43,924 nucleotides of DNA, taken from positions 1-43,924 of the forward strand of contig CALVJN010000012.1 in NCBI GenBank assembly GCA_944332205.1. The letters are read 5' to 3'. Positions 1 through 43,924 of the stretch are shown here, in pieces. The notes under the pieces were generated by a model. The model had not been told where the DNA came from, did not search any database, and was given only the letters and a program-made list of their open reading frames with translations. Numbering within the stretch: position 1 is the stretch's first letter; every line of letters starts with the position of its first letter. The position numbers and the translations under genes are program-made. The DNA comes from an uncultured Bacilli bacterium. Lineage in GTDB: Bacteria > Bacillota_I > Bacilli_A > RF39 > UBA660.

Positions 1-954
1 TTTGGAACAACCAATACAAGTGATAGTGTAGAAGGAGAATGTACAACACCTAAAGTATCAGGAGAAAGTGGAAACTGTGAAGTAGGAGATTATATGACAC
101 ATCCAGCTTTCTTAGCCTTTAATACAACAGGGATATGGGTAGGAAAGTTTGAAACAGGATATGATGGTGCGGCAAGTAAAAGTGGAGCTAACAAGAATAC
201 AACCGAAGTGAATAAAGTAATAGTAAAACCAAATGTCTACAGTTGGAGAAATATACAAGTAGCAAATGCTTTTACAGTAAGTTATAATTACAAACGAAAA
301 TTAGAATCTCATATGATGAAGAATACAGAATGGGGAGCAGTAGCGTATTTATCACATTCTATATACGGAATAAATTATGAAATAAGGAAAAATAATAATT
401 CTAATTATTTAACTGGATATGCAGCAATAACAGAAAATGGAAGTGATAGTACAACAGATGTTGCAATGTGGAATACAACAACTGGATATTTAGCAAGTAC
501 AACAGGGAATATAACAGGAATATATGATATGTCAGGAGGAGCTGTTGAATATGTAATGGGAGTAATGAAAGATGCAAATGGTAATTTAATGTCAGGGCAG
601 AGTTCTACTTATAATTCAGGTTTTAATGGGACATTAAGCAGTGGAGGAAGTGTTACTAATGGATTAGATTTTCCAAATAGTAAGTATTATGATGTGTATA
701 ATTATAATAAGCTCAGTTATAATTCTTCTAGAAGTAGAAGAATATTAGGAGATGCAACAGGAGAGATGGGACCATTTCAAAGTTTGCAGTCATCATGGTA
801 TAATGATACTGCTTCGTTTGTTTACTCTAGCAACCCTTGGTTCGGCCGTGGGGGCAACTATAGCCTCGGTTCTGGAGCTGGTGCGTTCTCTTTCAACTAC
901 AGCAACGGGCATGCTAGCAGCAGCGTTTCTTTCCGTTTAGTCTTGGGTATATAG
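1..954 (+). CDS. Surface protein, FGE/C-type-lectin-like fold, probable DGR target (5' end outside window)
   Basis: The frame is open from base 1, so the start lies upstream; 317 residues are visible. Seen: a segment reading IWVGKFETGYDG, then NTEWGAVAYLSHS, then GIYDMSGGAVEYV, which resembles the YDMxGNVxEW core of formylglycine-generating-enzyme-like C-type lectin folds. The C-terminus (NPWFGRGGNYSLGSGAGAF, ending SFRLVLGI) resembles DGR variable proteins, which use this fold to display hypervariable residues. The body uses A-ending codons (ACA, GGA, ATA, GTA), unlike T-ending clpC next door. The last ~130 bases are abruptly GC-rich with many NNC codons. By analogy with related surface proteins the missing N-terminus may be a prepilin-type signal, but this cannot be seen. 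Ligand unknown. No reverse transcriptase or template repeat was found in the window. Confidence 0.75.
   Translation, partial: FGTTNTSDSVEGECTTPKVSGESGNCEVGDYMTHPAFLAFNTTGIWVGKFETGYDGAASKSGANKNTTEVNKVIVKPNVYSWRNIQVANAFTVSYNYKRKLESHMMKNTEWGAVAYLSHSIYGINYEIRKNNNSNYLTGYAAITENGSDSTTDVAMWNTTTGYLASTTGNITGIYDMSGGAVEYVMGVMKDANGNLMSGQSSTYNSGFNGTLSSGGSVTNGLDFPNSKYYDVYNYNKLSYNSSRSRRILGDATGEMGPFQSLQSSWYNDTASFVYSSNPWFGRGGNYSLGSGAGAFSFNYSNGHASSSVSFRLVLGI
820..951 (+). other. Putative DGR variable region
   Basis: The 3' end of the first gene changes composition sharply from AT-rich, A3-biased codons to a GC-rich stretch rich in AGC, AAC, TTC, GGC, CTC, GCT and CAT codons. This is expected when AAC/AAT codons of a template repeat are copied with adenine mutagenesis into a target. 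The encoded pattern RGG-4 residues-G-2 residues-AG-1 residue-F, ending SFRLVL, matches the usual layout of DGR lectin-fold variable regions. The template was not found here, so boundaries are approximate. Confidence 0.6.
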
Positions 955-976
955 TTTTTCCACTTGTGGAAAAACT
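953..976 (+). repeat. Perfect 11-bp inverted repeat just after the variable region
   Basis: Arms AGTTTTTCCAC (953-963) and GTGGAAAAACT (966-976) are perfectly complementary around a 2-base loop and begin inside the stop codon. No U-tract follows, so this is not a usual terminator. A hairpin or cruciform just 3' of the variable region is a known recognition element for DGR retrohoming in well-studied phage DGRs. That role is inferred. Confidence 0.65.
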
Positions 977-1055
977 TAACTCTGATCTTTGTGGTTTAAT
1001 AAATAATCGAAGCATATAGATAGACAGATTTAATAGTAAAAGAGTATTTTAATTA

Positions 1056-1090
1056 TGCTGATTGCTCCCTTTTTGGCAATCGGCATTTTT
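1056..1090 (+). terminator. Rho-independent terminator of the DGR-target-like gene
   Basis: Arms TGCTGATTGC and GCAATCGGCA form a 10-bp stem with one G-U pair, followed by five T and a T-rich stretch. The right half recurs at 39344-39364 without its left arm. The rest of 977-1202 holds no gene; a TATAAT at 1137-1142 is a possible clpC -10 without a clear -35. Confidence 0.8.
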
Positions 1091-1202
1091 AAAATTTTTT
1101 AATTTAAATTAAAAAATTTTAATACGTTAAATTTATTATAATTTGTATAGATTTAGAAATTTACTTTCATTATATACATATGATGTTATGAAAGGAGATT
1201 AT

Positions 1203-3473
1203 ATGTTCTCAAGGTTTAGTGAAGAAGTAAGAAAGGTTTTACTTGGTGCTAAAAAAGAAATGCAATCTTTAAAACATTCATATGTTGGTACAGAGCATTT
1301 AGTTCTTTCTATTTTAAAAAAAAATAATATTATTAGTGATAGATTTAAGAGTTATGGTATAAGTTATGATACTTTTAAAAAAGAAGTTATAAATGTTATG
1401 GGTATTGGAAATAAAGAAAATGAATGGTTTATTTATACTCCTTTGTTAAAGAAAGTAATTGAAAATTCTATTATTCTTAGTAAAGAAAAAAATAGTAAGG
1501 AAGTTACTTTGGATATTTTGTTTTTATCTCTTATTGAAGAAGGAGAAGGAGTTGCTTATAGATTATTTATTAAATTAGGTGTTGATGTTGATTCTTTTTT
1601 TGAAGACTTAAATCAAAATAAGAGATTTAAAAAGCAAAAGAATAAATTAATTATTGATGAATTTGGCATTAATTTAAATAAAAAAGTAATTGATGATGAA
1701 ATTGATCCTGTAATTGGTCGTGAAGATGAAGTTAATCGTGTTATTGAAATACTTTGTCGTAGAACTAAAAATAATCCATTATTAATTGGTGATGCAGGAG
1801 TTGGTAAAACGGCAATTGTCGAAGAATTAGCAAGAAGAATTGTAAATGGTAATGTTCCTATAAAATTACAAAACAAAAGAATTATTTCTGTTTCTATGGC
1901 AAGTTTAGTATCTGGTACAAAGTATCGTGGTGAATTTGAAGAGAGAATTATAAAAATGTTAAAAGAAGTAGAAGAAGTTAATGATGTTATTATTTTTATA
2001 GATGAGATTCATACTTTAGTTGGTGCTGGTGGTGCAGAAGGTGCTATTGATGCTTCAAATATTTTAAAACCTGCTTTAGCTCGTGGTAAAGTTAATATTA
2101 TTGGGGCAACGACAACTATGGAATATAAAAAGTTTATTGAAGATGATAAAGCATTATCTCGTAGATTTCAAACTGTTGTTATTAATGAACCAGATGATGA
2201 AAAAGTTTATAATATTTTAAAAAAAATAAAGCCTATATATGAAGATTTTCATAATGTAATAATTGAAGATGATATTTTAAGATTAATAATTTCATTATCA
2301 AATAAATATTTATATAATCGAAAACAACCAGATAAATCTATTGATATATTAGATGAAGTTTGTTCTAAAGTATCTGTTATTGAAGACAATATTTCAAAGA
2401 AAAATAATAGTTTTAAGAATTTATTAAAAAATATTAAAAGTTTAAAAAATGATGCTATTATAAATAGCAACTTTGATCAAGCTTTATCTTTAAGAGAAGA
2501 AGAATTAAAATTAGAAAGTAAGATAAATAAATTAGATATTAAAATGATGAAAAATTCTAAAAAAAGAAAAGTTAGTTCTGAAATGGTAGCTGAAGTAATT
2601 AAGTCTAAAAGTAATATTCCAGTATATGAATTGCTTCCATCAGATTCAGTAGTTAAAAATTTAAAAAAATTTTTAGAATCTAAGATTATTGGGCAGAATA
2701 CAGCAATAAATGTTTTATGTAATTATATGAAAAAGGTAATGTTAGGATTTAAATATAATAAAAAACCACTTTCATTTCTTTTCGTTGGTCCTACTGGTGT
2801 TGGTAAAACCTTTTTGGTTAAAGAATTTAATAATTTTTTGTTTGGGGAAGATAACCTTATTCGATTAGATATGAGTGAATTTGGTGAAGAACATTCGATT
2901 AGTAAAATTATTGGATCTCCTCCTGGTTATGTTGGTTATCAAGATAAATCTAGTGTTTTAGAAGATATTAAAGATAAACCTCATTCTGTTTTACTTCTTG
3001 ATGAAATAGAAAAAGCTCATCCAAAAGTTTTAAATTTATTTTTACAAATATTAGATGAGGGAAAGATAAAGGATTCATCTGGTAATATATTTAGATTTGA
3101 TAATAATATTATTATTATGACTTCTAATGCTGGGTGCAATATTAGTAATATTGGTTTTGATAATAATAATTTTTTAGGTAAAGATAAAAATATTCAAAAA
3201 AATTTTTCTTTAGAGTTTATTAATAGAATTGAAAAGATAATTTATTTTAATAAATTGGGTTATGACGATATTAAAAAAATAGTAATTAATGTTTTTGATA
3301 ATGTTAATAAGAAAGTAAATATTAATTATAAATATAATGATGATATTATTGAAAATATTATAAAAGATTCAGAATACAATATTTATGGTGCTAGAAAAAT
3401 TGAAAAAATAATTTTTGATAGAATAGATTCTTATATTGTTGATAAATTTGATAGTAAAGTAGGTATAAAATAA
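1203..3473 (+). CDS. clpC: ATP-dependent Clp protease ATPase subunit ClpC
   Basis: Hsp100/Clp AAA+ unfoldase that feeds substrates to ClpP. It is 756 residues, slightly short for ClpC. Order: N-terminal double Clp-N domain (about 1-145), first AAA domain with Walker A GDAGVGKT and Walker B IIFIDEIH, a short coiled middle domain with the UVR-like stretch FDQALSLREEELKLE typical of ClpC, then a second AAA domain with GPTGVGKT and LLLDEIEKAH and a C-terminal D2-small domain. An IGF near residue 645 could be the ClpP-docking tripeptide. The ATG at 1203 is preferred to the upstream in-frame ATG at 1143 because AAAGGAG sits just before it and the protein then begins MFSRFSEEVRKVL, as in the family. 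No ctsR, mcsA or mcsB is adjacent and no CtsR operator was recognised, unlike Bacillus. Confidence 0.93.
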   Translation: MFSRFSEEVRKVLLGAKKEMQSLKHSYVGTEHLVLSILKKNNIISDRFKSYGISYDTFKKEVINVMGIGNKENEWFIYTPLLKKVIENSIILSKEKNSKEVTLDILFLSLIEEGEGVAYRLFIKLGVDVDSFFEDLNQNKRFKKQKNKLIIDEFGINLNKKVIDDEIDPVIGREDEVNRVIEILCRRTKNNPLLIGDAGVGKTAIVEELARRIVNGNVPIKLQNKRIISVSMASLVSGTKYRGEFEERIIKMLKEVEEVNDVIIFIDEIHTLVGAGGAEGAIDASNILKPALARGKVNIIGATTTMEYKKFIEDDKALSRRFQTVVINEPDDEKVYNILKKIKPIYEDFHNVIIEDDILRLIISLSNKYLYNRKQPDKSIDILDEVCSKVSVIEDNISKKNNSFKNLLKNIKSLKNDAIINSNFDQALSLREEELKLESKINKLDIKMMKNSKKRKVSSEMVAEVIKSKSNIPVYELLPSDSVVKNLKKFLESKIIGQNTAINVLCNYMKKVMLGFKYNKKPLSFLFVGPTGVGKTFLVKEFNNFLFGEDNLIRLDMSEFGEEHSISKIIGSPPGYVGYQDKSSVLEDIKDKPHSVLLLDEIEKAHPKVLNLFLQILDEGKIKDSSGNIFRFDNNIIIMTSNAGCNISNIGFDNNNFLGKDKNIQKNFSLEFINRIEKIIYFNKLGYDDIKKIVINVFDNVNKKVNINYKYNDDIIENIIKDSEYNIYGARKIEKIIFDRIDSYIVDKFDSKVGIK

Positions 3474-3488
3474 TAAAGACTTTATATT

Positions 3489-3513
3489 AAGACTTTAATT
3501 AAAGTCTTTTTTT
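3489..3513 (+). terminator. Terminator of clpC
   Basis: Palindrome AAGACTTTAATTAAAGTCTT (3489-3508) running into seven T. It lies 15 bases after the clpC stop and only a few bases before the prfB -10. Confidence 0.85.
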
Positions 3514-3514
3514 G

Positions 3515-3523
3515 TGATATAAT
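3515..3523 (+). promoter_or_regulatory. Extended -10 promoter for prfB
   Basis: TGATATAAT is a perfect extended -10 (TG-N-TATAAT), starting two bases after the terminator U-tract. No good -35 is visible, as is usual for extended -10 promoters. It leaves a 5' leader of roughly 15 bases. Confidence 0.7.
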
Positions 3524-3544
3524 TTTTATATGATGGAGGTTTAT

Positions 3545-4655
3545 ATGGAACTTTATGAATTAAGAAAAAATGTTGATGATAGTTATATGCGTTTAAAAGA
3601 TTTGTGGAGGTTACTTTGATGTAGACAATAAGAAATCTATTATTAAAGATTTAGAGTTAGAAATGTCATTACCTAATTTTTGGGATGATTCTAAAAAAAG
3701 TTCTGAAGTTATTGAAAAATTAAATTCTTTGAAATCTGTTGTTAATAATATTGAAGATTTGTTGTTTAAAGTTAGTGATATTAAAGATAATCTTAATTCT
3801 CTAGATGATTATGATAATGATTTTTTTAAATTATTAGAGGATGAATATTTAGAAGTATCTTTATCTTTGGAAAAGTTAGAGCTTTTACTTCTTTTAGATG
3901 GAGAGTTTGATAAAAATAGTTGTATTTTAGAAGTTCATTCTGGGGCAGGTGGTACTGAAGCATGTGATTGGGCTATGATGCTTTATAGAATGTATACTAG
4001 ATGGTGTGATAAAAATGGTTATAAGTATACAGTTTTAGATTATCAAGAAGGTGAAGAAGTAGGAATTAAAAGTGTGTCTATTTTAGTTAAAGGATTATAT
4101 GCGTATGGTTATTTAAAATGTGAAAAAGGTATTCACAGGTTAGTTAGACTTTCACCTTTTGATGCTAATAATAAACGTCATACTTCGTTTGCATCTGTTC
4201 TTGTTACACCTGAGTTTAATGATGATGTTACCGTCGAAATTAATGATAAAGATTTAAAGATCGATGTTTATAGATCTAGTGGTTGTGGTGGACAAGGAGT
4301 AAATACAACAGATTCTGCTGTTAGAATAACACATTTGCCTACTAAAATAGTTGTTACTTGTCAAAATGAACGTAGCCAAATTCAAAATAAAGAGCAAGCT
4401 TTAAAAATGTTAAGAAATAAACTTAAGTTATTAGAAATAGAAAGAAAAAATAATGAATTGAAAGAAATAAAAGGTGAACAAAAGAATATTGAATTTGGAT
4501 CACAAATAAGAAGTTATGTTATGCATCCGTATTCAATGGTTAAAGATCATAGAACTTTATATGAAACAAGCAATGTTTTAAAAGTATTAGATGGAGATAT
4601 TAATGAATTTATTGAGTGTAAGCTTAAGGAGGATAAAAATGAAAAAAAAGAGTAG
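3545..4655 (+). CDS. prfB: Peptide chain release factor 2, programmed +1 frameshift (join 3545..3616, 3618..4655)
   Basis: RF2 releases nascent chains at UGA and UAA. The zero frame starts at ATG 3545 behind GGAGG and ends after 24 codons at TGA 3617-3619. A +1 shift at CTT-TGA continues into the long frame (next codon GAT at 3618), giving about 369 residues, the normal RF2 length. The catalytic GGQ is present in SGCGGQGVNTTDS, and the stop-recognition tripeptide SPF is in RLVRLSPFDANN, which separates RF2 from RF1. The 3' end overlaps the next gene by 17 bases, so the two are probably co-transcribed. Expression is autoregulated: low RF2 lets the ribosome pause at UGA and shift. Confidence 0.95.
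3605..3620 (+). promoter_or_regulatory. prfB programmed +1 frameshift site
   Basis: TGGAGGTTACTTTGATG contains an SD-like GGAGG (3606-3610), then TTA, then the slippery CTT followed by in-frame TGA. This matches the conserved RF2 element with internal SD, CUU and UGA. The Leu tRNA slips from CTT to TTT and translation resumes at GAT. Confidence 0.93.
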
Positions 4656-5511
4656 CAATAAAAAAAATATAGGTATATTAAAAAAGTACAAGATTATTAA
4701 TATTTTAGAATTATTGTTAGGACTTACTTTGTTTTCAGTTTCTTTTAATTTCTTTTTACTTCCTAATGATTTAGTTTTTGGTGGAGTAAGTGGTTTATCA
4801 ATTATTTTTAATCATTTATTTAATATTGATCCTTCGATATTTGTACTTATTGTTTCAATTGGTCTTTTGTTTGTTAGCTTAATATTTTTAGGAAAAGAAA
4901 AAACAGCAGGTTCTGTGTTAGGTTCTTTACTTCTTCCATTATTTTTAAAAATTACAGAGTTGTTTACTGTTTATTTTTCGTTTGAGACAACCGATATATT
5001 TTTAGCAGCTATTTTTGGTGGAGTATTGTCTGGTGTAGGTATTGGTCTTGTTTATAAAGCTGGTTTTACTACTGGTGGAACAGACATTATTAATCAAATT
5101 TTGAACAAGTATATGAAAATAAGTTTAGGAAAATGTATGTTGTTTTCTGATGGTTTTATTGTAGGGTGTAGTATTTTTGTTTTTGGTATTGTCAAGTTTA
5201 TGTATGCAGTTGTTGTTCTTTATATTATGAGTGTTCTTACAGATAGAGTTTTATTAGGTATTAGTAAATCAAAAGCTTTTTATATTGTTACAGATAAGGT
5301 TAGCGAAGTAAAAAAGTTTGTTTTACTTACAATGGGGCATGGTGTTACTGTTTTTGATGCTATAGGAGGTTTTTCAAAGGAAGATCAGAAGGTTTTGTTT
5401 TGTGTCGTTCCAACTCGTGAGTATTTTAGATTAAAAGAAGGTATTCATGAAATAGATAATGATGCTTTCTTTGTAGTAACAGACGCTTATGAGGTGTTTG
5501 GCGGTGAATAG
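4639..5511 (+). CDS. YitT family membrane protein (first copy)
   Basis: 290-residue multi-pass membrane protein with two DUF161-like halves and a C-terminal DUF2179-like soluble domain (about 205-290, with HGVTVFDAIGGFSKED). Five or six hydrophobic helices span about 20-195, with the family's Gly-rich turns (FGGVSGLSIIF and AGFTTGGTDIINQIL). Function of the family is not established. ATG 4639 is chosen because AAGGAGG ends six bases before it; the upstream in-frame ATG at 4591 has no such site. It overlaps prfB and the following paralog, so it sits in one operon with them. Confidence 0.82.
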   Translation: MKKKSSNKKNIGILKKYKIINILELLLGLTLFSVSFNFFLLPNDLVFGGVSGLSIIFNHLFNIDPSIFVLIVSIGLLFVSLIFLGKEKTAGSVLGSLLLPLFLKITELFTVYFSFETTDIFLAAIFGGVLSGVGIGLVYKAGFTTGGTDIINQILNKYMKISLGKCMLFSDGFIVGCSIFVFGIVKFMYAVVVLYIMSVLTDRVLLGISKSKAFYIVTDKVSEVKKFVLLTMGHGVTVFDAIGGFSKEDQKVLFCVVPTREYFRLKEGIHEIDNDAFFVVTDAYEVFGGE

Positions 5512-6382
5512 AAATAATATTAAGAAAATATTTAAAGAGTTGAAAAAAGAAAGATTTTTTTATAATTATTCTGTTCTTATTGTTACTTTATTTGTGGCTG
5601 CTATTAATTATAATTTATTTTTAAGACCTTTAAAGATAGTAGCTGGTGGTACTAATGGATTGTCAATTATTTTTGAGAAAATTTTTTCTATTGAACCATC
5701 AATATTTATTTTTATTTTTTCTTTTGTTGTTTTAGTTGTTGGTTTTTTTACTTTAGGTATTAAAGCAACTTCTAGCGCTTTAGCAGCTGCATTTATATAT
5801 CCATTATTTGTTAATGTTACTGAAAATTTAGATTATTTTGTTAGTATTGGTAGAGAACATATTATAATTTCGGCAATTTTTTCGGGAATTATAACAGGGT
5901 GGGTATCAGGATTAATTTGTAAAGTTAATTTAAGTCAAGGAGGAATAATTTTAATTGATCAAATTTTATATGAAAAGTTTAGAATTTCAATTAGTAAGTC
6001 AAATTTTATAATCAATTTTATTATTGTGATTGCTGGTGGGTATTATTTTGGTATTACTAATCTTCTTTGTGCTGTGATTTTGTTATTTATAAATAGTCTT
6101 GTTATAGATAAGGTTATGTTAGGTGTCTCTGATAATAAGTTTTTTTATATTATGACTAGTAAAGAAGAAGAAGTTAAAAATTTTATTTTAAATGATTTGA
6201 AAAATGGTGTTACAATTTTTAATGTTAAGAGTGGTCGTGATGATGATGAAAAGTCAATTTTTATGGTAAGTGTTGCCAATGAGTTGTATTACAAAGTTAC
6301 TAAAAAGATTAAAACAATTGATAATAAAGCCTTTTTTATTGTTACTGATTCTTATGAAGTAATTGGTGGTCACAATAATTAG
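5504..6382 (+). CDS. YitT family membrane protein (second copy)
   Basis: 292 residues, same architecture as the preceding gene: five or six membrane helices and a C-terminal DUF2179-like domain (NGVTIFNVKSGRDDDEKS). It is a diverged tandem paralog, with TTGGTD of the first copy replaced by SQGGIILIDQIL. GTG at 5504 is chosen: GAGGTG lies seven bases upstream and the start overlaps the stop of the first copy by eight bases, implying translational coupling. An upstream ATG at 5489 would read through that ribosome-binding site. The pair may form a hetero-oligomer; this is inference. Confidence 0.78.
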   Translation: MNRNNIKKIFKELKKERFFYNYSVLIVTLFVAAINYNLFLRPLKIVAGGTNGLSIIFEKIFSIEPSIFIFIFSFVVLVVGFFTLGIKATSSALAAAFIYPLFVNVTENLDYFVSIGREHIIISAIFSGIITGWVSGLICKVNLSQGGIILIDQILYEKFRISISKSNFIINFIIVIAGGYYFGITNLLCAVILLFINSLVIDKVMLGVSDNKFFYIMTSKEEEVKNFILNDLKNGVTIFNVKSGRDDDEKSIFMVSVANELYYKVTKKIKTIDNKAFFIVTDSYEVIGGHNN

Positions 6383-6399
6383 GTTTTTTTGTCGAAATA

Positions 6400-6408
6400 T
6401 GTTATAAT
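6400..6408 (+). promoter_or_regulatory. Extended -10 promoter for ftsE
   Basis: TGTTATAAT fits TG-N-TATAAT. It lies 24 bases upstream of the ftsE ATG, in the 49-base gap after the second YitT gene. A run of eight T (6383-6390) precedes it but has no clear hairpin, so partial readthrough is possible. Confidence 0.6.
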
Positions 6409-6431
6409 GTATTTTATAAAGTAGAGGTGAT

Positions 6432-7136
6432 ATGTTAGTGGAATTAATTTCATTAAAAGGAGTTAGCAAAAAATATAAAAATGGCGTTAATGCTATTTAT
6501 GATTTAGATTTAAAAATTAAGAAGGGCGAGTTTGTTTTTATTATTGGTGGTTCTGGTAGTGGAAAATCTACTCTTATAAAGATGCTTTATAGAGAAGAAA
6601 AACCTACTAAAGGTGAACTTATTATAGGTGGAAAAAATGTTGCTAAATTAAGAAATAGTAAGGTTTATAAATTAAGAAGAAAACTTGGTATTGTCTTTCA
6701 AGATTATAGATTGTTACCAAAGCTTACTGTTTATGAAAATGTTGCATTTGCTTTGGAAGTAATTGGTGAAAAGACTAGTGATATTAGGATTAAAACATTA
6801 AAAGCTTTAGAATTGGTTGGGCTTAAAGGAAAGACTAGAAATTATCCAGATGAACTTTCTGGTGGAGAACAACAGCGTGTGGCAATAGCAAGGGCAATTG
6901 TTAATAATCCTAAATTATTAATTTGTGATGAGCCAACTGGTAATTTGGATCCACTTATGAGTGAAGAAATTGTCAATGTTTTGGATGACATTAATAAGAG
7001 TATGGGTACAACAGTTATAATGGCTACTCATGATCGTGATATTGTTAATAAATTTAAAAAAAGAGTTATTGCTATTAAGGATGGAAGAATTGTAAAAGAC
7101 TATGCAGAAGGGAAGTACGATAATGAAGCTATTTAG
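6432..7136 (+). CDS. ftsE: Cell division ATP-binding protein FtsE
   Basis: ABC ATPase of the FtsEX complex, which couples ATP hydrolysis in the cytoplasm to activation of a peptidoglycan hydrolase outside the membrane. 234 residues with Walker A GGSGSGKST, Q-loop VFQDYRLLPKLTVYENV, signature LSGGEQQRVAIARA, Walker B LLICDEPTGNLD and the switch histidine in ATHDRD. AGAGGTGAT precedes ATG 6432. The end overlaps ftsX by 14 bases, and ftsX in turn overlaps an M23 peptidase gene, so the operon holds the ATPase, its permease and the likely hydrolase. Confidence 0.95.
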   Translation: MLVELISLKGVSKKYKNGVNAIYDLDLKIKKGEFVFIIGGSGSGKSTLIKMLYREEKPTKGELIIGGKNVAKLRNSKVYKLRRKLGIVFQDYRLLPKLTVYENVAFALEVIGEKTSDIRIKTLKALELVGLKGKTRNYPDELSGGEQQRVAIARAIVNNPKLLICDEPTGNLDPLMSEEIVNVLDDINKSMGTTVIMATHDRDIVNKFKKRVIAIKDGRIVKDYAEGKYDNEAI

Positions 7137-8028
7137 AATGTTTAAATGTGGTGTGCGAGATGCTTTTAAAAGTGTGTATCGAAATTTTTCGTTATCTATT
7201 GCTTCTATTTCGTGTATTAGTATTACACTTTTAGTTGTTGCAGTTGCTTTAGTTTTATCCTTTAATGTAAAGAATTTTTCTAAAGAAATTGAAAGTGATG
7301 TAACTATGGTTGTATTTCTTAATTTAGGAGTTACTAATGAAGAAATAACCGAATTTGAATCCACAATATCAAATATGGAAAACATTTTGCCAAACTGGGA
7401 AGCACAAAGTCCAAGTGAGAGGAAAGAAATGCTACTAGCCGAAGATGATTTTTGGAATTCAGTTGGGTCTTTAATAGATAATGAAGAAGAAATTTTCCAT
7501 TATAGTTATAAGATAAAAGTTAAAGATATTAATTTAATTAATGAAACAGCAAAAGAACTTGAAAATCTTCCTGTTGTTCAAGTTGTTAATTATGGAGAAG
7601 GTATAGTTGAACAGATGGTTACTGTTTTTGATTTAGTTGAGAAAATAGCATTTTTAATCGTTATAATTTTGGTTATTGTAACGGTATTCTTGATTGTTAA
7701 TACAATAAAGTTAACTATTTTTTCACGAAGAAGAGAAATTTCTATTATGCGTGTTGTTGGTGCTAGTAACTGGACTATAAAGACTCCATTTATTATTGAA
7801 GGTTTTGTAATTGGACTTTTAGGATCTATTGTACCAATAATTTTAACTGTTTATGGTTATACAAGTTTTTATAATAGTTTGGATGATGGTCATTTATTTT
7901 CTTCATTGATTGAGCTTTTACCACCACAACCTTTTGTATTCTTTGTTTCACTTGCAATTGTTGTAATAGGAGTAGTTGTTGGTATGTTTGGTAGTGGTCG
8001 TGCAGTAAGGAAGTATTTAAAAGTATGA
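7123..8028 (+). CDS. ftsX: Cell division protein FtsX
   Basis: Permease-like partner of FtsE, 301 residues. One membrane helix near residues 20-45, a large extracellular loop (about 46-165) that in the family contacts the hydrolase, then three C-terminal helices with the FtsX-fold segment TIFSRRREISIMRVVGAS. The ATG at 7123 lies inside ftsE; an upstream in-frame ATG at 7102 would add seven residues with no family match. The stop overlaps the next start in ATGA at 8025. Confidence 0.94.
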   Translation: MKLFRMFKCGVRDAFKSVYRNFSLSIASISCISITLLVVAVALVLSFNVKNFSKEIESDVTMVVFLNLGVTNEEITEFESTISNMENILPNWEAQSPSERKEMLLAEDDFWNSVGSLIDNEEEIFHYSYKIKVKDINLINETAKELENLPVVQVVNYGEGIVEQMVTVFDLVEKIAFLIVIILVIVTVFLIVNTIKLTIFSRRREISIMRVVGASNWTIKTPFIIEGFVIGLLGSIVPIILTVYGYTSFYNSLDDGHLFSSLIELLPPQPFVFFVSLAIVVIGVVVGMFGSGRAVRKYLKV

Positions 8029-9245
8029 AGAAGAAAGTATTTGGTTTAACATTAATTTTTGCTATTATTTCATCATGGTTTGCACCATTGCAAGGACATG
8101 CAATTACTTTAGGAGAGTATGAACAAAAATTAGCTGAGTATAAAAAAGAAGCTCAAGAAAATAAAGATTCATTAAATTTGACCCAACAGCAAATTAATTC
8201 TGCTAATAATCAAATTAAACAACTAGAAGCTGAAAGAAGTCAATTAATTGAAGAAGTAAAAAAATTAAATGCTGAGATAGAAGATTATAATAATAAAATA
8301 AAAGATAAGTTAGAGGAATCAAAGCAAATTATTGAGTATTTACAATTGTCTAGTGGCGAAAATGTTTATTTAGAATATGTTTTTAAAGCTGAATCTACTT
8401 CAGATTTAATTTATAGATCTGCAGTTGTTAAAGAACTTGTAGACTATAATAATAGAGCAATTGATGAGATGAAACAGATTATTGAAGATAATAAAGATAG
8501 GCAAGTAGAAATAGAAAAGAGAAAAGTTGCTATTTCTAACAATGAGGAATTACTTACTGATAAATTAGTAAGTTTAGGTGAAGAAAAAAATGTTCTTGAT
8601 TTAGCTGGAATAAAAGTTGAAGAGCAAATAAAAACTTATGAAGACATGGTTGCTCAATATAAAAAGTTAGGTTGTAAAAGTAGTGATGTTATTGGAGTTG
8701 ATTGTGCAGTTAATGGCGATGCAGGAATATTTAGAAGGCCTACTAAGACTGGTTATATAACTCAAGAAGCTTATGTAAGTTATGATTGGAAAGGAAATGT
8801 TTCTTATATTCATAGAGCAGTAGATATTGGTAGTAGAAATAGTAGTAGTGAAAAAATATATCCTGTTGCTAATGGTAGAATAGTGTTTAAAGGCTATGAT
8901 AGTAATGGTGCTTTAATTGTCGCAATAGAGCATTATGTTGCATCGCAAAATACTTGGTATACTTCTATGTATGCACATTTGAGCTCTTTTGCTCCTAACA
9001 TTAGTTTAGGTGATTATGTTACAAGTGATCAATATATTGGTTATATGGGTGATAGTGGATATTCGTTTGGAGTTCATCTTCATTTAGAAATTTTTCCGTG
9101 TAGAATGATTTTAGGTGATCCTAATTGTTCTAGTCTTGGTAATTTTATTGAATATGGTAAGAAATTAATGCGAAATGGTTATGAAGGGCCTAGAAAATTA
9201 ATTTATTTTCCAAATGGCTTATATAATTCTTGGAATTCTCGTTAA
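8025..9245 (+). CDS. Secreted coiled-coil M23 peptidase, probable FtsEX-controlled hydrolase
   Basis: 406 residues. A signal peptide (KKK then a hydrophobic stretch, likely cut after QGHA near residue 26) is followed by a long Lys/Glu/Gln-rich coiled coil (about 30-210) as in EnvC and PcsB, then an M23/LytM domain (about 245-380). The zinc ligands are intact: HRAVD near residue 263 and HLHLE near 352. The domain therefore looks catalytic, unlike the degenerate LytM of E. coli EnvC. Overlap with ftsX (ATGA) argues that its coiled coil is held by FtsX and that it cleaves septal peptidoglycan peptide cross-links. In Bacillus and Streptococcus this slot is filled by NlpC/P60 or CHAP enzymes. Confidence 0.88.
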   Translation: MKKKVFGLTLIFAIISSWFAPLQGHAITLGEYEQKLAEYKKEAQENKDSLNLTQQQINSANNQIKQLEAERSQLIEEVKKLNAEIEDYNNKIKDKLEESKQIIEYLQLSSGENVYLEYVFKAESTSDLIYRSAVVKELVDYNNRAIDEMKQIIEDNKDRQVEIEKRKVAISNNEELLTDKLVSLGEEKNVLDLAGIKVEEQIKTYEDMVAQYKKLGCKSSDVIGVDCAVNGDAGIFRRPTKTGYITQEAYVSYDWKGNVSYIHRAVDIGSRNSSSEKIYPVANGRIVFKGYDSNGALIVAIEHYVASQNTWYTSMYAHLSSFAPNISLGDYVTSDQYIGYMGDSGYSFGVHLHLEIFPCRMILGDPNCSSLGNFIEYGKKLMRNGYEGPRKLIYFPNGLYNSWNSR

Positions 9246-9281
9246 GAATATGTTGTAAATATTTATTAATATTTTGTAAAT

Positions 9282-9311
9282 AGAGAGTATGTTTTATTGA
9301 CTCTCTTTTTA
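9282..9311 (+). terminator. Terminator of the ftsEX operon
   Basis: Arms AGAGAGT (9282-9288) and ACTCTCT (9300-9306) followed by a T-rich run. The right arm overlaps the -35 box of the next promoter. Confidence 0.7.
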
Positions 9312-9325
9312 TTTTGTTTTATATT
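9297..9325 (+). promoter_or_regulatory. Promoter of the FIST-ALDH operon
   Basis: TTGACT (9297-9302), a 17-base spacer and TATATT (9320-9325). The -35 box is shared with the right arm of the upstream terminator. Confidence 0.7.
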
Positions 9326-9331
9326 TAAAAT

Positions 9332-9364
9332 AAGGAGGAGTAGTTTACTATATATAATAGTAAA
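9332..9364 (+). promoter_or_regulatory. Shine-Dalgarno plus spacer hairpin before the FIST gene
   Basis: AAGGAGG (9332-9338) is 26 bases from ATG 9365, too far for direct use. The gap contains a perfect 8-bp inverted repeat, TTTACTAT (9344-9351) and ATAGTAAA (9357-9364), whose right arm abuts the ATG. Folding would bring the SD to about five bases from the start. An ATA start at 9350 is a less likely alternative. Confidence 0.55.
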
Positions 9365-10552
9365 ATGAAGTTTAAATTTTTTATGGTAAAGACAAAAGTT
9401 GGTTATAGTGAAAATGCTAGTTCTTTTAGTTCTGGTGTTGAAACTGCTACAATGGCAAATGGCAAGGATGCAAAAGTCGGTTTGCTATTTACATCTGTTG
9501 TTCTTGATCAAAATGAGCTTTTAAAAGGTGTTAGTAGTGTAATGAGCGCACCTGTTATTGGGTGTACATCTAGTGCTGCAATTTGTACGCATGATGGTTA
9601 TTTGAACAAAGAAACAGGATATTCTGGTATGATGAGTTTTTCTGGTGATTTGGAAGTTGTTGTTGCTGGAAGTGAAAAAACTTCAAATGAGACAGCAAGA
9701 GAAATAGGTAGAAGAATTGCTAAGGAAGCAATGTCACAGGTAAAAGGAAAAGATGTAGAACCAGATTATTTCTTTATGACAGCAAGTCCTGCTGAAGAAG
9801 AAGAATATATGAAAGGTATTCAAGATGTTATTGGAGAAGTTCCAGTTTTTGGTGGAAGTGCTGCTGATAATACTGTAGAAGGTAAATGGAGTATTATTTG
9901 CAAGGATAAAGTCTTCTCTGATGGATGTGCAATTGCAATATTTTTTGCTGATAATGAAATGAAAAATATTTATACTGGAGGATATAAAGAGACTAATAAT
10001 GTTGGTATTATTACAAAGCTTTCTTCTATTAGAACTTTAGCAGAAATAGATGGCGTGCCTGCTGTTAAGAAATATGCAGAATGGACTGGAAAAAGTATTG
10101 ATTCTCTTATGGGATCTAATTTGTTAGCAGAAACAATTTTTGCTCCATTAGGTGTTAAAGATCCAATTGGTAATGTTATTGCAGTAAGACATCCTATGTT
10201 TGCTAATCCAGATTTATCAATGAATATTGGAGCTAATTTAGCAGTAAATACTGCTGTAATTCAATTAGAAGGAAGTCCTGAGTCAGTTATTGAAGCAAAT
10301 CCAGAGACGATTCGTTTACTTAATAAGAAAATGAATGGTGAAATACAATCTTATTTCTTAGTTCATTGTGGAGGAAGAAGATTGGGATTGCAATTAACTA
10401 ATTCAGAATCTAAAATTTATCCAGAGATTATTAAAGCTACAGGTGGAAAAGAATTTTTAATGGTATTTACTTTTGGTGAATATGGTTCAAATGAGCATAG
10501 TGCTAATACAGTTGGCGGATTATCTTTATCATTTACAGGATTTGGTGAGTAA
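9365..10552 (+). CDS. FIST domain sensory protein
   Basis: 395 residues covering FIST_N (about 20-215, with KVGLLFTSVVLD and PVIGCTSSAAIC) and FIST_C (about 215-380). FIST domains are thought to bind small ligands such as amino acids and to work in signal transduction. There is no signal peptide or membrane helix and no attached kinase or cyclase domain, so it would act alone in the cytoplasm. ATG 9365 is used; the ATG at 9383 (MVKTKVGYS) fits the usual family start better but has no SD of its own. The aldehyde dehydrogenase gene begins two bases after its stop, indicating tight coupling. Confidence 0.8.
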   Translation: MKFKFFMVKTKVGYSENASSFSSGVETATMANGKDAKVGLLFTSVVLDQNELLKGVSSVMSAPVIGCTSSAAICTHDGYLNKETGYSGMMSFSGDLEVVVAGSEKTSNETAREIGRRIAKEAMSQVKGKDVEPDYFFMTASPAEEEEYMKGIQDVIGEVPVFGGSAADNTVEGKWSIICKDKVFSDGCAIAIFFADNEMKNIYTGGYKETNNVGIITKLSSIRTLAEIDGVPAVKKYAEWTGKSIDSLMGSNLLAETIFAPLGVKDPIGNVIAVRHPMFANPDLSMNIGANLAVNTAVIQLEGSPESVIEANPETIRLLNKKMNGEIQSYFLVHCGGRRLGLQLTNSESKIYPEIIKATGGKEFLMVFTFGEYGSNEHSANTVGGLSLSFTGFGE

Positions 10553-10554
10553 TT

Positions 10555-11994
10555 ATGGCAAAAAATTTAATTGGTAATCAATGGTTGGATGCTTCTGATG
10601 GTAATGTTATTAAAATAATTAATCCTGCTACTGCTGAATTAATTGATACTGTTCCAGAAAGTACAAAAGAAGATTGTGATAAAGCAGTTATTGAAGCTTA
10701 TAAGGCTCAAAAATTATGGGCTCAAAAACCTCTTCACGAACGTGCTTCTATACTTATGAAGTTTGTTAGTTTAGTTGAAAAGAATAAAGATGAGTTAGCT
10801 AGTTTATTATCACGTGAAACAGGTAAACCTATTAAAGAGGCATATGGTGAAATTGCTAATGTTAGTATTGGTGTTCCTGCATTTTGTGAAATGGCTAAAC
10901 ATGAATATGGTAATTTGATTCCTAATGGACAAGAAAAGGGAAATGAGTATACACTTCAATATACTATTCAACAACCTTTAGGAGTAGTTGTTGCAGTTAT
11001 TCCATTTAACTTTCCTAGCGATTTGTTTTGTCAAAAAGTTCCTAGTGCATTGTTAATGGGAAATTCTGTAATTTTAAAACCATCTCCTCATAATCCTTTA
11101 ACTTTAATTCGTTATGTAGAATTATTATTAGAAGCAGGGGTTATTCCAGGTGCTATAAATGTTATAAATGGTACTGGAGGACTAGCAGCACAAGCTTTAG
11201 CAGCTAATCCAAAAGTTAGTTTAGTTAGTCTTACTGGTGCAACCTCATCAGGTAAAGAAACTATGAAAACTTGTAGTGATAATTTAACGCATGTTATGTT
11301 AGAGCTTGGTGGTAATGATGCATTTATATTAGATAAAGATGGTGATGTTGATTTAGCTGTTGAAGAAACAATTTGGGGTAGATTTTATAATACGGGACAA
11401 GTTTGTTGTGCTAGCAAAAGGTTTTTAATTCATAAAGATGTATTAAATGAATATATTGAAAAATTAAAAATTAGAATTTCTAAAATTAAGTTAGGTATGC
11501 CTAGTGATCCAACAGTAGAACTTGGTTGCTTAGTAAGTGAGGCTGCTGCTATAAATGTTGAAAAACAAGTTAATGATATGGTTATGCTTGGTGCTAAAAT
11601 TGAGTTGGGTGGAAAACGTAATGGAGCTTTTTATAGCCCAACAATATTGACTAATGTTACACGTGATATGCCTGTTGCAAAAGATATGGAAATTTTTGGA
11701 CCAGTTGTTTCAATTATTAGTTTTGATGATATTAATGAAGCAATCGATATAGCAAATCAATCATCATTTGGATTATGTGGTTGTATAATTTCTCGTGATA
11801 TGAATAACGCAATGAAAATAGCTTCAAAATTAGAATGTGGTGGAGTTATTATTAACGGTGCATCATTCTTTAGATCGTTTGAAATGCCTTTTGGTGGATG
11901 GAAATATAGTGGAATTGGTAACGAAGGAGTTATGTCCACATTAAAAGAAATGTCACATACTAAGACAGTAATTTTAAAGAATATTTTAAGATAA
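10555..11994 (+). CDS. NAD(P)-dependent aldehyde dehydrogenase
   Basis: 479 residues, the standard length of the superfamily. Seen: the cofactor segment PFNFPSDLFCQKVPSAL with VILKPSPHNPLT, the general-base glutamate in LELGGNDAF, and the catalytic cysteine in NTGQVCCASKRF. It oxidises an aldehyde to the acid. The NTGQVCCAS and PFNFP pattern resembles succinate-semialdehyde and benzaldehyde-type enzymes, but the substrate cannot be told from sequence. The start follows the FIST stop by two bases, with GGTGAG of the FIST end serving as ribosome-binding site. The pairing suggests the FIST protein may sense a substrate or product of this enzyme (inference). Confidence 0.9.
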   Translation: MAKNLIGNQWLDASDGNVIKIINPATAELIDTVPESTKEDCDKAVIEAYKAQKLWAQKPLHERASILMKFVSLVEKNKDELASLLSRETGKPIKEAYGEIANVSIGVPAFCEMAKHEYGNLIPNGQEKGNEYTLQYTIQQPLGVVVAVIPFNFPSDLFCQKVPSALLMGNSVILKPSPHNPLTLIRYVELLLEAGVIPGAINVINGTGGLAAQALAANPKVSLVSLTGATSSGKETMKTCSDNLTHVMLELGGNDAFILDKDGDVDLAVEETIWGRFYNTGQVCCASKRFLIHKDVLNEYIEKLKIRISKIKLGMPSDPTVELGCLVSEAAAINVEKQVNDMVMLGAKIELGGKRNGAFYSPTILTNVTRDMPVAKDMEIFGPVVSIISFDDINEAIDIANQSSFGLCGCIISRDMNNAMKIASKLECGGVIINGASFFRSFEMPFGGWKYSGIGNEGVMSTLKEMSHTKTVILKNILR

Positions 11995-12002
11995 GTTATA
12001 AT

Positions 12003-12047
12003 AAAGAATGATATTTGAAGAATGGTATTTTGTATCATTCTTTTTTT
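12003..12047 (+). terminator. Terminator of the FIST-ALDH operon
   Basis: Arms AAAGAATGATA (12003-12013) and TATCATTCTTT (12033-12043) form a perfect 11-bp stem, followed by a run of T. Confidence 0.88.
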
Positions 12048-12048
12048 A

Positions 12049-12057
12049 TGATAAAAT
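12049..12057 (+). promoter_or_regulatory. Extended -10 promoter for the ispH fusion gene
   Basis: TGATAAAAT fits an extended -10 and begins one base after the terminator U-tract, 17 bases before the ATG, so the leader is very short. Confidence 0.6.
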
Positions 12058-12073
12058 TATATTGGAGGTAGTT

Positions 12074-13966
12074 ATGATTTTTATACCCAAAATATGTGGA
12101 ACTTGTGCTGGTGCTACTAGAGCACTTAATCTTGTTTATTCTTTGAAAGATAATAAAAAGAATATTGTTGTTTATAAACAAATTTTGCATAATGAAGAAG
12201 TTATTGCTGATTTAGAAAGAAATAATATTAAATGTGTTGATTCACTGGAACATTTAAATAAAAAAAATCTTGTTGTTATTCGTGCTCATGGAGAGACTAA
12301 AAGTACATATGATTATTTGAAGTCAAAAAATATAGAATATTGTGATGCAACTTGTCCTAATGTAACAAGAATACATAAAATTATTAATGAAAAATATAAT
12401 AATGGTTATGTAATTGTAATTATTGGTAAAAAAAATCATCCTGAAGTTATTGGTAGTAATGGTTGGTGTGAAAATAAAGCTTTTATTATTGAAAATGATG
12501 AAGATGTTAAAAAGTTAATAATAGAAAATGATAAAATATTAATAATTGCTCAAACTACAATAAGTGAAAAATTATTTAATACATTATCTAAAAAGATAAA
12601 AAAGAAGTTTTCAAAATGTGAAGTTGAATGTTTAAACACTGTTTGCTTAGCTCAAAAAAATATTCAGAAAAGTAGTGTTAAAATGGCAAAAAAAGCAAAA
12701 TATACATTTGTTGTTGGTGGAGTAAATAGTTCAAATACTAAAGAATTATTTAATTTATGCAAAGAGGTATCTAATTCTTATCTTTTTTCTAATATTAATG
12801 AGTTTATTTCTTTTATTAAAAAGTTACCTTGTAATTTAAATGATAGTTTTTGTATAACAGGAGGGGCTTCTACTCCGTTAAGTGAAATAGAAAAATATAA
12901 AGATTTTTTATTTTTTTATTTAAATTATTCTAGCTTTATAGAAACATTTGATAAGAAACTTTTAGATATTAATTTATCTTTTTCTAATATAAATGATAAT
13001 AAAATAGTAATTGATGCTGTGGAGAAATTTCAGAATATTAATTGCGGTGGTAAATATTTAAGAGGGTATCTTATTGATTTAGGATATACGAGTTTTGGTA
13101 ATAAAAAATGTTATTCCAATTCACTTTCTTTGGCTTATGAGACTTTTCAGACGGCAATTTTAGTCCATGATGATATTATTGACAAATCATTTACAAGACG
13201 TGGTAAAAGTACTATACAGGAAGTTTATAAAAAAGATTTTTCATTATTAAATAATAAAGCTTGTGATACTGCTAATTCACTTGCATTATGTATTGGTGAT
13301 TTAGGTTTTTATTTAGCTAATCAAATTATTGTTAAATCATATAGTAATGATAAGAATTTAGCAAATGTTTTAGAGTATTTTAATGATATTGTTATAAATA
13401 CTATTAAGGGAGAAATTATTGATGTTTATTTACCTTTTAAAGAACAATTTTTAGATATTAAGGGTGTTAAATTAGAGGATATTTTAGAGATATTTAAATT
13501 AAAAACATCATGGTATACAATAGTTGGACCTTTTTGTTTAGGATTGACTTTAGCTGGCGTAAAAAAAGACGATATATCTAAATATGAAAAGATGTTATTG
13601 CCTTTGGGAATAGCTTTTCAAATTAAAGATGATTTATTAGGAATCTTCTCTGATACTTCTAGTATTGGTAAAGATTGTTCAGATATTTCAGAATATAAAC
13701 AAACTTTATTATATTATTATGCAATTAATAATAGTAAGTATGGTGATGAGTTACTTAAGTATTATGGAAAAAAACATTTGAATAGTGATGATATTTCTAA
13801 AGTTAGATATATTTTTGAAAAATCAGGTGCAAAAAAATATGCAATAAATATGATGCATGAATATTTTGTTAAAAGTAAAAGTGAATTAAATAAACTTGAG
13901 TTATCTAAAAATTTGAAAAGTATTATTTTGGGATTTATTACTTATTTAGAATATCGAGATAAGTAA
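12074..13966 (+). CDS. Fusion: IspH (HMBPP reductase) + polyprenyl diphosphate synthase
   Basis: 630 residues in one frame. Residues 1-285 are IspH/LytB, the last MEP-pathway enzyme, a [4Fe-4S] reductase making IPP and DMAPP. Its three cluster cysteines are seen in ICGTCAGATRAL, CDATCPNVTRIH and LNTVCLAQ, with HPEVIGSNG and GGVNSSNTKEL. Residues about 290-630 are a trans-prenyl synthase with first Asp-rich motif VHDDIIDKSFTRRGKS and second QIKDDLLGIFSD, which extends DMAPP with IPP. The second motif has Gly instead of the last Asp, a variant seen in some GGPP-type enzymes. ATG 12074 follows GGAGG; the upstream in-frame ATG at 12008 lies inside the terminator. The fusion couples IPP/DMAPP production to chain elongation. 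Other MEP genes are not here. Confidence 0.9.
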   Translation: MIFIPKICGTCAGATRALNLVYSLKDNKKNIVVYKQILHNEEVIADLERNNIKCVDSLEHLNKKNLVVIRAHGETKSTYDYLKSKNIEYCDATCPNVTRIHKIINEKYNNGYVIVIIGKKNHPEVIGSNGWCENKAFIIENDEDVKKLIIENDKILIIAQTTISEKLFNTLSKKIKKKFSKCEVECLNTVCLAQKNIQKSSVKMAKKAKYTFVVGGVNSSNTKELFNLCKEVSNSYLFSNINEFISFIKKLPCNLNDSFCITGGASTPLSEIEKYKDFLFFYLNYSSFIETFDKKLLDINLSFSNINDNKIVIDAVEKFQNINCGGKYLRGYLIDLGYTSFGNKKCYSNSLSLAYETFQTAILVHDDIIDKSFTRRGKSTIQEVYKKDFSLLNNKACDTANSLALCIGDLGFYLANQIIVKSYSNDKNLANVLEYFNDIVINTIKGEIIDVYLPFKEQFLDIKGVKLEDILEIFKLKTSWYTIVGPFCLGLTLAGVKKDDISKYEKMLLPLGIAFQIKDDLLGIFSDTSSIGKDCSDISEYKQTLLYYYAINNSKYGDELLKYYGKKHLNSDDISKVRYIFEKSGAKKYAINMMHEYFVKSKSELNKLELSKNLKSIILGFITYLEYRDK

Positions 13967-14050
13967 AGTAAAATAAGTTTTATTACTAATTGGCAAACGT
14001 TTGTATGAGTGATATATTTTTCATGTTATTTTACGTCTGGTGGTGTTTTA

Positions 14051-15801
14051 ATGGAAAGAAAAGGGTTGTTTCAAAAAATTTATTTGATGTTAACAAAAAG
14101 ACAAAAGTTTAATTTTATTATAATTATTTTTATTATGATTATATGTGCATTACTTAGCCAGTTGTTACCTTTGACAATAGGGACTTTAACAGATGATATT
14201 TTAGGGCAAGAATCATTATCTTTTATTTCTATTTTACCTTTTTAGGTTTTATTTTAGTGATTACTATTATTAATGAAATACTTAAAGTATTAAGAAGAAT
14301 TATTGTAGAAGATACTTGTACTCGTTGTGAGAAGACAGCAAGAACTAGGGCTTTAAATTCTTTACTTCATGCACCACTTTTGTATTTTAAGAGGAATATG
14401 ATTGGTAATATTCATGGCAGATTGAATAGAAGTTTAGATGGTACTGTAAGACTTTTAAAGTTAATTTTTATGGATTTTGCTCCAGCGATATTTAATGGAA
14501 TAGCAGCAATTATTGTTATTTTTTCTAAATTACCTTTATTTTTATCGTTTGCTATGTTGTTAGTTATTCCTATTGGGGTTTTAATTGTGTTTAGGCAAAT
14601 TTCAACACAAAAATTTATTAGACTTGAACTTTTAGAAGAAAAAAATAATATGGATGGAACAGCGGTTGAACTTATGAATGGAATTGAAGTTATTAGAGTT
14701 TTAGATAATGCTGAATTTGAAGTTAATAGGTTTGATATAAAATCTGAAGATTTGCGTGTTAAAGAAATGAAACATCATAAAGCAATGGCTTTTTACGATT
14801 GTTTGAAGTTTATAAATGAAGCGGTGTTTACAGTTTTAATAATTGGAATTTCTGCTTATTTAGCTGCTGAAGGTGTTATTAGTGTAGGAACTGTTTTAAC
14901 TTCTTATTTATGTTTTGTGCAACTTACTACCCCGCTACGTGAATTGCACCGAATTTTTGATGAATTGTCTGAATCGACTATTCTTGCTAAAGAATATTTT
15001 AAAATTATTGAGTTGCCTAAAGATTTTTCTTATTTGAATAGTAAGAAAAAGTCTGCTAATTCTAATGTGAATATTATTGAGATAAATAATTTGAATTTTA
15101 AATATCCTGATAATAATAAATTAGTTTTAAGTAATTTAAATCTTTCTATTTCTAGTGGTAGTTTTATTGGAATAGCAAGACCTTCTGGTTGTGGAAAAAC
15201 TTCTTTAATTAAAATAATTTCAAAGCTAGAACAAGCTTCAGGAGATGTTTATATTAATGGAAAAAATATTTTTTCTTTAACTAGAAAAGAAGTAGCAACG
15301 TTAATGTCTCTTGTTCCCCAAAATCTTTTTTTAATAGCAGGTACTATTAGAGATAATATTTGTTATGGATTAAAAAGAACTGTTAGCGATGACGAAGTGA
15401 AAGAAGCATCTCATAGAGCATTTCTTGATAATTACATTGATAGTTTACCTAATAAATATGATACTTTAGTTGCGGAAAGTGGAACAAATTTATCTGGTGG
15501 GCAGAGACAACGAATTGCAATTGCCAGAGTTTTTTTAAATCAACCAAAAATTTTAATTTTAGATGAAGCTACTAGTGCATTGGATAATACTTCTGAAAAA
15601 TTTATTCAAAATGAAATAGAAAAGTTACAAAAAGAAAACAATATGACAATTATTTCTATTGCGCATAGATTAAGTACTCTAAAGAATTGTGATGAGATTT
15701 TAGTTCTCGATAAAGGAGAAATTGTTGAGTGCGGTAATTATAATGATTTAATTGAAAAAGAAGGAATTTTTAAAGATATGTACCAAGGTAAGTTAAAATG
15801 A
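14051..15801 (+). pseudogene. ABC exporter (membrane + ATPase domain), single-base frameshift
   Basis: Two consecutive frames make one MsbA/LmrA-like half-transporter of about 583 residues. The first (14051-14245) holds helix 1 and ends LPLTIGTLTDDILG...ILPF at TAG 14243; the second continues from FLGFILVITIIN to 15801. One missing T in the five-T run at 14239-14243 explains the break. The ATPase domain has signature LSGGQRQRIAIARV and Walker B ILILDEATSALD, but Walker A reads ARPSGCGKTS, with Arg where the first glycine (GPSGxGKS) belongs. Both defects point to decay. An assembly error, or -1 slippage of Phe-tRNA on TTT before the stop, cannot be excluded. The ribosome-binding site is weak (GGTGGTG). 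Substrate unknown. Confidence 0.8.
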
Positions 15802-15965
15802 TCAATAGATGTTAGACTTGTTCCTAAAGGGTGTAGAAGGTCTAGTTTGAAAGATTATTTACTATTGTTTCTTATTTTGTTGGTATAAACCTGAGGGAAT
15901 ACAAATTGATAATAAAGTAGAATTCACTTGGAATTAAGAGAAAATGAAAGTAGTATGCTTATTTG

Positions 15966-16243
15966 ATAAATTATGTATAAAGTATATATCATCATAAAAT
16001 TAAACCAAGAGTTTCAAGACATAATGGCAAAGTTGAGATAAGCTACAAAAATGATAATGAATATTTACAACACTTTCAAATTTTACTTTCTTGAAGATTT
16101 AAGATACCAAGTAAAATTGTATTTAAAAAAATTAAATAATATACAATGTTTGTTTTGAATTATATAACACCTAATGAAAAAGAATATATTTAGAACAAAA
16201 AAATTAACTCAATTATCTTGAATTAATTTTATATTTTTTGTTT
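15966..16243 (+). pseudogene. Decayed transposase fragment, copy A
   Basis: Remnant of a DDE integrase-core (rve) transposase C-terminus, readable as RVSRHNGKVEISYKNDNE and then, after a frame change, a stretch matching copy B. Premature stops and frameshifts make it non-coding. About 280 bases are repeated in the same orientation at 17112-17384. IS481/IS3-like families carry the PRHNGKVERS-type motif; exact family unsure. The flanks 15802-15965 and 16244-16313 show no other gene. Confidence 0.75.
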
Positions 16244-16313
16244 TATATCATTATAAACAAATTAAAAATTTTAAAAATATTTCAAATTTATTAGCTAGTA
16301 TACAAAATCATTA

Positions 16314-16913
16314 TTATTTTTTAACTGCTAGTACAATTACTACTAATGCTAATATCCCACAAGTTCCAGATAAAACATATAATAGCATATCATTACTTTC
16401 GATTGTTGTTTTATTAGGTTCTTCACACATTTCACAAACAGGGCATTCTTTTTCAGCTACTATTGTAACTGTACTTTCTGGCTGTCCAAACCACATTTGT
16501 CCATCTGGCACAACTCTTATTGTTGTTTTGCCATCTGAAGGTACTAATTTAGCTTTAAAAGTTATTAATAAATTTGCAGGATCATTACCCTTTGTATAGT
16601 TAATGTTAATTGCATTACCAGATACTTCTTTATTAACAGTTCCTAAACTTCCACCAGAAATTCCTTCACCAGCATATTCAGTTTTAATATCAACAAATTC
16701 TAATACATTATTATCAAAATTTACTACACCACTGAAATTATTTTTGCTTACTTCCATTACAAATGTAAATTCGCTTCCTGTAGTAATAGTTGTTGAATAA
16801 GCATTTGTTTTAAGTATTAATTGGTCAGCTTTTACAAACATTGGGCTAACAAAAATTAATAAAGTTAATGCCAAGAAAAATACTCGACTTAATCCTTTAT
16901 ACAAACCTTTCAT
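16314..16913 (-). CDS. Cell-surface cohesin-like protein with C-terminal membrane anchor
   Basis: 199 residues on the minus strand. An N-terminal signal peptide (KGLYKGLSRVFFLALTLLIF, cut near MFVKA) precedes a beta-rich domain (about 30-150) whose pattern TTGSEFTFVMEVSKNN, GVVNFDNNVLEFVD and LLITFKAKLV resembles cohesin domains. Then comes a Cys cluster ECPVCEMCEEP just before a single membrane helix (about 175-197) ending VKK. It would sit outside the membrane and bind a partner, perhaps a dockerin-like or pilin-type protein; no dockerin is in the window. The Cys cluster might form disulphides or bind metal. AAAGGAG lies about nine bases before the ATG. It is framed by directly repeated transposase remnants. 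Confidence 0.75.
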   Translation of the reverse strand: MKGLYKGLSRVFFLALTLLIFVSPMFVKADQLILKTNAYSTTITTGSEFTFVMEVSKNNFSGVVNFDNNVLEFVDIKTEYAGEGISGGSLGTVNKEVSGNAININYTKGNDPANLLITFKAKLVPSDGKTTIRVVPDGQMWFGQPESTVTIVAEKECPVCEMCEEPNKTTIESNDMLLYVLSGTCGILALVVIVLAVKK

Positions 16914-16944
16914 TATTTTTAACTCCTTTCTTCTCTTATACTAA

Positions 16945-16973
16945 TATTATAAGTGATATTCAATAATTTTCAA
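16945..16973 (-). promoter_or_regulatory. Promoter of the cohesin-like gene
   Basis: On the minus strand: TTGAAA (16973-16968), a 17-base spacer and TATAAT (16950-16945), about 32 bases upstream of the ATG. Confidence 0.7.
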
Positions 16974-17111
16974 TAATTTTAATATATTTTGTAAAGTTAC
17001 AATTTATGTGAGTTATTTTTATATAAAAAATGTAGTTTAAATCGAGACTATTAACCCTGTATTTCAACTCTCATATTTATGAAAAATTATCTTTGATATC
17101 GTATAACTTTT

Positions 17112-17384
17112 GTAAATTATGTATAAAAAAGAGTATATATCATCATAAAATTAAAACTAAAATTCCAAGACACAATGGCAAAGTTGAAAGAAGTTACAGA
17201 AATGATAATGAAATATTTACAACGCTTTAAAATTCTACTTTCTTGAAGTTTTAAGATACCAAACAAAATTATACTTAAAAAGACTAAATAATATATCAAT
17301 GTTTGTTTTGAATTATAGAACACCTAATATATTTAGAACAAAAAATATTTAATTATCTTGAATTAATCTTCTATTTTTTGTTTC
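17112..17384 (+). pseudogene. Decayed transposase fragment, copy B
   Basis: Same element and orientation as copy A but slightly better preserved: IPRHNGKVERSYRNDNE, then, one frameshift later, LKFYFLEVLRYQTKLYLKR and NNISMFVLNYRTPN. This is the end of an integrase-core transposase with its catalytic Glu region. No N-terminal part is present. The region 17385-17593 to the right shows no gene. Confidence 0.8.
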
Positions 17385-17593
17385 ATTACACATAGTTATA
17401 TTTCTATTTTTTCAATTTTCTAATGGTTTGATTATTCTAAACGAAATTACCAAATAATTAAACGGTTATATTAATTGTGTTAAATTAAAAGAAATTGTTA
17501 ATGATAATTAATACCTATTATAGAAGGTTTGAATATGAATTTTATGATAAATAGATTTGTATAATAAAAATAAGAAAAACGTTAAAAATATAA

Positions 17594-17645
17594 GCAGGGT
17601 AACATGTCGCGTTTCCTTGTTTTATTAATAAATAAGTGATAAAAT
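17594..17645 (+). promoter_or_regulatory. Putative terminator and extended -10 promoter upstream of uvrB
   Basis: A hairpin with arms CAGGG (17595-17599) and CCTTG (17615-17619), then GTTTTATT, is followed by TGATAAAAT (17637-17645), an extended -10. The leader to uvrB would be about 155 bases and has no recognised element. Confidence 0.4.
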
Positions 17646-17805
17646 ATGTTATTAGAAATTATTTTGTATTGTTCGTTGCTATTTATTGTCATCTAGCAAA
17701 TTTGTAGTCAATATTTGTGTTTTAGTTAAAAGGAGATTTTGAAAGTCAAAAAATGAAATAGACATGAATTTTATGGCTGATAATAGTTATAGTAAGGAGG
17801 GTAAA

Positions 17806-19755
17806 ATGTTTAATTTAGTATCAAAGTATAAACCAAGTGGTGATCAACCGGAAGCAATTTATCAACTTGTTAAGGGAATTAAAGAAGGAAAGAAAAATCA
17901 AGTTTTATTAGGTGCAACGGGAACAGGAAAAACTTTTACTATTGCTAATGTTATTGCAGAAGTTGATAAGCCAACTTTAGTTTTAGCCCATAACAAGACT
18001 TTAGCAGGACAACTTTATTCTGAACTTAAAGAGTTGTTTCCTGATAATAGAGTAGAATATTTTGTAAGTTATTATGATTATTATCAACCAGAAGCATATG
18101 TACCATCTACTGATACTTATATTGAGAAGGACTCTTCTATCAATGATGAGATTGATGAATTAAGGCATGCTGCTACTAGTAGTTTATTGTCACGTCGCGA
18201 TGTTATTGTTGTTGCTAGTGTTTCTTGTATATATGGTATTGGTGAAGTTGAAGAATATCGTAGTAAGATGTTAACCTTATCTGTTGGTGATGTTGTTGAT
18301 CGTAATGTAATATTAAATAAATTGGTAGATATGCTATACGAAAGAAATGATTTTGATTTTAAAAGAGGAACTTTTAGAGTTAGAGGCGATGTTATTGAAA
18401 TAATTCCTGCTAGTGAACGTACTAATGGTATTAGAATAGAACTTTTTGGAGATGAAATTGATAGGATTAGTGAAATAGATACTTTAACAGGTGTTATTAA
18501 GAATAATAAGAAAAATGTTTCTATTTTTCCAGCTAGTCACTTTGTAACTAGTGATGATAAAATGCAAGAAGCTATTAAGAGAATTAGAAAAGAATTAGAA
18601 GATAGAATAAAATATTTTAAAGAAAATAATAAACTTTTAGAAGCTCAGAGAATTGAACAGAGAACTAATTATGATTTAGAAATGCTTAGTGAAACTGGCT
18701 TTTGTACTGGTGTTGAAAATTATTCTAGGCATATGGCTTTGCGTGGAGAGGGTGAAACTCCTACTTGCTTAATGGATTTTTTTGGAAATGATTATTTATT
18801 AGTTGTTGACGAATCACATGTTACAATTCCACAGGTTCGTGGAATGTATAATGGTGATAGAGCAAGAAAAATGAATCTTGTCGAGTATGGTTTTAGACTT
18901 CCTAGTGCACTTGATAATCGTCCTTTAAGATTTGAAGAATTTGAAAAGAAGATTAACCAAGCAATTTTTGTTTCTGCTACTCCTGGTGATTATGAGTTAG
19001 AAAAAACTAATAATGTTTTTGTTGAACAAATTATTAGACCAACTGGGCTTTTAGATCCGTTAATTGAAGTTAGACCTTCTTTAGGACAAATTGATGATTT
19101 AGTTGGAGAGATAAAAGACCGTACTAGAAAATCAGAACGTACTTTAATTACTACGCTGACAATAAAAATGGCTGAAGAACTTACTAATTATTTAAAAGAA
19201 TTAGATATTAAAGTTGCATATCTTCATACTGAAATAAAAACTTTGGAACGTTTAAGAATAATTAGAGATTTAAGACTTGGAAAATACGATTGTGTTGTAG
19301 GAATTAATCTATTACGTGAAGGAATAGATATTCCTGAGGTAAGTTTAATTGCTATTTTGGATGCTGATAAAGAAGGCTTTTTACGTAGTAGTAGAAGTTT
19401 AATTCAAACGATTGGTCGTTGTGCTAGAAATGAACACGGTATGTGTATCATGTATGCTGATAAAATTACTGATTCAATGGATTTTGCAATTAGAGAAACA
19501 AAAAGACGAAGAGCAATTCAAGAAGAATATAATAGAATTCATAATATTGTACCAAAGACAATTATAAAAGAAATTAGAGATTTAATTAGTAATATTGATG
19601 ATAGTAAAGATAAGAAGATAAAGACTACTAAGAAGGAACAAATAAAAAATATTGAGACAATTGAAAAAGAAATGAAAGAAGCTGCAAAAAATCTTGATTT
19701 TGAAAGAGCTATGGAGTTGCGTGATTTACTTTTTGAATTAAAGTCAGAGGTATAA
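17806..19755 (+). CDS. uvrB: Excinuclease ABC subunit B
   Basis: Damage-verifying helicase-like subunit of nucleotide excision repair. 649 residues. Seen: Walker [13 protein letters not shown], the beta-hairpin region [20 protein letters not shown] that clamps DNA, the DExH-type [11 protein letters not shown], helicase motif [13 protein letters not shown], and a C-terminal UVR motif ([19 protein letters not shown]) that binds UvrC. ATG 17806 is preferred over the in-frame ATG at 17764: AAGGAGG ends five bases before it and the protein then begins [15 protein letters not shown] as in orthologs. uvrA follows after one inserted radical SAM gene; in Bacillus the two are adjacent. Confidence 0.96.
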
Positions 19756-19758
19756 TTT

Positions 19759-20601
19759 GTGAAAAAGAGATTTAAGAAAATATATATTGAAATAACTAAT
19801 CGTTGTAATCTTAATTGTTCTTTTTGTGGTAAGAATAAAAGAGATTATCGTGATATGTCGTTATCGGAGTTTGAATTAGTTATTAATAAAATAAAAAAAT
19901 ATACAGATTATATTTATCTTCATGTAAAAGGTGAACCTCTTTTATATAGTAATTTAGATAGTCTTTTATCTATTTGTGATAATACTAATATAAAAGTTAA
20001 TATAACTACAAATGGTGTATTTTTAAAAGAAAGATTAGCTATTCTTATGAATCATTTTTGTATTCGTCAAATAAATATTTCATTACATTCAGAAAATAAT
20101 AAGAAAAATTATTTTTTAGATGTTTTTTCTTCTGGAAAAGTTTTATCCACAAAAATGTTTATAAGTTATCGTATATGGGATTTAGAAGAATATAAATTAA
20201 ATAAAAAATCCACAGAAATTGTTAATAAAATTATTGAATTTTATAATTTATCACCAGTTATTGTTGATAAACTTTATAATGATAAAAATATTAAGATAGC
20301 AAGTAATACTTTTGTTAATAAAGAGAATATTTTTACTTGGCCAGATGTCAATAATGATATTTTAGTAGATGGTTTTTGTTATGGATTAAAAACTCATATA
20401 GCAATTTTGTCTAATGGTGATATTGTTCCTTGTTGTTTAGATGCAAATGGTGAAATAAAGCTTGGAAATATTTTTGAAGATTCTTTGGATGATGTTTTAA
20501 ATAGTGATACTTATAGAACTTTGTTAAGAAGTTTCGAAAATAATAAGGCATTACATCCTTTGTGTAAAAGCTGTAATTTTAAAAATAGATTTAATAAATA
20601 G
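19759..20601 (+). CDS. Radical SAM protein with SPASM-like C-terminus
   Basis: 280 residues. The [4Fe-4S]/SAM cysteines are in TNRCNLNCSFC (residues 16, 20, 23, CxxxCxxC). A second cysteine set at the C-terminus, VPCCLDANGEIKLGN and LCKSCNFKNRF, resembles a SPASM or twitch auxiliary-cluster domain. Such enzymes modify peptides, proteins or cofactors by radical chemistry and are oxygen-sensitive, which fits an anaerobe. GTG at 19759 starts three bases after uvrB, with GAGGT as SD. No precursor peptide gene or partner lies nearby, so the substrate is unknown. Lodged between uvrB and uvrA, it is likely co-transcribed with uvrB. Confidence 0.85.
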   Translation: MKKRFKKIYIEITNRCNLNCSFCGKNKRDYRDMSLSEFELVINKIKKYTDYIYLHVKGEPLLYSNLDSLLSICDNTNIKVNITTNGVFLKERLAILMNHFCIRQINISLHSENNKKNYFLDVFSSGKVLSTKMFISYRIWDLEEYKLNKKSTEIVNKIIEFYNLSPVIVDKLYNDKNIKIASNTFVNKENIFTWPDVNNDILVDGFCYGLKTHIAILSNGDIVPCCLDANGEIKLGNIFEDSLDDVLNSDTYRTLLRSFENNKALHPLCKSCNFKNRFNK

Positions 20602-20612
20602 TTTTTTTGTAG

Positions 20613-20618
20613 TATAAT
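20613..20618 (+). promoter_or_regulatory. -10 element for uvrA
   Basis: TATAAT 26 bases before the uvrA ATG, preceded by seven T (20602-20608) after the radical SAM stop. No clear hairpin or -35 was seen. Confidence 0.45.
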
Positions 20619-20643
20619 AATAGAACTTTATGAGGTGATATTT

Positions 20644-23451
20644 ATGGATAAAATAGTTATAAAGGGTGCAAGAGAAAATAATTTGAAAAATGTAGATTTA
20701 GAGCTTCCTAAAAATAAATTGATTGTTATGACAGGTGTTTCTGGAAGCGGTAAGAGTAGTTTAGCTTTTGATACAATTTATGCTGAAGGCCAAAGAAGAT
20801 ATGTTGAAAGTCTTTCTGCTTATGCTAGACAATTTTTAGGTGGAACAGAAAAGCCAGATGTCGATTCTATTGAAGGATTGTCTCCTTCTATTAGTATTGA
20901 TCAAAAAACGACAAGTAATAATCCTCGTAGTACTGTAGGAACAGTAACAGAAATATATGATTATTTGCGTCTTTTATATGCGCGTATTGGTGTTCCAATG
21001 TGTCCTGTCCATCATATTCCGATAAAGGGACAAAGCATTGAAGAGATGGTAAATAAGTTGTTAGAATATCCGATTGGAACAAAGATGATAGTTTTGTCTC
21101 CTGTAGTTCATGGGGAAAAAGGTACACACAAAGAGTTGTTGGAAAAGTTAAAAGCTGATGGTTATGTTAGAGTACGTGTAAATGGAGAAATGCAAGATCT
21201 AGATGATAATTTAACTTTTGAGAAAAATATTAAAGATACAATTGATGTTGTTGTTGATAGATTAGTTATAAAAGAAGATATAAGGGGAAGATTATTTGAA
21301 TCCTTAGAAAATGCGGTTAAATTATCTAATGGAAAAGTAGTTATTGACATAGTTGGCGATAAAGAAATTTTGTTTTCTGAGTTGTATGCTTGTCCGTATT
21401 GTGAATTTTCTCTTCCTGAACTTGAACCTCGCCTATTTAGCTTTAATGCACCATATGGTGCTTGTCCTGATTGTAAAGGATTAGGAATTAAGCTTACTAT
21501 AAATCCTGATTTAGTAATTCCAGATAAGGATAAGTCTTTAAATGAGGGATGTATAGTTACTTTAAGTGATGACCAAGAAGGTATTTATTATAAAAGATTG
21601 GAAGCTGTTTGTAAGCATTATAAAATTAATATGAATAAACCTTTTAAAAAGCTTACTAAGGATGAACAAAATATAATAATGTATGGTTCTCCTGATATAA
21701 TTAATTTTAAATATAGTACTAAAAGTGGTAATCAATATAATCAAAATGATTTTTATGAAGGGGTCATAAATAATTTACAACGTAGATATATGGAGACTTC
21801 CAGTTCTTGGATAAGAGAATGGTTGGAAAATTATATGGTTGAGTCAGTTTGTGAAACATGTAATGGTGCTAGATTAGATTCTAAGGTTTTATCAGTTTTG
21901 GTTGGTGGTAAAAATATTTATGAGCTTACATGTCTTAGTATAGATAAAATTTTAGATTTCTTTAATAAGTTAAAATTATCAAAATCTCAAGAAGAAATAT
22001 CAGGTTTATTAATAAAAGAAATTAAAAATAGATTGAATTTTTTAATAAATGTGGGATTAGATTATCTTACTTTAAGCAGAATGGCAGGAAGTCTTTCTGG
22101 GGGAGAAGCTCAAAGGATTAGATTAGCAACTCAAATTGGTTCACGTCTTACCGGAGTTTTATATGTTTTGGATGAGCCTTCTATTGGTCTTCATCAACGT
22201 GATAATCAAAAGTTAATTAATTCACTTTTAGAGATGCGTGATTTAGGAAATACTTTGATTGTTGTTGAGCATGATACAGATACAATGCTTGCAGCTGATT
22301 ATTTAGTAGATGTTGGACCAAAAGCTGGCGATGAAGGAGGATATATCGTTGCTAGTGGAACGCCACAAGAAGTTATGATGAATGATAATAGTATTACTGG
22401 AAGATATTTGAGTGGCAAAGAAAAGATAGAAGTTCCTAATTCTAGAAGAAAGGGAAATGGAAAATATATTGAAGTTATTGGTGCTTGTGAGAATAATTTA
22501 AAGAATATTGATGTTAAATTTCCTTTAGGTACATATACTTGTGTTACGGGTGTTTCAGGAAGTGGTAAAAGTAGTTTAGTTATGCGTATACTTTCTTGTG
22601 CTGCAATGAGGTATATATATAAGTCTAAAGATATTCCAGGGAAACATAAAAAAATAAAAGGATTTGAAAATATCGATAAAATTGTTGAAATTACTCAAAA
22701 TCCAATTGGTAGAACTCCGAGAAGTAATCCAGCTACTTATACTGGTGTTTTTGATGATATTAGAGATTTATATACAAATACAAAAGAAGCTAAGATGTAT
22801 GGGTTTGAAAAAAATCGTTTCTCTTTTAATGTTAAAGGAGGAAGATGTGAAGCGTGTCGTGGTGATGGTGTTAAGAAAATAGAAATGCATTTTTTACCAG
22901 ATGTTTATATTCCTTGTGAAGTTTGTCATGGTACTAGATATAATAGTGAAACTTTAAACATAAGATATAAAGGTAAAAATATTGCCGATGTTTTAAATAT
23001 GCGAGTTAGTGAAGCTTTAGAATTTTTTGAAAATGTTCCGAAAATTAAAGCAAAATTACAAGTTTTAGAAGATGTTGGTTTAGGATATGTTAAGTTAGGG
23101 CAAAGTGCTACTACTTTATCAGGAGGAGAAGCCGGTCGTGTAAAACTGGCAAAAGAGCTTCAGAAAAAAGCAACTGGTAAAACATTATTTATTATGGATG
23201 AACCAACAACAGGACTTCATTCTGAAGATATTAAAAGACTTCTTGCAATTATTCAAAAAATAGTAGATAATAATGATACAGTGATAGTAATTGAACATAA
23301 TCTAGATATGATAAAATGTGCTGATTATATTATTGATATTGGGCCTCTTGGTGGAGATGCCGGTGGTAATATTGTTGCTCTTGGAACTCCAGAAGAAGTT
23401 TCAAATGTTAAAGAATCTTATACAGGTGAATTTTTGAAGAAGATTCTATAG
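20644..23451 (+). CDS. uvrA: Excinuclease ABC subunit A
   Basis: DNA-damage-recognising ABC ATPase of nucleotide excision repair, 935 residues. Two ATPase modules: Walker A GVSGSGKSSLAFDTIYAEG and GVSGSGKSSLVMRIL, signatures SLSGGEAQRIRLA and TLSGGEAGRVKLA. Zinc modules are intact: CPYCEFSLPELEPRLFSF with CPDC, and CEACRGDGVKK with CEVC. The segment near residue 685 reads QNPIGRTPRSNPATYTG, a one-residue variant of the canonical QSPIGRTPRSNPATYTG. ATG 20644 is used with GAGGTGAT before it; the GTG at 20635 lies inside that site. The next gene starts eight bases after the stop. Confidence 0.96.
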   Translation: MDKIVIKGARENNLKNVDLELPKNKLIVMTGVSGSGKSSLAFDTIYAEGQRRYVESLSAYARQFLGGTEKPDVDSIEGLSPSISIDQKTTSNNPRSTVGTVTEIYDYLRLLYARIGVPMCPVHHIPIKGQSIEEMVNKLLEYPIGTKMIVLSPVVHGEKGTHKELLEKLKADGYVRVRVNGEMQDLDDNLTFEKNIKDTIDVVVDRLVIKEDIRGRLFESLENAVKLSNGKVVIDIVGDKEILFSELYACPYCEFSLPELEPRLFSFNAPYGACPDCKGLGIKLTINPDLVIPDKDKSLNEGCIVTLSDDQEGIYYKRLEAVCKHYKINMNKPFKKLTKDEQNIIMYGSPDIINFKYSTKSGNQYNQNDFYEGVINNLQRRYMETSSSWIREWLENYMVESVCETCNGARLDSKVLSVLVGGKNIYELTCLSIDKILDFFNKLKLSKSQEEISGLLIKEIKNRLNFLINVGLDYLTLSRMAGSLSGGEAQRIRLATQIGSRLTGVLYVLDEPSIGLHQRDNQKLINSLLEMRDLGNTLIVVEHDTDTMLAADYLVDVGPKAGDEGGYIVASGTPQEVMMNDNSITGRYLSGKEKIEVPNSRRKGNGKYIEVIGACENNLKNIDVKFPLGTYTCVTGVSGSGKSSLVMRILSCAAMRYIYKSKDIPGKHKKIKGFENIDKIVEITQNPIGRTPRSNPATYTGVFDDIRDLYTNTKEAKMYGFEKNRFSFNVKGGRCEACRGDGVKKIEMHFLPDVYIPCEVCHGTRYNSETLNIRYKGKNIADVLNMRVSEALEFFENVPKIKAKLQVLEDVGLGYVKLGQSATTLSGGEAGRVKLAKELQKKATGKTLFIMDEPTTGLHSEDIKRLLAIIQKIVDNNDTVIVIEHNLDMIKCADYIIDIGPLGGDAGGNIVALGTPEEVSNVKESYTGEFLKKIL

Positions 23452-23459
23452 GAGGAATT

Positions 23460-23888
23460 ATGAAATTAGTTGTTGCTAAAAAGGGTAAAAATGCTGTTAG
23501 AATTAATAAATTTTTTGAGTTTGTATTATATGTTATTACCTATACAATAGCATTTCTTATTTTGGAAGCTTTTTTTGATAGTTTTCAAATAAGTAATGAT
23601 TATAAAAGCTTATATTCAGTGCTAGCTGTTTGCATTATTTATGTATTAGATCAGGCTGTTAAACCAGTTTTAGTAACACTTACAATTCCAATTACGGGAT
23701 TAACTTTTGGACTATTTTATTTTGTTATTAATACTTTAATATTGAAAATTACTGATTGGTTAATGGGACCTAAACTTAATTTTACCGATATTTGGATTTT
23801 GTTCTTTATTGCAGTTTTGTTATCTATTATTAATTTTATAATTGAAGAAGTTATTATAAAACCTCTTGTAAAGAAGGCAAAGAAATGA
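23460..23888 (+). CDS. YvlD-like / phage-holin-4-superfamily membrane protein
   Basis: 142 residues with four hydrophobic helices (about 20-42, 50-68, 72-95, 108-130). The conserved loop VKPVLVTLTIPITGLTFGLF matches the NPILxLLTLPITILTLGLF pattern of Phage_holin_4_2/YvlD proteins. The name is historical; chromosomal members are not proven holins, and in Bacillus yvlD also lies near uvrBA. Function unknown. GGAGGA precedes the ATG, and its end overlaps lgt in ATGA. Confidence 0.75.
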   Translation: MKLVVAKKGKNAVRINKFFEFVLYVITYTIAFLILEAFFDSFQISNDYKSLYSVLAVCIIYVLDQAVKPVLVTLTIPITGLTFGLFYFVINTLILKITDWLMGPKLNFTDIWILFFIAVLLSIINFIIEEVIIKPLVKKAKK

Positions 23889-24691
23889 GTAGAGTGGCTA
23901 TTGATTTAGGGTTTATTCAAATATATTGGTATTCTATATGCATAATTATTGGAATGTCTATTGGTATGTGGTTTGTTTTTAAGGAAGCTAAGAGAAAACA
24001 TATTAATGAAGATGTTATGACTAGTATAATTTTTAATACGATTATATGGGCAATCATTGGTGCAAGATTATATTATGTGGTATTTAATTTACCTTATTAT
24101 AGCAAACATGTTTTAGAAATTTTTGAAATTTGGAATGGCGGTTTAGCTATTCATGGCGGTATTTTATTTGGTACCCTTTATGTTATTTATTTTACTAAGA
24201 AACATAAGCTAAAAACATTAAGAGTTATGGATATTTGTGCTGTTGGGCTTATTATTGGGCAAATTTTTGGACGTTGGGGGAATTTTTTTAATGGAGAAGC
24301 TTATGGACCGGTTGTTAGCAAATCTTTTTTAGAAAGCTTAATGTTACCAAGATTTATTATTGATGGTATGTATATAAATGGCGTTTATCATCATCCGACT
24401 TTTTTGTATGAATCTGTTTGGAATTTTATTGGATTCATTTTGATGCTTGTTTTTCGTAAGTTTAAATATATTAAAGAAGGTCAAATTACAGGTTTTTATT
24501 TGATGTGGTATTCTCTAGGAAGATTTTATATTGAGTCTCTTAGAATGGATAGTTTGTTGTTTGGAGAATTTAAAGTTGCTCAATTGGTTTCTGTTGTAAT
24601 GTTTTTAATTGGATTTTTCTTAATTATTTTTAGAATGCGTACTTCTAAGTTCGATTATTTATATAATAAGGAGGAAAATAATGAATTTTAA
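23885..24691 (+). CDS. lgt: Prolipoprotein diacylglyceryl transferase
   Basis: Seven-helix membrane enzyme that moves diacylglyceryl from phosphatidylglycerol to the lipobox cysteine of prolipoproteins. 268 residues. The signature GRWGNFFNGEAYG is present, with NGGLAIHGG (including the essential His region) and HHPTFLYESVWN. It overlaps the preceding membrane protein by four bases and the following reductase gene by 11, so all are in one operon starting at uvrA. Its presence implies that the cell makes lipoproteins. Confidence 0.95.
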   Translation: MSRVAIDLGFIQIYWYSICIIIGMSIGMWFVFKEAKRKHINEDVMTSIIFNTIIWAIIGARLYYVVFNLPYYSKHVLEIFEIWNGGLAIHGGILFGTLYVIYFTKKHKLKTLRVMDICAVGLIIGQIFGRWGNFFNGEAYGPVVSKSFLESLMLPRFIIDGMYINGVYHHPTFLYESVWNFIGFILMLVFRKFKYIKEGQITGFYLMWYSLGRFYIESLRMDSLLFGEFKVAQLVSVVMFLIGFFLIIFRMRTSKFDYLYNKEENNEF

Positions 24692-25574
24692 AGTTGGTAT
24701 AATTGGGTCAGGAGTTGCTGGTATGACACTTGCTATTTATTTAAAAAGAGCAGGTATTGATTTTGTTTTAATCGAAGCAAAAAGACCGGGTGGACAAATT
24801 AATTTTGCTCCTTTAGTTGAAAATTTTCCTAGTTATGAAAGAATTTCGGGAAGAGAACTTTCACAAAAAATATATAATCAAGTAAAAGCATTAAATGTTA
24901 ATTATATTAATGATGAAGTTATTAGTATTGAAAAAGATAAAAAAAAATATAAGTTAAAAATGAAAAAAAATGAAGATATTGTTGTAGATACTATTTTTAT
25001 TGCTACTGGTAAGAAAATAAAAAAATTGGATATTCCAAATGTTAATGATTTTGTTGGTGTTGGACTTAGTTATTGTGCTACCTGCGATGGAATGTTTTTT
25101 GCTGATAAAGATGTTTTAGTAGTAGGTGATACTAATAAAGCTTTAGAAGAATCTTTATATTTAGCTGGTATTTGTCGTAAAGTGATAATTCTTTGTAAAA
25201 ATGATAAAATTCAAGCTGATGATTTTTATAGAAAAAAAGTAGAATCTAAAGAAAATATTGAAATAATTTATAATGCAATTTTGAAAAATTTAGTTAAAGA
25301 TGATGTTTTGAAAGAAGCTATTATTGAAAAAGATGGAAAAGAAGAAGTATTAAGTATATCTGGTTGTTTTGCTTATGTTGGTTACCTTCCTAATACCGAA
25401 TTATTTAAAAAACTAGTTAAATTAGATGGAGATAATTATATTGTTGTTGATGATAAGATGCGTACTAGTGAAGATAATATTTATGCAGTAGGTGATGTTA
25501 ATAATAGAAAAATTTTTCAATTGCTTACAGCAATGAATGATGCTGTGGTAGCAGCAAATGATTATTTAAAATAA
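24681..25574 (+). CDS. Thioredoxin-reductase-like FAD flavoprotein with altered NADPH site
   Basis: 297 residues. The FAD motif GIIGSGVAGMT, the FAD-proximal PGGQI, the redox pair CATCDG near residue 133 and the C-terminal YAVGDVNNRKIFQLLTAMNDA are those of TrxB. The NADPH domain is unusual: the expected GGGxSA reads GDTNKA, and the HRRxxxRA motif that binds the 2'-phosphate is missing (ILCKNDKIQADDFYRK instead). Ferredoxin-dependent flavin thioredoxin reductases of clostridia and 'deeply rooted' reductases also lack these motifs. The electron donor is therefore uncertain. AAGGAGG precedes the ATG. It may still be the cell's only TrxB; no thioredoxin gene is nearby. Confidence 0.82.
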   Translation: MNFKVGIIGSGVAGMTLAIYLKRAGIDFVLIEAKRPGGQINFAPLVENFPSYERISGRELSQKIYNQVKALNVNYINDEVISIEKDKKKYKLKMKKNEDIVVDTIFIATGKKIKKLDIPNVNDFVGVGLSYCATCDGMFFADKDVLVVGDTNKALEESLYLAGICRKVIILCKNDKIQADDFYRKKVESKENIEIIYNAILKNLVKDDVLKEAIIEKDGKEEVLSISGCFAYVGYLPNTELFKKLVKLDGDNYIVVDDKMRTSEDNIYAVGDVNNRKIFQLLTAMNDAVVAANDYLK

Positions 25575-25587
25575 TTTTTAAAATTAA

Positions 25588-25616
25588 TTGACTTATATAG
25601 ATATTTGTGTTATTTT
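25588..25616 (+). promoter_or_regulatory. Promoter of secE-nusG
   Basis: TTGACT (25588-25593), 17-base spacer, TATTTT (25611-25616). No rpmG precedes secE, unlike many Firmicutes. Confidence 0.7.
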
Positions 25617-25669
25617 ATTGTCGACACAGATAGGTGTTTTTATTTTGGTAAAATAAGGATGTGATATTC

Positions 25670-25939
25670 ATGGTTAGTAAAAAAACTAAGGTTGAAGATA
25701 AAAAAAATAAGTCTTCTAATTCAATTAAAACAAAATCTAGTAAGAAAGTAGTTGAAAAAAAAGAATCTAAATTAAAAAATTGGTTTAAAGGAGTTATTTC
25801 AGAATTTAAGAAAGTAAGATGGCCAAATAAAAAGGAAATGATAAAATATTCAATTGCTACTATTGTATTTATAATTTTCTTTGCATTATTTTTCTATTTA
25901 ATAGAAGTAATTATTTATTTTATTAAGCAATCGATGTAG
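25670..25939 (+). CDS. secE: Preprotein translocase subunit SecE
   Basis: Clamp subunit of the SecYEG channel. 89 residues: a Lys/Ser-rich N-terminal extension (about 1-38), the amphipathic segment WFKGVISEFKKVRWPNKKEM that is the family hallmark, and one membrane helix (about 63-86). ATG 25670 is chosen with AAGGA upstream; the GTG at 25661 sits too close to that site. nusG follows 10 bases later. Confidence 0.93.
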   Translation: MVSKKTKVEDKKNKSSNSIKTKSSKKVVEKKESKLKNWFKGVISEFKKVRWPNKKEMIKYSIATIVFIIFFALFFYLIEVIIYFIKQSM

Positions 25940-25949
25940 AGGTGATATT

Positions 25950-26489
25950 ATGGATAAGCAATGGTATGTTGTTAATACTTATTCTGGACATGAGAATAAG
26001 GTTAAAGAAAAATTAGAGATGCGTGCTAATTCTATGGATATGAAAGATTATATTTTTAGAGTTATTATTCCTGAGCAAAAAGAAATTGAGACTAAAGATG
26101 GTGTTTCAAAAGAAAAAGTTAAGAAAATGTTCCCAGGTTATATTTTAGTGGAAATGGTTATGAGTGATGAAGCTTGGTATGTTGTAAGAAATACTCCTGG
26201 TGTTACTGGATTTATCGGTTCAAGTGGAAAAGGTGCTAAGCCTACACCATTACAACCATACGAAGTTGATAATATTTTAAGAAATATGGGTATTAGTAGA
26301 CTTGATGTTGATAAAGAGTTAGAAATAGGTGCAAAAGTTAAAATTATTGCTGGAGCATTTACAGGTATGTATGGTACTATCGAGTCATTGGATTTACCAA
26401 ATCAAAAATTAGTACTTAATGTTGATCTTTTTGGACAAGAAACTTCAGTAGAAGTAGAATTATCACAAATTGAACTTGCAAATAATTAA
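25950..26489 (+). CDS. nusG: Transcription termination/antitermination factor NusG
   Basis: 179 residues with an NGN domain (WYVVNTYSGHENKVKEKLEMR, and KMFPGYILVEM that contacts the RNA polymerase clamp) and a C-terminal KOW domain (KIIAGAFTGMYGTIESLD). It modulates pausing and links RNA polymerase to Rho or the ribosome. AGAGGTGAT precedes the ATG. A separate promoter for rplK lies just after its stop. Confidence 0.96.
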   Translation: MDKQWYVVNTYSGHENKVKEKLEMRANSMDMKDYIFRVIIPEQKEIETKDGVSKEKVKKMFPGYILVEMVMSDEAWYVVRNTPGVTGFIGSSGKGAKPTPLQPYEVDNILRNMGISRLDVDKELEIGAKVKIIAGAFTGMYGTIESLDLPNQKLVLNVDLFGQETSVEVELSQIELANN

Positions 26490-26495
26490 AAATAC

Positions 26496-26524
26496 TTGCA
26501 AAAATATTAAAAAAATGGTATTAT
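26496..26524 (+). promoter_or_regulatory. Promoter of rplK-rplA
   Basis: TTGCAA (26496-26501), 17-base spacer, TATTAT (26519-26524), just downstream of nusG. Confidence 0.72.
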
Positions 26525-26555
26525 CAAATGGCTATATTTGATATATAGATTAATT

Positions 26556-26607
26556 AGTGGGAAGCGAAAAAAAGCGCATATAGGCGGACAAAGCTATTTG
26601 GACCACT
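26556..26607 (+). promoter_or_regulatory. Structured leader of rplK
   Basis: AGTGG (26556-26560) can pair with CCACT (26603-26607), enclosing smaller pairings such as GCG with CGC at 26564-26577. A GTGGGA stretch also occurs in the rplA leader. It may be a site for autoregulation by L1 or L11, as in other bacteria; this is inferred from position and partial resemblance only. Confidence 0.4.
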
Positions 26608-26636
26608 CGCGAAAACTAAAATAGGAGGTGTTTTTC

Positions 26637-27062
26637 GTGGCAAAAGAAGTTGTTAAGAAAGTTAAATTACAAATTCAAGCAGGAAAAGCTACACCAGCTC
26701 CACCAGTTGGAACTGTGTTAGGACCAGCAGGAATTAATTTACAAGAATTTTGTACAAAGTATAATGAAGCTACAAGAGATAAGATGGGAGATGTATTACC
26801 AGTTGAAATTTCAATATATGATGATAGAAGTTTTGATTTTGTAATAAAGACTCCACCTACAGCATTTTTATTAAAGAAGTATGCTAAAATAGATAAAGGA
26901 TCAGTTAAAGGTTCAACTGAATCAGTTGGAAAATTAACTAAAGAGCAATTGAAAGAAATTGCTGAAATTAAGTTGCCTGACTTGAACTGTTATACAGTTG
27001 AAGAAGCAATGAAGATTGTTGAAGGTACTGCTCATAATATGGGTATTACTATTAGTGAATAA
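26637..27062 (+). CDS. rplK: 50S ribosomal protein L11
   Basis: 141 residues, forming the stalk base of the 50S subunit with 23S rRNA helices 43/44. It begins [20 protein letters not shown] with the conserved [21 protein letters not shown] 26637 is the start: AGGAGG is seven bases upstream and the protein then begins MAKEVVKK, whereas the GTG at 26628 overlaps the SD. Confidence 0.96.
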
Positions 27063-27086
27063 TATTAGAACATATAGGTTTATACC

Positions 27087-27127
27087 TATGTGGGAGGATG
27101 TCCGCTCCGCTATACCACATAAGGAGG
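27087..27127 (+). promoter_or_regulatory. Hairpin and SD of rplA, possible L1 autoregulatory site
   Basis: TATGTGG (27087-27093) pairs perfectly with CCACATA (27115-27121), with an inner GGAG/CTCC pairing. The right arm touches AAGGAGG (27121-27127), so the stem could limit ribosome access. A second small hairpin, ATAGGT/ACCTAT, lies just upstream. L1 represses its own mRNA in other bacteria; L1 binding here is inferred. Confidence 0.5.
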
Positions 27128-27134
27128 AATTAAA

Positions 27135-27833
27135 ATGAAAAAAAGAGGTAAGAAATATTTAGAAGCCTTAAATAAGATTGAAAAAGGAAAAGCTTATACT
27201 AAAGAAGAAGCAGTGAAATTAGCAAAAGAAACATCAGTTAGTAAGTTTGATGGTTCTGTAGAAGTTGCAATAAGACTTAATTTAGATACAAAAAAAGCAG
27301 ATCAACAATTAAGAGGTGCTATTGTATTACCACATGGAACTGGAAAAACAAAGAAAGTTTTAGTTATTGCTAAAGGAGAAAATGCAAAAAAAGCTGAAGC
27401 TATGGGTGCTGATTATGTTGGTGATGTAGATATGCTAGAAAAAATCGAAAAAGAAAATTGGTTTGGTTTTGATGTAATGATAGCAACGCCTGATATGATG
27501 CCGCTTCTTGGTAAGTTAGGGAAAATTTTAGGACCAAAAGGATTAATGCCAAACCCTAAAACTGGAACTGTTACTACTGACGTAGAAAGAGCTGTTGCTG
27601 ATGTTAAAGCAGGTCGTGTTGAGTATAGAACAGATAGTTTTGGAAATATTCATGGTATAATTGGTAATACTAAGTTTACTGAAGAACAATTATTAGCTAA
27701 TTTAGAAGCTTTTATGAATGTTATAATTAAAGCTAAACCCGCTACAGTAAAAGGTGATTATATAAAAAATATTTCAATAGCTACTACAATGGGACCTGGA
27801 ATAAAAATTATTACAAATTCTTTTGACAAATAG
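27135..27833 (+). CDS. rplA: 50S ribosomal protein L1
   Basis: 232 residues, the usual length. It forms the mobile L1 stalk that helps E-site tRNA leave. Conserved [17 protein letters not shown] and [17 protein letters not shown] are present. Strong SD AAGGAGG. Its last sense codons (TTT GAC AAA) contain the -35 box of the rplJ promoter. Confidence 0.97.
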
Positions 27834-27851
27834 TAGTTAATGATATATAAT
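27823..27851 (+). promoter_or_regulatory. Promoter of rplJ-rplL
   Basis: Consensus TTGACA (27823-27828), inside the end of rplA, a 17-base spacer and TATAAT (27846-27851): the strongest-looking promoter in the window. Confidence 0.88.
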
Positions 27852-27863
27852 ACAATTAATTTG

Positions 27864-27912
27864 TTGGTGCCATAGACAGTAGGTTGTTAGTAAATCCTAC
27901 CGAGGACTAATT
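27864..27912 (+). ncRNA. Ribosomal protein L10 leader
   Basis: The stretch GTGCCATAGACAGTAGG ... CCTACCGAGGA matches the conserved L10 leader of Firmicutes (GCCxTAGACAGxAGG, then the complementary CCTxCCGAGG). The stem CAGTAGG/CCTAC closes it. L10(L12)4 binding to such leaders represses rplJL. The intrinsic terminator that follows suggests attenuation. Confidence 0.88.
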
Positions 27913-27930
27913 AAAAACTTTATGTTTATA

Positions 27931-27961
27931 AAGTCTCTATGGTTTTCTATAGAGACTTTTT
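27931..27961 (+). terminator. Attenuator terminator in the rplJ leader
   Basis: AAGTCTCTAT (27931-27940) and ATAGAGACTT (27949-27958) form a perfect 10-bp stem with a T run. It lies 20 bases after the L10 leader and 36 bases before rplJ, so it controls readthrough into rplJL. Confidence 0.88.
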
Positions 27962-27996
27962 GTTACCAATAAATTATAAATAGAAGGAGGATTCTT

Positions 27997-28491
27997 ATGG
28001 CAAGTGAAAAAATCTTAGCAAAAAAACAAGAAGTGATAGATGAAATTAAAAATACAGTAGAATCATCTTCATCAATTGTACTTTTTGCATATCGTGGATT
28101 GACGGATGCTGAATCTAAAGAATTAAGAAGAGCATTAAGAAATAGTGATTCTGATTATAAGGTATATAAGAATACTTTAATGGCACGTGCTTTTAAAGAT
28201 ATGAATATCGAATTAGATGAATATCTTAATGGTTCAAGTGCTTTAGCTTATGGAAGTGATGCAATAGCACCAATAAAAGTTCTTGCAGATTTTGCAAAAA
28301 AACACGAAGCACTAGTTTTAAAGGTTGGAATTGTCGATGGTGAGATATCTGATAAAGAAAAATTAGATAAACTAGCAACTATTCCATCTAGAGAAGGACT
28401 ACTTACTATGCTTGCAGCTGGTATGATGGGAATTCCAAAAGATTTATCAATATGTTTAGATCTTTATGCTAAACAAAAGGAAGAAAATTAA
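27997..28491 (+). CDS. rplJ: 50S ribosomal protein L10
   Basis: 164 residues; it anchors L7/L12 dimers on the ribosomal stalk. N-terminal rRNA-binding domain has VLFAYRGLTDAESKELRRALR and YKVYKNTLMARAF; the C-terminal helix binds L12. AGGAGG precedes the ATG. It lies behind the L10 leader and attenuator, and rplL follows after 17 bases. Confidence 0.96.
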   Translation: MASEKILAKKQEVIDEIKNTVESSSSIVLFAYRGLTDAESKELRRALRNSDSDYKVYKNTLMARAFKDMNIELDEYLNGSSALAYGSDAIAPIKVLADFAKKHEALVLKVGIVDGEISDKEKLDKLATIPSREGLLTMLAAGMMGIPKDLSICLDLYAKQKEEN

Positions 28492-28508
28492 TATAGGAGG
28501 ATTTTAAA

Positions 28509-28880
28509 ATGGCAAAATTAACAAAAGAAAGCTTTATTGAAAGTTTAAAAGAAATGAGTTTATTAGAAATTAAAGAATTAGTAGATGCAATGAAAGAAGA
28601 ATTTGGTGTAGATCCAAGTAGTGTTGCAGTTGCAGCTCCAGTTGCAAATGCTCAAGAAGAATCATCTGGACCTAGTGTTGTTACAGTTACATTAGTAAAT
28701 GCTGGAGCAGCTAAAATCAATGTTATTAAAGTAATTAAAGAAATCACAGGTTTAGGATTAGCTGATTCAAAAGCTATTGCTGATAATGGTGGAGCTATTA
28801 AAGAAAATATTCCAGTAGATGAAGCTAATGAAATTAAAGCTAAGTTAGAAGAAGCTGGAGCAGAAGTAGAAGTTAAATAG
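28509..28880 (+). CDS. rplL: 50S ribosomal protein L7/L12
   Basis: 123 residues. N-terminal dimerisation domain (ESLKEMSLLEIKELVDAMKE), an Ala/Val-rich hinge, and a C-terminal factor-binding domain with GLGLADSKAIADNGG, a variant of the usual GLGLKEAKxLVDxxP. Recruits translation GTPases such as the EF-G and EF-Tu encoded further on. SD is ATAGGAGG. A strong terminator follows. Confidence 0.96.
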   Translation: MAKLTKESFIESLKEMSLLEIKELVDAMKEEFGVDPSSVAVAAPVANAQEESSGPSVVTVTLVNAGAAKINVIKVIKEITGLGLADSKAIADNGGAIKENIPVDEANEIKAKLEEAGAEVEVK

Positions 28881-28882
28881 TT

Positions 28883-28909
28883 AAGAAAAGATTATCTTTT
28901 CTTTTTTTT
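28883..28909 (+). terminator. Terminator of rplJL
   Basis: AAGAAAAGA (28883-28891) and TCTTTTCTT (28895-28903) with a 3-base loop, followed by six T. Confidence 0.85.
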
Positions 28910-28920
28910 GAAAAAAAAGC

Positions 28921-28949
28921 TTGAAAAAATCTTTTATTTGTAGTATTAT
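28921..28949 (+). promoter_or_regulatory. Promoter of the methyltransferase gene
   Basis: TTGAAA (28921-28926), 17-base spacer, TATTAT (28944-28949). Confidence 0.7.
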
Positions 28950-28963
28950 TATTGATACGAAAG

Positions 28964-29000
28964 GAGTTAACTATAATTTTTTTGTAGTTAGCTCTTTTTT
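28964..29000 (+). terminator. Leader terminator (attenuator) before the methyltransferase gene
   Basis: GAGTTAACTA (28964-28973) pairs with TAGTTAGCTC (28985-28994), one wobble, followed by six T. It lies between the promoter and the ATG, so transcripts must read through it. AAAGGAG just before the stem may host a tiny leader or a regulator site; no ligand motif was recognised. Confidence 0.65.
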
Positions 29001-29018
29001 CTTTAAAGGGTTGATATA

Positions 29019-29606
29019 ATGAGTCAATATTTTGATAATGTTAAACTTCCAAGTAATATTTGTGAATATAGTACAAAGTTTTTAGGTGTAAATTTTACTT
29101 TTTGTACGGATAATGGAGTTTTTTCAAAAGAAAGACTAGATTTCGGTACGCGTTTTATGTTAGAAAATATTCCTTTGCGAGAGTTACATGGCAATATTCT
29201 TGATTTAGGCTGTGGTTATGGTGTTGTTAGTATTATTCTTTCTAAGTTTATAAATGCAACTTTTGATGCCATTGATATAAATAAACGAGCATTGCATTTA
29301 GCGGAAATAAATATGAAAAAAAATTCTTCGTACGGAATAAATTTTTTTGAAAGTAATGTTTATGAAAATGTTAATAAAAAATACGATTATATTATTACTA
29401 ATCCTCCTATTAGAGCTGGAAAAGATGTTGTTTATAAAATGTTATTTGGTGCAAAAGATTATTTAAAAGAGTGCGGAACATTATTTTTTGTAATGAGAAA
29501 AAACCAAGGAGTAAAATCGACAATAAAAGATTTAAAAGATATATATAATGTAGAAGTTATAGATAAAAAAAATGGGTTTTTTGTAATAAGATGCATTTTA
29601 CATTGA
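29019..29606 (+). CDS. Class I SAM-dependent methyltransferase, RsmC/YbxB-like
   Basis: 195 residues. SAM motif I ILDLGCGYGVVSIIL and the catalytic NPPIRAGKDVVYKM match the small-subunit rRNA guanine-N2 methyltransferase (RsmC C-half) family. In Firmicutes this gene (ybxB) regularly sits between rplL and rpoB, as here. It likely methylates 16S rRNA; the exact nucleotide is not certain. Its TGA stop lies inside the -35 box (TTGACA) of the rpoB promoter. It is expressed from its own promoter with an attenuator. Confidence 0.87.
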   Translation: MSQYFDNVKLPSNICEYSTKFLGVNFTFCTDNGVFSKERLDFGTRFMLENIPLRELHGNILDLGCGYGVVSIILSKFINATFDAIDINKRALHLAEINMKKNSSYGINFFESNVYENVNKKYDYIITNPPIRAGKDVVYKMLFGAKDYLKECGTLFFVMRKNQGVKSTIKDLKDIYNVEVIDKKNGFFVIRCILH

Positions 29607-29631
29607 CAACTTGAATTTTATGTGGTAATAA
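29603..29631 (+). promoter_or_regulatory. Promoter of rpoB-rpoC
   Basis: TTGACA (29603-29608), 17-base spacer, TAATAA, with TATAAA slightly downstream as an alternative -10. The 5' leader is about 65 bases. Confidence 0.7.
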
Positions 29632-29700
29632 TATAAATTGGCTACGTATTAGTTGGACGTTTGTTCTTTGGATAAAATTAATGTATAGGGGTGAATTTTA

Positions 29701-32700
29701 GTGGCATATAAGATTATTAATTGTGGTGACCACAGACAAAGAAGAAGTTTTTCTAGAATCAAAAATACTTATGAATTGACAGATTTACTAGAAATTCAGA
29801 AAAAATCATATCAATGGTTTATTGAAAAAGGTATTAAAGAAGTGTTTGAAGATTTATTTCCAGTAGAAAACTTTTCTGGAACTTTATCACTTGAATTTGG
29901 GGATTATCATTTGGATGAACCAAGATATACTATTAGACAAAGTAAAGATAGAGAAACAACCTATGCTGCTCCTTTGAAAGTAGAAGTTAGGCTTTTTAAT
30001 CATGAAACCGGAGAAGTAAAGGAACAAGAAATCTTTTTGGGTGATATGCCTATTATGACTGATAGTGGTTCTTTTGTAATTAATGGTGCTGAACGTGTTA
30101 TTGTTTCACAATTAGTTAGATCACCTAGTGTATATTTTAATGTTGAAGTTGATAAGAATGGAAGAAATTCTATTACTTCACAAATTATACCTACTAGAGG
30201 TACTTGGCTTGAATTTGAAACTGATGCAAGAGATGTATTATATGTAAGGATAGATAGAACTAGAAAAGTTCCACTTACTACTCTTCTTCGTGCTTTTGGA
30301 TTGTCTAGTGATGAAGATATTATTAAAGTATTTGGAAATGATGAATATATTGAAAATACTTTAGCAAAAGATTCTACTAGAAATACTGATGAAGCTTTAA
30401 TTGAAATTTATGAAAAATTAAGACCAGGTGAGCCTGCTACACTAGATTCATCTAAGAACCAAATTATTACTAGATTTTTTGATGAATTTAGATATGATTT
30501 AGCAAGAGTTGGACGTTATAAATTTAATCGTAAACTTAATGTATTAGATAGAGTTCTTAATCAAACTTTAGCTGAAGATATTATTGTTGATGGGAAGACT
30601 ATTATTGAAAAAGACACAGTTATTAATAAAGATGTATTTACACAGTTAAAAGATATTTTTAGCAATGGTTATAATGTTAAAGAAACTAAGATTAATGACG
30701 AATTAGATGATTATAAAAATATTCAAACTATTAAGATATATAATCCTAACAATAAAAAGGAAATATTTACTTTAATTGGTAATGATCAAACACTTACCGT
30801 AAAAAGACTTACTATTTCTGATGTTTATGCATCTGTTTCATATTATTTAAATTTATTACATGGCATTGGTAATTTTGATGAAATAGATCATTTGGGAAAT
30901 CGTCGTGTAAGACAAGTAGGTGAGTTATTACAAAATCAATTTAGAATAGGTGTTTCACGTATGGAAAGAGTAATACGTGAGCGAATGACTACTCAGGAAA
31001 TGGAAGAAGTTACCCCTAAGACTTTAATTAATATTAGACCTATTACTGCTGCAATGAAAGAATTTTTTGGTTCTAGCCAACTTTCACAATTTATGGATCA
31101 AACTAATCCAATTGCTGAACTTACAAATAAAAGACGTTTATCTGCATTAGGACCAGGTGGATTATCACGTGATCGCGCAGGTATGGAAGTACGTGATGTT
31201 AATGCATCACACTATGGAAGAATTTGTCCTATTGAATCTCCAGAAGGGCAAAATATTGGACTTATTACTTCACTTTCTAGTTATGCAAAAATAGATGATT
31301 ATGGATTTATTATGACTCCATATAGAAAAGTTGTTAATAAAAAGCTTACTGATGAAGTAGAATATTTAACAGCTGATCAAGAAACTGATATGATGATTTC
31401 TATAGCAACTGTTACAGTTAATGATGATAATGAAATTGTTGATGAAGTTGTACCTGCAAGGTTCCGCGGAGAAAATTTAATGGTAAAACCAGAACAAGTT
31501 GATTATGTTGATGTTTCTCCACAACAAGTTGTAGCAGTTACTACTAGTTGTATTCCATTCTTGGAGCATGATGATGCAACACGTGCTTTGATGGGGGCAA
31601 ACATGCAACGTCAATCAGTTCCTTTGTTAAAAGCTGAAGCTCCTATTGTTGGTACAGGTGTAGAATATGTTGCAGCAAGAGATTCTGGAGTTGAAGTATT
31701 ATCTAAAGCAGATGGTATTGTAGAATATGTTGATGCAAGACGTATTGTTGTAAAAAATAAAAATGGTAAAGATGAATACAATTTATCTAATTTTGAATTA
31801 TCTAATGCTGGTACTTGTCAACATCAAAGACCTATTGTAAAAGTTGGAGATAAAGTAGAGCGTGGTACTGTTTTAGCAGATGGTCCTTCTACAGATAAAG
31901 GAGAACTTGCTTTAGGTAAGAATGTTTTAGTAGCATTTATGACATTTAATGGTTATAACTATGAAGATGCTGTTATTTTAAATGAGAGATTAGTTAAAAA
32001 TGATGTTTATACAGGAATTCATTTGGAAGATTTTGAAATGCAATGCCGTGAGACTAAATTAGGACCTGAAGAGATTACTCGTGATATTCCAAATGTTAGT
32101 GATGAGGCAAGAAAAAATCTTGATGAAAATGGTATCGTAATAGTTGGTACAGAAGTTAGAGAAGGTGATATACTTGTTGGAAAAGTAACACCAAAAGGTA
32201 TGGCTGAGCTTACTTCTGAAGAAAAACTTTTACATGCAATATTTGGAGAAAAAACTCGTGAAGTTAGAGATACTTCTCTACGTGTTCCACATGGTGGAGA
32301 TGGTATTGTTCATGATGTTAAAATATTTACAAGAAAAGATAATGATGAATTACCAGCTGGTGTTTCAAAAGTAATCCGTGTATATATTGCTCAGAAAAGA
32401 AAAATTCAAGTTGGAGACAAGATGGCTGGACGTCATGGAAATAAAGGTGTTATTTCCTTGGTATTACCAGAAGAAGATATGCCATATTTACCAGATGGTA
32501 GAACAATTGATATTATGCTTAATCCACAGGGTGTTCCTTCACGTATGAATCTTGGACAAATTCTTGAATTGCACTTAGGTATGGCTGCTAAAGAATTGAA
32601 TATTCATGTTGCAACTCCAGTATTTGATGGTGCAAAAACTCAAGATATAGCTGATATAATGAAGGAAGCGGGAATGGCTCCGGATGGAAAATATACATTA

Positions 32701-33318
32701 TATGATGGTAGAACAGGTGAACCTTTTGATAATAGAATATCTGTTGGTGTTATGTATATGATAAAACTTCATCATATGGTTGATGATAAATTACATGCAA
32801 GAAGTACAGGGCCTTATTCATTAGTTACTCAACAACCGCTTGGAGGTAAAGCTCAATTTGGTGGTCAAAGATTTGGTGAAATGGAAGTTTGGGCATTGTA
32901 TGCATATGGTGCTGCAAATACATTACAAGAAATAATTACTTATAAGTCAGATGATATTATAGGTCGTGTAAAAGTATATGAATCAATAATTAAAGGACAA
33001 GAGATAAATCAAGCTGGAGTTCCAGAAAGCTTTAGAGTATTAATGAAGGAATTCCAAGCTTTAGGATTAGATATTAGTATTATAAATGATAAGAATGAAA
33101 CAATAGGGCTTAAGGAAATGGAAGAAGAGGAAGACAAAGAAGAACTAGAGGCTTTTGATGTTGCTACAGATATTCCTTTACCTCCACCTAGTGATCCAGA
33201 CGATAATTATGATACTGAAGAACAAGATGAAGATGATGAAGATTTAATTGATGAAGAAATAGATAGAGAATTTAATAGTGTTTATGAAAATGAATTTATG
33301 GAAGGGGAAGATGACTAA
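29701..33318 (+). CDS. rpoB: DNA-directed RNA polymerase subunit beta
   Basis: 1205 residues. The rifampicin region reads [18 protein letters not shown] then [20 protein letters not shown]. The residue aligned with E. coli His526 is Asn (codon 31126-31128). Other hallmarks: [35 protein letters not shown] and [14 protein letters not shown] near the active site. The C-terminus has an acidic tail of about 60 residues rich in Asp/Glu after the usual end. The GTG start at 29701 follows GGGGTG. Its stop overlaps the rpoC start in TAATG, so the two are coupled. Confidence 0.97.
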
Positions 33319-36300
33319 TGATAGAAGTAAATAAGTTTGAAGCTTTAAAAATAGGCATAGCTTCTCCTGAAAGAATTCGTAGTTGGTCTTATGGTGAAGT
33401 TAAAAAGCCAGAAACTATAAATTATAGAACACTTCGTCCAGAACGCGATGGATTGTTTTGTGAAAAGATTTTCGGACCAACTAAGGATTTTGAATGCGCT
33501 TGTGGAAAGTATAAAAGAGTAAGATATAAAAATATAGTATGTGATCGTTGTGGAGTTGAAGTTACTCGTAGTAAAGTTCGTAGGGAACGTATGGGGCATA
33601 TTGAACTTGCAACTCCAGTATCTCATATTTGGTATTTTAAAGGTGTACCATCACGTATGGGATTAGTTCTTGATATGTCACCAAGAGATTTGGAAGAAGT
33701 TTTATATTTTGTTAGTTATGTTGTTATAGATAAAGGTATAGCACCTTTAGAGAATAAGCAAACATTATCAGAAAAAGAATATAGACAATATTATGAAAAA
33801 TATGGTGATGGCTTTAAAGTTGGAATGGGTGCTGAAGCAATTAAAGAACTTTTAAAGAAAGTTGATCTAAAAAAAGAAATAGATGAAATTTCTAAAGAAC
33901 TTGAAGATGCTCAAGGACAAAAGAGAACTAGATTATTAAAAAGAATTGATGTTTTAGATGCTTTTTATAAATCTGGAAATAAACCAGAATGGATGATTTT
34001 TGATTGTATTCCAGTAATTCCACCTGACTTAAGACCAATGATTCAACTTGATGGTGGAAGATTTGCTACTAGTGATTTAAATGATTTATATCGTCGTGTT
34101 ATTAACCGTAATAATAGATTGAAAAAATTAATTGATTTAAATGCTCCTAGTATTATTATCCAAAATGAAAAACGTATGCTTCAGGAAGCAGTTGATGCTC
34201 TATTTGACAATGGTAGACGTGGAAGAAGTGTAACTGGTGCTGGAAATCGTCCTTTGAAATCACTTTCTAGCATGTTAAAAGGAAAACAAGGAAGATTCCG
34301 TCAAAACTTGTTAGGTAAACGTGTCGACTATTCAGGGCGTTCTGTTATAGTTGTTGGCCCTTCTTTAAAAATGTATCAGTGTGGTATTCCTAAAGATATG
34401 GCACTTGAACTTTTTAAGCCACATGTTATACATGAATTAGTAGAAAGAGATATTGCTCATAATATAAAAGCAGCTAAAAGACTTATTGAAAATAAAGATC
34501 CAAAAGTATGGGATGTAGTAGAAGATGTTATTAAAGAACATCCTGTATTATTGAATCGTGCACCTACATTGCATAGGTTAGGTATTCAAGCATTCGAACC
34601 TGTATTAATAGGTGGAAAAGCAATTCGTTTACATCCACTTGTTTGTCCAGCATTTAATGCTGACTTTGATGGAGACCAAATGGCAGTTCACGTTCCACTT
34701 TCAGCAGAAGCACAAGCTGAGGCTAGGATATTGATGCTTGGTGCTAATAATATTTTGTCACCAAAAGATGGAACTCCAATTGTTACTCCAAGCCAAGATA
34801 TGGTTTTAGGAAACTACTATTTAACAATGGAAAAAGCTGGGTTACCTGATGAAGGTAGAGTATTTAAAGATTCTAATGAGGCATTAATGGCTTACGAAAG
34901 ACGTGAAATTACTCTTCATACAAGAATTGCCTTACCTGTTAATTCATTTAAACATAAATTATTTACTGAAAATCAAAAAGGTAAATATTTAGTAACAACT
35001 GTTGGTAAAATTAAATTTAATGAAATATTACCTGATTCATTTGCTTATATAAATGAACCAACTTCTGATAATATACAAAATATTACACCAAATAAATATT
35101 TTATTGAAAAAGGTGTTAATATTCCTGAAGTTATTAAAGAAATGCCTTTAGTAAAACCTTTCCCTAAAGGAACTTTGGAAAAGATAATTGCCCAAATATT
35201 TAAACGTTATAAAACAACTGAAACTTCTATTATGCTTGATAAACTAAAAGATTTAGGATTTAAGTATTCTACTGTTGCTGGTATAACTATTTCAATTAGT
35301 GATGTTGTTACTAGTGAAAAGAAAAATGAAATAATTGCTGAAGCTAATAAAATGGTAGAAAAAATTAATAAACAATATAGTCGCGGTTTAATTACTAATG
35401 AAGAAAGATTTAATAAAGTTATATCTACTTGGGATCAAGCTAAAGGACAAGTACAAAAAGAATTACAAGCAAAAGCTGATGCTGATTTAGATAATCCAAT
35501 ATTTATGATGATGCACTCAAAAGCCCGTGGTTCAATTTCTAACTTTACACAAATTGCTGGTATGCGTGGTATTATGGCAAAACCAGATGGTACACCAGTA
35601 GAAATTCCAATTACTTCTAACTTTAGAGAAGGTTTAACTGTTGCTGAATTCTTCTTATCAACACATGGTGCTCGTAAAGGTAGTGCTGATACAGCATTAA
35701 AAACAGCTGATTCAGGATATTTAACTAGACGTTTAGTTGATGTTTCTCAAGATATAATAGTAAGAGAAGAAGATTGCGGTACTGAAAATGGAGTTGTTGT
35801 TAGAGCATTTATAAATGATAAAACTGGTGAAGTTATTGAAAAATTATATGATCGTATAGTTGGACGTTATGCTAATAAGAAGATAATTAATCCAGAGACA
35901 AAAGAAGTTATTTGTGAAAAACTTGATTTAATTACAGAAGCAATTGCTGATAAAATAGTTGCAGCTGGAATAGAAGAAGTTGAAATAAGAACAATACTTA
36001 CATGTAACACAGTAAATGGTGTATGTAAGAAGTGTTATGGACGTAATCTTGCTACAGGTAATATTGTAGAAATTGGTGAAGCTGTTGGTATAATGGCTGC
36101 TCAATCAATTGGAGAACCTGGTACACAGCTAACAATGAGAACTTTCCATACTGGTGGAGTTGCTGGTGGAGAAGATATAACTCAAGGGCTTCCACGTATT
36201 CAAGAATTATTTGAAGCAAGAATACCAAAAGGAAAAGCTACTATAGCAGAAATTAATGGTAAAGTAAGTAAGATTGAAGATGAACATGGTAAATATAAGA

Positions 36301-36950
36301 TTAGTATAACTAATGAATTAGAAACTAAAGAACATATCACTAATTATGGTGCTAAATTGAGAGTTGAACTAGGGGATGTTGTTTCGACTGGTGATAAGCT
36401 TACTGAAGGATCTGTAAGTCCAAAAGAACTATTAGCAGTTACTGATCCTCTTACAACTCAAGAATATATTCTTAAAGAAGTACAACATGTTTATCGTAGT
36501 CAAGCAGTTGATATTTCTGATAAACACGTTGAAATTATTGCTAGAAGAATGATTTCTAAAATAAGAATTATTGAATCGGGTGATACTAGATTCTTACCTG
36601 GATCATTAGTTAACTTTAATGAATTTACAGATGGTAATAAAGAAGTTATTATTAGTGGTAAAAAACCTGCTAGTGGTAAGCCTATATTACTTGGTATTAC
36701 TAAAGCATCATTAGAGACTGATTCATTCTTATCTGCAGCATCATTCCAAGAAACTACTAGAATATTAACAGATGCTTCAATTAAGGGAAAAGTTGATAAT
36801 CTTTCAGGATTAAAAGAAAATGTTATTATAGGTAAACTAATACCTGCTGGTACTGGTGTAAAAGCTTATAAAAATGTTGAATATGAATTATCTACTCAAT
36901 TTACTGATGAAGAACCATTAGAAAAGCTTGAAGATGAATTGATGGACTAA
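33318..36950 (+). CDS. rpoC: DNA-directed RNA polymerase subunit beta'
   Basis: 1210 residues, the Gram-positive size without the large trigger-loop insertion of proteobacteria. N-terminal zinc ribbon [20 protein letters not shown], the catalytic Mg site [16 protein letters not shown], the second zinc site [13 protein letters not shown], and the bridge-helix/trigger-loop regions [15 protein letters not shown] and [14 protein letters not shown] are visible. The start overlaps the rpoB stop by one base. A terminator follows, then a non-core islet instead of the usual rplGB-like gene. Confidence 0.97.
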
Positions 36951-36969
36951 TAAAAATGTTAATAATGTT

Positions 36970-36997
36970 AAAGGGTAACTAAGTTACTCTTTTTTTA
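36970..36997 (+). terminator. Terminator of rpoBC
   Basis: AAAGGGTAAC (36970-36979) pairs with GTTACTCTTT (36983-36992) around a 3-base loop, with one G-U pair, then a run of T. Confidence 0.83.
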
Positions 36998-37133
36998 TTA
37001 GAAATTGTGATTATAATTAAAAATATTTTTAATGTAAAAATTTATTATTTAAATAATCTTTATAAAAGTATTGTAAAAATAATAAAAGTATTATAAACTT
37101 TAACTATAAATAATAATACTAGGAGTGAATTAT

Positions 37134-38564
37134 ATGAAGAATAAAAAAGGCTTTACCTTAATAGAGCTATTAGCAGTAATAATAATATTAGGAATATTAA
37201 TGATAATAGCAATACCAGCAGTAACAGAGTATATATCATCATCAAGAAAGAGTGCCTATATAACAACAGCATCAAGATATATAGATGGAGTAAGAAATAA
37301 GATAAATGCAGCAGAAATACCAGTCTATGATAAAGAAGCAACTTATTATATACCAGGAAGTTGTGTATCAATGGAAAAAGGAGGAAAAAGTCCATATGGA
37401 GACTGGAAAGAGTATTATGTAGTAGTAACATATGATGGAACAGGATATGACTATTATTGGACAAGTAGAGATGAAACAAATACTGGAATATATTTAACAT
37501 ATCAAGATTTATTAGATGTTGATAGAATAGAGAATAATGTAACAAGTATTTCTACAAATATCGGAGTAGGAGATAGAGAAAAGATATTATTATTAAAAGA
37601 TAGTTGTAGTATAAATGATGCAGAAGAATTAATAGCAACAAGTAGTATACCAGAAAAAGGAACAAGTGATGGTGTGATTGAAGATAGTGAAACGGGAAAT
37701 AATGAATTTGAAGATAATGATAGTAATGTTATAATAGCAACAGATACAAGCTGTTTTAACTTTGATTCTTCAAAAGGAACTATAGTTGGCTATTATTGTC
37801 GCAATCGTATGGGAATTAATTATATCATATATGTAGACAAGTGTGTAAGTTATTTTTCAGATATGGGAGCTCCTGAGGATGAAGCAAGATTATATTGTAC
37901 AGGTGATTCTAGCTTTGAGTTTTCTTTAAAAGAAGATCTTTTATCTGGAAGTTTATCATTAGAATATATTAATCAAATGGAAGATAATAATGTAATAAAA
38001 ATTGAAGAAAAAATAATTAAAGATGTAGTGATACCTGAAAAAATTGATGGAGTTACAGTTACAAGAATAGGTTCACGCGCATTTTTAGGTAGTAATTTAT
38101 ATACAATAGAAATACCTGAAACAGTTGAATATATTGAATCATCAGCTTTTTCGCGCAATAATTTATTATATAATATTGTCAATAAAACGGGAAGAAGCTT
38201 TAATTGGAATACTATTTTTGAAAATGGTTCTTCAGATTATGATAATAATTTTATCGTTGGTGATTATAAAGCATATAATCGTTATGATGTATTAGAATTT
38301 TTGATAAAAATAACAACTGTTCCAATGAGTAAAATTGATTTTGATAAAATGATTTTGGTTGAAGATATGGACTTTGTTAGTAAATCAGTAACTCTTAATA
38401 ATTCAATGGGATATGATATATATTATAATAATTTATATAGTTCTGATGATTGGCAAAAATTTATTGATGGAAGTAAAGTGGAAGGAACTCCTGTTTTGTT
38501 AAAAATTTTAAAAGATGATAATATTTTATTTATAGGGGCTGTAAATAAAATGTATGTAGAATAA
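37134..38564 (+). CDS. Prepilin-type surface protein with BspA-like repeats
   Basis: 476 residues. N-terminal class III signal KNKKGFTLIELLAVIIILGI, with G|FTLIE processing and the Glu5 typical of type IV pilins and pseudopilins, then a hydrophobic alpha1 helix. Middle region (about 35-200) has paired cysteines. The C-terminal part carries BspA/LRR_5-type repeats (VVIPEKIDGVTVTRIGSRAF, TIEIPETVEYIESSAFSRN). Codon use is mosaic: the first ~200 codons favour A-ending triplets like the gene at 1-954; the rest favour T-ending triplets like core genes. No pilin peptidase or assembly gene is in the window. ATG 37134 is preferred (AGGAG eight bases upstream) to GTG 37125, which is inside the SD. Confidence 0.85.
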   Translation: MKNKKGFTLIELLAVIIILGILMIIAIPAVTEYISSSRKSAYITTASRYIDGVRNKINAAEIPVYDKEATYYIPGSCVSMEKGGKSPYGDWKEYYVVVTYDGTGYDYYWTSRDETNTGIYLTYQDLLDVDRIENNVTSISTNIGVGDREKILLLKDSCSINDAEELIATSSIPEKGTSDGVIEDSETGNNEFEDNDSNVIIATDTSCFNFDSSKGTIVGYYCRNRMGINYIIYVDKCVSYFSDMGAPEDEARLYCTGDSSFEFSLKEDLLSGSLSLEYINQMEDNNVIKIEEKIIKDVVIPEKIDGVTVTRIGSRAFLGSNLYTIEIPETVEYIESSAFSRNNLLYNIVNKTGRSFNWNTIFENGSSDYDNNFIVGDYKAYNRYDVLEFLIKITTVPMSKIDFDKMILVEDMDFVSKSVTLNNSMGYDIYYNNLYSSDDWQKFIDGSKVEGTPVLLKILKDDNILFIGAVNKMYVE

Positions 38565-38647
38565 AAAATGTAAATTATTGGTTTACGCAGTTGCTATTTG
38601 GGATAATTGTTAAACGTTGTGTGTATATATAAATAAGTTATATTTAT

Positions 38648-38678
38648 ATAGTCAATGCATTAAGTATTGGCTATTTTT
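38648..38678 (+). terminator. Terminator of the prepilin-like gene
   Basis: ATAGTCAAT (38648-38656) pairs with ATTGGCTAT (38666-38674), one wobble, followed by five T. Confidence 0.75.
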
Positions 38679-38720
38679 AAATTTTAAATAAAAATTTATT
38701 ATTACTTTTGAACCCTTTTA

Positions 38721-39070
38721 TTAGTAAATCATATTGAGAGTATACATATCAATAATAATGAATTTAACACTTAACGTATCGATGTGTTTATTTTCGATGA
38801 TAACGATAGTTTGTCTAGTAATATCAGCAGTTTTGATAGATTTAAATTCATAAAAAGATAAAACAACATGTAAGTATAAGTAATGTTTGTAAAGTTTTTG
38901 AGTTTCATAGTAGTAATTTAGAACACTTTCAATAGTTTTAGGAGAAACATTATTATCAAAAGCAATCTTTTTTAAGGACTACTAAATCAGTAGCAATTTT
39001 ATGTTTAGCATTATTAGAAATAAAACAACTATAATTAGCAATATTAGCCAAAAGAGTAAAAGTTTATAAA
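38721..39070 (-). pseudogene. Decayed ISL3-like transposase fragment
   Basis: Reading the minus strand across one or two frameshifts gives TFTLLANIANYSCFISN, then AKHKIATDLVVLKK, IAFDNNVSPKTIESVLNYYY and LSFYEFKSIKTADI. This resembles the helix-turn-helix and first catalytic Asp region (FDEFK) of ISL3-family transposases, with Asp replaced by Tyr. Several stops make it dead. It fills most of the 936-base gap between the prepilin-like gene and rpsL. The stretch 39071-39340 has no readable gene and may be further remnant. Confidence 0.6.
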
Positions 39071-39343
39071 GATGCTTGTGTTACTTTTAAAAGACTTTAA
39101 GACAGAAATATCAGATATTTTAATATTAGAAATTATGAATCCCAATTTTTTTAATTTATTATTAAATAAACGTCATTTAAATTTAAAATATCAATTATAT
39201 AATTTTGATTAGGTATATAGAATCTTATTTTAATTTGTTTCGATTACTAATGTTGCATCAATGTTTAATCTATATGTCTTTTATTGTAAGGAAAGTGTAT
39301 ATAATTATTTTTCATATTACTAACAATAAAAAATATATAGATT

Positions 39344-39364
39344 TTTTTGGCAATCGGCATTTTT
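39344..39364 (+). repeat. Half-terminator identical to 1070-1090
   Basis: TTTTTGGCAATCGGCATTTT (plus one more T) is identical to the right arm, part of the loop and U-tract of the terminator after the DGR-target-like gene, but the left arm (TGCTGATTGC) is missing. It lies just upstream of the rpsL promoter and suggests a lost relative of that gene. Confidence 0.65.
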
Positions 39365-39375
39365 TTAATTTTTTG

Positions 39376-39404
39376 TTGACAGCTATTTTATAACATGATA
39401 TATT
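39376..39404 (+). promoter_or_regulatory. Promoter of rpsL-rpsG-fusA
   Basis: TTGACA (39376-39381), 17-base spacer, TATATT (39399-39404). The ~90-base leader contains a GTTTTGC/GCAAAAC hairpin (39425-39440) and an ACAC/GTGT pairing near 39463-39480, possibly used for ribosomal-protein feedback (inferred). Confidence 0.78.
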
Positions 39405-39500
39405 ATTGTTGCTGTTTATTTTGGGTTTTGCTTTGCAAAACTTATATTTAAGAGTTAAAATGATACACCTGGATATGTGTAGAGAAAGGAGTTTGATTTT

Positions 39501-39920
39501 ATGCCTACAATTAATCAATTAGTTAGAAAAAGCAGACATGATAAAGTAAGAAAAAGTAAGTCACCAGTTTTAGGATTTAGATTTAATAGTATTGAAAAGA
39601 AACAAACTGTTAAGTACTCTCCTCAAAAGCAAGGTGTTTGTACTCGTGTTGGTACAATGACACCAAAGAAACCTAACTCAGCATTGAGAAAGTATGCTCG
39701 TGTTCGTTTAAGTAATGGTGCTGAAGTTACTTGTTATATACCTGGTATTGGACATAACTTACAAGAGCATAGTGTTGTTTTAATACGTGGTGGTCGTGTT
39801 AAGGACTTGATTGGTGTTCGTTATCATATAATCCGTGGTACATTAGATACTGCTGGTGTTAAAGATAGAAAACAAGGTCGTAGTAAATACGGTGCTAAAA
39901 AACCAAAAGCTAGTAAATAA
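39501..39920 (+). CDS. rpsL: 30S ribosomal protein S12
   Basis: 139 residues; it lies near the decoding centre. Conserved [20 protein letters not shown] keeps the lysine ([11 protein letters not shown]) whose change confers streptomycin resistance, so it looks sensitive. [18 protein letters not shown] is near the C-terminus. GAAAGGAG is the SD. First gene of the str operon. Confidence 0.97.
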
Positions 39921-39943
39921 TTTTTTGAAGGGAGGAATTAAAA

Positions 39944-40411
39944 ATGCGTAAAAGACGTGCGGTAAAAAGAGATGTTTTACCAGATCCAATATATAAATCA
40001 AAAGTTGTTACAAAATTGATTAATACTATTATGTTAGATGGTAAAAAAGGAATTGCCCAAACTATTCTTTATGAAGCATTTGATATAGTAAAAGAAAAAA
40101 CAGGAGAAGAACCTTTAACTGTTTTTGAAAAAGCATTGGAAAATATTAAACCTACTTTAGAGGTTAAATCACGTAGAGTTGGTGGATCTAATTATCAAGT
40201 TCCAGTAGAAGTTTCTGCTACTAGAAGTCAAGCTTTAGGTCTTCGTTGGTTAGTTAAGTTTGCTAGATTAAGAGGCGGAAAAGGTATGGCTGTTAATTTA
40301 GCTAATGAGATTGTTGATGCTGCTAATGGAACAGGTGCAGCTGTTAAGAAACGTGAAGATACTCATAGAATGGCAGAGGCTAATAAAGCATTTGCACATT
40401 ATCGTTGGTAG
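39944..40411 (+). CDS. rpsG: 30S ribosomal protein S7
   Basis: 155 residues; it nucleates assembly of the 30S head and contacts E-site tRNA. Starts [15 protein letters not shown], with [16 protein letters not shown] and [22 protein letters not shown] is the SD. S7 is the classical translational repressor of the str operon. fusA starts 17 bases after its stop. Confidence 0.97.
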
Positions 40412-40428
40412 GAAAGGATAGAAGAATT

Positions 40429-42498
40429 ATGGCACGTGAAACATCATTATTGATGACAAGAAATATAGGTATAATGGCTCATATTGATGCAGGTAAAACT
40501 ACTTGTACTGAGCGTATACTTTTTCACACAAAGAAAATTCATAAAATTGGTGAGACACATGATGGTGCAAGCCAAATGGATTGGATGGAACAAGAACAAG
40601 AACGTGGTATAACTATTACTTCTGCAGCAACTACTGCTTATTGGAAAAAGTATAGATTTAATATAATTGATACTCCAGGGCATGTTGATTTTACTGTTGA
40701 AGTTAGTCGTAGTTTAAGAGTTCTTGATGGTGCTGTTGCTCTTATTGATGCTCAAGCTGGTGTTGAACCACAAACTGAGACTGTATGGAGACAAGCAACA
40801 GAATTTAAAGTACCTAGAATTATTTTTGCAAATAAAATGGATAAGATGGGTGCAGATTTTGAATACAGTTTAAAGACTATTGATTCTAGATTAGGTGTTA
40901 ATGCTAAACCTATTGAATGGCCAATCGGAGCAGAAAATGATTTCTGTGGTGTTATTGATTTAGTTACAATGAAGGCTTATAAATATGATGGTAAGCCTGA
41001 AGAAGAGGCAGAAGAGATTGAAATACCTTCTGAACTTAAAAAGATTGCTGAAGAAAAAAGAGCTGATTTAATTGAAACAGTAGCTGAATTTGATGATGAA
41101 ATTATGGAAAAATATTTAGAAGGAGAAGAACTTTCTGTTGAAGACATTAAGAAAGCAATAAGAAAAGGAACTCTTGCAGTTAAATTTTTTCCAGTAATGT
41201 GTGGTACTGCTTTAGGTAATAAAGGAATTAAGTTATTACTTGATGCTGTTATTGATTACTTACCATCACCTTTAGATATTGAATCAATAAAAGGTATTGA
41301 TCCTAATGGTAATGAAGTTGTAAGACATCCAAGTGATGATGAACCTTTTAGTGCTTTAGCATTTAAGGTTATGACTGATCCATTCGTTGGAAGACTTACT
41401 TTCTTCCGCGTATATTCTGGACATTTAAGTAGTGGTTCTTACACAATGAATTCTACTAAAGAGGAAAAGGAAAGAATTGGTCGTATATTACTTATGCATG
41501 CTAATAATCGTACAGAAATTAGTGAAGTTTATACTGGTGATATAGCAGCAGCTGTAGGACTTAAAAATACTACAACTGGAGATACTTTATGTGATGAAAA
41601 GAAACAAGTTATTCTTGAATCTATGGAATTTCCTGAACCTGTTATTCAGTTAGCAGTAGAACCAAAATCTAAAGCAGATCAAGAAAAAATGGGGATAGCA
41701 CTTCAAAAGCTTGCTGAAGAAGATCCTACTTTTAAAGTTCACACAGATCATGAAACAGGTCAAACTGTTATTTCTGGTATGGGTGAATTACATCTTGATG
41801 TATTAGTTGATAGAATGAGAAGAGAATTCTCTGTTGAATGTAATGTTGGTAAACCACAAGTTGCTTATCGTGAAACAATAAAGAAAGCAGCTGATTGTGA
41901 AGGTAAATATATTAAACAATCTGGTGGTCGTGGACAATATGGACATGTTTGGGTTAAGTTTGAACCAAATCCTGATAAGGGATACGAATTTGTTGATGCA
42001 ATTGTTGGAGGAGTTGTTCCTCGTGAATATATTCCAGTTACTGATAAAGGATTGCAAGAAGCTCTTGCTTCAGGTATTTTAGCAGGATATCCAATGATTG
42101 ATGTAAAATGTACTTTATTTGATGGTTCTTATCATGATGTTGACTCTAGTGAAATGGCATTTAAGATTGCTGCATCTATGGCATTAAAAGAAGCTAAAAA
42201 TAAATGTAATCCTGTTCTTCTTGAGCCAATTATGAAAGTAGATGTTGATGTACCTGATGAATATTTTGGTAATGTTATGGGTGATATTACATCACGTCGT
42301 GGACGTCCACTTGGTCAAGAATCTAGAGGTAATGTTATTAGATTATCTGCAATGGTACCTTTAGCTGAAATGTTTGGATATGCTACTTCATTAAGAAGTA
42401 ATAGTCAAGGACGTGGAAATTTCGTTATGACTTTCGATCATTATGAAGAAGTACCTAAGAATATTGCTGATGAAATTATTAAAAAAAGTGGTAATTAA
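40429..42498 (+). CDS. fusA: Elongation factor G
   Basis: Translocase GTPase, 689 residues. G1 [10 protein letters not shown]3 [10 protein letters not shown]4 NKMDKMG; domains II-V follow, with domain IV motif [18 protein letters not shown] 40429 is used, preceded by AGGAAAGG; the in-frame GTG at 40405 lies inside rpsG. The protein then begins [20 protein letters not shown] as in orthologs. Confidence 0.97.
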
Positions 42499-42557
42499 TT
42501 AGTTATAAATAATTGTAATAACAGAAATTTTATTTATTTCTGATTATTAAAAAATAG

Positions 42558-42586
42558 TTGATAATTTATCAATTATTAGATAAAAT
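42558..42586 (+). promoter_or_regulatory. Promoter of tuf
   Basis: TTGATA (42558-42563), 17-base spacer, TAAAAT (42581-42586). Upstream, CAGAAAT/ATTTCTG (42522-42542) forms a 7-bp hairpin without a U-tract, a weak stop for fusA at best. tuf can thus be expressed apart from fusA. Confidence 0.7.
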
Positions 42587-42619
42587 ATAGTAGTAATATA
42601 AAAAAGGAGGAAAATATAA

Positions 42620-43804
42620 ATGGCAAAACAAAAATTTGATCGTAGCAAGCCACATGTTAATATTGGTACAATTGGACACGTTGACCATGGTAAGACAACA
42701 TTAACTGCGGCTATTACAAAGAGACAATCAGAAAAATTTGGTGGAGATTTTGTTGATTATGCTAATATTGACAAGGCACCAGAAGAAAGAGAACGTGGAA
42801 TTACAATTAATACTTCACACGTTGAATATCAAACAGCAACTCGTCACTATGCACATGTTGACTGTCCAGGACATGCTGACTATGTTAAAAACATGATTAC
42901 AGGTGCAGCTCAAATGGATGGTGCAATACTTGTTATTGCTGCAACTGATGGACCAATGGCACAAACTCGTGAACATATTTTGTTATCACGTCAAGTTGGT
43001 GTACCAAAGATGGTTGTATTTATGAACAAATGTGATCAAGTTGATGATCCAGAATTACTTGATTTAGTAGAAATGGAAATTCGTGACTTGTTAAATGAAT
43101 ATGGATTTGATGGAGATAATACTCCAATTATTCGTGGATCTGCATTAAAAGCACTTGAAGGTGATCCTGAAGCTGTTAAAGCAATTGATGAATTAATGGA
43201 TGCTGTTGATAGCTGGATTCCAACTCCAGAGCGTGATAATAACAAGCCATTCTTAATGAGCATTGAAGATGTATTTACTATTACTGGACGTGGAACAGTT
43301 GTTACAGGACGTGTTGAACGTGGACAATTAAAACTTAACGATACTGTTGAAATCGTTGGTATTAAGCCTACTAAATCAACAGTTGTTACTGGAATTGAGA
43401 TGTTCCGTAAACAATTAGATTATGCTGAAGCAGGAGATAATGCTGGTGTATTATTACGTGGAATTTCTCGTGAAGAAGTTGAACGTGGGCAAGTTCTTGC
43501 AAAACCAGGATCAGTTACTCCACATAAGAAATTTAAAGCTCAAGTATATGTTCTATCTAAAGAAGAAGGTGGACGTCATACTCCATTCTTTGCAAATTAT
43601 CGTCCTCAGTTCTATTTCAGAACTACTGACGTAACTGGTGTTATTGAACTTGAACCAGGTGTAGATATGGTTATGCCAGGTGACAATGTTTCAATTACTG
43701 TTGAACTAATTCATCCAATCGCTATTGAAAATGGTACTAAATTCTCTATCCGTGAGGGTGGAAGAACTGTTGGTGCTGGTAGCGTAAGTGAAATTATTGA
43801 GTAA
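42620..43804 (+). CDS. tuf: Elongation factor Tu
   Basis: 394 residues; delivers aminoacyl-tRNA to the ribosome. G1 [10 protein letters not shown]3 [10 protein letters not shown]4 NKCDQVDD, domain [14 protein letters not shown] and domain [22 protein letters not shown] are intact. The switch-I side loop [20 protein letters not shown] is a slightly unusual variant. AAAGGAGG is the SD. Codon use shows more C-ending codons than its neighbours, as expected for a highly expressed gene. Confidence 0.98.
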
Positions 43805-43820
43805 TATAATATTTGCAAAT

Positions 43821-43854
43821 AAAAACTGTTAATTATAATATTAACAGTTTTTTT
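43821..43854 (+). terminator. Terminator of tuf
   Basis: AAAAACTGTTAAT (43821-43833) pairs perfectly with ATTAACAGTTTTT (43840-43852) around a 6-base loop. The remaining bases to 43924 show nothing recognisable. Confidence 0.9.
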
Positions 43855-43924
43855 ATCTTATAGGAAAGTTCAAACTATAGAAAAATAATAAAAAAAGAAC
43901 AATAAAAAAATACCAGGCATGTAA

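Follow-up and report, generated by a model that had tools for sequence, protein, structure and literature searches.

The window (the whole stretch of DNA that was analysed, 43,924 nt, contig C12 of its genome) opens with the 3' portion of an open frame whose 5' end lies beyond the contig start (positions 1–954, + strand, 317 amino acids). This frame is the 5'-truncated target gene of a diversity-generating retroelement (DGR) and encodes the FGE/C-type-lectin-like head found at the C-terminus of a prepilin-type family; its own prepilin part would have to lie on another contig. What is present is very likely the last third or more of the gene. Over its first 77 nt the window is identical to the interior of a full-length paralogue on contig C6, a likely reason why the assembly breaks at this point. 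The ends of contigs C6 and C19 were considered as the missing 5' half of the gene; neither overlaps the window, and no join is claimed.

The end of the gene is unlike the rest of it in composition. GC content is 0.331 over positions 1–813 and 0.523 over 820–951 (0.51 over 814–951), against 0.286 for the whole window. The segment up to about position 813 is AT-rich with A-ending codons, and third codon positions go from 44% A and 4% C to 7% A and 43% C at the gene end. Only 22 of 43,792 stretches of 132 nt are equally GC-rich, and those listed all start at about 794–830; seemingly no other such segment exists in the 43.9 kb outside the end of the target gene. An earlier reading of the window, made from the sequence alone, had described a GC and codon switch in the last ~130 bp, an 11-bp inverted repeat beginning at the stop codon, and the absence of a reverse transcriptase (RT) and template from the window. 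All of these points held when re-checked: the switch by GC and third-position counts, the repeat as described below, and the absence in that the sole RVT_1 match and the sole template-RNA match of the genome are both on another contig, C3.

The variable region and its template

The host genome (G000) is 1.25 Mb in 34 contigs and 95% complete. A DNA search of it with window positions 1–1000 returned, besides related genes, a short lone copy of 140 nt at C3:11250–11389, which is the template repeat (TR). The variable region (VR) core of the window gene (816–935, + strand) differs from the TR at 12 of 120 nt. All 12 differences fall on the 31 TR adenines (p = 1.3e-8), all 12 change the amino acid, and 0 of the 89 non-adenine positions differ. 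Over 123 aligned nt there are 14 differences, 12 of them at TR adenines; the remaining two are the edge positions 815 and 936. The VR of the target gene that lies next to the TR on C3 (the cis target) shows the same pattern, with 13 of 13 differences at adenines. Mismatches spread over the four TR bases were not seen; they are confined to adenines. This mismatch pattern shows RT copying with random bases opposite adenines.

The sequence-only reading had proposed that the gene is a DGR target, either remote (in trans) or part of a cassette upstream, to be checked by looking in the genome for a near-copy differing at template adenines and for a DGR-type RT. That check was run and both were found; the target identity is supported rather than refuted, and the remote option is the right one. 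One small correction concerns the extent of the variable stretch, since the A-to-N part is limited to 816–935 and positions 936–951 depart from the TR.

The DGR cassette

The sole RT (RVT_1) of the genome lies 1.1 kb from the TR on C3. The cassette (locus L022) runs in one direction and comprises the cis target gene (652 amino acids), the TR, and genes for a MutS-I-like protein (127 amino acids), Avd (118 amino acids) and the RT (342 amino acids). The start and stop codons of the last three genes overlap or almost touch. The RT has an RYMDD catalytic motif and the motif IPIGNYTSQ, and matches PHROG 1423 (reverse transcriptase) with 344 bits; DGR RTs have GxxxSQ. It has no match above cut-off to the NCBIfam DGR RT equivalog. 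Avd matches PF22296 with 64.5 bits (cut-off 40) and PHROG 3206, and scores 68.7 bits with the NCBIfam equivalog, slightly below the cut-off of 80. The MutS-I-like protein matches MutS domain I (PF01624, E 1.4e-8). A covariance model of the template RNA (R1) finds one copy only in the genome, after the C3 TR; an Rfam search of the TR region gave no family match.

An origin of the DGR in a prophage was considered and rejected because the C3 neighbours are chromosomal genes. Viral contigs contained no relatives of the window protein and no exact match to the pattern of the VR/TR end, and the best phage RTs are only 35–41% identical to the C3 RT.

The MutS-I-like gene (L022:4663–5046, - strand, between the TR and Avd) is found at about 40 related loci. 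The mismatch-wedge motif of MutS is F-x-E. In the MutS-I-like protein its Phe is kept and its Glu lost (FYI or FYL instead), and a KCGFP motif is conserved and appears invariant. It is possible that this protein acts on cDNA/VR mismatches or protects them from repair. A MutS-like DGR accessory gene is reported to feature in a 2018 survey in Nucleic Acids Research.

Among 84,980 species genomes scanned there were 251 relatives of the RT; the best 80 were kept and come mostly from MAGs of gut Bacilli and Clostridia. Of those with more than about 50% identity, almost every one shows the order MutS_I-Avd-RT, and at more than 30 related loci the mismatches of the TR/VR pair lie nearly all at A.

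The hairpin and the 3' boundary

A perfect 11-bp inverted repeat (a potential hairpin or cruciform, without assigned strand) occupies positions 953–976, with arms AGTTTTTCCAC-TT-GTGGAAAAACT, and starts within the TAG stop codon (952–954). Perfect arms of at least 11 bp with a loop of 2–8 nt occur at four places only in the 43.9 kb. As a hairpin 3' of the VR it has an AT-rich stem of 10–11 bp and the loop CTTG, not GRNA. The rule reported for phage DGRs is a hairpin directly after the VR with a stem of 7–10 bp and a 4-nt GRNA loop (PMC3240598). Across the targets of the genome the hairpin is intact after C12 (the window gene), C3 (one G-T pair), C20b and C23, degenerate after C6 and C31, and absent after C20a and C9; C12, C3 and C20b are also the least drifted targets. 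Stems with unrelated letters lie in the same place after the cis VRs of other DGRs (L061, ATAGTCGCAAAGCGACTAT; L068, CCGTATAGTGCTTGCACTATACGG; L087, CTAAAATTTCGGAAATTTTAG), which speaks for the structure.

Between the VR core and the stop codon, positions 936–951 (+ strand) lie where the IMH would be. Here the window reads TTTAGTCTTGGGTATA and the TR CTTGGTGTTGTGCATA; homology to the TR stops at 935, whereas the cis target agrees with the TR through GTTGTGC at the 3' end. The outline of this segment is common to the remote targets, and that it acts as IMH is inferred from its position only. DGR homing normally requires a similar IMH and IMH*. We infer that another IMH-like end serves the remote targets, for which homing at full rate has not been established.

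Two other features lie 3' of the target gene. At window positions 1053–1122 there is a GC-containing hairpin (ATGCTGATTGC...GGCAATCGGCAT) followed by a T run, which resembles a terminator, and there is also a 16-bp AT palindrome. The GC-containing hairpin is found again after the C3 target.

Other targets and inferred homing in trans

The DNA search gave seven genes related to the window gene, making eight targets in all. Differences from the TR at adenines number 12 of 15 in C20b, 14 of 20 in C6, 12 of 22 in C20a, 9 of 19 in C23, 17 of 32 in C31 (15 non-A) and 15 of 39 in C9 (24 non-A). By these counts the targets form a gradient from fresh to drifted, and the window gene stands at the fresh end.

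The body of the window gene is 78% identical to that of the cis target over window positions 97–636. Plain inheritance of the VR with the gene would therefore be expected to leave about one fifth of the 89 non-A positions different. The chance of finding none at 78% identity is about 0.78^89, or near 2e-10. Because the body has drifted by about 22% yet 0 of 89 non-A positions differ, the VR was renewed from the TR after the genes diverged. Homing in trans into the window gene is thus strongly inferred from the sequence. The physical process is itself an inference, and ongoing activity has not been observed, as there is one genome and no reads.

Compared with the only TR found, the VRs of C23 and C20a have several non-A changes in common (C70T, C107T, T116C and C122T). 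These look like writing from a second template that has been lost or was not assembled, which remains a possibility only.

Among the 11 other genomes of the genus only one (G009) has an RT, and it has its own TR/VR pair with 16 of 16 differences at A. The RT is present in 2 of 12 genomes and the prepilin family in 12 of 12; in this sample the DGR is patchy and the pilins are not. The other 11 genomes contain no R1 copies, and among 98 genomes of the family (97 genera) R1 was found under strict filters in the host genome only. Another member of the genus (G010) has six related gene pieces, two of which carry VRs (L220 and L221) near the TR of the host genome, with an identical hairpin. Neither RT nor TR was found in that assembly, which is 87% complete, and these VRs could be orphan targets or reflect an assembly gap.

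A lectin-like head on a probable prepilin-type stalk

The FGE/C-type-lectin-like domain of the window gene extends over positions 88–951 (+ strand), with approximate limits that rest on a weak Pfam match and a family profile. The Pfam FGE-sulfatase match to residues 135–219 is below cut-off (E 0.027). A profile of the family, built from 24 sequences, matches 5VF4, the Thermus aquaticus DGR variable protein TaqVP (PMC6328139), with E 3.7e-8, and its N-terminal part matches solved pilins. The domain shares 49% identity with the cis target of a further DGR (L087), and the VR sits at the C-terminus of the target. An AlphaFold model of the window protein was too poor (pLDDT 51) and gave no Foldseek match under E 1; it was excluded from the evidence. 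The domain assignment of the sequence-only reading is therefore held by the family profile to 5VF4, with Pfam alone being weak and the fold not shown by a model. On the strength of the profile we regard the head as a divergent FGE-type C-type lectin.

Five of the targets have intact 5' ends, and four of these (C3, C6, C23 and C31) begin with a type IV prepilin motif, GFTLIELLAVIIILGIL. The motif of the C3 target scores 25.5 bits with TIGR02532 (cut-off 16.3) and is also over the cut-off of PF07963; in C6, C23 and C31 it is visible by sequence. The fifth, C20a, has a different hydrophobic N-terminus without the motif. The remaining targets (C12, C9 and C20b) are cut by contig ends. Because its 5' end is missing, the prepilin start of the window gene is only inferred from its paralogues. 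Since the head sits on a prepilin-like stalk in the full-length paralogues, a minor pilin or pseudopilin is inferred as the most likely product.

Genes for pilus assembly are present in the genome. A T2SSE ATPase (PilB, 415 bits) lies on C15 beside two prepilin-like ORFs, and T2SSF (PilC) and a prepilin peptidase lie on C3, about 15 kb from the cassette. These features suggest that the targets form a variable binding repertoire displayed on pili, the binding function being inferred. The window contains a further prepilin-type gene (37125–38561, + strand) with the same N-terminal stalk family and a BspA-type leucine-rich-repeat head. The stalk looks like a platform for interchangeable heads.

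Proposed mechanism and alternative explanations

The explanation that we consider very likely is that the one DGR cassette of the genome, on C3, rewrites the VR of the window gene in trans, although ongoing activity has not been observed. Transcription of the TR RNA would take place in the interval that separates the cis target from the accessory genes. Covariation shows a conserved stem in the 3' part of this RNA, and by analogy with Bordetella phage BPP-1 the stem should recruit RT and Avd. The RT copies the TR RNA with random bases opposite adenines, as the mismatch pattern shows, and the cDNA would replace the VR of any gene with a matching sequence and hairpin, the window gene included; this physical process is inferred. 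In this scheme only the ligand-binding face of the C-type-lectin-like head would change, and the product would display a variable binding surface on a gut bacterium. Points against this explanation are the departure from the TR end of the 16 nt beyond the core, where the cis target matches, and the hairpin loop, which is CTTG and not of the phage GRNA type, as well as the missing 5' end of the window gene, the different N-terminus of C20a and the poor structural model.

The window gene might have arisen by duplication of a cis target: mutagenesis would have happened in cis, and the copy would then have reached its present place without any homing in trans. Duplication certainly happened, as all targets are paralogues with 71–86% DNA identity. 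Drift after such a move would, however, alter both the body and the VR, and the body has drifted by about 22% from the cis target while the non-A positions of the VR have not changed at all. Three other remote targets are also near the TR outside A sites (C20b, C6) or intermediate (C23), and this alternative is very improbable. It is less hard to imagine that the VR is a relic, in a former target now beyond the reach of homing. Positions 936–951 have diverged from the TR IMH*, and C9 and C31 are clearly drifting, with the non-A differences given above. Against this, the window gene has no non-A core differences and an intact hairpin, which place it among the freshest targets, behind the cis target only, and we consider a relic unlikely. 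Finally, the GC-rich, codon-shifted end might come from diversifying selection or recombination among paralogues and involve no retroelement. Paralogue families often recombine, and gene conversion could hold non-A positions identical. Neither process places 12 of 12 differences (13 of 13 in the cis target) on the adenines of a non-coding template near an RT, and this explanation is all but excluded. We therefore retain homing in trans from the C3 cassette.

Template arrays in related genomes

Four gut Bacilli genomes (G013, G014, G015 and G017) have about 10–18 template-RNA units in place of a single TR. These arrays lie beside DGR RTs at L064 positions 2464–5700 (G015) and L068 positions 2921–8424 (G017), and also at L063 (G014) and L062 (G013). 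A row of units of about 300 nt comes after the RT in both L064 and L068. Every unit has a TR core, the stem TACTATGA...TCATAGA, a small hairpin with UUUC, ACACATGAA, and a stem with a T run that resembles a terminator. Compensatory changes occur at 5 of 9 pairs of the first stem (22 such cells, versus 6.1 in shuffles) and at 5 of 10 pairs of the terminator stem. The covarying stem and terminator are established in these two genomes, G015 and G017, which were the two examined closely. The R1 model finds 15 units in G017, 11 in G015, 8 in G013 and 7 in G014; by sequence there are 18 TR cores in G017 and at least 10 in G015. Mean pairwise identity among units is 0.71–0.73. The possibility that the units are silent target pseudogenes was rejected, since they have no gene body, carry covarying stems and terminators (G015, G017) and show no in-frame stop in the target frame (0 of 28). 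A protein-coding gene lies inside the L068 array (6811–8160, between the units at 6406 and 8197), and its product, judged by eye, we take to be AAA-type ATPase-like.

The multi-TR genomes have roughly ten or more VR genes each. Of the 18 units of G017, one fits the cis VR with 10 differences at A and none at the other 104 positions; the two share a 6-nt insertion found in no other unit. In G013, one of the 10 units fits the cis VR with 4 differences at A and none at the other 103 positions, whereas the remaining units give 20–30 non-A differences. Because each of these VRs matches a single unit, at least two array units are proven by sequence to be in use, and others probably are. For two further targets of G017 the match to other units extends over 52 nt (11 A changes) and 41 nt (9 A changes), where control templates taken from the other genome reach 28 and 22. 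Apart from the cis VRs, most VRs fit no single unit (at least 15 non-A differences); partial runs to units are seen in two targets of G017 and one of G014. Drift, mosaic homing or unassembled units may account for the unmatched VRs.

A bolder reading, which we consider likely, is that the DGR acting on the window gene comes from a lineage whose single template became, in at least four relatives, a template library of about 10–18 units with diverged cores (mean pairwise identity about 0.7); in the two genomes studied closely, every unit would have a stem of its own for RT recruitment, and a terminator. Any unit could be written into the targets, and template choice (cassette switching, as in antigenic variation) would be combined with adenine hypermutation over at least ten pilin-displayed heads.

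Most DGR targets of cellular genomes are predictions, and for few of them is it clear how they are displayed. In this case a gut genome of 1.25 Mb spends a retroelement on about eight paralogous heads. The majority of these sit on prepilin stalks, suggesting variable pilus-borne binding. The template arrays would alter the textbook picture of one template per DGR and give a natural route to switch whole variable cassettes and then randomise them. They also provide a large natural set of covarying template RNAs for studies of recognition by RT and Avd.

Comparison with known systems

A remote DGR target is in itself of a known kind, as multiple remote FGE targets have been described (PMC4891356, PMC10907252). 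What is new is the display of the repertoire on prepilins and, in related genomes, the arrays of templates. Beyond a remark linking DUF1566 DGR targets to putative pilin structures (PMC6642488), no pilin-fused DGR targets of this kind were found in the open-access literature searched, nor was any description of long template arrays; the main text of a global DGR survey (PMC8144416) mentions neither pilins nor template arrays. This novelty is provisional because subscription papers and preprints were outside the search.

The DGR of Treponema denticola (TvpA and remote targets, PMC4891356), for which homing in trans has been proposed, is also chromosomal, host-associated and without a prophage. 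It too has one core locus and several remote FGE/C-type-lectin targets, and its targets also occur in strains without the core, comparable to the RT-less genomes here. It differs in its accessory HRDC protein, where the cassette described here has Avd and a MutS-I-like protein, and in its targets, which are mostly lipoproteins and not prepilin-fused. Its strains as a rule carry a single TR, in contrast to the arrays of the relatives. The prototype, Bordetella phage BPP-1 (PMC3240598, PMC12875486), shares the TR, the VR at the 3' end, Avd, the RT, the hairpin overlapping the stop codon and a structured RNA after the TR. BPP-1 has a phage tail fibre as its single cis target, a GC-rich hairpin stem with a GRNA loop (AT-rich with a CTTG loop in the window), and no described MutS-I-like gene. 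TaqVP (PDB 5VF4, PMC6328139) is by profile the best solved relative of the variable head; it is a single-domain prophage protein without a pilin part.

The DGRs of Thiohalocapsa PB-PSB1 (PMC10907252) likewise have several targets per genome, with trans diversification backed by metagenomes. They comprise nine loci of four classes that diversify conflict-system sensors, as opposed to the surface pilins here. In one survey about 28.6% of DGRs have several VRs, most with one TR, and Pseudomonas costantinii, with 6 TRs, was called atypical and has few A-to-N changes (PMC6642488). The DGR of Stenotrophomonas sp. SKA14 in that survey likewise has multiple TRs and targets, with six VRs spread over different ORFs; its two TRs compare with about 10–18 template-RNA units in the relatives described here.

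Follow-up and report, generated by a model that had tools for sequence, protein, structure and literature searches.

A potentially hairpin-forming inverted repeat behind the variable region of a pilin-like DGR target in an uncultured Bacilli bacterium

Why does a long inverted repeat begin inside the stop codon of a gene that carries a variable region? The locus lies at the start of the window analyzed here, a stretch of 43,924 nucleotides that constitutes contig C12; the draft genome to which it belongs comprises 1.25 Mb in 34 contigs. The original prediction described a perfect 24-bp palindrome at the end of a DGR-like target and proposed that it is a DNA or RNA element for retrohoming. Our analysis indicates that the repeat most likely marks the gene as a site where a mutation-making retroelement writes variants. 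Such hairpin marks are already known; in this bacterial group they seem to take an AT-rich form with unusual loops. The features of the locus are collected in Table 1.

Table 1. Features at the left end of the window
Feature	Position	Strand	Basis or remark
Target gene, coding for the last 317 aa of a pilin-like DGR target	1..954	+	Open frame; 5' end lost at contig start
Variable region (VR), aligned to the 123-nt TR core	813..935	+	Adenine-biased differences from TR
3' end of the TR/VR common tract, likely the IMH side	926..935	+	TTTCTTTCCG in TR and five targets
Inverted repeat, AGTTTTTCCACTTGTGGAAAAACT	953..976	+	Stem of 10 bp, loop CTTG at 963-966; starts within stop codon
Separate terminator-like stem, then T-run	1055..1086	+	Fold search; in 8/8 targets

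The gene at 1-954 is a DGR target. Compared with the TR core, its VR is changed at 12 of 31 adenines and at 1 of 92 other bases. The single RT found in the genome (RVT_1, 57.9 bits, cut-off 29.6) is encoded on another contig than the window, C3, and contains IGNYTSQ as well as YMDD; the motif IGxxxSQ is a mark of DGR RTs. Its best named matches come from MAGs of uncultured Bacilli, Erysipelotrichaceae, and Clostridia. The adjoining accessory protein matches Pfam bAvd with 64.5 bits (cut-off 40) and NCBIfam DivGenRetAVD with 68.7 bits, below the cut-off of 80. The TR sits next to the RT, between a target on C3 and the genes for RT, bAvd, and a MutS domain I protein. The latter, a protein of 127 aa (E 1.4e-8), is encoded between TR and Avd (L001:2650-3033, minus strand, contig C3). 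The presence of RT, bAvd, and TR in the genome, together with the bias towards adenines, confirms the predicted DGR-like nature of the target.

The N-methylation motif of type IV pilins (N_methyl, PF07963) stands at the start of a full-length paralog on contig C6 (L019:613-2448); the DGR therefore seems to diversify pilin-like proteins. The C-terminal part matches the FGE-sulfatase family with 14.6 bits, below the cut-off of 23.3, and gave a profile match (E 5.7e-4) to 5vf4, which PMC6328139 describes as the variable protein of a Thermus DGR, having a C-lectin fold of the FGE type. The predicted structure of the target protein had a pLDDT of 26.

Examination of the repeat revealed two perfect 11-bp arms flanking a TT centre. 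Because this TT is not self-complementary, the sequence differs from its own reverse complement at two positions. The claim of a perfect palindrome thus holds for the arms and fails at the centre, and the 2 nt between the arms make the sequence a perfect inverted repeat instead. As predicted, it starts within the stop codon, at the second base of TAG (952-954). Three G-C pairs are present in the stem proper, or four if the C and G of the CTTG loop are counted as paired. At the window's GC content of 28.6%, stems of this kind are rare by chance: the window holds four perfect stems of 10 bp or more around a centre of 2-6 nt, compared with a mean of 0.85 in 40 simulated first-order sequences, and the only one with at least four G-C pairs is the repeat at 953-976, where 0.025 would be expected in the same 40 simulations. 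As single-stranded DNA, the segment 950-980 folds with -8.2 kcal/mol (z -4.19), and as RNA with -10.2 kcal/mol (z -3.60). The corresponding TR side reaches just -1.5 kcal/mol.

No T-run follows directly 3' of the repeat, in agreement with the original prediction, which had also placed a true terminator 80 bp further on. A T-tailed stem does begin 79 bp past the repeat. According to the fold search it is kept in all eight targets found in this genome, including those without the hairpin, and changes between the copies fall on both of its sides. A stricter terminator scan of positions 700-1300 listed no terminator, and Rfam identified only an L10 leader in the window. With a separate T-tailed stem present in 8/8 targets, the repeat was rejected as a terminator itself. 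Directly 3' of the T-tailed stem lies a perfect all-AT inverted repeat (1089-1122) with arms of 16-17 bp. Elsewhere in the window, CTTTGATG at about 3600-3625 precedes a long frame and may be the site of a programmed frameshift of the kind known from release factor 2 genes.

Eight targets with a common variable region were found in the genome and are named here by their contigs: C12 (the window), C23, C3, C20b, C31, C6, C20a, and C9. The tract TTTCTTTCCG is present in the TR and in C12, C3, C20b, C6, and C31, and occurs in variant forms in C23, C20a, and C9. An identical repeat follows the stop codon in C12, C23, and C20b (3/8), and a copy with one change in C3 (1/8). It is weakened in C31 and C6, to -5.0 and -4.3 kcal/mol compared with -8.2 kcal/mol as DNA, and after the stop codons of C20a and C9 (2/8) no hairpin was found. 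The original prediction had suggested searching for the repeat behind other genes with SFRLVL-like ends and had regarded its absence from paralogs with the same variable region as evidence against a role in retrohoming. The search thus bore out the expectation in part: the repeat is missing from two of the eight targets, and since it is exact, near-exact, or weakened in the other six, it is not absent from the paralogs as a whole. A genome-wide forward search allowing up to three mismatches returned seven matches; the four best (0-1 mismatch) are all located 3' of targets, while the other three carry three mismatches each and lie on C2, C7, and C29, contigs in which no target was found.

The targets with the full hairpin tend to resemble the TR more closely. 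Counted over the core, non-A changes number 0, 1, 2, and 10 in the four with the identical or once-changed repeat, versus 6, 9, 16, and 24 in the remaining four, which is a non-significant trend only; the three VRs with the fewest such changes (0, 1, 2) all keep an intact repeat. The entire 3' flank is conserved across the target copies, so the repeat in the paralogs partly reflects shared descent and the copies are not independent. C23, C20a, and C9 have some non-A differences from the TR in common (L030, C3:11250-11389, minus strand, with flank); this pattern in the sequences hints at exchange between targets or at an older TR. With hairpins that range from intact through weakened to absent, all under one TR, the eight paralogs offer a ready natural series for testing what reads the hairpin.

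To extend the comparison to other genomes, we used RT relatives at E ≤1e-40, which are present in 61 of the family's 386 genomes. Scanning the neighbourhood of the RT for adenine-biased repeats, without gaps, yielded 25 non-redundant same-strand cassettes with an RT identity of at least about 49%. A hairpin starting between -12 and +15 from the VR end (p<0.05) was detected in 16 of these 25, compared with 2/25 at TR ends and 5/25 in stretches 100 nt downstream; 7 to 9 of the 25 close cassettes have no clear hairpin. In a further DGR branch (L110, L138, L094, L096, L098, L103, L109, L112, and L113), the RT is encoded on one strand and VR and TR lie on the other, and the VR end mostly lacks a hairpin; among nine cassettes with this opposite orientation of the VR, one has it.

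A wider run, in which 107 of 194 loci were usable (non-redundant RT and a VR/TR pair), overlaps with the 25-cassette set and is not independent of it. Among its close same-strand cassettes, 18/24 have a hairpin, a count that includes L084 (added by hand, p 0.15) and L087, which may be a terminator. The loops of the 18 close hairpins, with those of L030 and L052 relabelled by hand as CTTG and GNA, are TTTA (5), CTTG (3), GNNA (3), GNA (2), and others (5); the hairpins start at a median of +3.5 from the VR end and have a median stem GC of 0.31. Among the distant DGRs, 49 of 74 (55 of the 74 being viral contigs) have a hairpin, with loops GNNA (28), CNC (6), GNNNA (4), GNA (3), and others (8), a median start of +23, and a stem GC of 0.86. 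TTTA or CTTG loops thus occur in 8/18 close versus 0/49 distant hairpins (Fisher p 6.7e-6, ignoring relatedness). The method was checked on the viral set, where the GRNA-type loops known from publications reappear: of 45 hairpins at p<0.05, 10 have GATA, 3 GACA, 2 GGTA, 1 GGAA, and 1 GAAA. The DGR hairpins of six viral contigs on neighbouring RT branches (L188, L195, L198, L224, L229, and L230) form another class, with loops of CACC, CCCT, CACT, CAC, or CTCC.

In the RT tree, the RT serving the window belongs to a group of 34 rows with a support of 100 that contains all eight TTTA/CTTG rows. These rows are scattered inside the group, requiring eight changes, as in shuffles, and their stems differ; for this reason the TTTA/CTTG loops look recurrent and not inherited once. 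On the sequence comparisons made here, this DGR clade of Bacilli and Clostridia MAGs seems to be characterized by an AT-rich VR-end hairpin whose stem sequence varies and whose loop is often TTTA or CTTG. TTTA, CTTG, and GNNA loops may all adopt the same kind of compact DNA fold, one that turns over two bases. We found no report of a TTTA or CTTG loop in the literature on DGR hairpins, in a search made by subject and not by loop letters, with subscription journals and bioRxiv mostly outside its coverage.

Whether a hairpin goes along with recent rewriting was evaluated in six genomes, and hairpin state as a predictor of VR freshness gave no significant comparison (p 0.14 in G000, 0.25 in G117, 0.36 in G170, 0.64 in G335, 0.32 in G341, and 0.32 in G368). 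The TRs for G117, G335, G341, and G368 were our choice, and G146, in which no TR was placed, was left out; the G341 value is unreliable because its cassette VR was matched against a TR-like stretch different from the TR identified for that cassette. The VRs covered were 35 of at least 49 matches in G170 and part of the matches in the other genomes. In G170, the RT of which is 56% identical, 9 of the 35 VRs have at most one non-A mismatch to the TR, and a nearby hairpin reaches p<0.05 in only two of these nine near-perfect VRs. Together with the null result on freshness, these VRs make it unlikely that the hairpin is strictly required throughout the family. A 64-aa variable-region profile returned at least 76, 65, 49, and 47 matches in G015, G383, G170, and G031, respectively, genomes of about 1.2-1.7 Mb; judged by this profile, they contain large families of DGR-target-like genes, not all of which need be live targets; close examination covered G170.

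Taken together, it is very probable that the repeat at 953-976 is a cis-acting hairpin or cruciform of a DGR target. When the DNA is supercoiled or briefly single-stranded, the repeat would extrude as a stem-loop just 3' of the VR, where it could aid the uptake of adenine-mutated, TR-derived cDNA at the 3' end of the VR. The C3-encoded RT and Avd would make this cDNA, and the pilin-like gene would thereby be rewritten in trans; the loop itself may be recognized. By analogy with BPP-1, DNA is favoured over RNA as the acting form of the element.

Alternatively, the repeat might act as an RNA hairpin where the mRNA ends, stabilizing the transcript or terminating it weakly, and play no role in retrohoming. 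The location at the stop codon and the folding energy as RNA (-10.2 kcal/mol) would suit this reading, but it is highly improbable given the missing T-run, the separate T-tailed stem in 8/8 targets even where the hairpin is gone, and the association of the hairpin in relatives with VR ends (16/25) and not TR ends (2/25). Beyond the targets, the forward search of the genome returned just three matches, with three mismatches each. The near-perfect dyad symmetry could likewise suggest an operator-like palindrome bound by a dimeric protein; we regard this as extremely improbable, since relatives keep the position while the stem sequences differ, and the forward pattern has no other copy with 0-2 mismatches in the genome.

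The hairpin could also be a passenger, either a former homing element or one copied with the gene and its 3' flank, that is now without effect on diversification. The conserved 3' flank, the near-perfect G170 VRs largely without a hairpin, and the loss of the hairpin at 2/8 targets here are in line with such a history. However, hairpins with differing stems in 18/24 cassettes of the clade (one added by hand and one possibly a terminator) would not be kept by drift, and the three VRs with the fewest non-A core changes all have an intact repeat, which leaves a passenger improbable. A retrohoming element, the preferred reading, might be part of a wider system: the Bacilli-type DGR clade could have its own target code, in which AT-rich stems of free sequence and a few recurring loops (TTTA, CTTG, and some GNNA/GNA), read by the RT-Avd complex or a host factor, replace the GC-rich form with a GRNA loop. 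We advance this idea tentatively and consider it somewhat doubtful. If it were true, one cassette could aim at several dispersed pilin-like targets, and genes losing the mark would drop out of diversification. Loop classes, if recognized by cognate machinery, would represent natural, exchangeable DGR target marks, through which one could ask directly what reads the hairpin.

Among known systems, DUSEL4 nanoarchaeal DGRs (PMC4372165) similarly have a lineage-own loop form (there GRA triloops), and their hairpin is likewise linked to the target gene; unlike here, the hosts are archaea, the loops are triloops, and the hairpin lies within the target gene. The best characterized counterpart comes from BPP-1, where, in the study by Guo et al. 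2011 (PMC3240598), a 24-bp sequence with 8-bp inverted repeats directly 3' of the mtd VR is needed for efficient homing. This equivalent, along with the repeat at other targets of our genome, supports the retrohoming role originally predicted. The BPP-1 hairpin forms in supercoiled DNA; its pairing and loop sequence matter while its stem sequence is variable, and a CTTT loop and an AT-richer stem reduced function (PMC3240598), which speaks against a homing role of the present repeat with its CTTG loop and AT-rich stem. In an E. coli reconstitution, deletion of the stem-loop impaired BPP-1 homing severely but incompletely (PMC12875486), so that a stem-loop downstream of the IMH is helpful and not strictly needed, which fits G170 VRs renewed without a hairpin; that work is an experimental system. 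The present repeat shares with BPP-1 the position directly 3' of the VR near the stop codon, the absence at the TR, and pairing that is kept while the stem sequence differs between elements (PMC3240598). It differs in having a 10-bp AT-rich stem with a CTTG loop instead of an 8-bp GC-rich stem with a GAAA loop, and it shows neither the 4-nt GRNA loop consensus of the phage set nor the GC-rich stem, of 7-10 bp, of the BPP-1 kind of hairpin; the function in BPP-1 is shown by experiment (PMC3240598), whereas the repeat at 953-976 is known from its sequence. Because position, pairing, and near-absence at the TR agree, the repeat at 953-976 most likely works like the BPP-1 hairpin, in a divergent form.
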